A DNA stretch of 64,000 bases. It comes from Planctomycetota bacterium. GTDB lineage: Bacteria; Planctomycetota; Phycisphaerae; Phycisphaerales; Phycisphaeraceae. Of this stretch, positions 1 to 64,000 are shown piece after piece. Under the pieces are notes generated by a model. It was not told the DNA's origin and did not search any database. It worked only from the letters and a program-made list of their open reading frames with translations. The stretch covers positions 124,001 through 188,000 of the forward strand of contig JAIOPN010000016.1 in assembly GCA_021413865.1 (NCBI GenBank), in the 5' to 3' direction. A program made the position numbers and the translations under genes. Position 1 is the stretch's first letter. Each line of letters starts with the position of its first letter.

Positions 1-504
1 CGGCATGGCGATCACGCCCGTGCGCGCCAGCTCCACGATCCCGTAGGGCTGGATCAGCTCCATGAACGCCTCGAGCTTTTCCTCGCTGCCCGAGAGCTCG
101 ATCATCAGTTTGTCGGGGCTGACGTCCACGACCTTGGCGCGGAACAGGTTGGCCAGGGTGATGATCTCCTCGCGCTTGTCCGACGCGCCGGCGGCGGTGG
201 CGGTGGAGACGGCCACGAGCATCAGGTCGCGCTCCACGAACGCCACGTCGGTGTAGTCCACGACCTTGACGACCGGGACGAGCTTCTGGAGCTGCTTGCG
301 GACCTGCTCGAGGACGGCGTTGTCGCCGTACACGGTGATGGTCATGCGGGAGAACTCGGGGTTCTCGGTCCGGCCGACCACGAGGGAGTCGATGTTGAAG
401 CCGCGGGCCGCGAACATGCCGGCGACCTGGGCGAGCACGCCCGGTTCGTTCGTGACCAGCGCGGCGATCACGTGCCGCATCAGTGGGGTTTGGGTGTCGG
501 TCAT
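1..504 (-). CDS. ilvN: Acetolactate synthase small (regulatory) subunit, partial
   Basis: Regulatory subunit of acetohydroxyacid synthase, which makes acetolactate or acetohydroxybutyrate for branched-chain amino acids and confers valine feedback inhibition. Translating the minus strand from ATG at 502-504 gives MTDTQTPLMRHVIAALVTNE followed by PGVLAQVAGMFAARGFNIDSL, the typical N-terminal ACT domain, with the family motif at SLVVGRTENPEFSRMTI. The frame then continues through the second half (KVVDVSPDKLMIELSGSEEK) to ELARTGVIAMP at the window edge. 168 codons are visible, near the usual full length of about 160-175, so only the last residues are missing. An alternative start is the internal ATG at 478-480. 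The catalytic subunit ilvB is not in the window. Family assignment is firm. Confidence 0.95.
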   Translation of the reverse strand, partial: MTDTQTPLMRHVIAALVTNEPGVLAQVAGMFAARGFNIDSLVVGRTENPEFSRMTITVYGDNAVLEQVRKQLQKLVPVVKVVDYTDVAFVERDLMLVAVSTATAAGASDKREEIITLANLFRAKVVDVSPDKLMIELSGSEEKLEAFMELIQPYGIVELARTGVIAMP

Positions 505-618
505 AAGGGCAACATCATAGCGGGCATTTTTGTTAGCCGTCGGGCTCGCCCGACGTTTTGTACGAACGGTAAGGGGGTACGCCCGTTGACCGAAAGAATC
601 GCCGGGTGAACCCGGCGG

Positions 619-3279
619 CTAACGCGCCACCGTGAATTTCGCCGATTTCCCCGCCGCGATCGTCCGCGGCTTGGCGAGCATCAACTCGCCCACGCCGGCG
701 ATCTCGACGCGGCGGAGCGTGACCGTGCCGTGCTGCACGTTCAGTTCGACGGCGATGCCCGTGCGTGAGGGAACCAGTTTCACTATTCCCCACGCCGAGC
801 CGTTGGACCAGAACCAGCGCGTCGCCTTTTTCACCGAGCGGAAGCGGATCGACTGCTCGACGCCGGAGAAGGCGAAGCCGGTGAGGGCGAGCAGGGCGGT
901 CCAGCTCGCCATGGCGCGGGCGTAGTGGTGGCCGCACTCGGCCTCGTTGAAGGGGCTGCGCTTCAGGCCGTCGTAGCGAGCGCGGATGGCGTTGATGCAG
1001 GTCAGGCCCTCGCGTTCGAGGCCCTCGTAGATCATGCCGGCGGCGGCGGTGTACTCGAAGCCGGTCATCACCTCGTTGTAGTAGGGGAACGGCTGTTTGG
1101 GGCGGCGGCCCAGCGGGTAGGTCGCCATGAGCAGGGCGGATTCGTCGCCGAGGACGAAGGAGCGCAGGTGGTTGAAGTGGTCGGTGAAGTCGCGTTTGAA
1201 GTTGAAGCGCATGATGCTGGCGTGGGTCTTGCGGGAGTGCTCGGGGTCGATGACGTACCCCAGGCCGACCGCGTGGGCCATGTACTGGCCGACGAGCTGA
1301 TCGACGAGGCAGCCCGCGCCGAGCTGGAAGAGCGGGTCGCTCATGTCGGGGGAGCCCATGCCGATGCGGAGGCCCTTGGCGATCTTCGTTTCGTCGGTGA
1401 TGGGGCGGACGTGGTGCTCGTAGTAGTCGCCGTTGAAGAGGTTGGCGTCGGTCCACGCCCGGCCTGTCTCGAAGAGGGCGCGGCAGCGGTCGGCGAAGGC
1501 GTCGTCATCGGCGTGGCGGGCCATCTCCTCGCAGGCGCGGAGGGCGGCGAGGTACCAGACCTGCATCTGCGGGTTGGGGCCGAAGTACTCGACGTCCATG
1601 GTGTTGTGCTGGCAGCCCTCCATGACGCCGTCGCGGTCGCCGTCCCAGCCGCCGTCGGCCCAGCAGAACTCGATCGCCCGCCGCGCCGCGGGCCAGATCG
1701 CGCGCAGCCATTTGTCGTCGCCGCACAGACGCCAGTCGCGGTAGAGCCGCACCAGCGTGCCCATCTGCCCGTCGGCGGCGGCGTGCTTCCACTCCTGCGC
1801 CCGGGCGATGGGCAGGTTCACGCGGAAGCACATCAGCCCCTCCGGGGTGGTGGCGTGGAGGAACTCGACCCCGCGCTGGCTCCGCGCCACCTCGCCGAAG
1901 AGGAAGCCTACTGCGTTCTCGTAGTTCCAGACGTGCGTGCAGGAGCCGTGGCAGCAGCCGGCGTAGTCGAAGCAGCCCTCCCAGCCGAAGACGTGGCCGT
2001 CCGCGGTGCGGAAGGTCGTCTGCGTGCGCAGCGTGCTGACGTTGCAGAGCGCGGCCTCCTTCACGGCGTGGGGCAGGTCGGCGTCGCAGAAGGCGTTGAC
2101 GAAGCCGAGCGTGCGCTCTTCGAGGTTGCGGAGGCGCGGCGTGATGCGCGTCGCGGCGTCCCACGCATCCTTATAGAGGGTGGTGTAGTGGTTGCCGATC
2201 CAATTGGGGTCCATCGGCTGGGCGGGGTCGCAGGTGCCGCCCGGGCCGCAGCAGGGGCCGGCGGGGGTGGCGCTGTTTTCCGCGGCGACGGTGAGGGGCA
2301 CCGCCTTCTCGGGCGGCGCGGGCGTCCACGTGACACGGTTGGGGAAGTGCCAGGTGATGAGGAACGTGACCTCGCGCGTGGCGCGCGGCGGGAGGCGGAG
2401 CGAGACGGCCAATGAACCGATCGGCCCGGGCTGGTCTTCCAGGGCGCGTTCGTCGAGCTTGCCGTCGTCGGTCAGGTCGTCCCAGAAGTCGAGGAGGGTG
2501 TCGCCCCAGCCGAGCTTGGCCCAGGAGGTGCGGTGGGTGATGCCGGATTTGGCGGTGGTGCTCAGCGCCATGGTGCCGAAGCCGGGGGCGTCGGGCTTGG
2601 TCTGGGTGCCGGACATGAAGAGGCCTGTGAGCGGTCCCTCGCGGCGCAGCTCGGTGCGGTTGCCGGCCATGACCTTGGCGAAGTTGCGTGCGCCGGCCCA
2701 GGCAAGCTCGTAGTTGCTGCCGTCGGCGCCGACGAAGTTCTGCATGCTGCCGCAGACGGTGGCGTCCACGGATTTCGAGGTGCGGTTGGTGAGCACGACG
2801 CGGTACACGAAGAGGGGCAGGCTGCTGGCCTCGACGTCGCCTGGGACGAGGGGGTTGAAGGCCTCGATGCGTGCTTCCAGCGGGAAGGCGGGGTCGGTGA
2901 GCAGGACCTGTCCGAAGGGGTAGGCGGCGGCGAAGGAGCAGTTGGGGAAGCGGGGCAGGCCGTGGTTGGGGACGGTCGAGCCGTGGGAGGCCTCGTAGTC
3001 CGCGCCGTCGATGGGGCCCAGAAGAGCGCGGGCCGCGGGCTTGCCGCCGGCGGCCTTGGCGCGAACGGCGAAGAAGGTGTTCGCGGGGTTGAACCCCTTG
3101 GCGGGGCGGTTGACGATCTCCCAGTCGCGCAGGTCGCCCACGCCGCCCAGTGAGATGGTGCCCGTGCCGATGCCGCCGGTGGGGAGCGCGATACGGCGGA
3201 GGTGCCTGCGGTCGTAGGTGGTGAGTACGGGCCAGTGCGGGTTGGGTTTCATGGGGGTCTCAAGATGATGGGGTGACAA
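619..3279 (-). CDS. GH116 family glycosidase (GBA2 / beta-glucosidase-like)
   Basis: 886 residues resembling bacterial GH116 beta-glucosidases and non-lysosomal glucosylceramidase. The N-terminal beta-rich domain starts at LPTGGIGTGTISLGGVGDLR and the (alpha/alpha)6 catalytic domain occupies roughly residues 400-830. The segment CTHVWNYENA (about residue 453) holds the expected nucleophile Glu, and NTMDVEYFGPN (about residue 560) holds the expected acid/base Asp, by analogy with the Thermoanaerobacterium GH116 enzyme. No signal peptide is evident, so a cytoplasmic location is likely. Start may be 3279 or the ATG at 3252 (MKPNPHW). The substrate cannot be told from sequence: GH116 includes beta-glucosidases, beta-xylosidases and N-acetylglucosaminidases. 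It lies upstream of ilvN on the same strand, with a 114-bp gap. Confidence 0.88.
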   Translation of the reverse strand: MSPHHLETPMKPNPHWPVLTTYDRRHLRRIALPTGGIGTGTISLGGVGDLRDWEIVNRPAKGFNPANTFFAVRAKAAGGKPAARALLGPIDGADYEASHGSTVPNHGLPRFPNCSFAAAYPFGQVLLTDPAFPLEARIEAFNPLVPGDVEASSLPLFVYRVVLTNRTSKSVDATVCGSMQNFVGADGSNYELAWAGARNFAKVMAGNRTELRREGPLTGLFMSGTQTKPDAPGFGTMALSTTAKSGITHRTSWAKLGWGDTLLDFWDDLTDDGKLDERALEDQPGPIGSLAVSLRLPPRATREVTFLITWHFPNRVTWTPAPPEKAVPLTVAAENSATPAGPCCGPGGTCDPAQPMDPNWIGNHYTTLYKDAWDAATRITPRLRNLEERTLGFVNAFCDADLPHAVKEAALCNVSTLRTQTTFRTADGHVFGWEGCFDYAGCCHGSCTHVWNYENAVGFLFGEVARSQRGVEFLHATTPEGLMCFRVNLPIARAQEWKHAAADGQMGTLVRLYRDWRLCGDDKWLRAIWPAARRAIEFCWADGGWDGDRDGVMEGCQHNTMDVEYFGPNPQMQVWYLAALRACEEMARHADDDAFADRCRALFETGRAWTDANLFNGDYYEHHVRPITDETKIAKGLRIGMGSPDMSDPLFQLGAGCLVDQLVGQYMAHAVGLGYVIDPEHSRKTHASIMRFNFKRDFTDHFNHLRSFVLGDESALLMATYPLGRRPKQPFPYYNEVMTGFEYTAAAGMIYEGLEREGLTCINAIRARYDGLKRSPFNEAECGHHYARAMASWTALLALTGFAFSGVEQSIRFRSVKKATRWFWSNGSAWGIVKLVPSRTGIAVELNVQHGTVTLRRVEIAGVGELMLAKPRTIAAGKSAKFTVAR

Positions 3280-3378
3280 AGCCTGCTTATGGTGTACGGT
3301 TGGTTGCCCGTTAGCAAGAGGGCGAGTAGTGTTGTGGTAAGTGTTCTTTTCCGGGACCGCTTCAATTACAGGGCGTGC

Positions 3379-4605
3379 ATGAGACGTGGAATGCGTTTGA
3401 CGGCATGGCTTGCGACGGCACTGGTCGCGGGATTGACCTGTGTGTCACGGGCGCAGCCGGCCACGACCGCACCCGCCACGCCCGCCGCGCCGCTCTCGGC
3501 GCCGGGTGTCCCGCTGACCGGCCCCGGCGCGCCCTCGGGCAGCGGCGGCTCGGGCGGCGCAGGCGTGGTGGAACCCACTCTCGACGCGGCGGTCCGCAGG
3601 CTCATCCTCGAAGCGCAGGAATTGTTGCAGGTCGAAAAAGCGATCGAGCACCCGCCGGTCTTCTCGCGCCCGCACCCCATCCTCAAGCCGTTCGGCCCGG
3701 CCTCCGCCGTCCCCGCGCTCATGGCGATGCAGGGCAGGCTCACCGACAAACCGGTGCTCGACACCTACGTGCGCTGGCACCTCATGGAGGTTTACAAGCA
3801 GGCCTACCCCGCCGCCCGCCGCGACAAGGGGTCCATCCTCCTCGACCTCTACAACCACGTCACCGAGCCCGAGCCGCTCAACATCCCCGTCAAGGTCGAG
3901 TACGTTTACGTCCCCGACGACCTCTGGCAGCTCTACCGCAGCCTCATATCCTGGCCCGGCCCCGGCACCCCCTCCGTCGTCGTCGGCTACCCGCCGTTCC
4001 AGCGCGTCATCACCGGCCCCGCCGCCCTCGCGCAGATGCCCCCCGAGCAGGTCACCGCCTACCGCGCCGCCGTCGAGCGCGCCAACAAGCAGTGGGAGAT
4101 CAACAAGAAAAAGGCCGCGGAGATCTTCCCCAAGCTCAAGCGCATCGACTACCCCGAGAACGTCGCCTTCAACCGCCGCCTCTACCAGGCCGGCCAGCGC
4201 CTCCAGACCCTCCACTACATCACGCGGTCTTACCGCTCCGAGCTGATCTACGAGATGCTCAAGACCGGCGACCCCAAGATGCTCAACATGGTCGGCGACG
4301 CAATCGCCAAGCACCTCGAAAAAGGCTCCCTCATCGGCTTCGACATGATGGCGTATGTTTACCTGGCGGCCTTCGACGGCGTGCTGGAGCTCTACTCGCC
4401 CCAGGACCTGCGCACGTTCGCCAACGGCATGGAGCTGATCGGCCGCCGCTTCGAGGGCTACCGCAGCTACAGCGGGCACACCCGCAACTTCGCCGACTAC
4501 GCCTTCACCCTCATCGTCTCGCTCCGAGCCGGTGATCACCTCATCGTCGATCAGGCGTACAACGCCGAGCTGAACGAGACACCCACGCCCCCGGGCAATA
4601 AGTAA
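3379..4605 (+). CDS. Secreted protein of unknown function
   Basis: About 408 residues starting MRRGMRLTAWLATALVAGL, a clear signal peptide ending near SRAQPA, followed by a Pro/Ala/Gly linker (residues about 27-65) and a charged, mostly helical body with many Tyr and Leu (e.g. EAQELLQVEKAIEHPPVFSR, YVRWHLMEVYKQAY). I recognise no catalytic motif. The open frame extends upstream to 3289, but the signal peptide places the start at 3379. The stop is only 1 bp from the next start (4607), so the two are probably co-transcribed with the glycoside-hydrolase-like gene downstream. A periplasmic or cell-surface role is inferred from the signal alone. Confidence 0.7.
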   Translation: MRRGMRLTAWLATALVAGLTCVSRAQPATTAPATPAAPLSAPGVPLTGPGAPSGSGGSGGAGVVEPTLDAAVRRLILEAQELLQVEKAIEHPPVFSRPHPILKPFGPASAVPALMAMQGRLTDKPVLDTYVRWHLMEVYKQAYPAARRDKGSILLDLYNHVTEPEPLNIPVKVEYVYVPDDLWQLYRSLISWPGPGTPSVVVGYPPFQRVITGPAALAQMPPEQVTAYRAAVERANKQWEINKKKAAEIFPKLKRIDYPENVAFNRRLYQAGQRLQTLHYITRSYRSELIYEMLKTGDPKMLNMVGDAIAKHLEKGSLIGFDMMAYVYLAAFDGVLELYSPQDLRTFANGMELIGRRFEGYRSYSGHTRNFADYAFTLIVSLRAGDHLIVDQAYNAELNETPTPPGNK

Positions 4606-4606
4606 G

Positions 4607-6910
4607 GTGACGGAAATCTTCAGCGAGAGCTTCGCGGCCCCCGGCCTGCCCGCGGGCTGGTACACGGACACGCCCTTCCCCAAATACACCGCGGGTGGGT
4701 GGGACTGCCGCGGGTGGGACGGTGTCGTCACGCCGTTCCCGCACGATGCGTGGCGCAGCCTCCGTGTCGAGGTTGACCTTGGCGACATCGGCCCGAACGC
4801 CTCCGCGTTTTGCGGGACGGACAGCCGTACCTCTCTTTATGTTTCACTGAGCAGCGATCCCGCGACCCGCCATCAGGCGGGCGATGGGGGGCTGGTCATC
4901 ACGCAAGGGGCGACGAGGGCCCCGGTTGAGGATGGGGTCGCCAGGCTCGTGTTCGAGTGGACGGCACAGAGGATGCGGGCGAGCGTCAACGGCGTGGAGG
5001 TTCTCACGTCGCCGAACATGCGGGGCTCGGCGCGGGCCGGCGGGCTGCAACTCGGCTTCCGCGGGTGCGTGGTGCGCCGCATCGCGGCGTACGGCGAACC
5101 CGAGGACAAAATCTCCCCGCCGCAGCGCGCCATCCGCCCGGGCTTTCCGCTCGAAGTCACGGTTGATTTCAACGACGACCTCATGCCCTGTGCGTGGACG
5201 CACAAAACATTCGACGCGCTCTTCGTGGAATTGAAGTCGTGGGGGACGAAACGCGTTTCGTGGATCGACCTGGGCCGGGCGGCGGACGGGTATTTTGATT
5301 TCGCGCCCTACGGCATCGACAAGACCGGGCTGGAGACCCTCCGCAACGTCGGCGATATTTTTGCGACGGCGGTGAAACACGCGCACGGCCACGGCATCGA
5401 GCTGATCGGCATCATCAAGCCGTATGACATGGCGATCCAGGGGATCAGTTGGCCGCCCTTGTCGCACGAGGGCAGGACGCGCGGCCGTATCCACCGCATC
5501 GGCACGAGCACCGGCTGGTCCACGCGCATGGCGGCGGAGAACCAGCACCTCATCATGGCCCGCAAGCCCTCGGCCTGCGGCCCCGCGAAATATGCGGCGT
5601 GGACCCGAATCGACCTCGTCAAGGACGACGACGCGCGAGCGGCGATCTCACCCGACGATATCTCGCTCATCGTCTCGGACGACAACCAGACCTTCCGCCC
5701 CTACGCCGGCCCGGTGACGCGGCGTGAAACCGTCGAGGAATACCCGGTTTACCGCTGCACCCCCAGCGGCCCGGCGCCCACCGGCGTGAAACGCCGCTCG
5801 CGCGTGTTCCGCTTCGAGGGGCTTGAACTCCGCGAGCCGTTTGTCGCGATGCAGGTGAAGGGAAACGCGCGGTCGTTCTCCAATCGCTTCTGCGACCTGA
5901 TCCATGTCTTCGGTGAGCAGGGCGAAGAGACGCACCTGACCTACGGCCTGACGCCGCGCCGCGCGGACCACGTGGTGCTCTTTGAGCAATCCCCCGCGAG
6001 CGTCGATCCGTCACGCCCGCCCGTCGGACCGCAGGGCGGCTTCGAGTACAACCGTTACCCCGGCTCGCCCAGCGGCTCGCTCACCTGCGGCGGCGATCCG
6101 ATCAACACGCCGCTGGCGCTCGACCGCGGGTCGGTCTCGTACCTGGCGCTGGCGCGCGGGAAGGACCGCGGGCCGCTCGCGGTGATGTCGCCCTCGTTCC
6201 CCGAGACGCGGGCGCTCTGGATGACATGGGTGGCCGCGATGTTCGACGCCGGCGCGGACGGCATCGACATCCGCCCCGGCCACCACCACGCCGATTTCGC
6301 GTGGGGCGAGTACGGCTTCGAGGAACCGGTCCGCGCGGAGATGCTCAGACGCACCGGCGTGGACATCTGGCAGACCGATGATTTTGATCACGACCTGTGG
6401 CGCCGCGTGCGCGGCGACGGCTGGACGCAATTCATCCGCGAGGCGGCCGCGGTTGTCCGTGCGCGGGGCAAAAAAATCGTCCTGCACATCGACGGCCACT
6501 TCGACCACGCGCCCGGCACGGGCGCGGCGATGAACATGGTCTGCGATTGGCGGACCTGGCTCGAAGAGGGGCTGGCCGACCGCGTGACCGGCAAGGCGCT
6601 CTGGCCCGGGGCGAGTTTTTCGCGCGAGGTGGTCGCGCTGGCGCATGCGAAGGGTGTCCCGGTTTCATTTACGCCGTACTGCAACAATTTCTTCGAGGAC
6701 CGGAGCACGATGAACCACAGCGGCGACTCGCCGCGCGGCTGTGAGATTCCCGTGGATCGCCTGATCCGGTGGGGCAGGGAGGCCGGCTACGATGGGTTTA
6801 CGTTCTACGAGTGCGCCTCCGCCCTCCGCGCCGCGGCGGACGGGTCTGTAAGGCCCCGCCCGGGCGCCGAGCCGTTCGGTGCGATGATGAAACGACACTT
6901 CACGGCGTGA
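4607..6910 (+). CDS. Probable glycoside-hydrolase-like protein (lectin-like N-terminus plus TIM-barrel-like domain)
   Basis: 767 residues from a GTG start one base after the previous stop. The N-terminus (FSESFAAPGLPAGWYTD) looks like a LamG/concanavalin-type sandwich. From about residue 180 there is a segment typical of uncharacterised TIM-barrel hydrolases: VTVDFNDDLMPCAWTHKTF, then FATAVKHAHGHGIELIGIIK. Late strands read GADGIDIRPGHHHADFAWGE and KKIVLHIDGHFDHAPGTG, which contain acidic and His residues suited to an active site. No signal peptide is visible. Family assignment is uncertain; substrate unknown. It sits in an apparent operon with the secreted unknown upstream and the PhyH gene 5 bp downstream, which suggests joint action on a carbohydrate or derived metabolite. 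Confidence 0.6.
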   Translation: MTEIFSESFAAPGLPAGWYTDTPFPKYTAGGWDCRGWDGVVTPFPHDAWRSLRVEVDLGDIGPNASAFCGTDSRTSLYVSLSSDPATRHQAGDGGLVITQGATRAPVEDGVARLVFEWTAQRMRASVNGVEVLTSPNMRGSARAGGLQLGFRGCVVRRIAAYGEPEDKISPPQRAIRPGFPLEVTVDFNDDLMPCAWTHKTFDALFVELKSWGTKRVSWIDLGRAADGYFDFAPYGIDKTGLETLRNVGDIFATAVKHAHGHGIELIGIIKPYDMAIQGISWPPLSHEGRTRGRIHRIGTSTGWSTRMAAENQHLIMARKPSACGPAKYAAWTRIDLVKDDDARAAISPDDISLIVSDDNQTFRPYAGPVTRRETVEEYPVYRCTPSGPAPTGVKRRSRVFRFEGLELREPFVAMQVKGNARSFSNRFCDLIHVFGEQGEETHLTYGLTPRRADHVVLFEQSPASVDPSRPPVGPQGGFEYNRYPGSPSGSLTCGGDPINTPLALDRGSVSYLALARGKDRGPLAVMSPSFPETRALWMTWVAAMFDAGADGIDIRPGHHHADFAWGEYGFEEPVRAEMLRRTGVDIWQTDDFDHDLWRRVRGDGWTQFIREAAAVVRARGKKIVLHIDGHFDHAPGTGAAMNMVCDWRTWLEEGLADRVTGKALWPGASFSREVVALAHAKGVPVSFTPYCNNFFEDRSTMNHSGDSPRGCEIPVDRLIRWGREAGYDGFTFYECASALRAAADGSVRPRPGAEPFGAMMKRHFTA

Positions 6911-6914
6911 CACC

Positions 6915-7766
6915 ATGAACGAAACCCAGCGCTACCTCTTCGACCTCCAGGGTTTCCTGCACGTCCCCGGCCTGCTCACGCCCGACGAGACGCGCCGCAC
7001 GCTCGACGCCACACGCGAACTCGAAGTCCACGCGCTGGCCTGCCACGACCGCTCGCCCAAGTGGAAATCGGTCTGGGGCCCGGAATACTGGCGCAGCGAG
7101 CCGCACGGCTATTTCGCCCACGGATCGAATGAGCGCGGCCAGACGCTCATGGTCGAGGACTTCTGGCTCTACCCGGCCGCCTTCGATTTCCTCATCGGCC
7201 ACCCCGCGACCACCGCGCTGATCGACCCCATCCTCGCCCCCGCCGCGCCCGGCACGACGGCCTACAGCATCAACAACTCCGAGGTCCGCATCCGCTACCC
7301 CGGCAACCAGACCGGCATGCACATGGGCTTCCCCGCCAACGGCGCGCCCAAGTATCGCTACGCCTTCCACGAGAACCGCATCACCTGCATGATGGTCCGC
7401 ATGATCTACTTCCTGCACGACGTCGGCCCGGAGCAGGGTGTGACCTGCTTCGTCCCCGGGTCGCACCTGGCGCACCTGCCGATGCCGGTGGCGGGCTGCC
7501 CGGTCGAGCGCGAGCCGGGCGTCGTCGGCATCCCCGTCAAGGCGGGCGACGGCATCCTCTTCACCGAGGCCTGCCGCCACGGCGGGTTCCCCAACAACAG
7601 CGAACAGACTCGCTACACCCTCCACGTCGGCTACGGCCCGCCGTTCCTCCCCTCGCAGAACATCAGCACCATGGACGAGCCCCCGCAGGTCACCGACGCG
7701 TTGCTCGCCCGGTTGACCGAGACGCAGCGACGGTTGCTCGTGCCGCGACGGCGGGAACGCATCTGA
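6915..7766 (+). CDS. PhyH-family (phytanoyl-CoA dioxygenase-like) protein with HxG instead of HxD
   Basis: 283 residues with the Fe(II)/2-oxoglutarate dioxygenase jelly roll. Recognisable landmarks are VTCFVPGSHLAH (residues 177-187), GDGILFTEACRHGGFPNN (211-228) and TRYTLHVGY (232-240). The distal iron ligand is probably His222 and the 2-oxoglutarate Arg is Arg233. The proximal motif, normally His-x-Asp, reads GMHMGF with His136 and Gly138, 86 residues before His222, the same spacing as in human PAHX. Loss of the Asp carboxylate is the signature of Fe/2OG halogenases, but also occurs in inactive or divergent members. It follows the previous gene by 5 bp and is likely in the same operon. Substrate unknown. 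Confidence 0.8.
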   Translation: MNETQRYLFDLQGFLHVPGLLTPDETRRTLDATRELEVHALACHDRSPKWKSVWGPEYWRSEPHGYFAHGSNERGQTLMVEDFWLYPAAFDFLIGHPATTALIDPILAPAAPGTTAYSINNSEVRIRYPGNQTGMHMGFPANGAPKYRYAFHENRITCMMVRMIYFLHDVGPEQGVTCFVPGSHLAHLPMPVAGCPVEREPGVVGIPVKAGDGILFTEACRHGGFPNNSEQTRYTLHVGYGPPFLPSQNISTMDEPPQVTDALLARLTETQRRLLVPRRRERI

Positions 7767-7776
7767 GTGTTTTCAA

Positions 7777-7862
7777 TGGCCCCGCCGGGAGTCGAACCCG
7801 GACGACCGTTTCGGGTCAGGGGATTTTAAGTCCCCAGCGTCTGCCAGTTCCGCCACGGGGCC
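7777..7862 (-). tRNA. tRNA-Leu(UAA)
   Basis: The minus strand folds as an 86-nt class II tRNA. The acceptor stem GGCCCCG (7856-7862) pairs with CGGGGCC near the 3' end. The anticodon stem-loop is GGGGA / CTTAAAA / TCCCC, giving anticodon UAA. A long variable arm (TGACCCGAAACGGTCG) and the T-arm GTTCGACTC are present. CCA is not encoded. It lies between convergently placed protein genes. Confidence 0.95.
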
Positions 7863-8010
7863 GTGGGTTGTTGACGCGGGATGAGATTTTGTGAGTCTAA
7901 GAGGGACCGTCGGGTTCCGCCAAGTTCGGCGTGTTCCCGGCGTCTTCGATTTTGCAAGACCGATCGCCGGGAATCGGCCCGGGCGAGAAGCAAGCGGTAG
8001 AGCCGGTCAT

Positions 8011-9597
8011 CTACTTCACGCTCGCCCCGCGGCCGCCTGAGACGGGGACCAGTTCGCAGCGGCTGATGCGGAAGGCCGTCGGAGACTCTCCACGCACGAC
8101 GCAGAGGCAGAAGGTTCCCCGGCCGGGCCAGTCGAACGCCAGGCACTTGAGCCGTCCCAGGTCGCCGAGCCATTGGAACACCACCACGTCATCGGCGAGC
8201 ACCCTCACGCCCCCGTGGCGCACCTGGTACGTGATCTTGACGGCCTTGTCCTGCGGGAGGAAATCGCCCGCCTTGTAGGGCCGGGGGTTCTCGCCGGTGT
8301 CCACCATTGTGATGCCGCCGCCGATGTTGATCTCGACGGCGGTCTTTCCCGTCACGAGGCGGACGTCGAATGTCCCCGCGCCGCGCAGGCGTTCGATGAC
8401 GATGACCAGGTCGTACTCCGCCGGCGGGGCATACGGGATTTCCACCACGCCCCCCTCGCTCACCAGGCAGCCGCCGCGCAGCCTCCAGAGCTTTGCCCCG
8501 GCGATCTTGTCGCCGACGATGTTGTCGGGCAGGTGAATCATCGGTATCAGGTCGATGGTCGCCGATGTCGTGGAGCGCTCCGCCGCGTCGATCTCCGCCA
8601 GCCGCTGATCGACCTTGGCCTTGGATATGCCCGAGAGTTTGGGATCGGCCTTGCGGTACCACTCGCCGGCACGCGCCTGCATCTGGCGTTTGCCCCCGCC
8701 GGCGGCGGGCTCCTTCGCGATCAGGTCCCACCACGCATCGCCTACCGCGACCTGCTGGGCCGGGTCCGTCGGCGCGCCCAGGTCTTTTTCCGCGGCGGTC
8801 TTGAGCGCCGCATCGGCCCCGCGCGCCAGCAGGGGCAAGCCCTTCTCCCACTCCCCCTTCATGAAGCAATGAAACCTGCCGGCCGTCAGGTTCATGGCCG
8901 GATCACTCGGGTCCGCTTGGAGCTTGGCCTGGGCGTTCTTCGCCTCGGCGTAGGCGTGCTGGATCATCGTGACCTCGCGCGCCCGGGCGGTCGCCCGTTG
9001 CTGCAGGCCCGCGTCCTTCGAGCTTCCCGCCAGCGAGAGGGCGCGCTGCGCCAGCCGCTGGGCCACGTCGTACTGGTCGTCCACGATCGCTTGGGTGATC
9101 AGATCATCCGCGACGGCAAGAACCTCTCTGACCTGTCCGGGGTGCTCGGTGGGCTGGGTGATCGCTCGGGCAACCTTCCCGATGGCGTCGGCCTTCATGG
9201 CCAGGGCGTCGATGCGGTAGCTCTCGGCCAACGCGTCGATCGCCCGCAGCGCCACGTCGGCGTCTCCCGCGCCGGCGGCCTGGTCGCGTGCCATGGTCAG
9301 CAGCACGAAGCGGACGGCCGGGTCCTCCGGGCTATCGATCGCGGCTTGCAGCAACTGCTTGGCGAGTCCGACCTGTTCGTCCGGAGTCTTGGCTTTATCG
9401 ATGCCGGCCTTGTAGATGCGGGCCACCGTCCTCTGGGCCTCGCCCACGGCGGCGGCGGCGGGCACCGGCGCCTTCTCCACCGGCGGCTTCGACGACTGGG
9501 CGCCGGCGGCGGTCAGCGCGGCGAGGATCGCCATCGCGGCGGCCATCCCGCGAAACGCCGCCTTCGAGTTTCGAAAACGTATTTGCCTCGTTGGCAT
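8011..9597 (-). CDS. Secreted planctomycete-type protein with C-terminal lectin-like domain
   Basis: About 528 residues from ATG at 9597 (MPTRQIRFRNSKAAFRGM), with a signal peptide ending near TAAGAQ; an alternative start lies at 9636. Residues 40-330 are helical and repeat-like, resembling TPR-type solenoids (e.g. RFHCFMKGEWEKGLPLLARG and VGDAWWDLIAKEP, followed by AGEWYRKADPKLSG). The last 170 residues are beta-rich (IDLIPMIHLPDNIVGDKIAG, VRHGGVRVLADDVVVFQW), like the concanavalin/DUF1080-type domains common in planctomycetes. No catalytic residues identified. An extracytoplasmic role is inferred; function unknown. Confidence 0.65.
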   Translation of the reverse strand: MPTRQIRFRNSKAAFRGMAAAMAILAALTAAGAQSSKPPVEKAPVPAAAAVGEAQRTVARIYKAGIDKAKTPDEQVGLAKQLLQAAIDSPEDPAVRFVLLTMARDQAAGAGDADVALRAIDALAESYRIDALAMKADAIGKVARAITQPTEHPGQVREVLAVADDLITQAIVDDQYDVAQRLAQRALSLAGSSKDAGLQQRATARAREVTMIQHAYAEAKNAQAKLQADPSDPAMNLTAGRFHCFMKGEWEKGLPLLARGADAALKTAAEKDLGAPTDPAQQVAVGDAWWDLIAKEPAAGGGKRQMQARAGEWYRKADPKLSGISKAKVDQRLAEIDAAERSTTSATIDLIPMIHLPDNIVGDKIAGAKLWRLRGGCLVSEGGVVEIPYAPPAEYDLVIVIERLRGAGTFDVRLVTGKTAVEINIGGGITMVDTGENPRPYKAGDFLPQDKAVKITYQVRHGGVRVLADDVVVFQWLGDLGRLKCLAFDWPGRGTFCLCVVRGESPTAFRISRCELVPVSGGRGASVK

Positions 9598-9780
9598 GCG
9601 TGAGCACCTGGTGAGATGGCGTCGTCGGCGGCTCACTACAATGTTGCGTCACAGCCGTGACCCAGGGCGGCCCTGCGTCCGGCTGGAGCAGCCTAACACG
9701 GCGATTCCGTGTTTCCAATCGCATCAGTGCTCTTCACCCGGCCCGGTCGTGCGGATACCCGTACCAATAGGATTCGAGCC

Positions 9781-10443
9781 ATGACCAGCAGGAAGCGGCG
9801 TAAGGCGGGAACGCCCGCGTGTGTCCATGAACTCAGGATCACCCTCCAGGGCAGCAAGCCGGCGATCTGGCGCCGCGTCGCGGTGGCCAGCGACACGACG
9901 CTCGGCGGCCTGCACGAGGTCATCCAGGTTGTCATGGGCTGGACCAATTCTCACCTGCACCAGTTCGTCGTGCGCAACGACCAGCCCAAGCCCACACGGG
10001 AGGAGATACGCAAACTGGGCCAGAGCGGACAATGGGAAAAAATCGTTGGCCGCAGGCGTCGTGACCGCACCATCAGCGACCCCGAGTTTAAGTTGGAGGA
10101 CGCCGAGGATGAGTTCGCGGTCAGGCTCGCGGAACTCGCCCCGAGGGTCGGGAGCGGGTTCGCCTACGAGTATGACTTCGGCGACGGCTGGGCGCATCGG
10201 GTCGAGGTGGTCAAGATCGGGCCGCCCGACAAGGGCGTCGAATACCCGATCTGTCTGGCGGGGAAACTGGCCCGCCCCCCCGAGGACTGCGGAGGCGTCT
10301 GGAGCTACTACGACCTGCTCGGGGCGATCCGCAACCCCAGGCACGCACGGCACGATGAACGGGTCGAGTGGCTTGGAGATGATTTCGATCCCGATCGGTT
10401 TGACCTGGAAGAAGTCAATGCCGTGCTGTCGGACTTGCGGTAA
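9781..10443 (+). CDS. Plasmid pRiA4b ORF-3-like protein
   Basis: 220 residues from the ATG at 9781 (MTSRKRRKAGTPACVHELRI). The frame is open upstream to 9709, but that stretch is not family-like. Diagnostic segments are LRITLQGSKPAIWRRVAV, YEYDFGDGWAHRVEVVK and CGGVWSYYDLLGAIRNP, all hallmarks of the pRiA4b ORF-3 family. The biochemical role of this family is not established; members are often found on plasmids and near mobile elements. It directly precedes the REP/RAYT island, which fits an accessory location. Confidence 0.85.
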   Translation: MTSRKRRKAGTPACVHELRITLQGSKPAIWRRVAVASDTTLGGLHEVIQVVMGWTNSHLHQFVVRNDQPKPTREEIRKLGQSGQWEKIVGRRRRDRTISDPEFKLEDAEDEFAVRLAELAPRVGSGFAYEYDFGDGWAHRVEVVKIGPPDKGVEYPICLAGKLARPPEDCGGVWSYYDLLGAIRNPRHARHDERVEWLGDDFDPDRFDLEEVNAVLSDLR

Positions 10444-10492
10444 ACGACCGGTTCCACAACGGGATCGAGGAAAGAAAAAGGAAGAAAAAAAA

Positions 10493-10577
10493 GGGGGGGG
10501 GCAGGAGCAACGATTTAGTGCAGTTTACGCACCGGCCGGTCCGTGTTGCCGATAAATGGCTCCTGACCCCTTTTCTG
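10493..10577. repeat. REP-like imperfect palindrome
   Basis: Left arm GGCAGGAGCAACGATTTA and right arm ATAAATGGCTCCTGACCCC are near-inverted repeats around a GC core containing CACCGGCCGGTC. Part of the same motif (GGGGTCAGGAGCAA) recurs at 11907-11920 beside the RAYT remnant. A purine-rich run ending in poly-G (10467-10500) precedes it. A REP/BIME-type element mobilised by a RAYT transposase is the likely explanation. Confidence 0.6.
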
Positions 10578-10618
10578 CGCTGCTATTCAGGCGGGGTTTG
10601 CGACAGAGCAGACGCATT

Positions 10619-11131
10619 TCAATTCCCAGATGGCCTGCTCGTGGCTTCACGTATATATCGATCAAGGAGCATTTTATTGGATTCAATATGACGCAAGTCT
10701 ATCGGTGTTGCGCCAAACCAATCTCCATGTTTCAAGATGTGATTCCGCATTGCTGAAATTGAAGACGATTCGCGAATTATATAATTACGATCTCCTTCTT
10801 TTATCCAAAGTATTTCCAGGAGACTGGCCGATCCGTGATCGGTGTCCAAAAATCCATGCTTCAGAAGCTCGGTGTCATACCTAAGAAAATACCGCGCAAG
10901 CTCTCGACGTACTCGCACATCGGTATCGTAATTCTCCATTGCGAATGCTCGAAGGAAAGGAGGCACTGGTTCCGGAGGAGAAACGATACTCCCCGAGCTT
11001 GCTACAAAACGATCGGCATCCATAAAACGCCGCATATCATCCAACTCTTTATCTGCAGAAGCAGCACATGACGCGAGCGTCACCGCGAGGCACAAGACAC
11101 CTATATATATATATATATCATTAGGCTCCAT
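10619..11131 (-). CDS. Putative lipoprotein in an AT-richer island
   Basis: 170 residues starting MEPNDIYIYIGVLCLAVTLA, followed by the lipobox LASC, predicting an outer or inner membrane lipoprotein. The mature part is charged and helical (VRVRRELARYFLRYDTELLK). I recognise no family. Base composition is markedly lower in GC than the flanks. The IYIYI stretch is encoded by an AT dinucleotide run (11101-11120), so the start may shift. Its position inside a REP-flanked patch suggests acquired DNA. Confidence that it is expressed is moderate. Confidence 0.5.
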   Translation of the reverse strand: MEPNDIYIYIGVLCLAVTLASCAASADKELDDMRRFMDADRFVASSGSIVSPPEPVPPFLRAFAMENYDTDVRVRRELARYFLRYDTELLKHGFLDTDHGSASLLEILWIKEGDRNYIIRESSSISAMRNHILKHGDWFGATPIDLRHIESNKMLLDRYIREATSRPSGN

Positions 11132-11255
11132 TCACCAATTCGTCACGGGTGTGATATATGTATTCCCGCGATCATTATTTGTTTTTTTGCCGTCCTTGTA
11201 TATGTCCCAGCCACCCTCGGCACGCCAAGGATCGCGCGAAGAGAAGAAGAGTAGA

Positions 11256-11347
11256 AAGGGGATAAGTACATTTATTGCGGGGCCTCCTTCCGCGGCCGGC
11301 CGCGGAAGGAGGGTGTTTGTCAGGAAAATAAATGTACTTACCCCCTT
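11256..11347. repeat. BIME-like element: two inverted REP arms around a perfect palindrome
   Basis: The arm GGGGATAAGTACATTTATT (11258-11276) is mirrored by AATAAATGTACTTA plus a C-run (11327-11345). Between them, 11283-11312 is a perfect 30-bp palindrome centred on GCGGCCGGCCGC. A second REP copy occurs at 11684-11750 next to the RAYT remnant, which links the repeats to that transposase. Confidence 0.75.
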
Positions 11348-11361
11348 TTCTTCCCGAATGT

Positions 11362-11697
11362 TTACTCGGTCCTAAAACGATGGACCACCGTAGAACCGTC
11401 CTTATTCACGTATACTCTCAGCAGGTGCTCCGCTGGCCCGCGAAGTTTGTAATCAAATACACCTGCATAGCGAGAGTCCGATGCCTGGCCTTCGAGTACG
11501 AAATCTTCAGGCCTTAGATGTTCGCTCGTACTGTATTTGGCCATCGCAGCTTGCGCCAATCGAGCAGGTCGCGAAGATCGCCAAAAATAGAACCCCGCAA
11601 CGCTAGCTAAGCCAGTGGCGGCTGCGATCAATACAATAATATTTTTTTTTTTTTGCTTAGAAGAAGAAAAGGGAAGAAGAAAAGGGGATAAGTACAT
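11362..11697 (-). CDS. Small predicted membrane protein bracketed by REP repeats
   Basis: 111 residues. After a Ser/Lys-rich start comes a transmembrane helix IIVLIAAATGLASVAGFYFW, then a short soluble tail (AGVFDYKLRGPAEHLLRVYV). The only in-frame ATG start lies inside the REP arm at 11684-11702, and the following Lys codons come from a T-homopolymer (11642-11654), so the N-terminus is doubtful. No family recognised. Base composition is like the neighbouring lipoprotein gene and unlike the rest of the window. Confidence 0.4.
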   Translation of the reverse strand: MYLSPFLLPFSSSKQKKKNIIVLIAAATGLASVAGFYFWRSSRPARLAQAAMAKYSTSEHLRPEDFVLEGQASDSRYAGVFDYKLRGPAEHLLRVYVNKDGSTVVHRFRTE

Positions 11698-11750
11698 TTA
11701 TTTCGGGGTCTCCTTCCTCGGCCGGCCGCGTGGGCGGAGGGTGTTGGTCA
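11684..11750. repeat. Second REP copy abutting the RAYT remnant
   Basis: GGGGATAAGTACATTTATT at 11684-11702 repeats the arm at 11258. It is followed by the same CTCCTTCC...CGGCCGGCCGCG...GGAGGGTGTT core as at 11283-11316, with substitutions. It overlaps the stop codon of the RAYT remnant, the position REPs often take relative to their transposase. Confidence 0.7.
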
Positions 11751-11919
11751 AGCCCAGCCGCTGCGCGGTTGCCCTTATCCAGGAGGCGGAGCCGAAGGGG
11801 CGGCCGCGGCGCAGGCTCGTTCGCAGCGCTTCCAATTCTTCCTCGCTCTCGGGTTGGTTCACCCGCTGGATCCAGTTCCGCGGGGCGTCCACCGGGGAAA
11901 GATAAGGGGTCAGGAGCAA
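11698..11919 (-). pseudogene. RAYT (REP-associated tyrosine transposase) C-terminal remnant
   Basis: About 73 codons match the characteristic C-terminus of IS200-like REP-associated transposases: EEELEALRTSLRRGRPFGSA, then SWIRATAQRLGLTNTLRPRG and RPRKE. The N-terminal HUH domain with the catalytic Tyr is absent; the upstream sequence is replaced by a second REP-type motif (GGGGTCAGGAGCAA at 11907-11920). RAYTs normally run about 200-300 residues, so this is a truncated relic. REP arms immediately downstream agree with the assignment. Confidence 0.8.
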
Positions 11920-12067
11920 TAATTTGTTGGCCTGAGCGGCAGCCTCTGGTTCCTGTTCTTTCTTCCTTGGTGCTTTTCCTGGAGACTGGACGGGCGCGCG
12001 AGGATATGTATGGGGCGTTGGGTTTGCCGCTTGTGTCGTTGCCGGGGGTGTGGGCGCGTCTTATTGC

Positions 12068-12745
12068 TTAGCTGCGCCAGCCGCGTTTGCGGTAGGCCTG
12101 CTCGACCTCGTCGGCGATCTTTTTGGCGACGCGTTTGGCGTCGCGCTCGATGGTCCCGTGCATCGCTTCGTCGATCGCCGCCACAACCGGCAGCCGGCCC
12201 AGTTTCAGTTCCGCTTTGGTCGTCACCGTGGCGCTGGCGACGTTGACCTCGCGGACGTTGAACAGGACGCGCGTGGAGATGCTCGACTGCCCCACGCCGA
12301 AGCCGATCAGGTTTCGGCCGGTGCGGTCGCCCTGGTTCACCTCGCAGAAGAAGCCCTTGATCACGCCGGTCTTGAACGTGGTGGGCGGGGCCTGCTCGGT
12401 CGCGTAGGTCTTGATGCCTCGCTCGTTGAGCTCGCGGACCAGTTCCTTCTGCAGCGTGGTGGAGACCTCGTGCCCGATGGCGACCTCCTCCTGGGTCAGG
12501 GTCTGGTCGTCGAACGCCTGCGCGATGGCGGGGGAGATGCCGCGCATCACCTTGACCTCATCGGGCGTCACGGCAAAGGCGTCCACCATGACGAAATCGG
12601 GCTTCTTGACCTGCGTTTCGGCGTAGGGCTGGTTCTTGTCGGTCACCTCGACCGAATCCGATTCGCAGCCCGCGAAGATCGCGAGGGCGGCGGCGGCGAG
12701 GATGCAGGCGGTCAGTTTTGCGGTCCGGGTCGGGGTCGATCTCAT
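12068..12745 (-). CDS. DUF4410-like lipoprotein
   Basis: 225 residues. An N-terminal signal (TAKLTACILAAAALAIFAG) with lipobox FAGC predicts a lipoprotein. The body contains the segment GRNLIGFGVGQSSISTRVLF followed by NVREVNVASATVTTKAEL, resembling DUF4410 proteins, and ends in a helix (RDAKRVAKKIADEVEQAYRK). Function of this family is unknown. It is transcribed divergently from the gene at 13070, and the shared 324-bp intergenic region holds the heptameric CCAGAGT repeats. No operon partner is visible. Confidence 0.7.
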   Translation of the reverse strand: MRSTPTRTAKLTACILAAAALAIFAGCESDSVEVTDKNQPYAETQVKKPDFVMVDAFAVTPDEVKVMRGISPAIAQAFDDQTLTQEEVAIGHEVSTTLQKELVRELNERGIKTYATEQAPPTTFKTGVIKGFFCEVNQGDRTGRNLIGFGVGQSSISTRVLFNVREVNVASATVTTKAELKLGRLPVVAAIDEAMHGTIERDAKRVAKKIADEVEQAYRKRGWRS

Positions 12746-12965
12746 GTTTTGGCTCCTTGAGATGGCTGGCGTGTGGTGTCGCGATTCGGCGCACGTCTAT
12801 GCTCGGCGTCATTCACACTACCCATCATGGCCGGTCGGCGTCAAGAAATGGTGTCACGCGATTCCGGATCGGCGGCACGCGCGGCGGCGACCACCCGCTC
12901 GTTGAGCCGATCTTTCCTTGCCACGGGGAGGGGGAGCCGACCGGTAATGAAGAGGGTTTGGGAAA

Positions 12966-13071
12966 AGTCCAGAGCAGAGTCCAGAGTCCGGAGTTGATGT
13001 AGAACGGCTCGGCGGTTTGTTTTGTATCTTGACTCTGGACTTTGGACTCGGGACTCTGGACTCTGGACTAT
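12966..13071. repeat. Heptameric CCAGAGT array, inverted pair, in a divergent intergenic region
   Basis: Degenerate direct copies of the 7-mer CCAGAGT (12966-12996) face inverted copies (GACTCTGGACT... at 13030-13071), which run right up to the ATG at 13070. The two arms could form an imperfect hairpin. The same design recurs at 56551-56680. Confidence 0.8.
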
Positions 13072-14641
13072 GCCTTTTTCTCATCCCCGCATCGTCAACA
13101 TCATCAATTTCATCCGGGCGGTCGAGCCGCGGCTGGAGATGGACCTGGTTGAGCCGGTCCGTCGCCAGATTGAACTGCTTACACGACACCGGCTGCCGGG
13201 GACGTGGCTGTTGCAGTACGACGCGCTGACGCAGGGGCCGTATGTGGAGATGTTGAAGGCGATGCCCGCGGGCCACGAGGTGGGCGGGTGGTTCGAGGTG
13301 GTGCGGCCGCTGGTGGAGAAGGCGGGGCTGGCGTGGCGGGGGAGGTATGCGTGGGACTGGCACGCGCACGTGGGGTTCTCGATCGGCTACACGCCGGCGG
13401 AGCGCGAGAAATTGGCGGACGTGTTCATGGCGGACTTTAGGGCGGCGTTCGGGAGATATCCCGCGAGCGTGGGGTCGTGGCTGATGGACGCACACCTGCT
13501 GGGGTACATGCACGACCGCTACGGGCTGGTGGCGTCGTGCAACTGCAAGGACCAGTGGGGCACGGACGGCTACACGCTCTGGGGCGGGTACTGGAACCAG
13601 GCGTATTACCCCAGCCGCCGCAACATGTGCATGCCGGCGCAGCACGAGGCATCGCAGGTCCCCGTGCCGATCTTCCGCATGCTCGGCAGCGACCCGATCT
13701 ATCAATACGACTCGGCGTTCTACGACGACACCGCCACGGGTGAGACGTCGCAGTCGCAGAGCGTGGTGACCCTCGAGCCGGTCTATAAGGAAGGCGGGGG
13801 CACGCCGTCGTGGGTGCGGTGGTTCTTCGACGTGCTGGCCGCGCCGCAGAGTTTGTCGTTTTCCTACACGCAGGTCGGGCAGGAGAACTCGTTCGGCTGG
13901 CCACGCATGGCGGAGGGGCTGACGGACCAGGTCGAACTACTCGCCGAGCAGGTCGCCCAGGGTGGGTGGCGCGTCGAGACGCTCGAAACCTCCGCGCGGT
14001 GGTTCAAGAAAACCTTCCCGGTGACGCCAGCGTCGGCCGTCGTCGCGCAGAAGGATTACCGCAACGAGGGCCGGCAATCCGTCTGGTACCACAGCCGGTT
14101 CTACCGCGCCAATTTCTTCTGGGAGGGCGACCGGTTCTACATCCGCGACATCCACAAGTTCGACGAGGCCTACGCGGAGCGTTACCTCACCGCCGTCTGC
14201 GCGACGCCCGCCTGCACCTACGACACACTGCCGGTTGTCGAGGGGATGCTCTGGAGCGACGCCAAGACCCGCGCGGCGCTCACGCCGATGACCGGCGGGG
14301 CCCAGCCGGTGCGCGGCGGCGGGCCGGTGATCGAAGAAACAAACCCGGGCGAGCTGACCATCCGCTGGCCGTTGGCGACCGGCGGGGAGCTGCGCGTCGT
14401 CTGCCGCGAGCGCGGGATGGAGTTCGTCTGCTCGACCACGGCGTGGCATCTCGCAATGACGTGGGCCCAAGGCGCAACGACGCCGTTCCGGGATGTCCAG
14501 CAAAAAACCCTGCGCTGCCTCCACAACGGGCACGGCTACACCATTTCCTGCACACCCGGCGTCCTCGCGCTGGACGCAACAAGCCGCCGCCTCACGGTCA
14601 CGCCCGAGGCGGGCCGGCTGGTCATGGCGCTCGACGTGTAG
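13070..14641 (+). CDS. Predicted carbohydrate-related protein (polysaccharide-deacetylase-like fold), function uncertain
   Basis: 523 residues from ATG at 13070; the frame is open back to 13022, but that part is encoded by the heptamer array. The segments QYDALTQGPYVEMLKAMPAG, GGWFEVVRPLVEKAGL, HAHVGFSIGYTPAERE and FGRYPASVGSWLMDAHLLGY resemble the (beta/alpha) barrel of polysaccharide-deacetylase-like or GH57-like proteins, in the manner of DUF3863-type families. The C-terminal 200 residues look beta-rich. No signal peptide. Catalytic residues could not be assigned. The assignment is by overall resemblance only. Confidence 0.45.
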   Translation: MPFSHPRIVNIINFIRAVEPRLEMDLVEPVRRQIELLTRHRLPGTWLLQYDALTQGPYVEMLKAMPAGHEVGGWFEVVRPLVEKAGLAWRGRYAWDWHAHVGFSIGYTPAEREKLADVFMADFRAAFGRYPASVGSWLMDAHLLGYMHDRYGLVASCNCKDQWGTDGYTLWGGYWNQAYYPSRRNMCMPAQHEASQVPVPIFRMLGSDPIYQYDSAFYDDTATGETSQSQSVVTLEPVYKEGGGTPSWVRWFFDVLAAPQSLSFSYTQVGQENSFGWPRMAEGLTDQVELLAEQVAQGGWRVETLETSARWFKKTFPVTPASAVVAQKDYRNEGRQSVWYHSRFYRANFFWEGDRFYIRDIHKFDEAYAERYLTAVCATPACTYDTLPVVEGMLWSDAKTRAALTPMTGGAQPVRGGGPVIEETNPGELTIRWPLATGGELRVVCRERGMEFVCSTTAWHLAMTWAQGATTPFRDVQQKTLRCLHNGHGYTISCTPGVLALDATSRRLTVTPEAGRLVMALDV

Positions 14642-14756
14642 CGGGCACGGGTTCGCGCCCGCGCCGCGTCCGGATAATGATTTGGTCATGGGGCGCTGCG
14701 GGGCGCTACACGGCATAAGATGATGCGTCGTTGACAGTCGCCCTTATCGAGGTGGT

Positions 14757-17700
14757 ATGGCGCAGAACAGCCTCCTTGCTATGGCCCGATCAAAATGGCG
14801 CGGCTGGTCCGCGCGTGTCGCCCCCCCGAGGCTCTCGCTCGACGAGATGCCTCCGACCCCCGAAATCCTCAGTGCCGATCAGCTCGCCCGCCACGCCGTC
14901 GCCGTGGCGGCGGGCCACGTCCTGGACCCCTCGCCCGTCGGCCCCAACCGCTTCCTGCACCGCCTGAAAGAGAACGCGTTGGCGATCGCCCAGACGCACG
15001 CGCTGATCGCCGCCGCCGTCGCCGACGGCCAGCGCATCGCCCCGGCCGCCGAGTGGCTGCTCGACAACTACTACCTCATCGAGGAGCACATACAGCTCGC
15101 CCGGCGTCACCTGCCCAAGGGCTACAGCCGGCAACTGCCGCGCCTCCGGCAGGGGCCCTTCAAGGGCCTGCCGCGCGTTTACGCCATCGCGATGGAGCTG
15201 ATCACCCACAGCGACGGCCGCGTCGATCCCGACAACCTCAACCGGTTCGTCACGTCGTACCAGATGACGACCACGCTGGGCCTGGGCGAGCTCTGGGCGG
15301 TGCCGATCATGCTCCGCCTGGGGCTGATCGACAACCTGCGCGTGGCGACGGAGCGCACGGCCGCGCGGCGCAAGGACCAGGACGCCGCCGAGAAATGGGC
15401 GGCGCGCTTCATCGAGCTCTCCAAGACCAAACCCAAGGCGATGGTCGTGGCGCTGGGCGACCTGGTGCGTTCCAACCCGCCGATGACCCGGCCGTTCCTG
15501 GCGACGCTGGCCACGCGGCTGCAGGGCCAGCACGCCTCGCTGGGGCTGGTCCTCCAGTGGGCCGAGCAGGAGCTCGCCGACCGCGGCCAGACCATCGAGC
15601 AGCTCCTCCAGATCGAGAGCCAGGACCAGTCCGGCGACCGCGCCACCGTGGGCAACAGCATCACCGGCCTGCGCACGCTCGACACGATCGACTGGCGCAA
15701 CTTCGTCGAGTCGCAGAGCATCACCGAGGCCTGGCTGCGCCGCGACCCGCTGGGCATCTACGCGGGGATGGATTTCCACACGCGTGACCGCTACCGGCAC
15801 GTGGTGGAAGCGATCGCCAAGCGCAGCGAAGTGCCCGAGGTGGAGATCGCCAAAGAGGCCATCCTGCTGAGCAAGACGAGCCGGAGCCAGCCCGGCGCCG
15901 ACCCGCTCGAGTCGCACGTGGGCTACTACCTGGTGGACCGCGGCCGCCCCGTGCTGGAGGCGAAGGTCGGCTACGCCCCGTCACTCTCCGAGCGGCTGGG
16001 CCGGATGAGCACCCTGGCCTACGGGCTGCTCTACGCGGCGGGCGCGGCGGCGGTCACGCTGCTGCTGACGTGGGTCGTGCTGGCGAGCGTCTCCGGCCCC
16101 GCGCCGGCGTGGAGCCTGGTCGTCCTGTCCGTGCTGGCGGTTTTTGTCGCCGCCCAGCCGGCGCTGCTGGTGGTCAACTGGATCGTCACGCTGCTGGTCA
16201 GGCCGGTCGCGCTGCCCCGGCTCGACTTTGAGGCCGGCGTCCCCGACGAGTTCCGCACCGTGGTGGCCGTCCCGGGCATGCTCGCGTCGCCCTCCGTCGC
16301 CGGCGACCTGGCCGACGAGATGGAGGTCCGCTACCTGGCCAACCGCGACCGCAACCTCCTCTTCGTGCTGCTGACCGACTTCACCGACGCGCCGGCGCAG
16401 GCGGTGCCCGGCGACGAAGACCTCGTCGCCGTGGTGAAGGAGAAATTCGACGGGCTCAACAGGAAATACGCCAACGGCGACGGCGACCGTTTCTTCCTCC
16501 TCCACCGCCCGCGGCTGTGGAACCCGTCCGAGGGCGTCTGGATGGGTTACGAGCGTAAGCGCGGCAAGCTCGAGCAGTTCAACGCGCTGCTGATGACGGG
16601 TGAATCCAAGGCCTTCTCCCACACGGTGGGCGACGCCGCGAGGCTGCGCGGCGTGCGCTACGTCATCACGCTCGACGCCGACACGAAGCTGCCCCCGCAG
16701 GCGTCCTGGAAGATGGTCGGCGCGATGGCGCACCCGCTGAACCGGCCGGTGGTGGACGTGGAGACGCGGCGCGTGATCCGCGGCCACGGCATCCTCCAGC
16801 CCCGGGTCTCGATCGCGCTGAGCGGCGCCGAGCGGTCGCGTTACTCCCGCCTCTTCTCCGCCGACGCCGGCATCGACCCCTACACCCGCGAGGTCTCCGA
16901 CGTTTACCACGATCTTTTTTCCCAGGCCTCCTTCATCGGCAAGGGCATCTACGACGTCGCCGCGGTCGAGGCCTGCCTGGGCGGGCGGTTCCCCGACAAC
17001 ACGATCCTCAGCCACGACCTGATCGAGGGGTGCTACGCCCGCTGCGGATTTGTCAGCGACGTCGAGCTGATGGAGGACTCCCCGGCGCGCTACACCGCCG
17101 ACATGGACCGGCGTCACCGCTGGGTGCGCGGCGACTGGCAGATCATGTCCTGGCTGATGCGGCGCGTGCCCACGGGCGATGGCGGCCGCGAGGCCAACCC
17201 GCTCGGCGGGCTTTCACGCTGGAAAATCTTCGACAACCTGCGGCGCAGCCTCGCGCCGGCCGCGGTCCTGGCGCTCTGGCTCCACGCCTGGCTCTTCGTC
17301 CCGGGCGCCAACGGCGTCGTCCTGGCGATTCTTTACCTGCTGGTCCTGCCCAGGGTGGCGCGCGGCTTCTCCGCGGTCTTCGCCAAGCCACCCGATGCCT
17401 CCTGGCACGCCCACCTCGCCTGGACGCTGCACAAGCAGTGGGCGCCGCTGGCGCAGTTCGCGCTCTCGGTGCTCTTCCTGCCCTACGAGGCCGTCGTTTA
17501 CATCGACGCGGTGGCGCGGGTCATGTGGCGGCGCTACGTCAGCGGGAAACACCTCCTGGAGTGGCGGGTCTCCGCGCTGGCGGAGAACTCGGCACGGACG
17601 GACCTGCCGGGCCTCTATCGGGCGATGTGGTCGGGCGTGGCGATCGGCGCGGCGGCCATCGTGGGCGTCCTCCTGTGGAATCCGGGAGTCTGGTTCACCG

Positions 17701-20700
17701 CGCTGCCGCTGGCGGTCGCGTGGGTCGCCTCGCCGATCGCGGCCTGGTGGCTGAGCCGGCCCCGGACGATAAAACACCTGGAGTTCTCCGGCGAGCGGCT
17801 GGTTTTCGTGGGCAGGCTGGCGCGGCGGACCTGGCGCTTCTTCGAGGTGTACGCCGGCCCCCGGACGAACTGGCTCGCCCCCGACAACATGCAGGAGGTG
17901 CCCCACGAGCGGCTCGCCGAGCGGACCTCGCCGACCAACATCGGCCTGGGCCTGCTGGCGAACCTGACCGCCTACGACATGGGCTACATCGGCCTGGCCG
18001 ATCTGACCGAACGCACCGAGAAGGCCTTCGCCACGATGCTGGAACTGGAGCGCTACCGCGGCCACTTCCTTAATTGGTACGACACGCAGACCTGCAAGGC
18101 GCTGCCCGGGCGCTACGTCTCGATGGTGGACAGCGGCAACCTGGCGGGCTTCCTGAACACGCTGACCCGCGGGCTGGATGAGCTTCAGGGCACGCCGATC
18201 CTCCCGCCGCGCTGGCTGGGCGGGCTGACGGACACCGCCCACGTGCTGCACGAAGAGGTGCTCCGCGCCAAGGATCAGAAGCCCTCGACGGAAGCCGCCA
18301 AACAGCTTGCCGCCGCCGAGGAGGCGCTGGATCAATTCCTGACCGCCGCGGCCGTCCTGCCTCCGACCCGCTACGCCCGCCAGGCGCTGCTGGACCGGCT
18401 CATCGCCGTCACGGCGGGGCTGCGCGCGTCGGTGACGGCGGCCGACGCGGAGGTGCGCTGGTGGGCCGAGGCGTTGCACAAGACGGCGGCCGGGCTGGTC
18501 GAGCAACTGGCGTATTTCCTGCCCTGGCCCGCGGCCACCGAGGCGCAGCTCCAGCTCCTGGGGCAGGTGCTGGTCGAGCTGAACACGGACGCCGCCGAGG
18601 CCGCCGCCCTGCTGGAGTTGCTCCGCCGGGTCCCGCGGCTGGACGAGTTGGCGGAGTTCCACGAGCGGTTCGGGCCGGCCCTCGAATCGGCGCGGCGCGA
18701 CCTGGCTCGCAGCAAGGTCGCCAACGCCGACTCTCTGGCGCAGTGGCTGGGCCGGGTGTGTGAAGGGCTGGACCGTGTGGGCGAGCGGGCGGCGCGGCAG
18801 ACCGACGCGCTGCTGGCGCTGCGGCAGCGGTGCGACGAGCTGGCGCAGATGGACTTCGGGTTCCTCTACGACCCGCAGCGCAAGCTCTTCTCGATCGGCT
18901 ACCAGATCGACCACCGCAGGCTCGACCCGAACCATTACGACCTGCTCGCCTCCGAGGCGCGGCTGGGCAGCTACGTCGCCGTGGCGCGGGCGCAGGTCCC
19001 CGTCGAGCACTGGTTCATGCTCAACCGGATGCTCACGCCGGTGGACGGCGGCACGACGCTCGTCTCCTGGAGCGGGTCGATGTTCGAGTACCTCATGCCG
19101 CTGCTGGTGATGCCCGACTACCCCGGGACGCTGCTGGACATCGCCTGCGGGGCGGCGGTGGACGCGCAGATCGAATACGGCAGGGCCAGCCACGTCCCCT
19201 GGGGCATCTCCGAGTCCTGCTGCGCGCTGGTCGATGCCCAGTCCACCTACCAGTACCGGCCCTTCGGCGTGCCGGCGCTGGGCCTGAAGCGCGGCCTGGG
19301 GGCGGACCTGGTCGTCGCCCCGTATGCCACCGCGATGGCGCTGATGGTCCGGCCCAAAGAGGCGTACGACAACCTGCGCCGCATGGCCGACGATGGCTGG
19401 ATCGGCGCCTACGGGCTTTACGAGGCGATCGACTACACCCCGGCCCGCCTGCCCACGGGGCAGAAGAACGTGGTCATCCGCACCTTCATGTCGCACCACA
19501 GCGGCATGACGCTGCTGTCGCTGGCGCGGGTGATGCTGGGCGGGCCGATGCAGCGGCGGTTCATGGCGGACCCCGAGTTCCGCGCCAACCAGTTGCTGCT
19601 GCACGAGCGCGTGCCCGCGCCGGGGCTGACCTCGGCCATCCGCGCGCCGGGCTCGGACATCGCCACCAGCCCGGCGGACCAGGGCGTGCCGATGCGTGTC
19701 TTCACCAGCCCGCACACGCCGGCCCCGGCGGTGGGGCTGCTGAGCAACGGCCGGTACCACGTCATGCTCAGCAACGCCGGCGGCGGCTCGAGCCGGTGGC
19801 ACGACACGTCGCTGACCCGCTGGCGTGAGGACGCCACCAAGGACGACTGGGGTTTCTTCTGCTACCTGCGCGACGCGGACACCGGCCGGACTTGGGCCAC
19901 GACCTACCAGCCCACGGCGCGGACGGCCGAGAAATACGAGGCGATCTTCGTGCAGGGGCGGGTCGAGTACCGCGTCATCGACGACAACATCGAGGCCTAC
20001 ACACGCGTGAGCGTCTCGCCCGAGGACGACGTGGAGGTCCGCCACGTGACGCTGACGAACCTGGGGGACCGCCCGCGGTCGATCGAGGTGACCAGCTACG
20101 GGGAGGTGGTGCTCACGACGGCGGCCGCCGACACGGCGCACCGGGTGTTCAGCAACCTGCTGGTCGAGACGCACGTGATGCAGAAGGAGTCGGCGATCCT
20201 CTGCACGCGGAGGCCGCGCGCCGCCGACGAGGTGTCGCCCTGGATGTTCCACGCCCTGGTCTCCTCCGGCCCCGCGTCCGACCCCGCCACGGGGGCGACG
20301 GCCGCCAGCTTCGAGACCGACCGCGGCAGGTTCATCGGCAGGGGGCGCACGGTCCGCAACCCGCGCGCGATGGAGGTTCGCGGGCCGCTGGCGGGCGTGC
20401 ACGGCCCGGCGCTGGACCCGATCGTCGCCATCCGGCGGACCTTCAAGCTCAAGCCCGGGGAATCGGTCGAGATCAACCTGGTCCTGGGCATCGCCCCGAC
20501 ACGCGAGGCGGCCACGGGGCTGCTGGAGAAATACCGCGACCGGCAGCTCGCGCTGCGGGTGTTCGAGACCGCCTGGACGCACAGCCAGGTGCTCATGGAG
20601 CACCTGGGCGCGACGGAGGTCGATGCGCAGCTGTTCAACCGGCTGGCGGGCTCGCTGATATTTGCGGGGTCGGCGCTGCGGGCCTCGCCGGCGCTGGTGG

Positions 20701-23579
20701 CGCAGAACCGGCGCGGGCAGTCGGCGCTCTGGGGGCAGTCGATCTCGGGTGATCTGCCGATCGTGCTCATGCTATTGGCGGGGTCGGAGCACATGGACGT
20801 GGTCCGCCACCTGCTGCAGGCGCACGCGTACTGGCGCCACAGGGGGGTGCGGACGGATTTGATGATCCTGGTGGAGGACCACGAGGGGTACCGGCAGGGG
20901 CTGTTCGATCAGGTTGTGGGGCTGGTGACGGCGAGCACGGAGGGTGGGCTGATTGATAAGCCGGGGGGGGTGTTCATCCGGAACGCCGAGCAGGTCTCGG
21001 AGGCGGACCGGATGCTGATGCAGTCGGTGGCGCGGATCGTGCTGAGCGACCGTGGCGGGACGCTGGCGGAGCAGTCGCGGCGGTTCGTGCACTCGGAGCT
21101 GGCGCCCAAGGTGCTCAGGCCCTCCGCCCCCTCGCGTGCGCGGGCCGACGAGGGGACGGATTTGTTGCTGGAGCGCGACCTGAAGTACTTCAACGGGACG
21201 GGGGGGTTCACGGCGGACGGGAGGGAATACGTCATTTTGCTGGATCGCGGACGCACGACCCCCGCGCCCTGGAGCAACGTTCTGGCCAACGGGCTGTTCG
21301 GGACGGTCGTCAGCGAGTCGGGCGGGGCGTACACGTGGTTCGAGAATGCCCATGAATTCCGATTAACCCCGTGGCAGAACGACCCCGTCACCGACGCCTG
21401 CGGGGAGGCGCTCTACATCCGCGACGAAGCGACAGGCCGGTTCTGGTCGCCCACCCCGCTCCCCGCCCGCGGGGCGACGCCCTACGTCACGCGGCACGGC
21501 CTGGGGTACTCCGCCTTCGAGCACGAGGAGTGCGGCGTCCGCTCCGAGCTGTTTATCTACGTCGCCGTCGATGCCCCGGTGAAGTTCCTCGCCCTAACGC
21601 TCCGCAACACCACCGATGCCCCCATGCGCCTCTCGGTCACGGGGTACTGGGAATGGACGTTGGGGGAGATGCGCTCCAAGACGGCGATGCACGTTGTGAC
21701 GCGGCTGCACGGCCGGACCGGCGCGATCTTCGCCTCCTCCGCTTACAACCCGGAGTTCGCCAACCACGTCGCCTTCGTGCACAGCAGCCTGGCGGACCGC
21801 ACCTTCACCGCCGACCGTGCCGAGTTCCTGGGCCGCAACGGCTCGATGGCCAGCCCCGCCGCGATGCGCTACCAGCGCCTCTCCAACCGCACGGGCGCGA
21901 CCTTCGATCCCTGTGCGGCGCTGCATGCACCGATCGAGCTGGCGCCGGGCGAGGAGCGGCAGGTTGTTTTCATGATCGGCGCCGGGCGGTCGGAGCAGGA
22001 GGTCGAGGGGCTGCTCGACCGCTTCCGCGGCGTGGCCGGGGCGCGGCAGGCGCTCGAAGAGGTCTGGGCGCTGTGGCAGCGGATGCTCCGCGGCATGAAC
22101 GTGCAGACGCCCGATCCGGCGATCAATTTCCTGGCGAACCTCTGGCTGCCCTACCAGGTCATCGCCTGCCGCATCTGGGGCCGCAGCGGCTACTACCAGT
22201 CCGGCGGGGCGTTCGGTTTCCGTGACCAGTTGCAGGACACCATGGCCGTCATGCACCCCTGCCCGTGGCTGCTGCGTGACCAGATACTGGGTTCGGCGTC
22301 GAGGCAGTTCCGTGAGGGGGACGTGCAGCACTGGTGGCACCCGCCCACGGGCCGCGGCGTGCGCACCACCTGCTCGGACGACTACCTCTGGCTCCCCTAC
22401 GCCGCCGCGCGCTATGTCCTGGGCACCGGCGACACCGGCGTGCTGGATCAGAAAGTCCCGTTCCTCGAGGCACGCCAACTCAGGCCCGGTGAGGAGTCGT
22501 TCTACGACCTGCCCAGCGCGGCCGGTGAACAGGCCTCGCTCTACGAGCACTGCGTCCGCGCGATCAACCACGGCCTGCGCGTGGGGCCGCACGGCCTGCC
22601 GCTCATGGGCGGCGGCGACTGGAACGACGGCATGAACCGCGTCGGCAAGGAGGGCAGGGGGGAGAGCGTCTGGCTGGCCTTCTTCCTCTGCCGCATCCTC
22701 GACGAGTTCGCGCGCGTGGCCGCGCTCCGCAACGACCAGGCCATGGTCGAGCACTGCCGCCAGGCCGGCGCGACGATGAGGGAGAACATCGAGAAGCACG
22801 CGTGGGACGGCCATTGGTACAAACGCGCGTTCTTCGACGACGGCGCCGCGCTGGGCAGCGAGGAGAGCGACGAGTGCAAGATCGACTCCCTGCCGCAGAG
22901 CTGGGCGGTCATCAGCGGGGTGGGCAACCCCCATCGCGCCAAGGAAGCGATGCAGGCGGTTGATGAACGGCTGGTCCGCCGCGATCTTCAGCTCATCCAG
23001 CTCTTCGACCCGCCCTTCGACCACTCCAAGCTCGACCCGGGATACATCAAGGGGTACCAGCCGGGCGTGCGCGAGAACGGCGGCCAGTACACGCACGCCG
23101 CGGTCTGGGTCGCCATCGCCAGGGGTGAGATGCACGACGCGGAGAAGCTGTGGGAATACCTCACACTGCTGAACCCGATCCACCACGCGGCCACGCCGCA
23201 GCAGGTCGTGAAATATCAGGTTGAGCCGTATGTCGTCGCCGCCGACATCTACACCACGCCCTCGCACGCCGGGCAGGGGGGCTGGACGTGGTACACCGGT
23301 TCGGCGGGCTGGATGTACCGCCTGATCACGGAGTCGTTGCTCGGCGTGAAGGTCCAGGGCGACCGCCTCAGCCTCGCCCCCGTGCTGCCCACCGGGTGGA
23401 CCTCCTACTCGGTGTCGTACCGCTTCCACGACACGCCCTACGAGATCAGCGTCAAGGTGGTGGGACCTGAAACGTGGGTCACGCGGAAGATGACGGTGGA
23501 CGGCGTCGAGCAGGCCGACGGCGTCGTTCACCTGGTCAATGATGAGGCGACCCACCGCGTGGCGGTGGAGGTGGGGTAA
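14757..23579 (+). CDS. ndvB: Cyclic beta-glucan synthase (GT84-GH94, NdvB/ChvB type)
   Basis: 2940 residues, the usual size of cyclic beta-1,2-glucan synthases. The GT84 domain lies at about 510-830, with the DAD motif (Asp640, Asp642), Glu773-Asp774 and WVRGDWQ near 789, which match the catalytic and substrate sites described for Brucella Cgs. Hydrophobic segments at about 420-500 and 830-1000 anchor it in the inner membrane. A glycoamylase-like domain starts near FLYDPQRKLFSIGYQIDHRR (about 1363). The C-terminal GH94 phosphorylase-like domains carry GGDWNDGMN (Asp2621, Asp2624), expected to control chain length. The product is a periplasmic cyclic glucan used in osmoadaptation or envelope functions. 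An SD-like GAGGTGG precedes the ATG. The linkage (1,2 versus another) is inferred from the family. Confidence 0.93.
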   Translation: MAQNSLLAMARSKWRGWSARVAPPRLSLDEMPPTPEILSADQLARHAVAVAAGHVLDPSPVGPNRFLHRLKENALAIAQTHALIAAAVADGQRIAPAAEWLLDNYYLIEEHIQLARRHLPKGYSRQLPRLRQGPFKGLPRVYAIAMELITHSDGRVDPDNLNRFVTSYQMTTTLGLGELWAVPIMLRLGLIDNLRVATERTAARRKDQDAAEKWAARFIELSKTKPKAMVVALGDLVRSNPPMTRPFLATLATRLQGQHASLGLVLQWAEQELADRGQTIEQLLQIESQDQSGDRATVGNSITGLRTLDTIDWRNFVESQSITEAWLRRDPLGIYAGMDFHTRDRYRHVVEAIAKRSEVPEVEIAKEAILLSKTSRSQPGADPLESHVGYYLVDRGRPVLEAKVGYAPSLSERLGRMSTLAYGLLYAAGAAAVTLLLTWVVLASVSGPAPAWSLVVLSVLAVFVAAQPALLVVNWIVTLLVRPVALPRLDFEAGVPDEFRTVVAVPGMLASPSVAGDLADEMEVRYLANRDRNLLFVLLTDFTDAPAQAVPGDEDLVAVVKEKFDGLNRKYANGDGDRFFLLHRPRLWNPSEGVWMGYERKRGKLEQFNALLMTGESKAFSHTVGDAARLRGVRYVITLDADTKLPPQASWKMVGAMAHPLNRPVVDVETRRVIRGHGILQPRVSIALSGAERSRYSRLFSADAGIDPYTREVSDVYHDLFSQASFIGKGIYDVAAVEACLGGRFPDNTILSHDLIEGCYARCGFVSDVELMEDSPARYTADMDRRHRWVRGDWQIMSWLMRRVPTGDGGREANPLGGLSRWKIFDNLRRSLAPAAVLALWLHAWLFVPGANGVVLAILYLLVLPRVARGFSAVFAKPPDASWHAHLAWTLHKQWAPLAQFALSVLFLPYEAVVYIDAVARVMWRRYVSGKHLLEWRVSALAENSARTDLPGLYRAMWSGVAIGAAAIVGVLLWNPGVWFTALPLAVAWVASPIAAWWLSRPRTIKHLEFSGERLVFVGRLARRTWRFFEVYAGPRTNWLAPDNMQEVPHERLAERTSPTNIGLGLLANLTAYDMGYIGLADLTERTEKAFATMLELERYRGHFLNWYDTQTCKALPGRYVSMVDSGNLAGFLNTLTRGLDELQGTPILPPRWLGGLTDTAHVLHEEVLRAKDQKPSTEAAKQLAAAEEALDQFLTAAAVLPPTRYARQALLDRLIAVTAGLRASVTAADAEVRWWAEALHKTAAGLVEQLAYFLPWPAATEAQLQLLGQVLVELNTDAAEAAALLELLRRVPRLDELAEFHERFGPALESARRDLARSKVANADSLAQWLGRVCEGLDRVGERAARQTDALLALRQRCDELAQMDFGFLYDPQRKLFSIGYQIDHRRLDPNHYDLLASEARLGSYVAVARAQVPVEHWFMLNRMLTPVDGGTTLVSWSGSMFEYLMPLLVMPDYPGTLLDIACGAAVDAQIEYGRASHVPWGISESCCALVDAQSTYQYRPFGVPALGLKRGLGADLVVAPYATAMALMVRPKEAYDNLRRMADDGWIGAYGLYEAIDYTPARLPTGQKNVVIRTFMSHHSGMTLLSLARVMLGGPMQRRFMADPEFRANQLLLHERVPAPGLTSAIRAPGSDIATSPADQGVPMRVFTSPHTPAPAVGLLSNGRYHVMLSNAGGGSSRWHDTSLTRWREDATKDDWGFFCYLRDADTGRTWATTYQPTARTAEKYEAIFVQGRVEYRVIDDNIEAYTRVSVSPEDDVEVRHVTLTNLGDRPRSIEVTSYGEVVLTTAAADTAHRVFSNLLVETHVMQKESAILCTRRPRAADEVSPWMFHALVSSGPASDPATGATAASFETDRGRFIGRGRTVRNPRAMEVRGPLAGVHGPALDPIVAIRRTFKLKPGESVEINLVLGIAPTREAATGLLEKYRDRQLALRVFETAWTHSQVLMEHLGATEVDAQLFNRLAGSLIFAGSALRASPALVAQNRRGQSALWGQSISGDLPIVLMLLAGSEHMDVVRHLLQAHAYWRHRGVRTDLMILVEDHEGYRQGLFDQVVGLVTASTEGGLIDKPGGVFIRNAEQVSEADRMLMQSVARIVLSDRGGTLAEQSRRFVHSELAPKVLRPSAPSRARADEGTDLLLERDLKYFNGTGGFTADGREYVILLDRGRTTPAPWSNVLANGLFGTVVSESGGAYTWFENAHEFRLTPWQNDPVTDACGEALYIRDEATGRFWSPTPLPARGATPYVTRHGLGYSAFEHEECGVRSELFIYVAVDAPVKFLALTLRNTTDAPMRLSVTGYWEWTLGEMRSKTAMHVVTRLHGRTGAIFASSAYNPEFANHVAFVHSSLADRTFTADRAEFLGRNGSMASPAAMRYQRLSNRTGATFDPCAALHAPIELAPGEERQVVFMIGAGRSEQEVEGLLDRFRGVAGARQALEEVWALWQRMLRGMNVQTPDPAINFLANLWLPYQVIACRIWGRSGYYQSGGAFGFRDQLQDTMAVMHPCPWLLRDQILGSASRQFREGDVQHWWHPPTGRGVRTTCSDDYLWLPYAAARYVLGTGDTGVLDQKVPFLEARQLRPGEESFYDLPSAAGEQASLYEHCVRAINHGLRVGPHGLPLMGGGDWNDGMNRVGKEGRGESVWLAFFLCRILDEFARVAALRNDQAMVEHCRQAGATMRENIEKHAWDGHWYKRAFFDDGAALGSEESDECKIDSLPQSWAVISGVGNPHRAKEAMQAVDERLVRRDLQLIQLFDPPFDHSKLDPGYIKGYQPGVRENGGQYTHAAVWVAIARGEMHDAEKLWEYLTLLNPIHHAATPQQVVKYQVEPYVVAADIYTTPSHAGQGGWTWYTGSAGWMYRLITESLLGVKVQGDRLSLAPVLPTGWTSYSVSYRFHDTPYEISVKVVGPETWVTRKMTVDGVEQADGVVHLVNDEATHRVAVEVG

Positions 23580-23582
23580 GCG

Positions 23583-23713
23583 GGTGGTGCCCGAGTTTGA
23601 AACGGGTGGCTGGGGCTAAGGTCTTCCGCAGCCCCGGCGCTGGGCTCACGAAGAGCCGGGGCATCGAAGACTCTGCCCCAGCCACCCGAAATGTTTCAAA
23701 CCAGGACACCACC
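23583..23713. repeat. Large imperfect palindrome (hairpin repeat type A)
   Basis: GGGTGGCTGGGG (23604-23615) pairs exactly with CCCCAGCCACCC (23676-23687). The outer sequences GGTGGTGCCCGAGTTTGAAAC and GTTTCAAACCAGGACACCACC extend the arms with mismatches. It could terminate the glucan synthase transcript, but its size (131 bp) and lack of a T-run fit a non-autonomous palindromic repeat better. Confidence 0.7.
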
Positions 23714-23741
23714 GGCGAGCGTGGGGCATCGAAATTCCATC

Positions 23742-23768
23742 TTGATTTGTGCGGCAACGAGGTATAAT
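23742..23768 (+). promoter_or_regulatory. Promoter-like sequence upstream of the Cys-rich secreted protein
   Basis: TTGATT at 23742-23747 and a perfect TATAAT at 23763-23768, separated by 15 nt (slightly short), lie 27 bp upstream of the ATG at 23796. The position fits a sigma-70-type promoter with a short leader. Confidence 0.5.
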
Positions 23769-23795
23769 GCCGATGTTCACCGTGGGCATATCCTC

Positions 23796-24251
23796 ATGCG
23801 ACTCCGCCACGTCATCACCTGGTTTCTCACGCTGCTCATAACGGCGACCCCGTTGTGGGCCTCCTGTGAGGAAATGATGGTGTCGGCGTCCATGTCGAAC
23901 ACGCGGGGCGGGGGGATGCGCTGCTGCATGAACTCCGACGACGAGTCGGATTTCCCGCGTGCCGGGCGTGTTTCCATTGTGGGCTCGCGCGGGGTGGTCG
24001 GGCGGGCGGATGAGGCCGTGCAGTCCGTGCCCGTCGCCACCGAATTGTGCCTCTGCGACAACTCGAAGCTCACCACCAAGTCCGAACAGGTTGACGCCCA
24101 CGCCAAGACCTCCAAGTGTGCCATCGCTGTCACGCTCCCTGATGTTCCGCGGCTCGCGAAGCTCGGCGTGACCGTCAGCCCGATCGATTCCTGCTCCATC
24201 CCGCCCCCGCGATCCTCTCTGCTCTCCCTCTCCTGCCTCCTGACCATCTAA
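23796..24251 (+). CDS. Small secreted Cys-containing protein, unknown function
   Basis: 151 residues from ATG at 23796 (MRLRHVITWFLTLLITATPL), with a signal peptide cleaved near ATPLWA. The mature part has seven Cys (SCEEM, MRCCMNS, ELCLCDNS, SKCAIA, DSCSIP) and an acidic stretch DDESD. The Cys pairs suggest disulfides or metal binding. No family recognised. A promoter-like element lies just upstream, and the next gene is another Cys-rich secreted peptide, so the two may belong together. Confidence 0.55.
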   Translation: MRLRHVITWFLTLLITATPLWASCEEMMVSASMSNTRGGGMRCCMNSDDESDFPRAGRVSIVGSRGVVGRADEAVQSVPVATELCLCDNSKLTTKSEQVDAHAKTSKCAIAVTLPDVPRLAKLGVTVSPIDSCSIPPPRSSLLSLSCLLTI

Positions 24252-24370
24252 ACGAACGCGACGTAACCCCGTCTGCTCCGTGAGTGCGCCGGCGCCGACG
24301 GGTGTGCTGTCACATGTGCGTGCGTTTTGGATGGACTTTTTTCGATAGCACCTATTTTCAGGAGACCTCC

Positions 24371-24544
24371 ATGATCCGTCACTGGATGAAATGTCACGCC
24401 CGTCGCCTCAGGGCGTGCGTGGTCGTGACAAGCCTCATGCTGGCGAGTTTCGCCGGCGCTTCCTTCTCGCGTGCGTCCGATGGCGGCGGTCGCCTCAGCG
24501 GTTGCTGCGGTACGGAGTGTTGCGACGCGTCGTGTTGCGCCTGA
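24371..24544 (+). CDS. Secreted 57-residue peptide with Cys-rich C-terminus
   Basis: Starts MIRHWMKCHARRLRACVVVT, with an SD AGGAG at 24360-24364 and a probable signal peptide to about SFAGASFSRA. It ends GGGRLSGCCGTECCDASCCA, with seven Cys in the last 14 residues. A strong terminator hairpin follows at 24581. The layout (leader, Gly spacer, dense Cys) could be a metal-binding peptide or a modified-peptide precursor; neither is proven. No maturation enzyme gene is nearby. Confidence 0.55.
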   Translation: MIRHWMKCHARRLRACVVVTSLMLASFAGASFSRASDGGGRLSGCCGTECCDASCCA

Positions 24545-24580
24545 TCCCGGGCAGTAGTTCCCCCGGAGATCGTGTTGTGG

Positions 24581-24615
24581 CGCCCGGGCTTTAGTGCGAG
24601 GCCCGGGCGTTTTTA
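24581..24615 (+). terminator. Rho-independent terminator
   Basis: CGCCCGGGC and GCCCGGGCG form a 9-bp stem (with CT/AG extensions) around TTTAGTGCGA and are followed by TTTTTATTT. It lies 36 bp after the Cys-rich peptide stop. The rest of the gap to 24907 (about 290 bp) holds nothing I can recognise. Confidence 0.85.
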
Positions 24616-24907
24616 TTTAAGCCCTGCCCATAACTCAAATCCATTTTTGCCACGATTTACCGGTGAATCCGCCGGTGTGGCGGGTCGGACGCCCTTGAAC
24701 ACCTGTCGGGAGCGGGGTTTGCGGAGTTGAACAGCGGATTTCAAGCCTATCGCCCTCGGCGCGCCGATACTCAACAGGCCGCCGGATCGTGGGCCTGGTG
24801 AACGGTTTGGGGTTGTTCCCGGCGGAGAAGTGCGTGAGGAATGGCCGATTTCTTTGACTTACACGTTGACGACCGAATAATCATTGTGTCCTCAGTGTGA
24901 GAATCAC

Positions 24908-25345
24908 ATGCCAACCGACGCAAGCAATGCCCCGACCGCCGTGCACCGCACCCCGACCCCCGGGAAGCGTTATTTCACGGTCACCGACGCCAACCGCGCC
25001 CTGACCTACGTCTCGCGGATCGTCGAGGACCTGGCCCCGTGCTACGTCCGCGTGCTGGAATTGCGTCACCGCCTGGAACAGCCCGCCGCCGGCGACAACC
25101 GCGAGCAGGTCGAGGCCGAGTACGACCGCGAGATGGACCACCTGAGCGATCTGGTGGACGAACTCCAGCAGGTCGGCGTGGAGATCAAGGACCTTGAACG
25201 CTGCCTAGTTGATTTCCCCGCCGTCTTCCAAGGCCGGGAGATCTACCTCTGCTGGCACCGGGGCGAGACGAATGTCTCCCATTGGCACGAGGTGGACGCC
25301 GGGTTCGCCAGCCGCCAGGACGTGGCGGTGCTCCAGACCGCCTGA
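24908..25345 (+). CDS. DUF2203 family protein
   Basis: 145 residues from ATG at 24908; a TTG 24 bp upstream is an unlikely alternative. YFTVTDANRALTYVSRIVED begins the domain, followed by an alpha-helical hairpin (EAEYDREMDHLSDLVDELQQ), then VGVEIKDLERCLVDFPAVFQ and GREIYLCWHRGETNVSHWHE, the conserved DUF2203 signature. Function unknown; members are small, cytosolic and widespread in planctomycetes, Firmicutes and Deinococci. A terminator follows, so it is transcribed separately from metF. Confidence 0.9.
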   Translation: MPTDASNAPTAVHRTPTPGKRYFTVTDANRALTYVSRIVEDLAPCYVRVLELRHRLEQPAAGDNREQVEAEYDREMDHLSDLVDELQQVGVEIKDLERCLVDFPAVFQGREIYLCWHRGETNVSHWHEVDAGFASRQDVAVLQTA

Positions 25346-25372
25346 TCCCTTTTCCCCAGCAACTGCACACCG

Positions 25373-25408
25373 CCGGGTCTTCGGGCAACCGAGGGCCCGG
25401 TTTTTTTA
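25373..25408 (+). terminator. Rho-independent terminator
   Basis: The stem CCGGG / CCCGG with inner TCGG / CCGA pairing is followed by seven T. It is placed 28 bp after the DUF2203 stop. Confidence 0.8.
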
Positions 25409-25547
25409 CGGGCCGGGCCAATTGGACTAACCACTGCCGCAAGTTCATCAGGTTTGTGTCCGTAAAAGCCGATCTTTGCCCTACAATGACCGGTCAGTCG
25501 CGCGGGTCGCCCGCGGCGCTGCGTTGTTTCCAAGAGATGGGTCCGCC

Positions 25548-26465
25548 ATGCACATCCACGACATCTTCGCCCGCTTCAGCACGACCTTCTCCTTCGAGTT
25601 CTTTCCCCCCAAGACCCCCGAGGGGGCCAACGACCTCTTCGAGAACATCGCGCAGCTCGAAGCGCTGCGCCCGGCCTTCGTCAGCGTGACCTACGGCGCC
25701 GGCGGCACCACCCGCGAGGTCACCCACGACCTGGTCGTCCGCATCAAGACCACCACCTCCCTCGACCCCATCCCGCACCTCACCTGCGTCTGCCACCAGG
25801 AAAACGAGATCGGCGACATCCTCGAACGCTACGCCCGCGCCAACGTGAGCAACATCCTGGCCCTGGGCGGCGACCCGCCCAAGAACATGGCCAACTACGA
25901 CCGCGCCAAGGACGCCTTCAAGCACGCCGCCGACCTGGTGGCGTTTATCCGCAAGTTCAACGCCAGCGGCGCGCACCCCGACAAGCGCGGGTTCGGGATC
26001 GGCGTCGCCGGTTTCCCCGAGGGGCACCCCGCCACGCCCAACCGATTGCTGGAGATGGACCACCTCAAGGCCAAGGTGGACGCCGGCGCGGACTACATCT
26101 GCACGCAGCTCTTCTTCGACAACCGCGACTTCTACGACTTCCGCGAGCGCTGCGACCTGGCGGGCGTGCGCGTCCCGATCATCGCGGGCATCATGCCTAT
26201 CACGTCGGCGCCGGGGATGAGGCGGATGGCGGAGCTGGCGGGCGGGGCGAGGTTTCCCGCGGCGCTGCTGCGCTCGGTGGCGCGCTGCGGCGACGACGCC
26301 GACGCCGTGAAACGCGTGGGCGTGCACTGGGCGACCGAGCAGTGCCGCGCCCTGCTCGACCACCACGTGCGCGGCATCCACTTCTACACGCTCAACAAGT
26401 CCGACGCGACGCGGAACATCTACCAGAGCCTGGGCCTGCGCGACAGCACGAGCGTGCTGCGGTAA
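25548..26465 (+). CDS. metF: 5,10-Methylenetetrahydrofolate reductase
   Basis: 305 residues (E. coli MetF 296). FSFEFFPPKTPEGANDLFEN is the N-terminal family signature, with FVSVTYGAGGTTRE, then SNILALGGDPPKN and DYICTQLFFDN lining the FAD/folate barrel. It reduces methylene-THF to methyl-THF for methionine synthesis in the cytoplasm. The start at 25548 is chosen because the upstream in-frame stretch (from 25476) is not homologous. There is no visible riboswitch in the 140 bp between the terminator and the start. Confidence 0.95.
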   Translation: MHIHDIFARFSTTFSFEFFPPKTPEGANDLFENIAQLEALRPAFVSVTYGAGGTTREVTHDLVVRIKTTTSLDPIPHLTCVCHQENEIGDILERYARANVSNILALGGDPPKNMANYDRAKDAFKHAADLVAFIRKFNASGAHPDKRGFGIGVAGFPEGHPATPNRLLEMDHLKAKVDAGADYICTQLFFDNRDFYDFRERCDLAGVRVPIIAGIMPITSAPGMRRMAELAGGARFPAALLRSVARCGDDADAVKRVGVHWATEQCRALLDHHVRGIHFYTLNKSDATRNIYQSLGLRDSTSVLR

Positions 26466-26583
26466 CCAGACTCGTCGCCGCTCCCGGGTTGCTTATCTCC
26501 TTCCCCAAGCATAACTTTGATCGTGGCCGGGCGCGACGGCGTCGGCCCGATCACGGTCCCTGCTCCGCGCGGGAGGCGATGAG

Positions 26584-28326
26584 ATGAGCGACAAGTCGGC
26601 CGAACTCAAGCTCTGGGGCGCCGTTCTACTTAAGAACAAGCTGATCCCCGAGGCCAAGTGGACGGAGTTTGTCTCGGCCTATCGGAAGATGGAGGGAAGC
26701 CCGGACATCGGCGACGTGATGCTCCGCAAGGAGTTCCTCACCTCCAAGATTATCGACGTGGTGGGCCGGAAGGTCGAAGAGGTTCTGTCCAAGCAGCGCG
26801 CCGCCGGCGGGGCAGCGCCCGCCGCGCCGCCGCCCAAGCCCGCGGCCGCGCCGGCTCCGCACGCCGCAGCGCCGTCGAAACCCGCCCCGCCCGCAAAGCC
26901 GCCCGCCGCGCCGGCCGAGAGCGGCGCCATTGAGGTCATGGGCCGCGGCGGGGACGCGTCCGCCTGGAAGCCCAGTGACGCCGAGTGGGTCGAGGCGACA
27001 CAGGAGCACGGCCCCGCGGCCGCAGCGGTCGCCGACGACGCGGTGCGCATCGACCTGGACGAGAGCGTCGATGCCGCTACATCCAAGATCATCAAAGACG
27101 ACCGCCCCGTGATCGTGCCCGGCAAGCCCACGGCATCGTTCGTCGCCGGCGCAGCGCCCACCGCCGCCGCGCCGCCGCCCGCCTCCACCGTCAAGGCCGG
27201 CGGGAGCGTCGAGGCGCCGACGGTTTCCGACGACCCCGAGGAACGCATCACCAGCCCGGTCGCCCCCAACGACATGGACGCCGAGGCGTTCGCCCTCCTC
27301 AAGATCGCCGTCGAGAAGGGCGCCAGCGACCTGCACCTGGCGTCGGGTTCAGCGCCGTTCATGCGCCTCAACGGGGCGCTCACGTTCATGAAGGATGAAA
27401 ACGACAGGCTCTCCCCGCAGCGCGCCCTGCGCATGGTGCTGGGCTTCATGGACGACGAGCAGCAGCAGCGCTACCTCCGCCACCACGACCTGGACTTTTC
27501 CTACGAGCACCCGGAGCTTGGCCGTAGCCGTGTCAACGCGCTGGAGCAGTTCCGCGGTCCCGACATTATTTTCCGCATCATCCCGCGTCGCGTGCCGACG
27601 CTGAAAGAGCTTGGCCTGCCCGAGTCGCTGGCGAAGTTCACCGAGTGGCACCAGGGGCTGGTGCTGGTGACCGGCCCGGCGGGCTGCGGCAAGTCCACCA
27701 CCGCCGCGGCGCTGATCAACCTCGTCAACCAGGGCCGCAAGGACCACATCATCACCGTCGAGGACCCCGTCGAGTTCATCCACAAGTCCGCCGGCTGCAA
27801 CGTCACCCAGCGGCAGGTCCCCAACCACACCGCCTCCTTCGCCGCCGCGCTCAAGGGGGCGCTGCGTGAAGACCCGGACGTGATCATGATCGGCGAGATG
27901 CGCGACCTGGAGACCGTGGCGCTGGCCATCCGCGCCGCGGAAACCGGCCACCTAGTCATCGGCACCCTCCAGACCAAGTCCGCCGCGCGCACCATCGACC
28001 GCGTGGTGGACGTCTTCCCCTCCGATCAGCAGGCGCAGATCCGCACCATGCTCTCCGAGTCGCTGCGCGGGATTATTTCCCAGCAGCTCATCCCCCGCGC
28101 CGACGGCAAGGGCCGCGTCGCCTCCCTCGAGGTGCTCCACGTCAACACCGCCGTCTCCAACCTCATCCGCGACAGCAAGACCTTCCAGCTCCCGTCGCTG
28201 ATGCAGACCGGCCGGAAGATCGGCCAGCGGCTGATGGACGACTCGCTGCAGGACCTGATCGAGAGCAACACCATCACCAAGGAAGAGGCCCGCAAGGCCG
28301 CGGAAAATCCCAAGCGGTTCCTTTGA
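26584..28326 (+). CDS. pilT: PilT-family ATPase with N-terminal extension and altered His box
   Basis: 580 residues, about 220 longer than a normal PilT. Residues 1-75 form a small helical domain (LLKNKLIPEAKWTEFVSAYR), then a Pro/Ala linker to about 230, then the PilT core beginning DMDAEAFALLKIAVEKGASD. Walker A is GPAGCGKST (364-372, Lys370); the Asp box/Walker B region is VIMIGEMRDLETVALAI. The His box, normally HTNSA, is QTKSA (Gln463). It is probably a PilT/PilU-like retraction partner of type IV pili or a regulatory paralogue. An SD GGAGGCG precedes the ATG. The canonical copy is at 29169. Confidence 0.85.
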   Translation: MSDKSAELKLWGAVLLKNKLIPEAKWTEFVSAYRKMEGSPDIGDVMLRKEFLTSKIIDVVGRKVEEVLSKQRAAGGAAPAAPPPKPAAAPAPHAAAPSKPAPPAKPPAAPAESGAIEVMGRGGDASAWKPSDAEWVEATQEHGPAAAAVADDAVRIDLDESVDAATSKIIKDDRPVIVPGKPTASFVAGAAPTAAAPPPASTVKAGGSVEAPTVSDDPEERITSPVAPNDMDAEAFALLKIAVEKGASDLHLASGSAPFMRLNGALTFMKDENDRLSPQRALRMVLGFMDDEQQQRYLRHHDLDFSYEHPELGRSRVNALEQFRGPDIIFRIIPRRVPTLKELGLPESLAKFTEWHQGLVLVTGPAGCGKSTTAAALINLVNQGRKDHIITVEDPVEFIHKSAGCNVTQRQVPNHTASFAAALKGALREDPDVIMIGEMRDLETVALAIRAAETGHLVIGTLQTKSAARTIDRVVDVFPSDQQAQIRTMLSESLRGIISQQLIPRADGKGRVASLEVLHVNTAVSNLIRDSKTFQLPSLMQTGRKIGQRLMDDSLQDLIESNTITKEEARKAAENPKRFL

Positions 28327-28387
28327 CGCATCTTCATCCCGCGTTACGGCGTTAGATCGAATCTTGATTGCAGACATGGAGCTGCTG

Positions 28388-28792
28388 ATGCCCGGGGCTG
28401 AACCAGACTTTATGAAAGCCGCTGCGGCACGCCTCGAAGTAGCCGTATTTCTTGCGGATAATCGATACACCCTCGATTCCTACTACCTGACGGGGTATGC
28501 AATTGAGTGCAGCCTAAAGGCGATAATCCTCACAAGGACGCCCGTCCAGGAACGACCGGCGACTTTTCTCCGTGTTACATCCGGCAAGAGCATGCACAAT
28601 TTTGAGGTGCTTAAGGACGAGCTCCACAAAATGGGCTGTGAGGTTCCGATGGATTTGGTCAGGTTATTACGGCGATATCGTTGGTCAACCAACATGCGTT
28701 ACGATCACACGCGCCGACCAACGTCGGAGGCACGAGGGTTTCTGAAGGCCGCGGAACGGGTGTATAATTGGGGTAAAGAGGAATTGTCATGA
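28388..28792 (+). CDS. HEPN domain protein
   Basis: About 134 residues from ATG at 28388 (MPGAEPDFMKAAAARLEVAV), chosen because GGAG at 28378-28381 is well spaced; 28376 is the alternative. The segments DSYYLTGYAIECSLKAIIL, SMHNFEVLKDELHKMG and RRYRWSTNMRYDHTRRP, then FLKAAERVYNW, are typical of HEPN four-helix bundles. The strict Rx4-6H ribonuclease motif is not certain (the nearest candidates run from the Arg in RWSTNM to the His in YDH). It overlaps the next gene by 4 bp, so the two are co-translated. It may be the HEPN half of a two-gene module; toxin activity is not shown. Confidence 0.75.
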   Translation: MPGAEPDFMKAAAARLEVAVFLADNRYTLDSYYLTGYAIECSLKAIILTRTPVQERPATFLRVTSGKSMHNFEVLKDELHKMGCEVPMDLVRLLRRYRWSTNMRYDHTRRPTSEARGFLKAAERVYNWGKEELS

Positions 28793-29118
28793 GACACGCC
28801 ACGAAGCCGCGATGGCACAGCAAGAAGACGGACGAGACCCGTCTCATTGAGGAATTGCTGCGGGGAAAGTTCGATCAGGCTGATGCCTACCGTTACAACT
28901 CCGCCGCCATCCGTGTCCGGGTCATCGACAAGCGTTTCGCGGGGAAGTCGGACGTGAGCCGGGACACGATGGTGGAGCGGTTGTTGAGGAAACTCCCTGA
29001 GAACATCCAGGGAGACATTGTCACCCTGATCACGTTGGCGCCCGGCGAGGCGGAATCTTCCGTGCGGGCGCAGCTGGCCAATCTGGAGTTTGACGATCCG
29101 TCGCCGTCCAGGTTGTAG
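28789..29118 (+). CDS. Small protein with BolA-like core, paired with HEPN
   Basis: 109 residues overlapping the HEPN stop by ATGA. The core AAIRVRVIDKRFAGKSDVSR and DTMVERLLRKLPENIQGDIV, followed by TLITLAPGEAESS, resembles BolA (strand, F-x-G-K, R-D/H, helix, then strand and P-x-E), but the BolA His is Asp here. The C-terminus ANLEFDDPSPSRL looks like a conserved tail. Similarity was judged by eye. Role unknown; tight coupling to HEPN suggests a partner or antidote. Both genes sit between the two pilT genes. Confidence 0.6.
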   Translation: MRHATKPRWHSKKTDETRLIEELLRGKFDQADAYRYNSAAIRVRVIDKRFAGKSDVSRDTMVERLLRKLPENIQGDIVTLITLAPGEAESSVRAQLANLEFDDPSPSRL

Positions 29119-29168
29119 CTGGCGTGGTGGTGATTGCTTTCCTCTAACCCTGTCGGACCAATGCGCTC

Positions 29169-30245
29169 ATGGCCAAGATCGACACGCTCTTCAGGTACGT
29201 CAAGGACCACAAGGCCAGCGACCTCCACATGCTCCAGGGGTTGCCGCCCAAGATCCGCGTCAGCGGCGAACTGGAGGTGATCAAAGACCACCCCGTGCTC
29301 ACCGAGGAGAGCATGCGCGAGTACCTCTACGAGATCGCCCGGCCCGAGCAGATCAAGAAATACGAGACCACCGGCGACCTGGACTTCGCGTACGGCCTCG
29401 AGGGCGTGGCCCGTTTCCGCTGCAACTACCTCAAGCAGGTCTGGGGCCGCGGGGCCGTCTTCCGCCAGATTCCCGACAAGGTCCTGACCATCGAGAACCT
29501 CAACCTCCCGCCCGCCGTCGCCAAGCTCGCCCACCTGCGCAGCGGCCTGGTGCTCGTCACCGGGCCGACCGGCTCGGGCAAATCGACGACCCTCGCGGCC
29601 GTCATCGACCTGATCAACCGCACCTACCGCAAGCACGTGGTCACCATCGAGGACCCGATCGAGTTTGTGCACCAGAACAAGATGGCGGTCATCACCCAGC
29701 GTGAGGTGGGCCAGCACACGGACGGCTTTGCCGAGGCACTCCGCGCCGCCGTGCGCGAGGACCCGGACGTGATCCTTGTCGGTGAAATGCGTGACCTGGA
29801 GACGATCAGTCTCGCGCTCACCGCGGCGGAGCTGGGCCTGCTCGTGTTCGGTACGCTGCACACCAACAGCGCCGCCAAGACGATCGACCGCGTGATCGAC
29901 GTCTTCCCCGCCGGCCGCCAGCCCATGGTCCGCACCATGCTCGCCGAGAGCGTGCAGGCCATCGTCTCTCAGCTCCTGCTCAGGAAGAAGGACGGCAAGG
30001 GCCGCGTCGCCGCCTTGGAGATCCTCGTCCGCAAGGAGGGCATGGGCAACATGATCCGCGAGGGGGCGATCTCCAAGATCTTCTCCCTCATGGAGACCGG
30101 CAAAGCGGACGGCATGCAGCTCATGGACGTCGCCCTGATGGACCTCATGAAGGCGGGCACCATCGACGGCGAGGCGGCCTACATGAAGGCGTTCAACAAA
30201 TCGACCTTCGAGCCTTTCCGCGCGAAGCCGGACGAAGCGGCCTGA
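29169..30245 (+). CDS. pilT: Type IV pilus retraction ATPase PilT
   Basis: 358 residues, the usual length. KASDLHMLQGLPPKIRVSGE is the N-terminal signature. Walker A GPTGSGKST starts at residue 132; Asp box VVTIEDPIEFVHQNK; Walker B VILVGEMRDLETISLAL; His box HTNSAAKTIDRVIDVF (His231). The hexameric cytoplasmic motor depolymerises pili for twitching or DNA uptake. Compared with the paralogue at 26584 it is canonical. Pilin, pilB and pilC are not in the window. Confidence 0.93.
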   Translation: MAKIDTLFRYVKDHKASDLHMLQGLPPKIRVSGELEVIKDHPVLTEESMREYLYEIARPEQIKKYETTGDLDFAYGLEGVARFRCNYLKQVWGRGAVFRQIPDKVLTIENLNLPPAVAKLAHLRSGLVLVTGPTGSGKSTTLAAVIDLINRTYRKHVVTIEDPIEFVHQNKMAVITQREVGQHTDGFAEALRAAVREDPDVILVGEMRDLETISLALTAAELGLLVFGTLHTNSAAKTIDRVIDVFPAGRQPMVRTMLAESVQAIVSQLLLRKKDGKGRVAALEILVRKEGMGNMIREGAISKIFSLMETGKADGMQLMDVALMDLMKAGTIDGEAAYMKAFNKSTFEPFRAKPDEAA

Positions 30246-30356
30246 GAAACACGTTGGCGCAGAAGCCCGAGCAGTATTTCGCGCAAGCAGCCTGTCAACG
30301 ACGTGCTCTTGCATCTCGACCGGGGCCGGTAACGGCAGACCAGGGAACTCTCTCTG

Positions 30357-32876
30357 ATGCCCTTGCGCACACCCATAAATATTGCGGCCGTCGTTCTGTT
30401 CTGGGTCGTTGTGGCTCGGTCGGAGGTCGCCCGTAGCCCCACGACATCCACGGCACAAGCGGAGCAAGCCATGCAGGCGATACACGATCCGGCGATGGTG
30501 GGCGTGGACACACCGTTGCAGCGATACCTGCGGAGCAGGGGCGTCGGGTCGGACGCGGAGTCCGTGCCGAAGGATTTATGCCCCGTTGAGGCCGCGCCGC
30601 GGGACCGGTTGTCGTTGTCGGTTCGGCCGGTGAGCGCCGGCGGCCAGATGGTGCGTTTGTCGCTGCCGGTGCCGCGGGGCCTGCTGCGCGAGGGGCAATC
30701 GCTCGTCGTGACGGACGGGAAGTGGAGCAGTGTCGCGGCGACGCGTGTGTTGACGTGGTATCCCGTGTCCGAAGGCCAGAAGCCGCTGGCCAGGCGCGTG
30801 ATCGTGACGTTCCCGTATGTCTTCAAGTCGCTGGAGCCCGTTGCGCTGACGTTGAAGCCGGCGGACGAATCGCCCACCGCGGCGGATTGGCCGGTCGCCG
30901 TCAGCGCCGACGCGCAGGGCGTGACGATCGCTTACACCGGCGGCCCGACGATCACGGCGAAGCTCGTCGCCCCGGCGCGGCAGAGCACCGACCCGCCCCA
31001 GAGCCGGGAGGTCGAGTCCAACGCGATGTTCCGCTGGCAGCGGCTGTTGATGCCCGACGCCGCATGGCCCAGGGTGATCGAGACGCGCGTCGATGCCCTG
31101 GGGACGGTCACTGTCGTCGCCCACCTCCAGAACTGGGACGTCAACGCGATCGGCAACGAGCGGTATTTCCTGACCACACCCTACCTGGGCTGGGACCTGG
31201 AGATGCCCGGCTCGCCGTGCAGGCTCAGCGCCGGCGCCGCCGATCTCCCCGCCGACAAACCGCGTCACGAGTTCAAGGATGGCGTCGCCTGCGAGTTCGT
31301 GTTCGGCGACGGCAGGTATCGCATCCACCATCCCACGGCAGCGCACAAGCGCCGCGGGTATGTCGAAGTCGCTCCCGGCGCCCCCGGCAAGGTGACGCAC
31401 TACCGCTACCTCCGGGCCACGCCCTGGGAGAACGTGCCGATGCAGGCCGCCGGGTGGCGGAAGGCGGAGTTCGTCGTCGCGCCGGCTCCGCTCCCGTTGC
31501 TGACGGCGACGCTGGAGTATCCCGTCGAGACCGGGGTGGACTGGCGGTTGTGGGATGAGCTTTACCAGAGCGGCAAGCCGCTGGACCTCCGGGCCATGCC
31601 CGCGGACCTGGCGGCGTTCGCCGACTTCCACCACGACGCGGTGGTCAGGACCATGTGCGTCGGCGATGACTGGGGCGACGTCACCCTGTTCGAGAACGGC
31701 CGCGCCACCGGGATGGTCGATGGCGCGAGCCGGCTCAACCACTGCCCGCCGATTTTCGAGGAGGGGTGGCGCAGCGGCGACCGTCGGCTGGTCAGCACGG
31801 CCGTCCTCTGGTGCGAAAACTTTTACGACACCAGTATCTACTGGGGCACCGGTCCGACGTACGGCGGGTCGCGCTACCCGAGTTACCGCACGAAGCTCCC
31901 GCCGGGCGTCACGGACCAATACCAGTGGCGCGCCGACTCCGGCGGCTGGGCATTCACCACCAAGGGCGCCAGCTCTTTCTTCATGGCCTATGAGCAGACG
32001 GGTGATCCACGCATGCTCCACGCCCTGGACGCGCAGATCACGTACGTCGGCGGCGAGCTGGTCCCGGGGGTGAAATCTTCGACGCGGATGATGGGCATCG
32101 TGATTGACTTCATCCGCCTCTACCGCTGGACCGGCCGACGCGAATACCTCGACAAGGCGCTCGCAGCGTTCCGCTCCTTCACCGCCGTGCTCCAGCCGGA
32201 CCACCTCTTCACCGAGGGCGGCGGCCCGCCCACCAGCAACGACCTGTTCGTGCCCCACGACACGCCGCGCCACGCCTACAAGTTCTACAAACCCAACAAC
32301 ATGGGGTACGCGCTCGAGTCATTGCCCGACCTGTTGCTTCACGCACCCGACGAGCCCCGGCTCAGGGAGTGCGTCACCGCCATGGCTGACTTCATGGCCG
32401 CCGCGCAGGACCCCCTGGGGGGCTGGCGATACCCCCACCCCCGCTCGCCGAACATGCTCACCAGCCACTCCATGCAGCACGCGCATGACATGGCCACCGT
32501 CGGTAGAACTCTCGGGCCTCGGGAGGCCTACCTCGATGCGGCCGAGCGCTTCCTGCGTATGTGGTTTCACGTCTGGGAAAAATCCGGGTGCCTTCCTCAA
32601 AGTCTCGATGTGTGGGAATACGCCGTTGCCAAGAAACAGGGCCTCCCCGCGCCCGACCTCCAGGCCATGTACGAAAAGGTCAACGACCGCGACGCTTCGC
32701 GTGACTACGCCGAGGGTGAAATCACGATGGGCCACGTCGCCCCCGAGGGTTTGGTCTATCTTGCCGATACGCTGCGGTTCTACCTCCAGCACCGCCCGGC
32801 CGAACGCCTGCTCGCGCCGCCGGAAGCGGGATCGCCCCTCGACCAGGTGATGAAACGTATCAACAAGCCCGAATGA
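30357..32876 (+). CDS. Secreted (alpha/alpha)-toroid protein, probable polysaccharide-active enzyme
   Basis: 839 residues with an N-terminal hydrophobic segment (INIAAVVLFWVVVARSEVA) that could be a signal. Residues 80-380 look like beta-sandwich modules (RLSLSVRPVSAGGQMVRLSL). From about 420 the sequence reads like an (alpha/alpha)6 barrel with conserved aromatic and His-rich pieces: FADFHHDAVVRTMCVGDDWG, LWCENFYDTSIYWGTG, NNMGYALESLPDLLLHAPDE and TSHSMQHAHDMATVGRTLGP. This recalls exo-type rhamnogalacturonan lyases or related hydrolases, but I cannot fix the family. An extracytoplasmic polysaccharide-degrading role is inferred. Confidence 0.55.
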   Translation: MPLRTPINIAAVVLFWVVVARSEVARSPTTSTAQAEQAMQAIHDPAMVGVDTPLQRYLRSRGVGSDAESVPKDLCPVEAAPRDRLSLSVRPVSAGGQMVRLSLPVPRGLLREGQSLVVTDGKWSSVAATRVLTWYPVSEGQKPLARRVIVTFPYVFKSLEPVALTLKPADESPTAADWPVAVSADAQGVTIAYTGGPTITAKLVAPARQSTDPPQSREVESNAMFRWQRLLMPDAAWPRVIETRVDALGTVTVVAHLQNWDVNAIGNERYFLTTPYLGWDLEMPGSPCRLSAGAADLPADKPRHEFKDGVACEFVFGDGRYRIHHPTAAHKRRGYVEVAPGAPGKVTHYRYLRATPWENVPMQAAGWRKAEFVVAPAPLPLLTATLEYPVETGVDWRLWDELYQSGKPLDLRAMPADLAAFADFHHDAVVRTMCVGDDWGDVTLFENGRATGMVDGASRLNHCPPIFEEGWRSGDRRLVSTAVLWCENFYDTSIYWGTGPTYGGSRYPSYRTKLPPGVTDQYQWRADSGGWAFTTKGASSFFMAYEQTGDPRMLHALDAQITYVGGELVPGVKSSTRMMGIVIDFIRLYRWTGRREYLDKALAAFRSFTAVLQPDHLFTEGGGPPTSNDLFVPHDTPRHAYKFYKPNNMGYALESLPDLLLHAPDEPRLRECVTAMADFMAAAQDPLGGWRYPHPRSPNMLTSHSMQHAHDMATVGRTLGPREAYLDAAERFLRMWFHVWEKSGCLPQSLDVWEYAVAKKQGLPAPDLQAMYEKVNDRDASRDYAEGEITMGHVAPEGLVYLADTLRFYLQHRPAERLLAPPEAGSPLDQVMKRINKPE

Positions 32877-33066
32877 ACCCGCCGACCCGTCGCCGATCGC
32901 ACTCCGGTGTCTCTTCGGCTACCATGAATCCATCGCTCCGTGTCTGGACCCCGTTCGGCCTGTTGGGCGGCTGGCGGGATGTAAAAAATCAGGCCCAACG
33001 ACAGTTTGCATGCCACGATCCCCGGCCGATTCGGTCGGGCGGTGGCGTGCCGACACGGAGCGCGAT

Positions 33067-34656
33067 ATGCCTGGTTCCATCACCCTCCCGCAGGTCGTCC
33101 TCGATCTCGAAGAGGAAGACCGCAAAAAGTACGAGGCCCTCTCCGCGCCCAAGTCGATCGTCGTGCGCTACGGCTCGATGAAGATGGTCGCCGAGCTGCC
33201 CTACGACGGCGACGCCAAGCCCGGCTGCGGCTCCAAGCTGGTCATCCGCTCCCGCCGAGGCATCGAGCTGGGCGAGATGCTCACCACCACCTGCGGCAAC
33301 GGCGGGTGCGGCAAGAACATCACCCGCAAGCAGATGCTCGAGTACATCGACAACTCCGGCGGCCGTGACTACCCCTTCACCAACGAGGGCCGCGTCCTCC
33401 GCGTCGCCACCGTCGAGGACCTCAACGAGCAGATGCGCCTCGACGGCACGAAGATGCCCATGATCCGCATGGCCCGGCAGGTCACCGAGGAGCTCGCCCT
33501 GCCCATGAAGGTGGTTGACGTCGAGCTCCTGCTCGGCGGCGAGCGCGTCATCTTCCATTACACCAGCGAGACGTGGATCGACTTCCGCGAGCTGGTCCGC
33601 CGGCTGGCGGCGGAGTACCACACCCGCATCGAGATGCACCAGGTCAACGCCCGTGACGAGGCCCGCCTCACCGCCGACTACGAGAAGTGCGGCCAGCACT
33701 GCTGCTGCAAGCAGTTCCTCAAGGTGCTCAAGCCCGTCTCCATGCGCTCCGCCAAGGTGCAGAAGGCGACGCTCGACCCGACCAAGATCAGCGGGCGCTG
33801 CGGCCGGCTCATGTGCTGCCTCCGCTACGAGGACCAGACCTACGAAGAGCTCCGCAAGCGTTTGCCCAATCGCCAGACGCGCGTCATGACCGCCGACGGC
33901 CCGGGCACCGTGATCGACACGCAGATCCTCACGCAGCTCGCGCTCGTCCGCCTCGACAAAGACCCCAAGCCCGCCGCCTACCCGCTGGAAAACATCGAGA
34001 TCCTCGCCAAGGACCACCCCAACTACCGCCCGCCGCCCCCCCCGCTGACGCCCGAGGAGCGTGCCGCGGAACGTGCGCAGGGACGCGCCGGGGGCGCCGG
34101 CTCCGCACCGCCCGCGGGCCCCGGCGCACCGCGCCCGCCGCGCGACGACCGTGGTGGCAGGCCTAACGACCGCCCCCAGCGCAACGAGCCGCGCCGGCCC
34201 ACGCCCGGCGCGCCCCTCCGCGGCAGCGAGGTCGAGTCCCGCGAGGGCACGCGCTCCGACGCGCTGCCTGGTGAGCCGCGCGACATCACTAACAACCCGA
34301 AAGCCGGCGGCGGCGCAGCGCCGCCGACCGGCCAACCCGCCCCGTTCACCGACGCGGACCACGGCAGCGATGAACCCATGGGCGACGAAGGCCCCGACGA
34401 CGGCGGCGACGAGGCCACGTCACCCGATGGAAACATCGTGAGCGACGGCAACAACGCACCCGGCGCACAAGGAAACTCCGACGCCCCTGGAACACCGGGC
34501 GCTCCCGGCGAACCCGGCAGCGGTCGGCGTAAGCGTCGGCGTCGCCGGCGCGGCCGCGGCGGCCGTGGCCGCGGCGACGGGCAGGGCGGCGGCCCCGGCC
34601 CCGGACCATCCGGCGGTGGGGGCGGCGGCGCACCCTCCGGCCCGCCGCCGGCGTGA
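33067..34656 (+). CDS. ricT: PSP1 / RicT-like regulatory protein with long low-complexity RGG-type tail
   Basis: 529 residues from ATG at 33067 (MPGSITLPQVVLDLEEEDRK). The PSP1 core includes cysteines CGNGGC (about 75-80), YEKCGQHCCCKQFLKVLKP and ISGRCGRLMCCLRYEDQTYE, the Fe-S ligand motifs of RicT/YaaT proteins. In Bacillus RicT works in the RicAFT complex that affects RNase Y and competence or biofilm. From about residue 330 the protein becomes Pro/Gly/Asp-rich and ends with a polybasic then Gly-rich stretch (RRKRRRRRRGRGGRGRG), about 200 residues beyond the core. That tail may bind RNA. A hairpin repeat follows at 34692. Confidence 0.85.
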   Translation: MPGSITLPQVVLDLEEEDRKKYEALSAPKSIVVRYGSMKMVAELPYDGDAKPGCGSKLVIRSRRGIELGEMLTTTCGNGGCGKNITRKQMLEYIDNSGGRDYPFTNEGRVLRVATVEDLNEQMRLDGTKMPMIRMARQVTEELALPMKVVDVELLLGGERVIFHYTSETWIDFRELVRRLAAEYHTRIEMHQVNARDEARLTADYEKCGQHCCCKQFLKVLKPVSMRSAKVQKATLDPTKISGRCGRLMCCLRYEDQTYEELRKRLPNRQTRVMTADGPGTVIDTQILTQLALVRLDKDPKPAAYPLENIEILAKDHPNYRPPPPPLTPEERAAERAQGRAGGAGSAPPAGPGAPRPPRDDRGGRPNDRPQRNEPRRPTPGAPLRGSEVESREGTRSDALPGEPRDITNNPKAGGGAAPPTGQPAPFTDADHGSDEPMGDEGPDDGGDEATSPDGNIVSDGNNAPGAQGNSDAPGTPGAPGEPGSGRRKRRRRRRGRGGRGRGDGQGGGPGPGPSGGGGGGAPSGPPPA

Positions 34657-34691
34657 CATGCCCGGACCCTTCGGGCATTACACATGCTCCG

Positions 34692-34806
34692 TCCTATAGC
34701 CCCCGGCTCGGCCGGGGGGTTCTTCGTTGGATCAACGCACACGCGGCGCATGTCCGGTATCCGGGAATCGCTCACGGAACCCCCCGGCGGAGCCGGGGGC
34801 TATGGG
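34692..34806. repeat. Hairpin repeat type B, copy 1
   Basis: CTATAGCCCCCGGCTCGGCC is mirrored by GGCGGAGCCGGGGGCTATGG about 70 bp later. The same arms recur at 37197-37312 and in compact form at 43718-43750. It lies after the PSP1 gene and may also end its transcript. Confidence 0.85.
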
Positions 34807-34909
34807 TGAGGAGACATAACGTCCGGTGAGGAATGAATCACCCAATGCGGACGTTTACCGTCGGTGGTAATCTCCGTGCGCTCATCAATCTTTCCCCGCG
34901 AGGTGCGGC

Positions 34910-35926
34910 ATGCTTCGAGTCATCGTTGTCGGTGTCGGTCCGATCGGCCTCTCCTGCGCCCACGCCGTGCACGCCGAGCGCGACATGAAACTCGTCGGCC
35001 TCGTGGACCTCGACCCCGCCAAGCGAGGCAAGCGTCTCACCCAACTCGCCGACGAGAGCGGCACGGCCGCGCCGAACGCCGACGCCGGCCCCGCCGTGAC
35101 CGAGAGCCTCGATGCCGCCGTCGCCGGCGGGGCGGACGTCGCCATCCTCACCACGTCATCCGACTTCCGCGTCGTCGCGCCGACCATCCGCGAACTGCTC
35201 AAGCGAGGCCTGGCGGTGGTGAGCAGTTGCGAGCAGATGGTCTGGCCGTGGTACCGGCACGAGGCGTTGGGCCACGCGATCGACGCCGACGCGAAGGCGG
35301 CGGGCCGCGCGGTGCTGGGCACGGGCGTGAACCCCGGCTTCGTCATGGACTTCGCCGCGGTGGCGCTCTCCTGCATGGTGCGCCGCGTCACCGCCGTGCG
35401 CTGCGAGCGCCGCGTCGATGCGGGCCTGCGCCGTCGGCCGCTGCAGGCCAAGGTCGGCGCGACCATGACCGTCGAGCGCTTCCGCGAACTGGCTGCGCAG
35501 GACAAGATCGGCCACGAGGGGTTACCCGAGTCCGTGGCGATGATCGCCGCCGGCCTGGGCCGCCGCGCCGAGCCCGGCTCCGTCGCCATCACACTCGATC
35601 CGGTCGTCGCCGAAAAAAGCCTCCCCTCGGCGCTGGGGCTCATCCAGCCCGGGCAGGTCGCGGGCATCCACAACGTCGGCAAGTGGTCGGGCGATGGCCT
35701 GACCATCGAGCTCGACCTCACCATGGCGGTGGGGACCACCGAGCCGCGCGACGTGGTGACGCTTGACGGCCCGGTGCAGGTCCGCTGCAAAATCCCCGGC
35801 GGCCTCCCCGGCGACTCGGCGACCGTCGCCGCGATGATCAACCACGTCCGCGCCGTCCACAAGGCGGTGCCCGGCCTGCGCACCATGCTCGATATGCCCG
35901 TCGCCGGCTGCGTGGGACGGGATTGA
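34910..35926 (+). CDS. Dihydrodipicolinate-reductase-like dehydrogenase (2,4-diaminopentanoate dehydrogenase-like)
   Basis: 338 residues. The N-terminal Rossmann motif is VIVVGVGPIGLSCAHAV. TSSDFRVVAPTIRELLKRGL and VVSSCEQMVW are followed by the signature GTGVNPGFVMDFAAVALSCM, characteristic of the DapB-like family that includes 2,4-diaminopentanoate dehydrogenase. It is therefore an NAD(P)-dependent cytoplasmic oxidoreductase. The substrate is not determined; the ornithine-degradation enzymes that accompany Ord in clostridia are absent here. It is flanked by hairpin repeats on both sides. Confidence 0.8.
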   Translation: MLRVIVVGVGPIGLSCAHAVHAERDMKLVGLVDLDPAKRGKRLTQLADESGTAAPNADAGPAVTESLDAAVAGGADVAILTTSSDFRVVAPTIRELLKRGLAVVSSCEQMVWPWYRHEALGHAIDADAKAAGRAVLGTGVNPGFVMDFAAVALSCMVRRVTAVRCERRVDAGLRRRPLQAKVGATMTVERFRELAAQDKIGHEGLPESVAMIAAGLGRRAEPGSVAITLDPVVAEKSLPSALGLIQPGQVAGIHNVGKWSGDGLTIELDLTMAVGTTEPRDVVTLDGPVQVRCKIPGGLPGDSATVAAMINHVRAVHKAVPGLRTMLDMPVAGCVGRD

Positions 35927-35935
35927 TTTGAACTC

Positions 35936-36190
35936 TGCCCCGGAGGGGCAACGGGTTGTAGCCACGGGTGGAGCGGCGTCTTCGCCGCGCAACCCGTGGA
36001 AAGGTGATTGTGCATTTTCTTATCCCGCCCCGGAGGGGCGGCGGAAGCGCACGTCGTCGCGCATGCCTCCTTCGCCTCTCCGGGGCGAGAAGAGTAAAAA
36101 AGAGATCGCTTTCCACGGGTTGCGCTGCGCCCGCGGAGACACGGGCTGCGCTCCACCCGTGGCTACAATCCGCCGCCCCATCCGGGGCGG
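35936..36190. repeat. Nested palindromic repeat type C
   Basis: GTAGCCACGGGTGGAGC (35958-35974) pairs with GCTCCACCCGTGGCTAC around 36149-36166. Inside lie a second pair (AACCCGTGGAAAG with CTTTCCACGGGTT) and GCCCCGGAGGGGC-type palindromes. The composite looks like one mobile palindrome with others inserted. Together with type D it fills the 393-bp gap between 35926 and 36320. Confidence 0.7.
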
Positions 36191-36203
36191 AAAACGAATC
36201 CTC

Positions 36204-36344
36204 ACTCCTCCGTCACACCGATCACCGGCGGGTGCCACTGGTCGCGTCTTCGAGACCAGTGTTTTTCTGGAGATCAAGAGCACTGGTCTGCTAAGAAGTC
36301 GACCAGTGGCACCCGACAATTACTCCTCCGTCACGCTGATCACC
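36204..36344. repeat. Hairpin repeat type D flanked by a duplicated gene end
   Basis: GGGTGCCACTGGTC (36230-36243) and GACCAGTGGCACCC (36301-36314) are perfect inverted arms. The flanks 36204-36226 and 36322-36344 are direct copies of each other (21 of 23 bases), each encoding the C-terminal VI(S/G)VTEE plus stop of the minus-strand lipoprotein gene. Confidence 0.8.
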
Positions 36345-37201
36345 AGCACCGACTGCACCTCGCTCTTCAACCGCCGCGCCGCGAGCAGCACATCGCCCAG
36401 CCGCAGCGGCGGTGGTGGCGGCGGCAGTGTGGCCACGGGTTGCGTCGCGGCCGGGTCGGCGGGCTGGGTCTCGGGCTGCGTCGCCGCTGGCGGCCCCTCG
36501 ATCGGCGGGGGTGGCACGACGGCCAGGACCAGGGCGTGGTCCTTATCGACCATCATCGACATCGCCAGCTCCGTGAAGACCCGGCCCGAGTGGTCGAACT
36601 CATCGGGTGTTTGTGGCAGCAGCGTGGCGACGCGGTAGTAAAGATGCGGCGTGAAGGTGACGCGCAGCAGGCCGTCGGGCTGCGCCGCCACGCTCAGCAG
36701 GAATTGCGGCTGGCCGGGTTGGAGCAGGAGCGGGCGCGTCTGGCCGTCGTCCTCGGCCCATTCGATGATGGTCTTGCGGTTGAGTGGCGGGGCGGCCGCC
36801 AGCACAGCGTCCCGTCCCTCCGGTGTGAGGATCATCTGCCGTTCTTCGTTTAGCCGCTTCGGGAGTTGGCGTGAGAACGCGGCCAGTTGCGCCGTTTCCA
36901 GCAGCCCGGCGCGCAGGCCGTTGGAGTCCCACCGCTCCAGCGCCGCGTCACCGAGGGGAATCCGCACCAGCGACCACGCTTTGTCCAAACGCTCACCCCG
37001 AGCCACGTCGGCGCGCTGCACGTGGATGCGGAACGTGCGGTGAGGCTGCGTCTGCGCCGGGTCGGGCGGCCGGATTTGTTTACGCGGCGGTGGCGGGCCC
37101 AGGTCGATCGTGTTGTCGGTGGCGGCGGACTTGTTGTGAGATGCGCAGCCCGCGAGGGTGAGGGCGATGACGCAGAGCAGCCACGCGGCGCTCCGCCCCA
37201 T
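36320..37201 (-). CDS. Lipoprotein of unknown function
   Basis: 293 residues from the ATG at 37201 (MGRSAAWLLCVIALTLAGCA), a lipobox signal. The mature protein has FRIHVQRADVARGERLDKAW, LLQPGQPQFLLSVAAQPDGL and a Pro/Thr-rich stretch (AATQPETQPADPAATQPVAT) before the end VLVISVTEE. I recognise no domain. The start codon lies inside hairpin repeat B copy 2, so that repeat forms its 5' end. The 3' end was copied by repeat D. It precedes argD on the same strand in position only: argD (37324-38583) is upstream. Confidence 0.65.
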   Translation of the reverse strand: MGRSAAWLLCVIALTLAGCASHNKSAATDNTIDLGPPPPRKQIRPPDPAQTQPHRTFRIHVQRADVARGERLDKAWSLVRIPLGDAALERWDSNGLRAGLLETAQLAAFSRQLPKRLNEERQMILTPEGRDAVLAAAPPLNRKTIIEWAEDDGQTRPLLLQPGQPQFLLSVAAQPDGLLRVTFTPHLYYRVATLLPQTPDEFDHSGRVFTELAMSMMVDKDHALVLAVVPPPPIEGPPAATQPETQPADPAATQPVATLPPPPPPLRLGDVLLAARRLKSEVQSVLVISVTEE

Positions 37202-37312
37202 AGCCCCCGGCTCGGCCGGGGGGTTCCGCGAGCGATCACCGAATGCCATATATGCACCGCAAATTCGTAGGCCCAACAAGACCCCCCCCCCGGCGGAGCC
37301 CGGGGCTATGGG
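37197..37312. repeat. Hairpin repeat type B, copy 2
   Basis: CCATAGCCCCCGGCTCGGCC is mirrored by GGCGGAGCCCGGGGCTATGG. It lies between argD and the lipoprotein gene and supplies that gene's ATG (37199-37201, minus strand). Confidence 0.85.
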
Positions 37313-37323
37313 ACAGAATCGCA

Positions 37324-38583
37324 TCACTCCCCGCGGATCGTGCGTTCAAGCAGGTCCAGTCCCTGGTCCATCTCCGCCTGGGTGACGACCAGCGACGGGG
37401 CGAGACGGAGCACGGTGTTCTGCGTGCCGTTGATGAGCAGGCCGCGGTCGAGGCACTTGTTGACCACCTCGGTGGCGCTCTTGAACCACGCGCCCGGGGC
37501 CTGCGGGTTGAGCTCGATGCCGATGAAAAGCCCCTTGCCGCGCACGGCCTTGACGCGCGGGTCCTTCGCGGCGAAGCGGCGCACGCGTTCCATGGCGTGG
37601 TTGCCGAGTTTCGCGGCGTGGGCCAGCAGGTTGTCGCGCTCGATGACGCGGAACACAGCGGCGGCAGCGGCCATGGAGACGCAGTTCCCGCCCAGCGTGG
37701 TGGCGTGGGCGACGATGCCCTGCTTGCGGCTGTCGTAGAGTTCGGCGACGCGCGGCCCGGCGCACATCACGCCCACCGCCAGCCCGCCGCCCACGCCCTT
37801 GGCCAGGGTCATGATGTCCGGCTTCACGTCCCAGTGCTGGTGTGCGAAGTATTTCCCGGTGCGCCCGCAGCCGGTCCAGACCTCGTCGAAGATCAGGACC
37901 ATGTCGCGCTCGTCGCAGAGCTTCCGCAGGCCGGTGATGTAGGCGTCGTCGGGGATGTTGATGCCACCCTCGCCCTGGATCGGCTCGACGATGACAGCGA
38001 TCGTCTCGTCGTCGCACGCCTTCTTCATCGCCTCAAGGTCGTTGTAGGGCACGTTGGAGAAACCGGCGAGGAAGGGCTCGAAGTTGTGCCGGACCTTTTC
38101 CTGGCCGGTCGCCATCATGGTGGCGAAGCTCCGGCCGTGGAAGCTGTTGATCGCGGAGACGATCTTGTAGCGGAACTTGCCCTTGATCTTGCCGGGTTTG
38201 GCCTTGCCGTAGAGGCGGGCGAGTTTGAAGGCGGCCTCGTTGGCGTCGGCGCCGCTGTGGCAGAAGAAGGAGCGCCCGCCGAAGCCGTGCTTGAAGATCG
38301 CCTCGGCCAAATGCGTCTGCGGCTCGGTGTAGAGCAGGTTACCGGCGTGCCAGATCAGGTTCGCCTGGTCGGTGACGGCCTTGACCAGGTCCGGGTGGCA
38401 GTGGCCCAGCACGCCCGCGCCGAAGCCGGCGAAGAGGTCGAGGTATTCCTTCCCCTCGGCGTCCCACATCTTCGCCCCCCGGCCGCGCACGATCGCGATC
38501 GGGTAGCGCGGGTAGTTCCCCGTCATGTACGCGGCCTCGCGGTCGATGATCTCCTGCGTCTTGGTCGCTTGCGTCGTGGTCAC
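37324..38583 (-). CDS. argD: Acetylornithine aminotransferase family (class III aminotransferase)
   Basis: 419 residues. A PLP fold-type I enzyme with YLDLFAGFGAGVLGHCHPDL, SFHGRSFATMMATGQEK, VIVEPIQGEGGINIPDDAYI and DEVWTGCGRTGKYFA. The PLP Lys is in TLAKGVGGGL (about residue 261). It converts N-acetylglutamate semialdehyde to N-acetylornithine in arginine synthesis, or a related omega-amino substrate; family members are hard to tell apart. The length is slightly above the usual 390-400. Other arg genes are not adjacent. Start ATG at 38583. Confidence 0.85.
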   Translation of the reverse strand: MTTTQATKTQEIIDREAAYMTGNYPRYPIAIVRGRGAKMWDAEGKEYLDLFAGFGAGVLGHCHPDLVKAVTDQANLIWHAGNLLYTEPQTHLAEAIFKHGFGGRSFFCHSGADANEAAFKLARLYGKAKPGKIKGKFRYKIVSAINSFHGRSFATMMATGQEKVRHNFEPFLAGFSNVPYNDLEAMKKACDDETIAVIVEPIQGEGGINIPDDAYITGLRKLCDERDMVLIFDEVWTGCGRTGKYFAHQHWDVKPDIMTLAKGVGGGLAVGVMCAGPRVAELYDSRKQGIVAHATTLGGNCVSMAAAAAVFRVIERDNLLAHAAKLGNHAMERVRRFAAKDPRVKAVRGKGLFIGIELNPQAPGAWFKSATEVVNKCLDRGLLINGTQNTVLRLAPSLVVTQAEMDQGLDLLERTIRGE

Positions 38584-38662
38584 CGAGGGGCTACTCCGTC
38601 GTGGGGTTTGCGGGTCCGATGGTTCACTGGCGGCGGGGGAGCGATTATACAGTGACGGCGTT

Positions 38663-38747
38663 CGGACGAGCCGCGACCGTGAGGAAGCGGTCTTCTCTTG
38701 AAATTGGGCTCTTCACAAGTCCGCTCCTTCACGGTCGCGGCTCGTCC
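38663..38747. repeat. Hairpin repeat type E
   Basis: GGACGAGCCGCGACCGTGAG (38663 onward) is mirrored by CACGGTCGCGGCTCGTCC (38730-38747), with near-complete pairing over 30 bp. It lies in the divergent region between argD and the membrane protein gene. There is no T-run. Confidence 0.8.
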
Positions 38748-38791
38748 AGAGTGAGCCCCGCCGTGCCCGGAATCCTCTAATCTGTCCCACG

Positions 38792-39847
38792 ATGGCGCGC
38801 ACGCACCTCATCCTCGACGGCCTGCAGGACCCGCTCATGGCGCAGCGGCTGTCGGCGACGTGGAGCGAGTACGGTTTCGACAACGCGGTCGATGTCGCCG
38901 GGCAGTGCGGCTGGGTCGCGCGGGGCAAAAAGGCGGAATCGCACGCCGCGCTGACCGAGACCGAGGTGGACCGCGCGGCGGCCATCGCCAGGCTCTTCGG
39001 GGTCGAGGTGCGCGACCGCGTTGGTGCGACGTTCATCCCCGAGAATGATCTGGCTGCGCTGCGGAAACAGGCGGCGTACGAATACAAATCGCGCACGGCG
39101 ACGGCGCTGGTGTTCGGCCTGCCCGCGCTGCTGCTGCACTACGTCTCCCCGATCCTCGCCCCGGGTTCCGGCAGCATCACGCGGTCGATGGCGTACCCGT
39201 GGCTTTTCGAGTTCCTGCTGGTGGGCTGGGCCTGCCTGGCGGCGGGGTGGCCGATCCTCTGGCAGGGGATGCTCGCGGCGATCGGCCTGCGCATGACGGG
39301 CGATCTCCTGACCAGCCTGATCGTGCTGGCGGCGTTCGTGCCTTCGGCGCTGGGGCTGGGTTCGATGGCGTGGCGACCGCTGCCCTGGTTCGACATGGCC
39401 CAGACCGGGCCGATGTTTCACGCGGCGATGCTCGTGATGTTCCTCGCGGTGCTGCAGCGGTGGCTGGTGCACCGCTTGAGCGAAAAACTCTCCGGCCGGG
39501 CGACGCTGATGATGCCGGGCTTCGGCCGGTTCGCGTTCCTCTGGCTGGTCACGAGCGTGGTGGTAGGTTGCGTGACGCGGAACTGGTCGATGGGCCTGGC
39601 GGTGGCGATGCTCCTGCCGCCGTTGATCTCGCTGGGCGCGATCAACCGCTGGAGCCCGGGCTGGTCGATGGCGCTGCCGGTGGCGGGCTTCGCGATGTTC
39701 CTGGTGATGGCCCCGCGCTGGATCGGCCGGAGCGCGGCGGGTGTGGAGATCGAGACGGCGGCGGGGTTTCAGTTGGTGATGATCGGCGTGATGGCGGCGG
39801 GGTGGGGGAGGCTCAAGCCTTTGAATCCGCGGGTTGAGGTGAAATGA
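38792..39847 (+). CDS. Multi-pass membrane protein, unknown function
   Basis: 351 residues. A soluble N-terminus of about 95 residues (ILDGLQDPLMAQRLSATWSE) is followed by roughly eight hydrophobic segments from about residue 102, e.g. ALVFGLPALLLHYVSPILA, LLTSLIVLAAFVPSALGL and LVMFLAVLQRWLVHRLSEKL. The arrangement of the first helices with AGWPILWQGMLAA loosely recalls the transmembrane part of heavy-metal P-type ATPases, but no ATPase domain is present. The gene ends just before a bidirectional terminator shared with HU. Confidence 0.6.
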   Translation: MARTHLILDGLQDPLMAQRLSATWSEYGFDNAVDVAGQCGWVARGKKAESHAALTETEVDRAAAIARLFGVEVRDRVGATFIPENDLAALRKQAAYEYKSRTATALVFGLPALLLHYVSPILAPGSGSITRSMAYPWLFEFLLVGWACLAAGWPILWQGMLAAIGLRMTGDLLTSLIVLAAFVPSALGLGSMAWRPLPWFDMAQTGPMFHAAMLVMFLAVLQRWLVHRLSEKLSGRATLMMPGFGRFAFLWLVTSVVVGCVTRNWSMGLAVAMLLPPLISLGAINRWSPGWSMALPVAGFAMFLVMAPRWIGRSAAGVEIETAAGFQLVMIGVMAAGWGRLKPLNPRVEVK

Positions 39848-39875
39848 AAAACCCCCGGCGGTTGCCGGGGGTTTT
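39847..39875. terminator. Bidirectional Rho-independent terminator
   Basis: AAAACCCCCGGC / GCCGGGGGTTTT form a perfect stem around GGTT, with A and T runs on either side. It separates the convergent membrane protein and HU genes. Confidence 0.9.
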
Positions 39876-39919
39876 CGTTGATCGTCATTCGAATCGCGCC
39901 GAGCGGCGCGGGGTTCGGA

Positions 39920-40231
39920 TTACTTGATCATGTCCTTGAGCGCCTTCAAGGGGCGGATCTTGACCACGCGGGAGGCCGGCTTGGCCTTGAACATGACTTC
40001 CTGCTTGGTGAAGGGGTTGATGCCCTTGCGAGCGGCGGTGGCGGGCTTGACGCGGACGACGAACTTGGCGAGGCCGGGCAGGGCGAAGACGCCCGGGCCC
40101 TTCTTGCCCAGTTCGTTCTTGATGATCTCGCCCATCGCTTCGCACACGCTGGCGATCTCTTTGCGCTTCAGACCGGTCTTGGCGGCGAGTTGCGTGTAAA
40201 CCTCGCTCTTGGTGATTGCCTTCTTGCTCAT
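39920..40231 (-). CDS. hup: HU-family DNA-binding protein
   Basis: 103 residues, slightly longer than typical HU (90). The N-terminal helices are [19 protein letters not shown]; the DNA-binding arm region is [18 protein letters not shown], where INPFT corresponds to the usual RNPxTG motif. It binds and bends DNA as a dimer in the nucleoid. A strong SD (AAGGAAGGAG) lies 7-8 bp before the ATG, which fits an abundant protein. It is divergent from dnaK. Confidence 0.93.
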
Positions 40232-40628
40232 GAAACCAAACTCCTTCCTTGGAAAGGGGGGTGTTGATTGTCCGTGCCCCCGGCTTCCACCGGGAAATAG
40301 GCCTCGGACGGTTGATAACTATCGAGATTGTGCTGGTTTTTCCTATAACTTTCAAGGCCGGTGGAGATTTCCACCAAGAAATACAGGGGTTTGTGGGATA
40401 GGTCCGGATGTCGGGGCGGGGAGTTCGCCTCGATTGCCGGGTCGAACGCCGTTGTCAATTTGGCAGTCGCCTGTTGCTCCTGGGCTCTCATGGCAGGCGG
40501 CGGAGCCGTGGGACCCACAAAAAGCGGCCATTTCACGCTCAAATCGGTGGCACTGCGTTTGCGATGGACTACCCTGTGTGGCACCGCATGCCTTCTATAT
40601 GGGTGCGCCGCACGGAAAGGCTCACATC

Positions 40629-42530
<1,902 letters not shown>

Positions 42531-42564
42531 ACCTCCTCTCAACATCAAAACTCAACCCACCCCT

Positions 42565-42596
42565 AAAGCCCAGGCATGGCAATGCCTGGGCTTTTT
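42565..42596 (+). terminator. Rho-independent terminator after dnaK
   Basis: AAAGCCCAGGCAT / ATGCCTGGGCTTT form a 13-bp stem with loop GGCA and a T-run, 35 bp downstream of the dnaK stop. Confidence 0.92.
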
Positions 42597-42662
42597 CTTT
42601 CCTTTGAACTCCCCCGATTTCCCCGCTAATCTGCCCCGTTCCCACCCCATCGGTGCACCACC

Positions 42663-43688
42663 ATGAAAGCCGCCATCGTCCTCGAACCCGGCAAGCTCAC
42701 CGTGCGCGACGTCGCCGAACCGCAGATCGGCGACTACGACGCCCTCTGCGAACTCCTCTACGGCGCCACCTGCTCGGGCACCGACACGCATCTGATCAAG
42801 GGCCATTTTCCCTGGCCGATCAAATACCCCACCGTGCTCGGCCACGAGAGCGTCGGCCGCGTCGTCAAGGTCGGCCCCAAGGTCCGCCACTTCAAGATCG
42901 GCGACCTCGTCACCCGCGTCGGCACCACGCCGCCCGACTCATCGCTCAACGTCACCTGGGGCGGTTTCACGCAGCTCGGCATCGCAAAAGATCACTGGGC
43001 GATGAAGCGCGACGGCCTGCCCGCGTCGCAGTGGAGCGGCTACCGCATCAACCAGGTTGTCCCGCCCGGCATCGACCCCATCGCCGCCACCATGATCATC
43101 ACCCTCCGCGAAACGTGGAGCTACACCACCCGCCTGGGCGTGAAGAGCGGCTCGACCGTGCTCATCGTCGGCTCCGGCGGCAACGGCCTGGCGTTCGCCG
43201 TTCACGCCCGCAACCTCGGCGCGGCCCGCGTCGTCGCCGTCGGCAGCGCCGCACGCGAGGCGGAGTTCCGCGCCGCCGGCGTCCACGACTACATCGACTA
43301 CCACGGCGACAACCTCTCCACCCGCATCGCCGCCGTTCAGCCCGACGGCTTCCAGTTCATCATCGACGCCGTGGGGAAGACCGGCCTCGTGGACAGCGTG
43401 CTCCCCAACCTCGCCGCGCACGGCACGGTCGCCATCTACGGCATCGACGACTACCACAACTGCTCGATCAACCCCAACCTCGCCCGCGGCACGTTCACCC
43501 TCTACCGCGGCGGCTACGACGAGGAAGAGGCGCACGAGGCCATCACCGCCCAGCTCCGCGGCGGTGCGATCGACGCGAAACTCTGGTTCGGCGACGCCGC
43601 ACCGTATCCCCTGGAGCGCATTGCCGACGCCTTCGACGCCGTCGCAAAGCGCCGCCACATCAAGGCCGTGATTAAACTGAACGCCTGA
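42663..43688 (+). CDS. Zinc-type alcohol dehydrogenase (MDR family)
   Basis: 341 residues. The GroES-like domain has the catalytic-zinc Cys in GATCSGTDTHLIKGHFPW and the GHE motif in PTVLGHESVGRVV. The Rossmann motif is VLIVGSGGNGLAFAVHARNL. The four-Cys structural-zinc lobe usual in this superfamily is not visible. It oxidises an alcohol or sugar alcohol with NAD(P); the exact substrate is unknown, possibly a polyol given the carbohydrate context. A compact hairpin repeat follows 30 bp downstream. Confidence 0.88.
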   Translation: MKAAIVLEPGKLTVRDVAEPQIGDYDALCELLYGATCSGTDTHLIKGHFPWPIKYPTVLGHESVGRVVKVGPKVRHFKIGDLVTRVGTTPPDSSLNVTWGGFTQLGIAKDHWAMKRDGLPASQWSGYRINQVVPPGIDPIAATMIITLRETWSYTTRLGVKSGSTVLIVGSGGNGLAFAVHARNLGAARVVAVGSAAREAEFRAAGVHDYIDYHGDNLSTRIAAVQPDGFQFIIDAVGKTGLVDSVLPNLAAHGTVAIYGIDDYHNCSINPNLARGTFTLYRGGYDEEEAHEAITAQLRGGAIDAKLWFGDAAPYPLERIADAFDAVAKRRHIKAVIKLNA

Positions 43689-43717
43689 TTTTTTCAAAAA
43701 TCTGGTGGGGTAGGTAT

Positions 43718-43750
43718 CCCATAGCCCCCGGCTCCGCCGGGGGCTATGGG
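43718..43750. repeat. Hairpin repeat type B, compact copy 3
   Basis: CCCATAGCCCCCGGC pairs perfectly with GCCGGGGGCTATGGG around TCC. The arms are the same as in copies 1 and 2 without the 70-bp spacer. It may serve as a terminator for the dehydrogenase. Confidence 0.85.
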
Positions 43751-43845
43751 AAGAGTGCGGGTCATTCAAAAGAGACCACCGCTCCCCACTAGGCACGCAC
43801 AATCTTTGCCTTTTCCCATTCCGCTGCCGATACTTCGCAGGTGAC

Positions 43846-43919
43846 GGGCGGTTAGCTCAGTTGGCTAGAGCGCCACTTTTACATAGTGGATGTCGCAGGT
43901 TCGACTCCTGTACCGCCCA
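43846..43919 (+). tRNA. tRNA-Val(UAC), integration target
   Basis: 74 nt. The acceptor stem GGGCGGT / ACCGCCC, the D-arm AGCTCAGTTGGCTAGAGC, the anticodon stem-loop CCACT / TTTACAT / AGTGG (anticodon UAC) and the T-arm GCAGGTTCGACTCCTGT are all present; CCA is not encoded. Its 3' 14 bases fall in the 16-bp core duplicated at 51991-52006, so the element inserted here and restored the tRNA. Confidence 0.96.
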
Positions 43920-45183
43920 TTCCCGCAGCGTCCGTGCTCGTACCCGCATCGCCTGAAAATACAGTGTTTCCCGTGGTATCTGTGATGTTTTCGCTCACGG
44001 TCACACTTTCCACGTTCACCCCTATTCCGCCCAGTTCCGCCCCAGCGCGCGTCGTCTGGCGCGTCGCGCTGAAGACGGCTTTGTCGAAGTGGGCGTCCGT
44101 GGTCATGCGGTAGAACGCATCGGCGATCTTTTCCGTGTGCCCCAGCCACGCGGCGCAGACGTGCGACGGGTACTGGTCAGCCAACTCCGTCGCCCTCGAT
44201 GCCCTCAAGTTCTGCCACAGCTTGCCCCACGGCTGGACGCCTGCCGCCGTGATGTACCGTGCAAACTGCGTGCGGATGTTCTGCAAAGAGTCGCGGTAGC
44301 GGGTGATGACGTGCTCGCTGCCCTCGGGTGCGGCGTCGAAGGCGGCTTGGAAGTGGTCCGCCAACTCAGGGAACATCGGCACCACACGGATACCGCCGTC
44401 GTCGTGATGCTCCGTCTTGCTCGAACGCACGATGAACCGCTTGCCCTTGAAGTCCACGTCCCGCCACGCCAGGGCGAACGCCTCGGACGGGATGCGGAGT
44501 CCGCCCCAACGGGCCAGGGCGATCAACAGCTTCCATTGCGGGCAAGGGACATGATCCACAACCCTCTGCACCACGTCGCCGGGGACAAACTCCCGACGGG
44601 CGGGGTTGCCGACCACTTGCCCCTTGATGTGCTCGAACGGATTGAAGCGGACCAGCTTCCGCCTCAGCGCCACCGCAAAGTAGTGGCGGGCGTAGCGGCA
44701 CCGCTTGGCGATCGTCGCCTTGGCCAGCTTGGCCTTGACCATCCGCGCCCTGTAGGCGTCGGCGTCGGCTGTCGTCACCGCGTCGATCGGGAGTGATTCG
44801 CCAAGGTGGCGGACCAGCCACACGCGGCCCTGCCCCATCAGCGTGAGGGTGGCGGGTTTCAGGTCGGCCCGTTCGGCGAGGTAGTCGCGGATGAACGCAT
44901 CGACGGTCGGGACCGCCTCGCGGTCTCGCTTCTCAACGAGCCCCACGCCGACCAGCTTGGAGTAAACGTCGTCGCCCACCTCGCCCAGCCACCGGGCCAC
45001 ATCAGCCTCCGGCGCACGCTGCATCGCCTGGGCACCGACCAGCGACTCGACGCGGTACTTGAAGAACTGGGCGTCGGTCTTGGACATGTCGCCGCAGTAG
45101 AGGATGCGGCGCTTGCCGTCGCGGTCAACGAAGAGGATGCGCTGAGCGCCGGTCTTCTTGTTCGTGCTGAGGGTAGCCATCAC
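43879..45183 (-). CDS. int: Tyrosine recombinase / integrase
   Basis: 434 residues. The core-binding N-terminal domain (PTVDAFIRDYLAERADLKPA) is followed by the catalytic domain: Arg in GGLRIPSEAFALAW (about 229), WQNLRASRATEL (about 323, Asn in place of the usual first His), WLGH, and the catalytic Tyr in DAFYRMTTD (about 357). It catalyses site-specific integration into the tRNA gene. The last 13 codons lie in attL and the tRNA antisense strand (MGGTGVEPATSTM, stop at 43879). In the excised circle the frame would instead run on into 51742-51990. It overlaps the upstream regulator gene by 4 bp. Confidence 0.93.
   Translation of the reverse strand: MMATLSTNKKTGAQRILFVDRDGKRRILYCGDMSKTDAQFFKYRVESLVGAQAMQRAPEADVARWLGEVGDDVYSKLVGVGLVEKRDREAVPTVDAFIRDYLAERADLKPATLTLMGQGRVWLVRHLGESLPIDAVTTADADAYRARMVKAKLAKATIAKRCRYARHYFAVALRRKLVRFNPFEHIKGQVVGNPARREFVPGDVVQRVVDHVPCPQWKLLIALARWGGLRIPSEAFALAWRDVDFKGKRFIVRSSKTEHHDDGGIRVVPMFPELADHFQAAFDAAPEGSEHVITRYRDSLQNIRTQFARYITAAGVQPWGKLWQNLRASRATELADQYPSHVCAAWLGHTEKIADAFYRMTTDAHFDKAVFSATRQTTRAGAELGGIGVNVESVTVSENITDTTGNTVFSGDAGTSTDAAGMGGTGVEPATSTM
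43906..43921. other. attL core (16 bp)
   Basis: TCCTGTACCGCCCATT, overlapping the last 14 bases of tRNA-Val. The identical 16-mer is at 51991-52006. Confidence 0.93.
44046..44069. repeat. 24-bp direct repeat near the left end of the element
   Basis: Begins CGCGCGTCGT and ends GCGTCGCGC; identical over 24 bases to 51920-51943, same orientation, 124 bp inside the attL core. The two copies are read in different frames by the overlapping genes, so the identity is at DNA level. Likely an integrase arm-type binding site. Confidence 0.75.
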
Positions 45184-45398
45184 TTGCTCCGTTTCTTGAG
45201 TTTCGGCGTCGGCGTGAAGGTGACGCTGTAGCCGAGCGCGCGGGCGAGGTCTTCGACGTGTCCGGCGCTCAGGCCGGCGTGACCGTTCATCAGGCGGGAG
45301 ATGCTCGCCGGCTCGACGCCCGACGCCCGCGACAACTCGCGGACGCCCCGGCCATCGGCTCGGACCAGGGCTTGAAGTTGCTTCATCAGTTTGGGCAT
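45180..45398 (-). CDS. Small Xre-type helix-turn-helix regulator
   Basis: 72 residues from ATG at 45398 (MPKLMKQLQALVRADGRGVR); the frame is open up to 45452. VRELSRASGVEPASISRLMN is a classic HTH, followed by AGLSAGHVEDLARALGYSV, typical of Cro/C1-type proteins. It overlaps the integrase start by ATGA, so it is probably co-transcribed and controls integrase or element gene expression. It ends in a basic tail (KLKKRSK). Confidence 0.85.
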   Translation of the reverse strand: MPKLMKQLQALVRADGRGVRELSRASGVEPASISRLMNGHAGLSAGHVEDLARALGYSVTFTPTPKLKKRSK

Positions 45399-45485
45399 GG
45401 CATATACCCTATCGTCCGTGTTGAGGTTGCACAACAAGTATTTCGCACCCACCGCCCGGACCGTCCGCGGCGGGGTGTCGGTGTC

Positions 45486-46349
45486 TTAGAAACCCAGCCC
45501 GGCGAAGGGGAGGCGGGGTTGGGTGCGCCAGACCAAGAGCGTGCCCTTGCCGGCTTGGATGGTCTTGACGACTCCCTGCGGCACCGCGGCGCGCCCCTCT
45601 GCCGATCCGATCCGATCCGACGCGCCGATGCGAGAGCCCTTGCCGTCGAGCAGGTTGCCGTCCTCGTCCACGTCGGGTACCGCCGAGTCGAAGCCGTCGG
45701 CGCGCATCTCGAACCGCGTCGCCTCCAAATAGAGGCCGTCGGACTGGGGCGTCGGCTTACGGCCAAGGCACATCGCCTGCCCCGGCGCGAGGCCGCGCCA
45801 GTTGTCTGAGTTGCAGGCGCTGGCGTACCCGACCATTTGCGACACGTCATAAGACCCGACGTACCGCTGCACCTCCAGCGTCAGCGTGGCGATGACCGTG
45901 GGGATGCCGTTGCGCGGCGGGAGGCCCTTGCTGTTGAGGATTGGATTGCCCGCGTGGTCGGTGAACTTCTCCACCGTCGCCACGCCGGTATCCCAGTAAA
46001 AGACCGGGTATCCGCCGGGCGTGGGTCGCTGCGTTCCGCCGTTCGAGCCGCCCGCGCGGGTGTCATAGGTAAACGAGACCGACCACATGCCGTCGTCGCC
46101 GTTGATGGCGGGGCTCACCGCGGCGATGTTGAAGTCGATAACCTTGAGGCGGGGGTCGGGGATGTTGCCGGCGGCGTCTTTGTAAACCTGCCCGACGCCG
46201 ATGCCACGCGCGGAGAACACGGCGGCCAGCGCGTCAAACGAGGTGGGTGCCAACACCTTGAGGGTGCGGCGGAAGGTGCGGTTGCCGTCGAGGTCGCCCC
46301 CGAGACTCGGGGCGATCACGTCCTCGGTGATTTGCGGGAAGGTGGACAT
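45486..46349 (-). CDS. Element-encoded protein of unknown function, phage-structural appearance
   Basis: 287 residues, no signal or membrane segment, beta-rich. Notable stretches: DLDGNRTFRRTLKVLAPTSF, KVIDFNIAAVSPAINGDDGM, GIPTVIATLTLEVQRYVGSY and EATRFEMRADGFDSAVPDVD. The composition resembles virion or tail-associated proteins, but I cannot name a family. It starts 3 bp after the small-terminase-like gene ends, so the two are translationally linked. In a satellite it could interfere with or redirect helper packaging; this is speculation. Confidence 0.6.
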   Translation of the reverse strand: MSTFPQITEDVIAPSLGGDLDGNRTFRRTLKVLAPTSFDALAAVFSARGIGVGQVYKDAAGNIPDPRLKVIDFNIAAVSPAINGDDGMWSVSFTYDTRAGGSNGGTQRPTPGGYPVFYWDTGVATVEKFTDHAGNPILNSKGLPPRNGIPTVIATLTLEVQRYVGSYDVSQMVGYASACNSDNWRGLAPGQAMCLGRKPTPQSDGLYLEATRFEMRADGFDSAVPDVDEDGNLLDGKGSRIGASDRIGSAEGRAAVPQGVVKTIQAGKGTLLVWRTQPRLPFAGLGF

Positions 46350-46352
46350 GGG

Positions 46353-46892
46353 TCAAGGTTCCTGTGGTTGTGCCGCGCGCGACGGCGCGGCGGGGGTGGG
46401 TGGATCGATCAGGTCGGCGGACTCACTGAGCCGGCGCAGGGTGTCGCGGACGGCGGCGTCGAGGATGGATTGAATCTCAGGGATCGTCTTGCCGAACATC
46501 AGCGGCGCGGTGGTCGCGCCCAATGGTTCGACGGCGGCGCGGATCGTGGCAGTGATGCGGTCCCATTCGCGGTGTACGTCGTCGGCGTCGAGCAGCCGGG
46601 CGGCGGCGCGGCGATACTGCCCCTCGTACAAGTCGGCGAGCGCGTTTTCTTTGCGGATTTTGGCGGCCAGCATCTCCCGCGATCCCTCAGACCGTGGGCG
46701 GCCTGGGCGCGTCGATCGTCCGGTGGATTTCAGCCAGGCGGCGACTTCCTCCAGGCTGTAGCGGACGGCGCGGGTGCGCTTGTTCCTCGTGTGCGGACAG
46801 CCCGATTTCGACCAGTTCCAAACCGTATCCTCGTGCACGTCGAGGGCGTCGGCGATGTCGGCGGCGGTCTGGTTTCTGGAAGAGGGCTTCAT
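46353..46892 (-). CDS. Terminase small subunit-like (Nu1-type) DNA-binding protein
   Basis: 179 residues from ATG at 46892 (MKPSSRNQTAADIADALDVH); the frame is open to a GTG at 46940. N-terminal winged-helix HTH: TAADIADALDVHEDTVWNWS, then RAVRYSLEEVAAWLK. Next comes a helical part RSEGSREMLAAKIRKENALA and DLYEGQYRRAAARLLDADDV, with HREWDRITATIRAAVEPLGA, similar to phage Nu1/TerS proteins. TerS proteins recognise packaging sites. No terL is present, which is the feature expected of a phage satellite. An alternative is a simple transcriptional regulator. Confidence 0.72.
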   Translation of the reverse strand: MKPSSRNQTAADIADALDVHEDTVWNWSKSGCPHTRNKRTRAVRYSLEEVAAWLKSTGRSTRPGRPRSEGSREMLAAKIRKENALADLYEGQYRRAAARLLDADDVHREWDRITATIRAAVEPLGATTAPLMFGKTIPEIQSILDAAVRDTLRRLSESADLIDPPTPAAPSRAAQPQEP

Positions 46893-47171
46893 GGCGTGCC
46901 TGTCGTTATTTGAGTTGGCGCGGCTATTGACACTCGACACACGAGATCGCTTTACCCCTCATAGCCGCCACCGGCAGGGAAGAACCTCGCCGCACCGGGG
47001 GTGGGGGTGGGCACCCCCCGCACCCCCTCCGCTCCTCCGGCGCGTCCTGGGGCATCGTGACGCCCGTGTGCAAAGCCGCGCACCACCTTCCGATGGTGCG
47101 GGCGAAAGTCTGCCGGGGCGGTTCTTGCTTCCGCCCCGGCGACCGAACAGAGAGTTCATGCTTGTTGTGCA

Positions 47172-47651
47172 TCACGGGCGCAGGTTCCCGTTCTCGTCGC
47201 GCGGCGACTGCGGCACCATGCTGCTATCCACCACGTCGGGGAACTGGCGGTGCAGCGTGGCCAGCCTCTCGCGGGCCTGAGCCGACGCCTGCATCCGCGT
47301 CCCGGCCTGCCCGCGGGCCTTCTCCAGCGCCCCCGTCTTGGCCGTGTAGTCGGCCTTGACCTTCTCCCACGACGCGAGGTGTTCGCTCAGCGCCCGCGCC
47401 GACGCCTTCGATGCGCGAATCAGTTCCCGCTCATCGCCCATCGACGCGGCGAGTGAGTGTGCCTCGGCCAGCGCGTCCGCATCAGCGGAGGCCTGATCGT
47501 CGGTCTTGTTCAACTGCGTAGTGAGCTGATCGAGCTGTGCGATTTCGCGCGTGGTGATTTTGTCGCCCTTGCTCAACAGCGCGCGGTATTGCTCCCGTGC
47601 CTGGGCATCCGCATCACGTCGGCGTTGAAATATTGCATCCAAGAAACTCAT
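47172..47651 (-). CDS. Coiled-coil protein of unknown function (mobile element)
   Basis: 159 residues from ATG at 47651 (MSFLDAIFQRRRDADAQARE). Highly charged and helical, with heptad-like runs DQLTTQLNKTDDQASADADA and SEHLASWEKVKADYTAKTGA. No signal peptide, no membrane segment. It could be a scaffold-like or structural accessory protein, but no family was recognised. The 280-bp gap downstream (46893-47171) has GC-rich hairpins (e.g. CGCACC...GGTGCG near 47074-47100) and no gene. Confidence 0.6.
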   Translation of the reverse strand: MSFLDAIFQRRRDADAQAREQYRALLSKGDKITTREIAQLDQLTTQLNKTDDQASADADALAEAHSLAASMGDERELIRASKASARALSEHLASWEKVKADYTAKTGALEKARGQAGTRMQASAQARERLATLHRQFPDVVDSSMVPQSPRDENGNLRP

Positions 47652-47708
47652 GCCTGTATCCCTTCGATTGATGATGGAGTTGAACACCGGCCACGCGGCC
47701 GGCGCGGA

Positions 47709-47969
47709 TCAGACCTTCGGCTTGATGCGGCCTTTGGCAACGTGCTGGTGATAGCGCAGCAGTTCGGCCTTGCTCTTGAAGTCTTTGCGGGCCTGGGGGT
47801 CGTGCTCCCACTCGTGGTCGGCCCTCTCCTCGGGCGTGGCGTCCGACCGAAGCGCGGGGGCGGCGCTGGAGGCGGTCTTGGCGGCGGCCTCGGCGTTCTC
47901 GCGCTTGACCCAGTAGGCGACTTCCTCTTTTTGGTTGGCGAACTTCGGGATCGGGATGTAGCTGGACAT
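47709..47969 (-). CDS. Small hydrophilic protein (mobile element)
   Basis: 86 residues, MSSYIPIPKFANQKEEVAYW then VKRENAEAAAKTASSAAP, with a basic C-terminus (HQHVAKGRIKPKV). It starts 3 bp after the stop of the gene at 47973 and 21 bp before the antisense stop region of the preceding unit. No family recognised; probably cytosolic. Confidence 0.55.
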   Translation of the reverse strand: MSSYIPIPKFANQKEEVAYWVKRENAEAAAKTASSAAPALRSDATPEERADHEWEHDPQARKDFKSKAELLRYHQHVAKGRIKPKV

Positions 47970-47972
47970 GGA

Positions 47973-48239
47973 TCAGCCTTTCAGAATTGCCGTCGATGAC
48001 GGCAGGGTGATGCCGTCGGTGACGGCGGGGATTTCCTCGATGCTCAGACAACGCAGACCGCACGCGCGGCCCGCGAGTTTTAAGAGCCTGCGCAGGCCGA
48101 GCACCGGGTCGGCGCCGAGCATCGGCGTGAGCACGACGACGTACCGGGGTCGCTCCGCCGGCGGGGTCGGCCTGATGCCGTCCATCACCCTGGGGAGGAT
48201 GGCGGAGAGCTTTTCGGGGTTGGGGTTGCGGGTTCTCAT
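47973..48239 (-). CDS. Small protein of unknown function (mobile element)
   Basis: 88 residues, starting MRTRNPNPEKLSAILPRVMD. The core YVVVLTPMLGADPVLGLRRL and LKLAGRACGLRCLSIEEIPA alternates strands and helices. The start overlaps the helicase stop by ATGA, indicating coupled translation with replication functions. No family recognised. Confidence 0.6.
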   Translation of the reverse strand: MRTRNPNPEKLSAILPRVMDGIRPTPPAERPRYVVVLTPMLGADPVLGLRRLLKLAGRACGLRCLSIEEIPAVTDGITLPSSTAILKG

Positions 48240-49885
48240 TCGCGCACCCCCTGCCCCTCAATAACCTGAGCATCTGGAGCGCCTGCCCCCACCCCCCCCT
48301 CATCAAACCCTGTAATAATGGGCACATGCTCAAGATGCTCAAGATGCTCAAGATGTTCATTGGCAGGGGCAGGTGAGCAGGTGTGAGCATGTGCCCCCTC
48401 GGGGAGCCGCCAGAGCCACGGGCCGGGGTTCTCGGGGCGGTAGGACTCAACCTTCAACTCCCGCTTGGCACGCCGGAGGGTTGCGTCCTTGATGCCCTCG
48501 CCGTTTTGGGCTTGGTCGCAGACTTCGCTGGCGAGCACGGGACCGTCGGCCAGCATCGACCTCAGCCAGTCCACGGCTGTATCCCGCTCGTCTCGCTCGG
48601 GACCGGGACGCTCGCCCGGTGGAGAGAGCATCTTGTCCAGGTCCGCCGCGACCGCGCCCGCCTCCCACGCGACCGATGCGGCGAGGGGGGTGGACTGCCG
48701 AATCTCGAACGCCAGGCCGTCGCGGTCGTTGCCGATGTTGTTCTTGATGGGCAGGAAGAGCCGCCGCTTGCCCGTAGGATCGTCCGGGCATTTGCCGATG
48801 GCGAACACCGCCCGCGCCGCCGCGACGAACGCGAGGCTGCCCGTGGCGCGGTAGATGGCCTGCCCCTGCCCCTTGTTCAGGTGCGTCACCGCCAACAGCG
48901 CCACGCCGCTCCGTGATGCAAGCTCGCTTGCCCGAGAGAGACACGCCCGAACCTCCGCATTGTTGTGGGAGTCGGTCGAGCCCATGTACGCGGACACCGG
49001 GTCGATGATGACCAGCTTGCAATCAGGCGTCTGCTGGATCGCCTCCTCGAGCGCGGCGATATTCTCGTCCAGGGCGAAGGCGCCGGTCTCGACCTTGCCG
49101 GTTTTGTGGTTCGTCCTGAACACGCCGCGCATGATGGTGACGCGACTGGGGTCTCCCCCCGCCGCATCAAACCGGGGGCGGATCGTGTCGGCCACGTCGT
49201 CCTCGACGTTGAGCAGCACGACACCGCCGACGCCGCATGATGGGCTACCGTCCGGCCACGTCGCGCCTCTGGTCACACGCGCGGCGATGTCGATGGTGGC
49301 GGTCGATTTCCCGAGACCGGGATCGCCCGCAAAGAGCGTCAACTTTCCACGGGCGATGCGATGCTTCCAAAGCCATCGGACCGCCTCGGGGGGAACACTG
49401 GACAAGGTGACGATCGACGGGCCGGTGGTCGGGCCACCCGCGCCCTGAACAAGGTTTTCTTGTGCGATGCGAAGGGCTTCCGCGCCCGTCGCGCCTTCGT
49501 TGATGGCGCGGGCGAGGCGGTCCACCACTCGGCCGTTGAGCCGCTGGTCTGCCTTCTCCCGCACAATCTTGGCGTAGTGCTCCGCAAGCGCGGCGTTGGG
49601 CACGGTCTCCCCGAGCATGTAGAGATATTCGAGCCCGCCGACGTCGTCGAGTTGCCCCTTGTCACGCAGGTGCTGCACGAGATGCACAAGACCGTTTGGT
49701 TTGCCGGCCTCGTAAACATCGAAGATCGCGGCGGCGATGATGACGTGCGCGGGCTTCTGGAAGTCCTCGGGGCCGCGAAGGATTTTCAAGACCTCCGTGA
49801 TCGCGTCGCCTTCCAGGATCATCGAACCGAGCGCGGCGGCTTCGGCTTCGAGCGCGGCGGGCGGGGTTGTGGTGTTGGCGATCAT
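48236..49885 (-). CDS. DnaB-N / RepA-like AAA helicase (element replication)
   Basis: 549 residues. Residues 5-120 resemble the DnaB N-terminal domain (ALEAEAAALGSMILEGDAIT). From about 180 a RecA/RepA-type ATPase follows: IARGKLTLFAGDPGLGKSTA with Walker A GDPGLGKST, Walker B CKLVIIDPVSAYMG, and ALLAVTHLNKGQG. The C-terminal 120 residues include a winged-helix-like part (VLASEVCDQAQNGEGIKDAT) and then a loose tail with the tripeptide repeat HLE-HLE-HLE. Such proteins initiate plasmid, phage or satellite replication. The DNA encoding the HLE repeat forms iterons flanked by an inverted repeat. It overlaps both neighbours by ATGA. Confidence 0.87.
   Translation of the reverse strand: MIANTTTPPAALEAEAAALGSMILEGDAITEVLKILRGPEDFQKPAHVIIAAAIFDVYEAGKPNGLVHLVQHLRDKGQLDDVGGLEYLYMLGETVPNAALAEHYAKIVREKADQRLNGRVVDRLARAINEGATGAEALRIAQENLVQGAGGPTTGPSIVTLSSVPPEAVRWLWKHRIARGKLTLFAGDPGLGKSTATIDIAARVTRGATWPDGSPSCGVGGVVLLNVEDDVADTIRPRFDAAGGDPSRVTIMRGVFRTNHKTGKVETGAFALDENIAALEEAIQQTPDCKLVIIDPVSAYMGSTDSHNNAEVRACLSRASELASRSGVALLAVTHLNKGQGQAIYRATGSLAFVAAARAVFAIGKCPDDPTGKRRLFLPIKNNIGNDRDGLAFEIRQSTPLAASVAWEAGAVAADLDKMLSPPGERPGPERDERDTAVDWLRSMLADGPVLASEVCDQAQNGEGIKDATLRRAKRELKVESYRPENPGPWLWRLPEGAHAHTCSPAPANEHLEHLEHLEHVPIITGFDEGGVGAGAPDAQVIEGQGVRE
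48320..48396. repeat. Iteron-like 9-bp repeats inside a 13-bp inverted repeat (candidate origin)
   Basis: ATGCTCAAG occurs three times in tandem (48326-48352), with a fourth degenerate copy ATGTTCATT (48353-48361). The block is enclosed by perfect arms GGGCACATGCTCA (48320-48332) and TGAGCATGTGCCC (48384-48396). It lies in the 3' coding part of the helicase gene. AT content is locally higher just to the left (TGTAATAAT). Confidence 0.7.
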
Positions 49886-50103
49886 CGGCCCTCCCCGGTG
49901 GTGGTGACAACGCGGCGGGCTCGGACGAACGCGATCAAATCCGACCTGAGAATCACCGTCGCGGTCCCCAGCTTCGAGGCGGGAAGTTCGCCGGTGCGGA
50001 TGTAGTCCGAGAGGTGCCGCGCGCTCACCCCGACGGCGCGGGCGGCGTCCTCCAGGCGGTACGAAACAGGCTCAGGGGTGGCGATGGTGGGGCGGACGTT
50101 CAT
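49882..50103 (-). CDS. Excisionase/AlpA-like helix-turn-helix protein
   Basis: 73 residues. YRLEDAARAVGVSARHLSDY and IRTGELPASKLGTATVILRS match the MerR-like HTH_17 fold used by excisionases and AlpA-type activators. It overlaps the helicase start by ATGA, and its own start is overlapped by the next HTH gene. It probably controls excision or replication gene expression. Confidence 0.8.
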   Translation of the reverse strand: MNVRPTIATPEPVSYRLEDAARAVGVSARHLSDYIRTGELPASKLGTATVILRSDLIAFVRARRVVTTTGEGR

Positions 50104-50360
50104 CGCTGCACCGCCTCACCGTGGCGGGCGCGTTCGGAGAGCAAGTCAGCCACCGTCGGGACGTGCACCAGGATCACGCGGCCGGCGTGAAGACCGGGCA
50201 AGCGGTGGGCGTTCACCTCATCGCGCAACCATCCCGCCGGGACACGCAGGTATCGCGCCGCTCGATTCAGCGGGACGGCCTGGGTTGGGATGTGGGGCGT
50301 TGTTTCCATACCCGAATCGTCGGGTATGGTCCGGCATTCAACCGGCAACGGGACCGGCAA
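50100..50360 (-). CDS. Second small HTH (excisionase-like) protein
   Basis: 86 residues from 50360, or 69 from the internal ATG at 50309 (METTPHIPTQAVPLNRAARY). VPLNRAARYLRVPAGWLRDE and VNAHRLPGLHAGRVILVHVP form a winged MerR-like HTH similar in layout to its neighbour. It overlaps the downstream HTH gene by 4 bp and abuts the stop of the gene at 50361. Two adjacent HTH proteins suggest one regulator and one recombination directionality factor. Confidence 0.7.
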   Translation of the reverse strand: MPVPLPVECRTIPDDSGMETTPHIPTQAVPLNRAARYLRVPAGWLRDEVNAHRLPGLHAGRVILVHVPTVADLLSERARHGEAVQR

Positions 50361-51062
50361 TCAGTCGGCAATTTTCGAGAGCACCCGTCGGCCGCGGATA
50401 GTCAGCCTAGCACCGCCCGCGCGGCCATTCGGTCGCTCTGCATAGAGCGCGCCGATAAGCTCGCGGATCGCCTGCTCAATGGTCCTCACGGAATCAGCGG
50501 TGGTTGGTTCCGCGAGTTGTTCGACCGTGGCTGAGTCCGCCGGATCGAGTCGCCCGAGTGCGCGAAGAACCCGCTTTGCGGCATTGCTGAGCGCCGGGAC
50601 TTGTTCGATTTCCCCGCCATCCATCGCCTTCGCCTCCGCGTGCAGCACCCCAGCCACGGCGCGACACTTCGCCGCAAACTCAACCGAGCCGATGGAGTCG
50701 CTGCCCGGACCACCACGCACGCAAGCGGGTATCTTGACGCTCCATGTGTGCATCGCGTGGTTCCAGAAACCCGCGTAACAGTCGGGGTTTTCTTCGAGGG
50801 TTGGTTTCCGTGCCTCCGCTAATTCGGGGTAGCTGGTCAACGCGCCCGCGTTCATCGCCTCTTCCAGCAGTTGCCCAGCGTGCCTGTCCAGGGCGATGAC
50901 CACGCGCACATAATCCGGCCGTCCCTCCGGGTCTTTGATCTTGACGGCCAGATCGAGATATTGATCTGCGATCGCGTGAATAACGGCGGGGTTCGCCGCG
51001 GTCGTCGTCGGCTTGGTAGTTGTGGTGGCGGTCTTCGGTTTGCGCTTCGCTGTCGGTGACAT
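50361..51062 (-). CDS. Protein of unknown function (mobile element)
   Basis: 233 residues from ATG at 51062 (MSPTAKRKPKTATTTTKPTT), preceded by SD AAGGAA; the frame is open to 51362 but lacks a start with SD. After a Thr/Lys-rich N-terminus, it has VIHAIADQYLDLAVKIKDPE, ALDRHAGQLLEEAMNAGALT and a C-terminal part like a winged helix (SNAAKRVLRALGRLDPADSA, with ARLTIRGRRVLSKIAD). A DNA-binding role is possible. No family recognised. Confidence 0.6.
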   Translation of the reverse strand: MSPTAKRKPKTATTTTKPTTTAANPAVIHAIADQYLDLAVKIKDPEGRPDYVRVVIALDRHAGQLLEEAMNAGALTSYPELAEARKPTLEENPDCYAGFWNHAMHTWSVKIPACVRGGPGSDSIGSVEFAAKCRAVAGVLHAEAKAMDGGEIEQVPALSNAAKRVLRALGRLDPADSATVEQLAEPTTADSVRTIEQAIRELIGALYAERPNGRAGGARLTIRGRRVLSKIAD

Positions 51063-51273
51063 GCTTGTTCCTTCAAGGTGGGCGATCCGGCGCGACGGGC
51101 AGGCGGAACAAGACACCCACGCGCCGCGCCGAATCTTCCGTCGGGGATCAGACCGACGGCCCGCACAAAAACTACCTACGAAACCAGACTCTTTCCACCT
51201 TGTTTTCCCGGTGGATAATGTGTCGCAAACCCGACCGGGCGCGTTGGCGCACGGCCGGGCGTGAGGGAGAGTG

Positions 51274-51672
51274 TCACTTGCGGCCGGGCAGGGCGGCGAT
51301 GGCCTCCCGAACGAACCGGACGGCCGCGTCCTCGGCGAACGCGCCGGCGGAATCCTCGGCAATCTCAGCTACGGCCGCGTTGATGGCGGCGGTAGCTTCG
51401 TCGAGCCCGTCGCGCAGGTCCTGGGCGTTTTGGTGCGACATATGGACGCACGCCCGATAGCAGCCGGCCTCAAGCAGGTCGCGGGCCTCCGTCACCCGCT
51501 CCAGCATGGCGAGGCAAATCTTGTGCGTGACGGCCATCGCCTCTTCATCGGTGAAGTTCGGCGTATCGGTCACGCCGTCGCCAGTGTCAATGTCAACGTC
51601 GATCATGGCGGCAGCCTCTGGTGCGGATGCTTTCGCCTTGGCCTTTTTCGGATTCTTCGCTCGCTTCGTCAT
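51274..51672 (-). CDS. Small helical protein of unknown function (mobile element)
   Basis: 132 residues from ATG at 51672 (MTKRAKNPKKAKAKASAPEA). Basic N-terminus, then acidic DVDIDTGDGVTD and helical AMAVTHKICLAMLERVTEAR with AATAAINAAVAEIAEDSAGA. It is probably cytosolic and may bind nucleic acid through the Lys-rich tail. It is the first complete gene inside the right end; 211 bp separate it from the next gene. Confidence 0.5.
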   Translation of the reverse strand: MTKRAKNPKKAKAKASAPEAAAMIDVDIDTGDGVTDTPNFTDEEAMAVTHKICLAMLERVTEARDLLEAGCYRACVHMSHQNAQDLRDGLDEATAAINAAVAEIAEDSAGAFAEDAAVRFVREAIAALPGRK

Positions 51673-51741
51673 GGTCACTCTCCACGGCCGGCGGTTTGGT
51701 TGCCCCACGACGCCCCCGGCCGGGCGCGGCGGGGTGTTGGG

Positions 51742-52005
51742 TCATGCTGGGCGGTCGTCGCTGTCTGCGAGCCTCAGGGCGGGCGTGGCGGCCTCGTGGC
51801 GTTCACGGATCGCCTTGGCCAGCGCGTTGAGGTACACCACCGGCTCGCCGCGCAGCAGGTCCACAAGCGCGGCGAGCGCGTCGTCGTGCTCGGGGTCGGC
51901 GGTGCGTTTCAGCGTCAGCCGCGCGTCGTCTGGCGCGTCGCGCCGCTCTGGAACTGGTATATTCTTCGAGGATTTAGAAGGTAGTGCGGTTCCTGTACCG
52001 CCCAT
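51742..52005 (-). CDS. Right-end reading frame; probable integrase C-terminal extension in the excised form
   Basis: 87 codons beginning with the ATG in attR (MGGTGTALPSKSSKNIPVPE) and ending ATPALRLADSDDRPA. The first five codons (MGGTG) are the same att core codons, in the same frame, as codons 422-426 of the integrase. Joining the ends at the core gives an uninterrupted frame of about 508 residues. In the integrated state it may be silent or use the core ATG as a new start. It has no recognised domain; helix RGEPVVYLNALAKAIRERHE. Confidence 0.6.
   Translation of the reverse strand: MGGTGTALPSKSSKNIPVPERRDAPDDARLTLKRTADPEHDDALAALVDLLRGEPVVYLNALAKAIRERHEAATPALRLADSDDRPA
51920..51943. repeat. 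24-bp direct repeat near the right end of the element
   Basis: Identical to 44046-44069 in the same orientation, 47 bp inside the attR core. In the circular form the two copies would flank the attP core. Confidence 0.75.
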
Positions 52006-52006
52006 T
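51991..52006. other. attR core (16 bp)
   Basis: TCCTGTACCGCCCATT, an exact copy of the tRNA-Val 3' end and following base at 43906-43921. The sequence to the right is chromosomal (uxuA leader). Confidence 0.93.
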
Positions 52007-52042
52007 GATTTGCCCTCATTTCCGCGAGCGAGAGAGGATCGC

Positions 52043-53008
52043 ATGCGTATCGCGATGGTCTGCACACCGATGACCGAGCCGAACCTGAAGATGGCGCGGC
52101 AGGTCGGCGTGACGGACATCGTCGGGCGCTTCCCGGGTGAAAAACAGGAGGAGGTCGCCGCGCTGCGCGACCGGGTGGCCGAGCGCGGGATGAAGCTCTC
52201 GGTGATCGAGGGCTATCTGCCGATTGATCAGATCATCCTCGCGACGCCGAAGCGCGACGAGCAGATCGCACGCATGGCGACGCTCATCCGGAGCATGGGC
52301 AAGCTGGGCATCGGCGTGCTCTGCTACAACTTCATGCCCTGCAACGACTGGAGCCGGACGACGTTTCACGCCGTGGAGCGTGGCGGGGCGCTGACCAGCG
52401 CGTTCGATGCGGAAGCGGAGGCGGGCAAGCCGCAACACGCGATGGCGCCAACCACGCCGCAGTGGATGTGGGACAACCTGGCGTACTTTCTCAAGCGCAT
52501 CATCCCCGTCGCCGAGGAGGCCGGTGTGACCCTGGCGATGCACCCGGACGACCCGCCGATGCCCACGCTGCGCGGCATGGCGCAGATCATGTACAGCCCC
52601 GCCTGCTTCGACCGCCTGCTCGAACTCTCACCCAGCCCCGCGCACGCCATGTGCTTCTGCCAGGGTTCATTCGCGCAGATGGGCGTGGACATCCCATCGG
52701 CGATCCGCCACTTCGGCAAACGCATCGGCTACGTGCATTTCCGCGATGTGCGCGGCACGATGCCTCGTTTTACAGAGACGTTCCACGACAACGGCAAGAC
52801 CGACATGGCCGACGCGATGCGGGCCTATCACGCGATCGGTTACACCGGCGTCATGCGGCCCGACCACGTGCCCAAGCTCGAAATTGAGGAAGGCGACGGC
52901 TCGGGCTACACGATGCTCGGCCGGCTCTTCGCCGTGGGCTACATGCGCGGCCTGATGCACGCGGTGCTCGGCAAGAACAGCGGTGAGACGCCGGTTGAAT
53001 CCTATTGA
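52043..53008 (+). CDS. uxuA: Mannonate dehydratase (UxuA family)
   Basis: 321 residues from ATG at 52043, with SD GAGAGAGGA upstream; the frame is open far back through the att site, but that is not homologous. The TIM-barrel has the UxuA signature AMHPDDPPMPTLRG, GVLCYNFMPCNDWSRT and the metal-site region SPAHAMCFCQGSFAQMG, then GYVHFRDVRG. It dehydrates D-mannonate to 2-keto-3-deoxygluconate in uronate (glucuronate) degradation. It is shorter than E. coli UxuA (394), as in many xylose-isomerase-like members. The mobile element lies immediately upstream, and may have separated it from its original promoter. Confidence 0.87.
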   Translation: MRIAMVCTPMTEPNLKMARQVGVTDIVGRFPGEKQEEVAALRDRVAERGMKLSVIEGYLPIDQIILATPKRDEQIARMATLIRSMGKLGIGVLCYNFMPCNDWSRTTFHAVERGGALTSAFDAEAEAGKPQHAMAPTTPQWMWDNLAYFLKRIIPVAEEAGVTLAMHPDDPPMPTLRGMAQIMYSPACFDRLLELSPSPAHAMCFCQGSFAQMGVDIPSAIRHFGKRIGYVHFRDVRGTMPRFTETFHDNGKTDMADAMRAYHAIGYTGVMRPDHVPKLEIEEGDGSGYTMLGRLFAVGYMRGLMHAVLGKNSGETPVESY

Positions 53009-53021
53009 GGAGAGTTGTGAC

Positions 53022-53519
53022 ATGCGGAACCGTTTTCTTGATCTCTTCGCCCTGTCCGCCGTGTTGCTGACGTCGATCACGCTCGGCGGGTGCAGCACCA
53101 TCAACCTCCCCGAGAAGCCCGTCGTCTCGCTGGTGAACATCGAGTTGGGCGACGTGACGGTTTTCGAGACCAGCGCCACGGTCGTGGTGCGCGTGAGCAA
53201 CCCGAACCTCGGGCCGATCACGGTCAAGGGCACGGCGTTCGACGTGGCGCTCGACGGCTGTTCGCTCGGCAAGGCGCTGGGCGATGAGGTGATCGAGGTT
53301 CCCGCGCTGAACTCGGCGACCACGCGGGCGCGCGTCCACCTGAGCAACATCGCGATGGCCACCAAGATCAAGTCGATCATCGACTCCCGCCGGTTCGACT
53401 ACAGCATCGACGGCGTGCTCTACCTGGAGGCCGACGGGAAGAAGGGGAGCCTCCGCACGTCCAACTCGGGCAGGATCGACGCGAAGGATTTCATACCGAA
53501 GAACGGCGCGTCACGCTGA
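53022..53519 (+). CDS. LEA14/WHy-like lipoprotein
   Basis: 165 residues from ATG at 53022 ([20 protein letters not shown]), lipobox LGGCS. The mature domain [40 protein letters not shown] and the C-terminal [16 protein letters not shown] show the repeat pattern of water-stress LEA type 2 domains. A membrane-anchored periplasmic protein, probably for envelope stability. It starts 14 bp after uxuA, so co-transcription is possible. Confidence 0.82.
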
Positions 53520-53556
53520 CTCCGATCCCCTCTCCCGGAGGGAGGGGGCAAGAATC

Positions 53557-53940
53557 TCATGGCCGATAGGTCGCGTAACACCCCGGTGCTTCGCCGACGC
53601 GCACGCTCACGAGCTTCACGCCCTTGGGCAACGTTTTGGCGACCTCGCTGCCGAACCACCACGCGACGCGCTCGGCGGTGGGGTTGACCTTGCAGCCGAT
53701 GAAAGGGGCGACCTCGTTGAGGTGGCGGTTGTGCACCTTCCCGATCAGGGCGTCGATCGTTTTTTCCAGGACGTGGAAGTCCATGACGCACTCGATGGAA
53801 TCGAGCTTCGCCGCGGCGACGGTGACCTCGACGGGCCAGTTGTGGCCGTGGATCGGTTCGAGCGAGCCGTCGGGCAGGCGGATGGCGTGCGAGGCGGCGA
53901 AGATTTTCTCGATGGTGATCTCGTAGGTGCCCGAAGCCAT
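53557..53940 (-). CDS. PTPS/QueD family protein with Glu replacing the catalytic Cys (PTPS-III-like)
   Basis: 127 residues. Zinc ligands are His18 (FAASHAI) and His31, His33 (EPIHGHNW). The active-site Cys found before HGH in QueD is missing; Glu28 stands three residues before His31. PTPS-III enzymes, which replace dihydroneopterin aldolase in folate synthesis, are described with Glu in place of that Cys. The C-terminus [15 protein letters not shown] carries the conserved Glu of the family. So folate rather than queuosine synthesis is plausible. It is divergent from the Hsp70 gene (72-bp gap). Confidence 0.85.
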
Positions 53941-54012
53941 GTGCCGTTTGCCTTTATTCGTAGGGTTGTCGATTGTCCCCGACGGGTCAGGCATCATACA
54001 CTCGCTGCCGCG

Positions 54013-55911
54013 ATGAGCCCCAGCGACAAGCCCAATCTGCCCCCCGGCGTCGATCCGATCATCGGCATCGACCTGGGTACGACCAACAGCCTCGTGGCCT
54101 GGTGCGACGAGCGCGGGCCGCGCATCATCCCCGATGAACAGGGCAGGAACCTTCTGCCCAGCGTGGTGCGCTTCGATGCAAAGACCGGGCAGGCAACCGC
54201 CGTCGGTCATGCCGCGCGCGACCACGCCGTCGAGTACCCGCGTGAGACGGTCTTCAGCGTCAAACGGTTGATGGGCCGCGGCCTCGAGGATGTACGCGGC
54301 GAGCTGGCGTACCTGCCCTATGAGGTCGTCGCCGGCGAGCACAACACGGCCCGCGTGCGGATCGGCGGTGAAAGCGGCCGGGTGTACTCACCGCAGGAGA
54401 TCAGCGCCATCATCCTGCGAGAACTGAAGGCCCGCGCCGAGGCGTGGTTCGGCCGGCCGGTGCGGCGTGCCGTGGTGACGGTGCCCGCCTATTTCGACGA
54501 CGCGCAGCGCCAGGCGACGCGCGACGCCGGCCGCATCGCCGGGCTGGACGTCGTCCGCATCGTCAACGAGCCGACCGCCGCCGCGCTGGCGTACAACCTC
54601 GGGCAGAAGCACGGCGACAGCACCGTGGCGGTCTTCGACCTGGGCGGCGGCACGTTCGACGTCTCCATCCTCCGCATGCAGCACACGGATGGCGGCGGTG
54701 CGGGTGGTGACAGCTCGGGGGGCGATGCGAACCAGGTGCTCGCCACCTCCGGCGACACACACCTGGGGGGCGACGACGTGGACCGCATGATCGTCGAGCT
54801 GATCCAGGGTGAAATCCGCCAAGAGTTCGGTGAAAGCCTGAGTTTTCCGCCGGCGACGCGTCAGGCGTTCCGCACCTTTGCCGAGGCCGCAAAGATCCGC
54901 CTCTCGCAGGAGCGGAGCGCCCCGATCGAGGTGGAGCTCGGCCAGGGGCGGGTGTACCGCCGGACGCTGACGCGCGAGGAGTTGGAGGCGATGGCCGGGC
55001 CGTGGGCCGCGCGGGCGCTCGCCTGCTGCGCCAGCGTGATGCGGTCGTCGAAACTCAAGACCGAAGACATCGAGCGCGTCGTGATGGTCGGCGGATCGAC
55101 GCGGATGCCGATCGTGCGCGAGCGGGTGTCGGAGTTTTTCGGCGCGGAGTTGTACACGGCCCTGAACCCCGACGAGGTGGTCGCGCTGGGCGCGGCCGTG
55201 CAGGCGTCGATCCTGGCGGGCATCAACCGGGGCATGCTGCTGCTGGATGTGATCCCGCTCTCGCTGGGGATCGAGACGATGGGCGGCGCGGTGGCGAAGC
55301 TGATCACCGCGAACACGACGATCCCCGCCCGGGCGACAGAGAAGTTTTCAACCTACGCCGACGGGCAGACGAACGTGAAGATCCATGTTTTGCAGGGCGA
55401 GCGCGAGTTAGTCAAGGATTGCCGGTCGCTGGGCCAGTTCGAGCTGCGCGGCATCCCGCCCATGCCCGCGGGGCTGCCCAAGATCGAGGTCACGTTCCTT
55501 GTCGATGCCAACGGCGTGTTGAATGTGTCGGCCGTGGAGCGGCGGAGCGAGAAGACCGCAAAAATCCAGATCGTTCCCAACCACGGCCTGACGCAGGAGG
55601 AGGTCCGCCGCATGGAGGCGGACAGCCTGGCCTATGCACAAGAGGACATGACGGAGCACCGCCTGATCGATCTGCGCAACCAGGCACGGCTCGACCTCCG
55701 CGCGATCGAGCGGCAACTGGCGAAGGTCGGCGGGGCGATGGACGGTGCGTATCGACAGGAGATTGAACAGAAGATGGAGGCGGTGCGCGGCTACTTGTCG
55801 CAACCACAACCAGACGCAGAGGCGTTCGCCGCCGCGCTCACGACGATGGACCACGCGACGGTGAGGCTCGCGGAGATCGCGATCGCCAAGACGCTGCGCG
55901 AGACGATGTGA
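54013..55911 (+). CDS. Second DnaK/Hsp70 paralogue
   Basis: 632 residues from ATG at 54013 ([20 protein letters not shown]). The ATPase motifs [37 protein letters not shown] and [11 protein letters not shown] are intact. A Gly/Ser-rich insert ([13 protein letters not shown]) interrupts the segment after the [11 protein letters not shown] strand. The C-terminal lid lacks the DAEFE-type tail of the dnaK copy at 40629. It may be HscA-like (Fe-S) or a specialised DnaK; no iron-sulfur genes are adjacent. The frame upstream of 54013 is antisense to the PTPS gene and not used. Confidence 0.9.
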
Positions 55912-55929
55912 AACGCAGACCTCACGCGG

Positions 55930-56508
55930 TCACGCCTTGAGCTTCGCCAACGTGCGTGCGAGCTTTTCGCCCAGCGATTCGATCGACGCCTGCAGCTTTG
56001 CGTCCTTGAGCGTGCCGTCGGGGTTGAACGCCTCGTTGGCCTTGGGCACCGCGACCTGGTCGGGCAGCACGGTCACCTTGATGTTGCCGAGGATGGAGCG
56101 GACGGTCACCAGGCCGCGCAGGCCGCCCAGCGCGCCGGGCGAGGCCGCCATGAGGGAAGCGATCTTGCCGTCGAAGCAATTAAGCGGCCCCTCGTTGGGC
56201 ACGGGGCGCGAGACCCAGTCGATCGCGTTTTTCAGCGCGGCGGTGATGGAGCTGTTGTACTCGGGGCAGGAGAGCAGCAGGCCGTCGTGCGCGAGGAAAA
56301 GGTCCTTGAGCTTGCGGGCGTTGGCGGGCAGGCCCTGAGCGGTTTCGAGGTCTTCATCGAACACCGGCAGGGGGTATTCCTTCAGGTCGATGTACGTCAC
56401 CTCTGCGCCGCCGCGCTTCGCCCCCTCGATGGCAACCCTGACCAGCTTCTTGTTCCACGAGTTGGCACGCAGGCTGCCGGCGAAGGCGAGGATTCGGGGA
56501 GTTCGCAT
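55930..56508 (-). CDS. NADPH-dependent FMN reductase family protein
   Basis: 192 residues of flavodoxin-like fold. Phosphate-binding loop AFAGSLRANSWNKKLV and the signature LLLSCPEYNSSITAALKNAI, then DWVSRP, match the NADPH-FMN/azo- or chromate-reductase family. It probably reduces FMN or quinones in the cytoplasm. It is convergent with the Hsp70 gene and divergent from the ABC permease, with the heptamer array in the intergenic region. Confidence 0.9.
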   Translation of the reverse strand: MRTPRILAFAGSLRANSWNKKLVRVAIEGAKRGGAEVTYIDLKEYPLPVFDEDLETAQGLPANARKLKDLFLAHDGLLLSCPEYNSSITAALKNAIDWVSRPVPNEGPLNCFDGKIASLMAASPGALGGLRGLVTVRSILGNIKVTVLPDQVAVPKANEAFNPDGTLKDAKLQASIESLGEKLARTLAKLKA

Positions 56509-56550
56509 GGGGGCTCACTTTTTATTCAGAGGTTAGCGACGTGACATGAT

Positions 56551-56680
56551 AGTCCAGAGCTCAGAGTCCAGAGTCCAGAGTCCAGAGTCCAGAGTCCAGA
56601 GTCCAGAGTCCAGAGTCCAGAGTCAAAGGCACCGGAAGGTCTCTCTTTTTTTTTGACTCTGGACTCTGGACTCTGGACTA
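56551..56680. repeat. Heptameric CCAGAGT array, inverted pair, copy 2
   Basis: About nine near-perfect tandem copies of CCAGAGT (56563-56624) face three to four inverted copies (GACTCTG..., 56655-56680). A poly-T run of nine to ten bases lies between. It is located in the divergent region 56509-56690 and ends 10 bp before the permease ATG. Same heptamer and geometry as 12966-13071. Confidence 0.9.
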
Positions 56681-56690
56681 TATTCATCCC

Positions 56691-58487
56691 ATGCCCGCCC
56701 TCCGCCAACGCGACATTTACCGCTTCGGGCTGTATTCCATCCTGCTGGCCATCCTCGCGGTCTTCCTTGTTTGGCCCATCGCATTGACCATCGGCGGGGC
56801 GTTCGTCTCGCCGCAGGGCCGGTTCACGCTCGACTACTTCTTCGCCCCCGGCCTGGGCGTGCTGCGCGACCCCCTCTATATAGATGGCCTGGCCAACAGC
56901 CTCCTCATCGCCGTCTGGACCACGCTCCTCTGCCTGGCGATCACGCTGCCGCTGGCGATGCTCACGGTCCGGTGCGACTTCCCCGGTAAGGCCGTCATCG
57001 GCGGGCTGATCCTCGTGCCGATGATCCTCCCCCCCTTCGTCGGCGCGATGGGCATGCGGGCCATCCTCGGCCGAGCCGGCGCGGTCAACGCGCTGCTCAT
57101 GCACCTGGGCCTGCTCGACGCGCACAGCCCGGGCATCGACTTCCTCGGCGGCCAGTTCATCGGCGGCCGGTTTTGCGGCGTCGTCCTCATGGAGGCGCTG
57201 CACCTCTACCCGATCCTCTATCTCAACCTCACCGCCGCGCTGGCGAATGTCGATCCCGCGCTCGACGAGGCCGCGCGCGGTCTGGGCGCCAGCGCGTGGC
57301 GGCGCTTCTTCCGCGTCACGCTCCCGCTCGTCATGCCCGGCCTTTTCGCCGGCGCGACCATCGTCTTCATCTGGTCCTTCACCGAGCTGGGCACCCCGCT
57401 CATGTTCGATTTTTACACCGTCATGCCCGTGCAGATTTTCTGGGGCATCCAGGAGATGGCGTACAACCCCAGGCCCTACGCGCTGGTCGTCGTCATGCTC
57501 GTCATGGCGATCTCGCTCTATATGACGGGAAAATTCGCCTTCGGCCGGCGCGGCTACGCGATGCAGTCCAAGGCCATCGTCGCCGCGGGCGCGGACCGGC
57601 TTGCGGGTATTCGAGGATGGGTCGTCACCGGGCTGTTCGCCATCGTCATCGGCGCGGCGGTACTCCCGCACCTGGGGGTGATCCTTTCCTCGTTCACCGT
57701 GGATGGCCGGTGGTACCGCACCGTGCTGCCCGGGGCGTGGACGGTAGAGCACTACAGCCACGCGCTCTCGCACGACCTGGCGATGCGCTCCATCCGCAAC
57801 AGCCTCACGTACTCGCTCATCGCAATGATCGGCACGGTGGCGATGGGCGTTTCCATTTCCTATCTCGTCGCGCGGGCGCGCGTCACCGGCGGCTGGCTGC
57901 TCGACAGCCTGGCCATGCTCCCGCTCGCGGTGCCTGGGCTAGTGATGGCGTTCGGTTACGTGGGCATGACGCTCACCTGGCCGTTCCCGCAGGTGATCGA
58001 ATTGCTCAACCGCGCCGGCCTCGACGGCGCGGCGTCGTACCTCCAGGTGCTGGGCGCCTCACCTAATCCGCTGCTCATCCTCATCATCGCCTACAGCATC
58101 CGCCGGCTGCCCTACGTCGTCCGTGCCGCCTCCGCCGGCCTCGAACAGACTTCCGGCCAACTCGAAGAGGCCGCGCTCAACCTCGGCGCCTCCACCATGA
58201 CCGCCGTGCGCAAGATCGTCCTGCCCCTCATCATGGCCAACCTTATCGCCGGCGCGATCCTCGCCTTCTCCTTCTCCATGCTCGAGGTGAGCGACTCGCT
58301 CATCCTCGCGCAGAAGGAGGATCACTACCCGATCACCAAGGCGATCTACGACTTCTTCCAGCGCTTGGGTGACGGGCCCTACATCGCCTCGGCGATGGGC
58401 GTGTGGGCCATGGCGCTGCTGACCATCACGCTCGTGGGCGCGGGCGTCATCATGGGTAAAAAACTCGGGGCGATCTTCCGGGCATAA
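56691..58487 (+). CDS. Iron-type ABC transporter, fused double permease
   Basis: 598 residues with about twelve hydrophobic helices in two homologous halves. EAA-like loops are EAARGLGASAWRRFFRVTLP (first half) and EAALNLGASTMTAVRKIVLP (second half), which contact the ATPase. This double-permease layout is typical of FbpB/ThiP-type importers of Fe(III) or related cofactors. No adjacent ATPase or binding-protein gene lies in the window. It overlaps the following GH51 gene's possible ATG at 58487, which suggests an operon. The substrate is not certain. Confidence 0.88.
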   Translation: MPALRQRDIYRFGLYSILLAILAVFLVWPIALTIGGAFVSPQGRFTLDYFFAPGLGVLRDPLYIDGLANSLLIAVWTTLLCLAITLPLAMLTVRCDFPGKAVIGGLILVPMILPPFVGAMGMRAILGRAGAVNALLMHLGLLDAHSPGIDFLGGQFIGGRFCGVVLMEALHLYPILYLNLTAALANVDPALDEAARGLGASAWRRFFRVTLPLVMPGLFAGATIVFIWSFTELGTPLMFDFYTVMPVQIFWGIQEMAYNPRPYALVVVMLVMAISLYMTGKFAFGRRGYAMQSKAIVAAGADRLAGIRGWVVTGLFAIVIGAAVLPHLGVILSSFTVDGRWYRTVLPGAWTVEHYSHALSHDLAMRSIRNSLTYSLIAMIGTVAMGVSISYLVARARVTGGWLLDSLAMLPLAVPGLVMAFGYVGMTLTWPFPQVIELLNRAGLDGAASYLQVLGASPNPLLILIIAYSIRRLPYVVRAASAGLEQTSGQLEEAALNLGASTMTAVRKIVLPLIMANLIAGAILAFSFSMLEVSDSLILAQKEDHYPITKAIYDFFQRLGDGPYIASAMGVWAMALLTITLVGAGVIMGKKLGAIFRA

Positions 58488-58510
58488 TGCACGACCCGGA
58501 GAGACACACG

Positions 58511-60043
58511 ATGGCCACGCCGCCGCACGACGCGGAACTCATCATCCTCGCCAACCAGACGCTCGGGAAAATCGAGGGGCGGCTCTGGGGCCAGTTCATC
58601 GAGCTGGCGGGCCGCTGCATCAACGGCGGCATCTACGACCCCGACAGCCCCCACGCCCGGCCCGACGGCACCCGCGCCGACGTCTTCGAGGCCATGCGCG
58701 AGCTCCAGCCCACGCACATCCGCTACCCCGGCGGCTGCGCCACCGCCTATTTCGATTGGCAGGAACTTGTCGGCCCGCGCGAGCAGCGTCCGCGCAACAA
58801 ACTCTTCCGCGGGCTGGGCCAGTCACAATCCACCGCGTTCGGCATCCCCGAGGCGTACGGATACGCGAAGGAACTCGGCGCCGAGCTGTACCTGACCGTC
58901 AACGCACATACGCAGTCCCCCGAGGACGCGGCGAATCTCGTCGAGTACCTCAACGGCACCGGCCCGACGAAATACGCCGACCTCCGCCGTTCGCACGGCC
59001 GCGAGGAGCCCTACAACGTCAAGCTCTTCGGCCTGGGCAACGAGATATACGGCGACTGGCAGCCGGGGCAGAAGACCGCGGCGGAATACGTCGCCTGGTG
59101 CCGCCGCGCGATCCAGGAGATGAAGCTGGTTGATCCGGCGATCGACATCGTCTGCGTCGGTCTCGGCCGGCCCGGGCCCGAGTGGGACCGCATCGTGCTC
59201 AAGGGGTTGATCGACCGCATCGACATGATCAGCGTGCACAATTATTGCGGCCGGCCCGTCTTTCGGGACTGCATGGCGGCGTTCCGTGTTTATGAGGAGA
59301 TGTTCAACTGGCTCGACGTGGCCGTCGATGAGGCGATGGACACGCTGCTGACGCGTAAGAAGCGCCCCGGTTTCGCGTTCGATGAGTGGAACGTCTGGTA
59401 CCGCTCCAAGCACGGCCCCGTGGCGGACCTGGAGGAGACCTACGACTACGCCGACGCCATGACGGTCGCCTCACTCTTCCACGTCATGCTGCGGAACACG
59501 CGGTCGGTAACGCTGTCGAACATCTCGCTGGCGGTGAACACGTGCGGGAGCATCTTTACAGACAAGATGCGCTGCGTCCGGCAGACGATTTTTTACCCCC
59601 AGAAACTGTTCCGCGCCAAGCACTCGGGCCGGGCGGTGCGCACGGTGGTGGAGTGCCCACAATTCGCCGCCAAGCACGAGCGGTTCTTCTGCGGGATCGT
59701 GGACGTGGAGAAGGCGAAGGACGAGAACCTGCCCACGTTGCTGAAGTTCGACGACGTGCCGGCGCTGGACGTGATGACGAGCATCGACGAGAAACGTGGC
59801 CGGATGTCCATCTCCGTGCTTAACAAGCTCGAGGAACACCCGCTGCGCACGGCCCTCACCTTCCGCGGCGTCAAGCCGAACATGCAGCGCGTCAAGGTCC
59901 ACCGCATGACCGGCAACTCGATCGCCGCCGTCAACACGCTCGACAGCCCGAACAACGTCGGTCTCGAGACGCAGACGACCGATCTCGACGGCGCGTTCAC
60001 CTTCCCGCCGGCGAGCCTCACGCTCCTCGAGTTCACGCTCTGA
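58511..60043 (+). CDS. Alpha-L-arabinofuranosidase (GH51)
   Basis: 510 residues from ATG at 58511, preferred because GGAGAG precedes it; 58487 overlaps the permease stop. Acid/base Glu in FGLGNEIYGDW (about residue 177) and nucleophile Glu in FDEWNVWYRSKHG (about 290) match GH51. The barrel opening IEGRLWGQFIELAGRCINGG and THIRYPGGCATAYFDWQE is typical. It removes arabinose from arabinoxylan or arabinan oligomers. No signal peptide, so probably intracellular. Length is normal for the family. Confidence 0.92.
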   Translation: MATPPHDAELIILANQTLGKIEGRLWGQFIELAGRCINGGIYDPDSPHARPDGTRADVFEAMRELQPTHIRYPGGCATAYFDWQELVGPREQRPRNKLFRGLGQSQSTAFGIPEAYGYAKELGAELYLTVNAHTQSPEDAANLVEYLNGTGPTKYADLRRSHGREEPYNVKLFGLGNEIYGDWQPGQKTAAEYVAWCRRAIQEMKLVDPAIDIVCVGLGRPGPEWDRIVLKGLIDRIDMISVHNYCGRPVFRDCMAAFRVYEEMFNWLDVAVDEAMDTLLTRKKRPGFAFDEWNVWYRSKHGPVADLEETYDYADAMTVASLFHVMLRNTRSVTLSNISLAVNTCGSIFTDKMRCVRQTIFYPQKLFRAKHSGRAVRTVVECPQFAAKHERFFCGIVDVEKAKDENLPTLLKFDDVPALDVMTSIDEKRGRMSISVLNKLEEHPLRTALTFRGVKPNMQRVKVHRMTGNSIAAVNTLDSPNNVGLETQTTDLDGAFTFPPASLTLLEFTL

Positions 60044-60077
60044 GCTATCCTGCAGACCTCACACAGAAAGAGACGGC

Positions 60078-61079
60078 ATGAAATACCGCACACTCGGCAA
60101 GACCGGCGTCAAAATCTCCGAAGTCGGTCTGGGCACGTGGCAGCTCGGCGGGGTGGACTGGGGCAACATGTCCGACGACGACGCGCTGAAGATCCTGCGC
60201 CGGGCCGTCGACCTGGGCGTCAACTTCTTCGATACCGCGGACGTGTACGGCCTGGGCCGGAGCGAGACGCTCATCGGCAAGTTCCTCAAGGAAACCAAGG
60301 GCAAGGTGTACGTCGCCACCAAGCTCAGCCGCCGCCGCTGGGTTGAGATGAAGGGCTGGCCGGCGAAATACACGCTCGACATGGTGCGCGAGGACATCAG
60401 GTTCTCGCTCAAAAACCTGGGCGTCGATTCGCTCTTCCTCCAGCAGTGGCACTGCCCGCCGACCGAGTGGTACCGCGCGGGCGACATTTTTGAGTTGATG
60501 GAAAAGGCCAAGAAGGAGGGCCTGATCCGGCACTGGGGCTGCAGCGTGGAGTCGGTGGAGGAGGGGTTGCTCGCGATCAAGCACCCGGGCTGCGCGAGCC
60601 TGCAGGTGATCTACAACATCTTCCGCCAGAAGCTCACGACGGAGCTTCTGCCGCAAGCGAAGGCGGCGAACGTCGGCATCCTCGCGCGTGTGCCGCTGGC
60701 CAGCGGGCTGCTCACCGGCCGGTTCCAGAAGGGGCACAAGTTCTCCGACGGCGACCACCGCAGCTACAACGCGGACGGCAAGGCGTTCAACGTCGGCGAG
60801 ACCTTCGCCGGCGTGCCGTTCGAGAAGGGGGTCGAGTTCGCCGGCGCGATCGGGGCCATCCTCAAGCCGACGGAGAAGGCTCCGATGGCGCAGCTCGCCC
60901 TGCGCTGGGTCCTCGATCAAGACGGTGTTACGACTGTGATCCCCGGCGCGACGAAGATTTCGCAGGTCGAGTCGAACACCGCCGCGTCGGACCTGCCGCC
61001 GATCGCGGCGCCGGCGCAGGGGGCGCTGCGTGAGTTGTACGACACGAAGATCAGGCCGGCGATCCGCGGCACGTATTGA
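60078..61079 (+). CDS. Aldo/keto reductase
   Basis: 333 residues. The catalytic tetrad is visible: Asp and Tyr in FFDTADVYGLGRSETLIG, Lys in VYVATKLSRRRW, and His in LFLQQWHCPPTEW. The N-terminus MKYRTLGKTGVKISEVGLGT is standard for the family. An NADPH-dependent cytoplasmic oxidoreductase of carbonyl compounds or sugars. It starts 34 bp after the GH51 gene, and may be co-transcribed with it. Confidence 0.93.
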   Translation: MKYRTLGKTGVKISEVGLGTWQLGGVDWGNMSDDDALKILRRAVDLGVNFFDTADVYGLGRSETLIGKFLKETKGKVYVATKLSRRRWVEMKGWPAKYTLDMVREDIRFSLKNLGVDSLFLQQWHCPPTEWYRAGDIFELMEKAKKEGLIRHWGCSVESVEEGLLAIKHPGCASLQVIYNIFRQKLTTELLPQAKAANVGILARVPLASGLLTGRFQKGHKFSDGDHRSYNADGKAFNVGETFAGVPFEKGVEFAGAIGAILKPTEKAPMAQLALRWVLDQDGVTTVIPGATKISQVESNTAASDLPPIAAPAQGALRELYDTKIRPAIRGTY

Positions 61080-61103
61080 GCCGACCCGAAACAGGAGCCC
61101 GCC

Positions 61104-61391
61104 ATGCTGCACCACCACGTCATGTTCAAGATGCGCGACGACAAGCGCGGCGAGATCGAGACGTTCATCGTCAAGCTCAAAAAGCTCAAACAGGACGTGC
61201 CCACCGTCCGCGAGGTGCGCGTGGGCCTGAACACGGTGAAGGGGAAGAAGTCGTACGACATCTATTACTACGCCCGCTTCGACGACGCCGCGGGTTTCGA
61301 GGCCTATATGAAGCACCCGCTGCACGTCCCGGTGGTGAAGTACGTGGAGGAGGTGTGCAGCGCGGTGGCGGACGTGGACGTGGTGGATTAG
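61104..61391 (+). CDS. Dabb (stress-responsive A/B barrel) domain protein
   Basis: 95 residues. MLHHHVMFKMRDDKRGEIET, followed by VREVRVGLNTVKGKKSYDIY and FDDAAGFEAYMKHPLHVPVV, matches the dimeric alpha/beta barrel of Dabb proteins. The function of bacterial members is mostly unknown. It is 24 bp downstream of the aldo/keto reductase. Confidence 0.9.
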   Translation: MLHHHVMFKMRDDKRGEIETFIVKLKKLKQDVPTVREVRVGLNTVKGKKSYDIYYYARFDDAAGFEAYMKHPLHVPVVKYVEEVCSAVADVDVVD

Positions 61392-61394
61392 CCC

Positions 61395-61423
61395 GGTGGG
61401 GCAGGCGTCCCGCCTGCCCCACC
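61395..61423. repeat. Short hairpin repeat (type F) before radA
   Basis: GGTGGGGCAGGCG and CGCCTGCCCCACC are perfect inverted arms around TCC. There is no T-run. It sits in the 52-bp gap between the Dabb and radA genes and resembles a dispersed palindromic repeat. Confidence 0.8.
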
Positions 61424-61443
61424 GTTGGCCTTATACTCATCGC

Positions 61444-62883
61444 ATGGCCAAGACGCAGACGCGCTTTGTCTGTCGCTCGTGCGGGGCGATGCAGCCGCGC
61501 TGGATGGGCAAGTGCCCGGACTGCGGGGCGTGGGATGCGCTGGACGAGTACCGCGTCGAGGCCGGCGCCGCCAAGGACGCCCAGCGCGGCGCGGCGGCGG
61601 CGACCCTGGCCGTCGATGACGCGCCGCAGGCCGCCCCGCTCCACGCGATCGATGAAACCGGCCCCGGCGGCGGGGTGCTGACGCGCCTGGCGACCGGCAT
61701 CGGCGAACTTGACCGCGTTTTAGGTGGCGGCTCTCCCACTCCGGCGGATGGCGACCAGCCCGCCGCCGTGCGCGGCCTCGTCCCGGGCAGCACCGTCCTG
61801 ATCGGCGGCGACCCGGGCATCGGCAAATCCACCCTCATGCTCCAGGCCGCGCACCACTGGGCCAAGCGCGGCGTCCGCGTGCTCTACGTCACCAGCGAGG
61901 AGTCGGCGCAGCAGCTCCGTTTGCGCGCCAAGCGGCTCGTGGGCGAGCGCGACAAGTTGGATGAGTTGTACGTATTGGCCGACACCAACCTGGCCCGCAT
62001 CACCGAGCAGGCGCGACGGGTGCAACCGGCGGTGATCGTGATCGACTCGATCCAGATGATCTATAAGGGCGACCTGCCCGCCGCGCCGGGCAGCGTGACG
62101 CAGTTGCGGGCCTGCTGCCTGGAGCTGGTGTACCACGCGAAACTGTCGGGCTGCGCCGTGGTCTTCGTGGGCCATGTGACCAAGGAGGGTCGGCTCGCCG
62201 GGCCGCGGCTGCTCGAGCACATGGTGGACACCGTGCTCTACTTCGAGGGCGACCGATACCACAGCCACCGGATCATCCGCGCGATCAAGAACCGGTTCGG
62301 CTCGACGCTCGAGGTGGGGATTTTCGAGATGGGCGACGCCGGGCTGCGCGAGGTCACGGGCGGCGCGGGCCTGCTCGCCGCGGAATACAAGCCGATGAGC
62401 GGCAGCGTGGTCTGCCCGGTGTTGCAGGGGTCGCGCTGCCTGCTCGTCGAGATCCAGGCGTTGACGGCCACGGGTTTTCTCGGGTCGGTCAAGCGCAAGA
62501 CCAGCGGCATCGACGCCAACCGGTTGGCGATGCTCATCGCCGTGCTGGAGACGCGCGGCGGGCTGCGGCTGGCGGACCAGGACGTGTTCACCAGCAGCGT
62601 GGGGGGGATGAAGGTCGTCGAGCCCGCGGCCGATCTGGCGGTGGCGCTGGCGATCGCCGGGGCGCACTACAACCGCCGTGTCGATCCGGGCGTCTGCGTC
62701 GTGGGTGAGATCGGCCTGGGCGGCGAGGTCCGGCACGTGCAGCAGGCGGAGCAGCGCATGCGCGAGGCGGCCCGGCTCGGGTTCACGCGGATCATCGCCC
62801 CGCGCAGCCACGCCAAGCCGCCCAAGGGGTGTGAGCTCGTGCCCGTGCAGACGCTCGGCCAGGCGATCCAGTTGCTCGCATGA
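61444..62883 (+). CDS. radA: DNA repair protein RadA/Sms
   Basis: 479 residues from ATG at 61444 (MAKTQTRFVCRSCGAMQPRW). Four-Cys zinc finger CRSCG...CPDCG, RecA-like ATPase with Walker A GGDPGIGKST, the RadA-specific KNRFG motif (RAIKNRFGSTLEVGIFEMGD) and the C-terminal Lon-like domain (DPGVCVVGEIGLGGEVRHVQ). It is a branch-migration helicase in recombinational repair. An insert of about 13 residues (SPTPADGDQPAAV) separates GGG from the usual LVPGS before Walker A. The stop overlaps the next start by ATGA. Confidence 0.95.
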   Translation: MAKTQTRFVCRSCGAMQPRWMGKCPDCGAWDALDEYRVEAGAAKDAQRGAAAATLAVDDAPQAAPLHAIDETGPGGGVLTRLATGIGELDRVLGGGSPTPADGDQPAAVRGLVPGSTVLIGGDPGIGKSTLMLQAAHHWAKRGVRVLYVTSEESAQQLRLRAKRLVGERDKLDELYVLADTNLARITEQARRVQPAVIVIDSIQMIYKGDLPAAPGSVTQLRACCLELVYHAKLSGCAVVFVGHVTKEGRLAGPRLLEHMVDTVLYFEGDRYHSHRIIRAIKNRFGSTLEVGIFEMGDAGLREVTGGAGLLAAEYKPMSGSVVCPVLQGSRCLLVEIQALTATGFLGSVKRKTSGIDANRLAMLIAVLETRGGLRLADQDVFTSSVGGMKVVEPAADLAVALAIAGAHYNRRVDPGVCVVGEIGLGGEVRHVQQAEQRMREAARLGFTRIIAPRSHAKPPKGCELVPVQTLGQAIQLLA

Positions 62884-64000
62884 AACAGACGCACAGACAC
62901 CCGAAATGGTCGGCGATGATGCTCGCGCTCCTCGCGTCGGTGCTGGTGGCGTCACGCGCTCAGGGCCAGATTCTTTCCGGCGAGTGGGTGAAGGAGTCCG
63001 ACCGCAACATCGAAGAGAACCACAAGACGCGGCTGCGCGTGCTGGTGCTCAACGCCCAGGGCCGGCCGGCCGCGCTGACCATGGTGAAGGTGACGCAGCT
63101 CACGCACGCCTTCACATGGGGCATCGATGCCCCGGCGGTCCCCGAAGCCCGCCCGCTGCCCGTGGTCTGGCGGTGCTTCAACGCCGTCTCGCTCGACCCC
63201 GCCGGCACGCTCTCCTGCACCCGCCCAACCGCCGAACCGATGGACACCACGGCCATCGACCGCACGCTGGCCTCGTTTCCCGAGGACTGGACGGTCCGGT
63301 GGGGTGGTGTGGTGTCGGGGGACTGGACCGACGCGCCGGAGTGGATCGCACGGCTCAAGGGTGATGAACTCGACACGGCCTTGTCGGATCACACCACGGC
63401 GCTGCTGCGGCGCTACGCCGGCCGCGCAGACGGGTTCGATGTTTACACGCACGTGAGGGAGAGCGGTTTCATCGAATCCCGCCTGGGCGAGGGCGCGATC
63501 CGGAGCCTCTTCGAGCGTGCCAAGGCCGCACGGCCGACCGCCACGATCGGCATCCGGTTCGACGACGTCTTCGAGGGGCCGCGCCTGCCGGGCATGATCC
63601 AGCGCGTGCGCACCCTGCGCGAGGCGTTCGTGCCTTTTGATTCGATCGCGGTCAGCGGCCGTTTCGGCGGCACGCTGGTGCAGGCCACGCTCCGGGAGGC
63701 GGTGGAATGGATCGGCAGGCTCGACATGCCCGTGACGGTCAGCGGGCTGGAGGTCGGCGGCGCCAGCCCGGCGGCGGCGGCGCTCAACCTCGAGATGGTC
63801 CTGCGCACCTTCTTCGCCGCGCCCTCCATCCACGCGATCTATTTCACCGGCGTCACGCGCCAGCAGGTCACCGACCCCTCCGCCGCCTTCCTCGACGACG
63901 CGGGCCAACCCACGCCCACCGGCGAGCTGCTCGACCGCATGCTCCACACCCTCTGGTGGACCGACACCGAGCTCCGTACCGACGCGATGGGCAACGCCCG
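62880..64000 (+). CDS. Secreted GH10-like protein, partial (cut at window end)
   Basis: At least 373 codons from ATG at 62880, overlapping radA by 4 bp. The signal peptide (SAMMLALLASVLVASRAQGQ) is followed by a beta-rich N-terminal part (RLRVLVLNAQGRPAALTMVK) and a barrel-like region. The order of segments (WGIDAPAVPEARPLPVVWRC, FNAVSLDPAG, FDVYTHVRESGF) follows GH10 xylanases, but the expected catalytic motif WDVVNE appears as FDVYTHVRE, so the acid/base Glu is missing or displaced. Either an inactive or a very divergent family member. The remainder runs off the window. Confidence 0.6.
   Translation, partial: MKQTHRHPKWSAMMLALLASVLVASRAQGQILSGEWVKESDRNIEENHKTRLRVLVLNAQGRPAALTMVKVTQLTHAFTWGIDAPAVPEARPLPVVWRCFNAVSLDPAGTLSCTRPTAEPMDTTAIDRTLASFPEDWTVRWGGVVSGDWTDAPEWIARLKGDELDTALSDHTTALLRRYAGRADGFDVYTHVRESGFIESRLGEGAIRSLFERAKAARPTATIGIRFDDVFEGPRLPGMIQRVRTLREAFVPFDSIAVSGRFGGTLVQATLREAVEWIGRLDMPVTVSGLEVGGASPAAAALNLEMVLRTFFAAPSIHAIYFTGVTRQQVTDPSAAFLDDAGQPTPTGELLDRMLHTLWWTDTELRTDAMGNA

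Follow-up and report, generated by a model that had tools for sequence, protein, structure and literature searches.

A planctomycete mobile element with its attachment site inside its own integrase gene, whose integration is predicted to exchange the C-terminus of the recombinase

We propose that, in a tRNA-targeted mobile element of a planctomycete bacterium, the integrase gene contains the attachment site, attP, in its 3′ part, that integration removes a C-terminal hairpin from the encoded enzyme, and that the state of the DNA sets the form of the recombinase. The switch is the inferred part of this reading, to which we assign a probability of about 0.6. In many planctomycete mobile elements the insertion site falls within the integrase gene, and the free circle encodes an extra end module that the inserted copy lacks. 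The element described here lies in a 64,000-nucleotide stretch of contig JAIOPN010000016.1, the whole of which is referred to below as the window.

The window element spans positions 43906-52006 (about 8.1 kb) and is inserted in a tRNA-Val(TAC) gene. Both of its ends carry an exact copy of the att core TCCTGTACCGCCCATT, and no third copy was found in the whole 67-contig genome. The features on which the argument rests are as follows.

43846-43919, plus strand: tRNA-Val(TAC), the insertion target, whose 3′ part is the attL core (ARAGORN)
43879-45183, minus strand: tyrosine integrase, integrated form, 434 codons from GTG (PF00589, E 4.1e-7)
43906-43921, no strand: attL core, 16 bp, exact repeat with 51991-52006
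44046-44069, minus strand: integrase-side copy of an exact 24-nt repeat, probably an arm-type site; translation SATRQTTRA
49882-50103, minus strand: small HTH_17 protein, candidate excisionase, its role inferred (PF12728, E 9e-11)
51742-52005, minus strand: 3′ end separated from the integrase gene, made up of the core codons MGGTG and the tail, stop at 51742 (open frame)
51920-51943, minus strand: second copy of the 24-nt repeat, tail side, in another phase, read as RRDAPDDAR (exact repeat)
51991-52006, no strand: attR core, 16 bp, exact repeat with 43906-43921

A domain scan of ten element proteins detected no capsid or large terminase, and the 287-residue protein encoded at 45486-46349 had no Pfam match up to E 1. 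The gene at 48236-49885 encodes DnaB N-terminal and AAA_25 domains and is likely to specify a replication helicase.

The integrase starts at a GTG at 45183 or at the ATG directly after it, at 45180, and its PF00589 match scores 30.4 bits against a cut-off of 27.1. Residues R225, K256, R327 and Y358, which we take to be the conserved Arg, Lys and Arg and the nucleophilic Tyr, are invariant across 27 sequences. An earlier, sequence-only reading of this DNA had proposed that the integrase frame crosses the attL core to end in the antisense tRNA, and that the two element ends joined at the core yield one uninterrupted frame. Both points were borne out. The integrated integrase ends in ...GMGGTGVEPATSTM with a stop at 43879, on the minus strand within the antisense tRNA, its last 13-14 or so codons being supplied by the core and the antisense tRNA, and the attL copy retains both the N-terminal and the catalytic parts. 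In the rejoined attP the integrase frame is open for 508 codons from the GTG, ending at 51742. The proposed loss of an extra tail on insertion also stood; the sizes given with it did not, since the core is 16 bp long and so extends beyond the ATG at 43918-43920, and 82 rather than 83 tail residues are encoded wholly past the core.

The remaining two frames at the window attP close 10 and 29 codons past the core. Within the window element, at least 83 codons are open at 34% of minus-strand positions, and when the tail DNA is shuffled 21% of the resulting sequences remain open. Taken alone, the open window frame is weak evidence, with a chance of about 0.2-0.35 of arising fortuitously; it is the addition of relatives that raises frame openness far above chance.

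We therefore rely on a survey of 106 integrase loci, comprising 46 of the family, counting that of the window, and 60 that belong to other families in the class, the latter taken by descending score with simple position rules. A fixed mapping rule (integrase profile, antisense tRNA at the 3′ end, longest exact repeat of at least 12 bp upstream) gave candidate end pairs at 44 of the 106. In the strict subset, defined by a core of 13 bp or longer and a called tRNA, the integrase frame was open through attP in 38/38 loci, for 35-123 codons past the core (median 64, n = 38), and was the longest of the three frames in 29. The other two frames at these 38 sites reached at least 35 codons in 27 of 76 instances. 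Assuming the loci to be independent, the product of the chance openings is approximately 10^-18.

Among six cases with a 12-bp core only L188 had a real tail (profile E 5e-4); the 12-bp repeats at L064, L065, L077, L225 and L224 were judged to be due to chance and were dropped before counting, and at L084 a 16-bp repeat was used in place of an earlier 12-bp one. Addition of up to 20 kb to 17 unmapped or doubtful loci supplied eight more in-frame pairs and one exception (L218), with eight loci still unmapped. Four loci at which no tRNA was called (L054, L067, L079 and L086), their cores picked by eye among the listed repeats, were all in frame. Altogether the frame runs through attP into the tail in 51 of 52 mapped loci, no second end being mapped for 54 of the 106. 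Relatives with a closed attP frame, which would have counted against the sequence-only reading, are represented only by the partial exception L218, where the integrase is in phase with the tail but a stop precedes the core. Two more named records, L240 and L245, agree with the in-frame pattern. L218 (with L278) may be in decay or may represent a form that is short by nature. The integrases of L064, L065, L060, L061, L175, L180, L185 and L224 end shortly after the catalytic domain, and their second ends are unmapped.

The hosts of the relatives are Planctomycetota records, not archaea, and of the 396 genomes sampled from the class 193 have matches to the integrase family. A cultured Rhodopirellula isolate likewise carries a family integrase whose end lies in tRNA-Val (L236/L237). 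One 3.3-kb contig labelled Candidatus Obscuribacter (L229, JADYXS010000717.1) carries an integrase gene whose product shares 59% identity with the query; transfer or misbinning could account for it.

The tail itself is a recognisable module. When the class set was searched with a profile of the L085 tail and 16 tails of the family set, 22 of the 24 tails read in the integrase frame matched at E ≤1.2e-4, against 1 of 48 wrong-frame readings below E 0.01 (0.0023). The consensus comprises a GGAxSGA stretch followed by DPxLAxxxxxWPxLPxxxR. The two tails without a profile match are those of L214 and L223; the window and L014 (C37) tails are of another type, without the WP motif. For want of the motif the window and L014 tails had been excluded from the first profile, and the second omitted L214 and L223 too. 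No NCBIfam domain was found for the tails of the window, L193 or L195, and Pfam gave one weak MgtE_N match among 34 tails and only sub-threshold matches for the window tail. A separate small gene for the tail was considered and rejected: no ATG, GTG or TTG is present in the core in the integrase frame in 14 of the 38 strict loci, and none occurs anywhere in the L013 tail. Other tails do have a core ATG, and for these the sequence leaves room for an independent product made from attR.

Differences between tails amount to 0.32, 0.24 and 0.45 at codon positions 1, 2 and 3 (27 pairs). Pooled dN/dS was 0.40 for the hairpin and 0.61 for the linker that precedes it, with single-pair tail values of 0.33-1.01 (10 pairs); the pairs were chosen by protein identity and are not independent. 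By these ratios the hairpin is clearly constrained, the linker only weakly.

On both sides of the core lie copies of a repeat that most likely represents the arm-type site of the integrase. For the 24-nt window repeat, which has an internal period of 12, none of 60 shuffles was as good. A repeat flanks the core on both sides in 36 of the 38 strict attP sites, a result equalled by no more than 1 of 60 mononucleotide shuffles, and in 34 of the 38 it is situated 82-144 bp before and 35-68 bp after the core. The repeats are element-specific and have an internal period of 12 in all nine looked at, and in 21 of 38 sites the copies before and after the core are translated in different phases. These properties mark them as a DNA site; that this is the arm-type site is an inference. 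Some of the arm-like repeats exceed the usual 20-24 nt, as in L050 (24-30 nt) and L083.

The long form predicted for the free element was also sought in molecules that are not integrated. A scan of viral contigs yielded 75 integrase relatives; the window protein alone as query gave no match in these contigs, and the L089 integrase gave no tblastn match at E 1e-20 in phage or plasmid collections. Among the 75, many of the more distant integrases stop directly after the catalytic domain and are tail-less, and L093, L097, L106 and L157 are integrated forms ending in a tRNA. Seven distinct genes encode integrase and tail in one natural open reading frame; six of them are viral and the other, L085/L088, comes from a genome bin. 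L116 provides an eighth unsplit gene once its ends are joined. The ends were tested in 24 distinct records, namely 17 whole contigs and the eight unsplit-gene records, with one record in both groups. Direct terminal repeats of 44-123 bp were present in six (L088, L089, L091, L110, L115 and L116), and the integrase gene was unsplit in 6/6. Molecules with such repeats can be taken to be circular or terminally redundant, and so unintegrated; circular or unintegrated relatives with a long integrase, for which the sequence-only reading had suggested a search, are thereby in hand.

One of these, L088, is circular and 6,035 bp long. The genome bin it comes from also contains a tRNA-Phe(GAA) with the same 22-bp core and no integrase or tail within approximately 1.5 kb. 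This is an empty target beside the free element, with the caveat that a bin can mix strains. The central claim of the earlier reading, that the integrase is longer in the free form and that its C-terminus is swapped on integration for a few tRNA-encoded residues, is upheld by the 51 mapped relatives, the six unintegrated molecules and the circle with its empty tRNA-Phe. Its functional suggestion, that the tail might bind DNA at attP or regulate excision, is no more than a possibility; the tail DNA does bear an arm-like repeat, and the tail protein is predicted to form a helical hairpin. In L090 and L091 the unsplit integrase and tail are separated by a middle part without an obvious tRNA-derived peptide, and their target may not be a tRNA.

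An AlphaFold model of the natural 496-residue L089 protein (38-row alignment) predicts an ordered region at residues 1-371, consisting of an N-terminal part of three strands and a helix followed by the core-binding and catalytic domains. Residues 381-459 have pLDDT below 50 and are followed by helices at 456-472 and 477-492; tails modelled alone gave the same two-helix hairpin. The fold of the integrase body matches lambda Int (1z1b, E 1.4e-11), Tn1549 Int (6en2, E 1.6e-11) and XerA, and for the tail hairpin no fold match was found in the PDB, the search giving a single meaningless match. In the model, the disordered linker corresponds to the stretch encoded by attP DNA and the hairpin to the part that integration removes.

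The following mechanism is proposed, the layout and splitting of the gene being established by the sequences and the consequences inferred. The attP site, consisting of the core and its flanking repeats of probable arm type, is situated within the 3′ part of the integrase gene, and in unintegrated molecules a single open reading frame encodes an N-terminal beta/helix domain, the catalytic domain, the attP-encoded linker and the two-helix hairpin. Integration cuts the gene at the core, leaving the whole catalytic part with the attL copy, which ends within the antisense tRNA, and the hairpin codons stranded at the far end of the element. The circle would then give a tailed integrase and the integrated copy a tail-less one; both forms are read from the DNA, without expression data, and are expected from ordinary translation since the gene is whole in the circle and cut when integrated. 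The hairpin, on its flexible linker, may alter activity or direction, for instance if it promotes integration or touches an adjacent protomer, and excision would be carried out by the tail-less form, probably with the HTH_17 excisionase. A state-dependent switch of activity or direction via the hairpin is our best guess; it has no direct support, and there are no activity data. The fuller proposition, that across a large bacterial clade the tailed recombinase of the circle favours integration and the tail-less one of the integrated copy is suited to staying in place or excising, remains tentative, at somewhat short of even odds.

A different use of the same two forms is conceivable, in which only the tailed one is fully active and the integrated element is latched until another element supplies integrase. 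The conservation of the hairpin throughout the class is compatible with this, and the logic is that of the archaeal split integrases as set out in a review (PMC8371274). We nonetheless regard it as unlikely: the N-terminus, which resembles an arm-binding domain, is kept in the integrated form together with the tyrosine and the other catalytic residues, and the element carries an excisionase-like HTH_17 gene, though neither point is conclusive. The tail might instead shorten the life of the free-form integrase, with integration yielding a stable protein. A precedent is available in the repressor of mycobacteriophage BPs, whose attP lies inside the repressor gene and whose integrated form is 33 residues shorter, the long form being proteolysed (PMC4557955). 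Control of stability seems improbable here, as the tail ends vary among relatives with no common terminal tag seen by eye, and the conserved part is the folded hairpin, not the last residues.

Little credence can be given to the possibility that integrase and attP merely travel as one compact cassette with a tolerated tail of little role. The arm-like repeats inside the reading frame, with their differing phases on the two sides, and the weak constraint on the linker would fit such packing; against it, families that use many different tRNA targets share a recognisable hairpin, for which dN/dS is the 0.40 given above. A frame open by chance in GC-rich DNA, which the window alone could not dismiss, is ruled out by the 38/38 loci, the tail profile and the unsplit natural genes.

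An integrase whose hairpin is removed by integration has partial parallels among known systems. In archaeal SSV-type integrases the recombination site lies in the gene, and integration splits it into Int(N) and a catalytic Int(C), both inactive; self-splitting recombinases are described as exclusively archaeal in the review (PMC8371274). The present elements are alike in having the att site in an integrase gene that is split upon integration, but here the catalytic part stays whole with the N-terminus, only the C-terminal hairpin is lost and the hosts are bacterial. The elements are not assigned to the SSV type because two defining features are unmet; the window proteins gave no match to Phage_integr_3 (PF16795) in Pfam up to E 1. 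The integration-dependent immunity of BPs similarly combines an attP in an open reading frame, a C-terminus shortened by integration and two protein forms, but there the gene is a repressor and the lost part a degradation tag, rather than an integrase and a folded hairpin. Integrase output also depends on state in ICEKp1, where the int promoter depends on the integrated or excised state (PMC13023037); transcription changes there, whereas the protein sequence changes here.

The attP of lambda has an arm-core-arm layout, and overlaps between int and attP are known for some elements from older papers. The present integrases share the catalytic fold and this layout with those of lambda and Tn1549, but differ in having the arms and core inside the integrase reading frame and a hairpin after the catalytic domain. 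In the open-access literature searched, which leaves out most subscription papers, no earlier account was found of a bacterial integrase whose conserved tail is removed by integration. Within that literature, a self-splitting integrase in bacteria whose enzyme would survive and change form appears to be a variant of self-splitting integrases not previously described, and this bacterial version runs counter to the exclusively archaeal view of the review (PMC8371274).

If the two forms act differently, the direction of recombination would be coded in the state of the DNA itself; if that state is indeed read, site-specific recombination would rewrite its own recombinase. For annotation, many integrase C-termini recorded in these genomes consist at their ends of antisense tRNA sequence, specific to the integrated state, and are not the ends of the free form. 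The element-specific paired repeats furnish ready integrase-site pairs for studies of arm-site recognition.

Two further such elements with mapped ends are present in the same genome, L013 in tRNA-Val(CAC) and L014 in tRNA-Val(GAC). Three related elements of one genome occupy three tRNA-Val isoacceptors (TAC, CAC and GAC). The rebuilt attP is open in the integrase frame for 81 codons in L013 and 131 codons in L014, counted from the core on. The tRNA sequence is crossed in more than one phase among the window, L013 and L014 elements, and the phase of the tail therefore follows the integrase and not the tRNA. The L013 integrase is 81% identical to that of the window, and the window tail is related to the L014 tail (E 7.9e-4), not to that of L013, its nearer integrase sibling; this discordance suggests, from the sequences compared, that tails may reassort between integrases.
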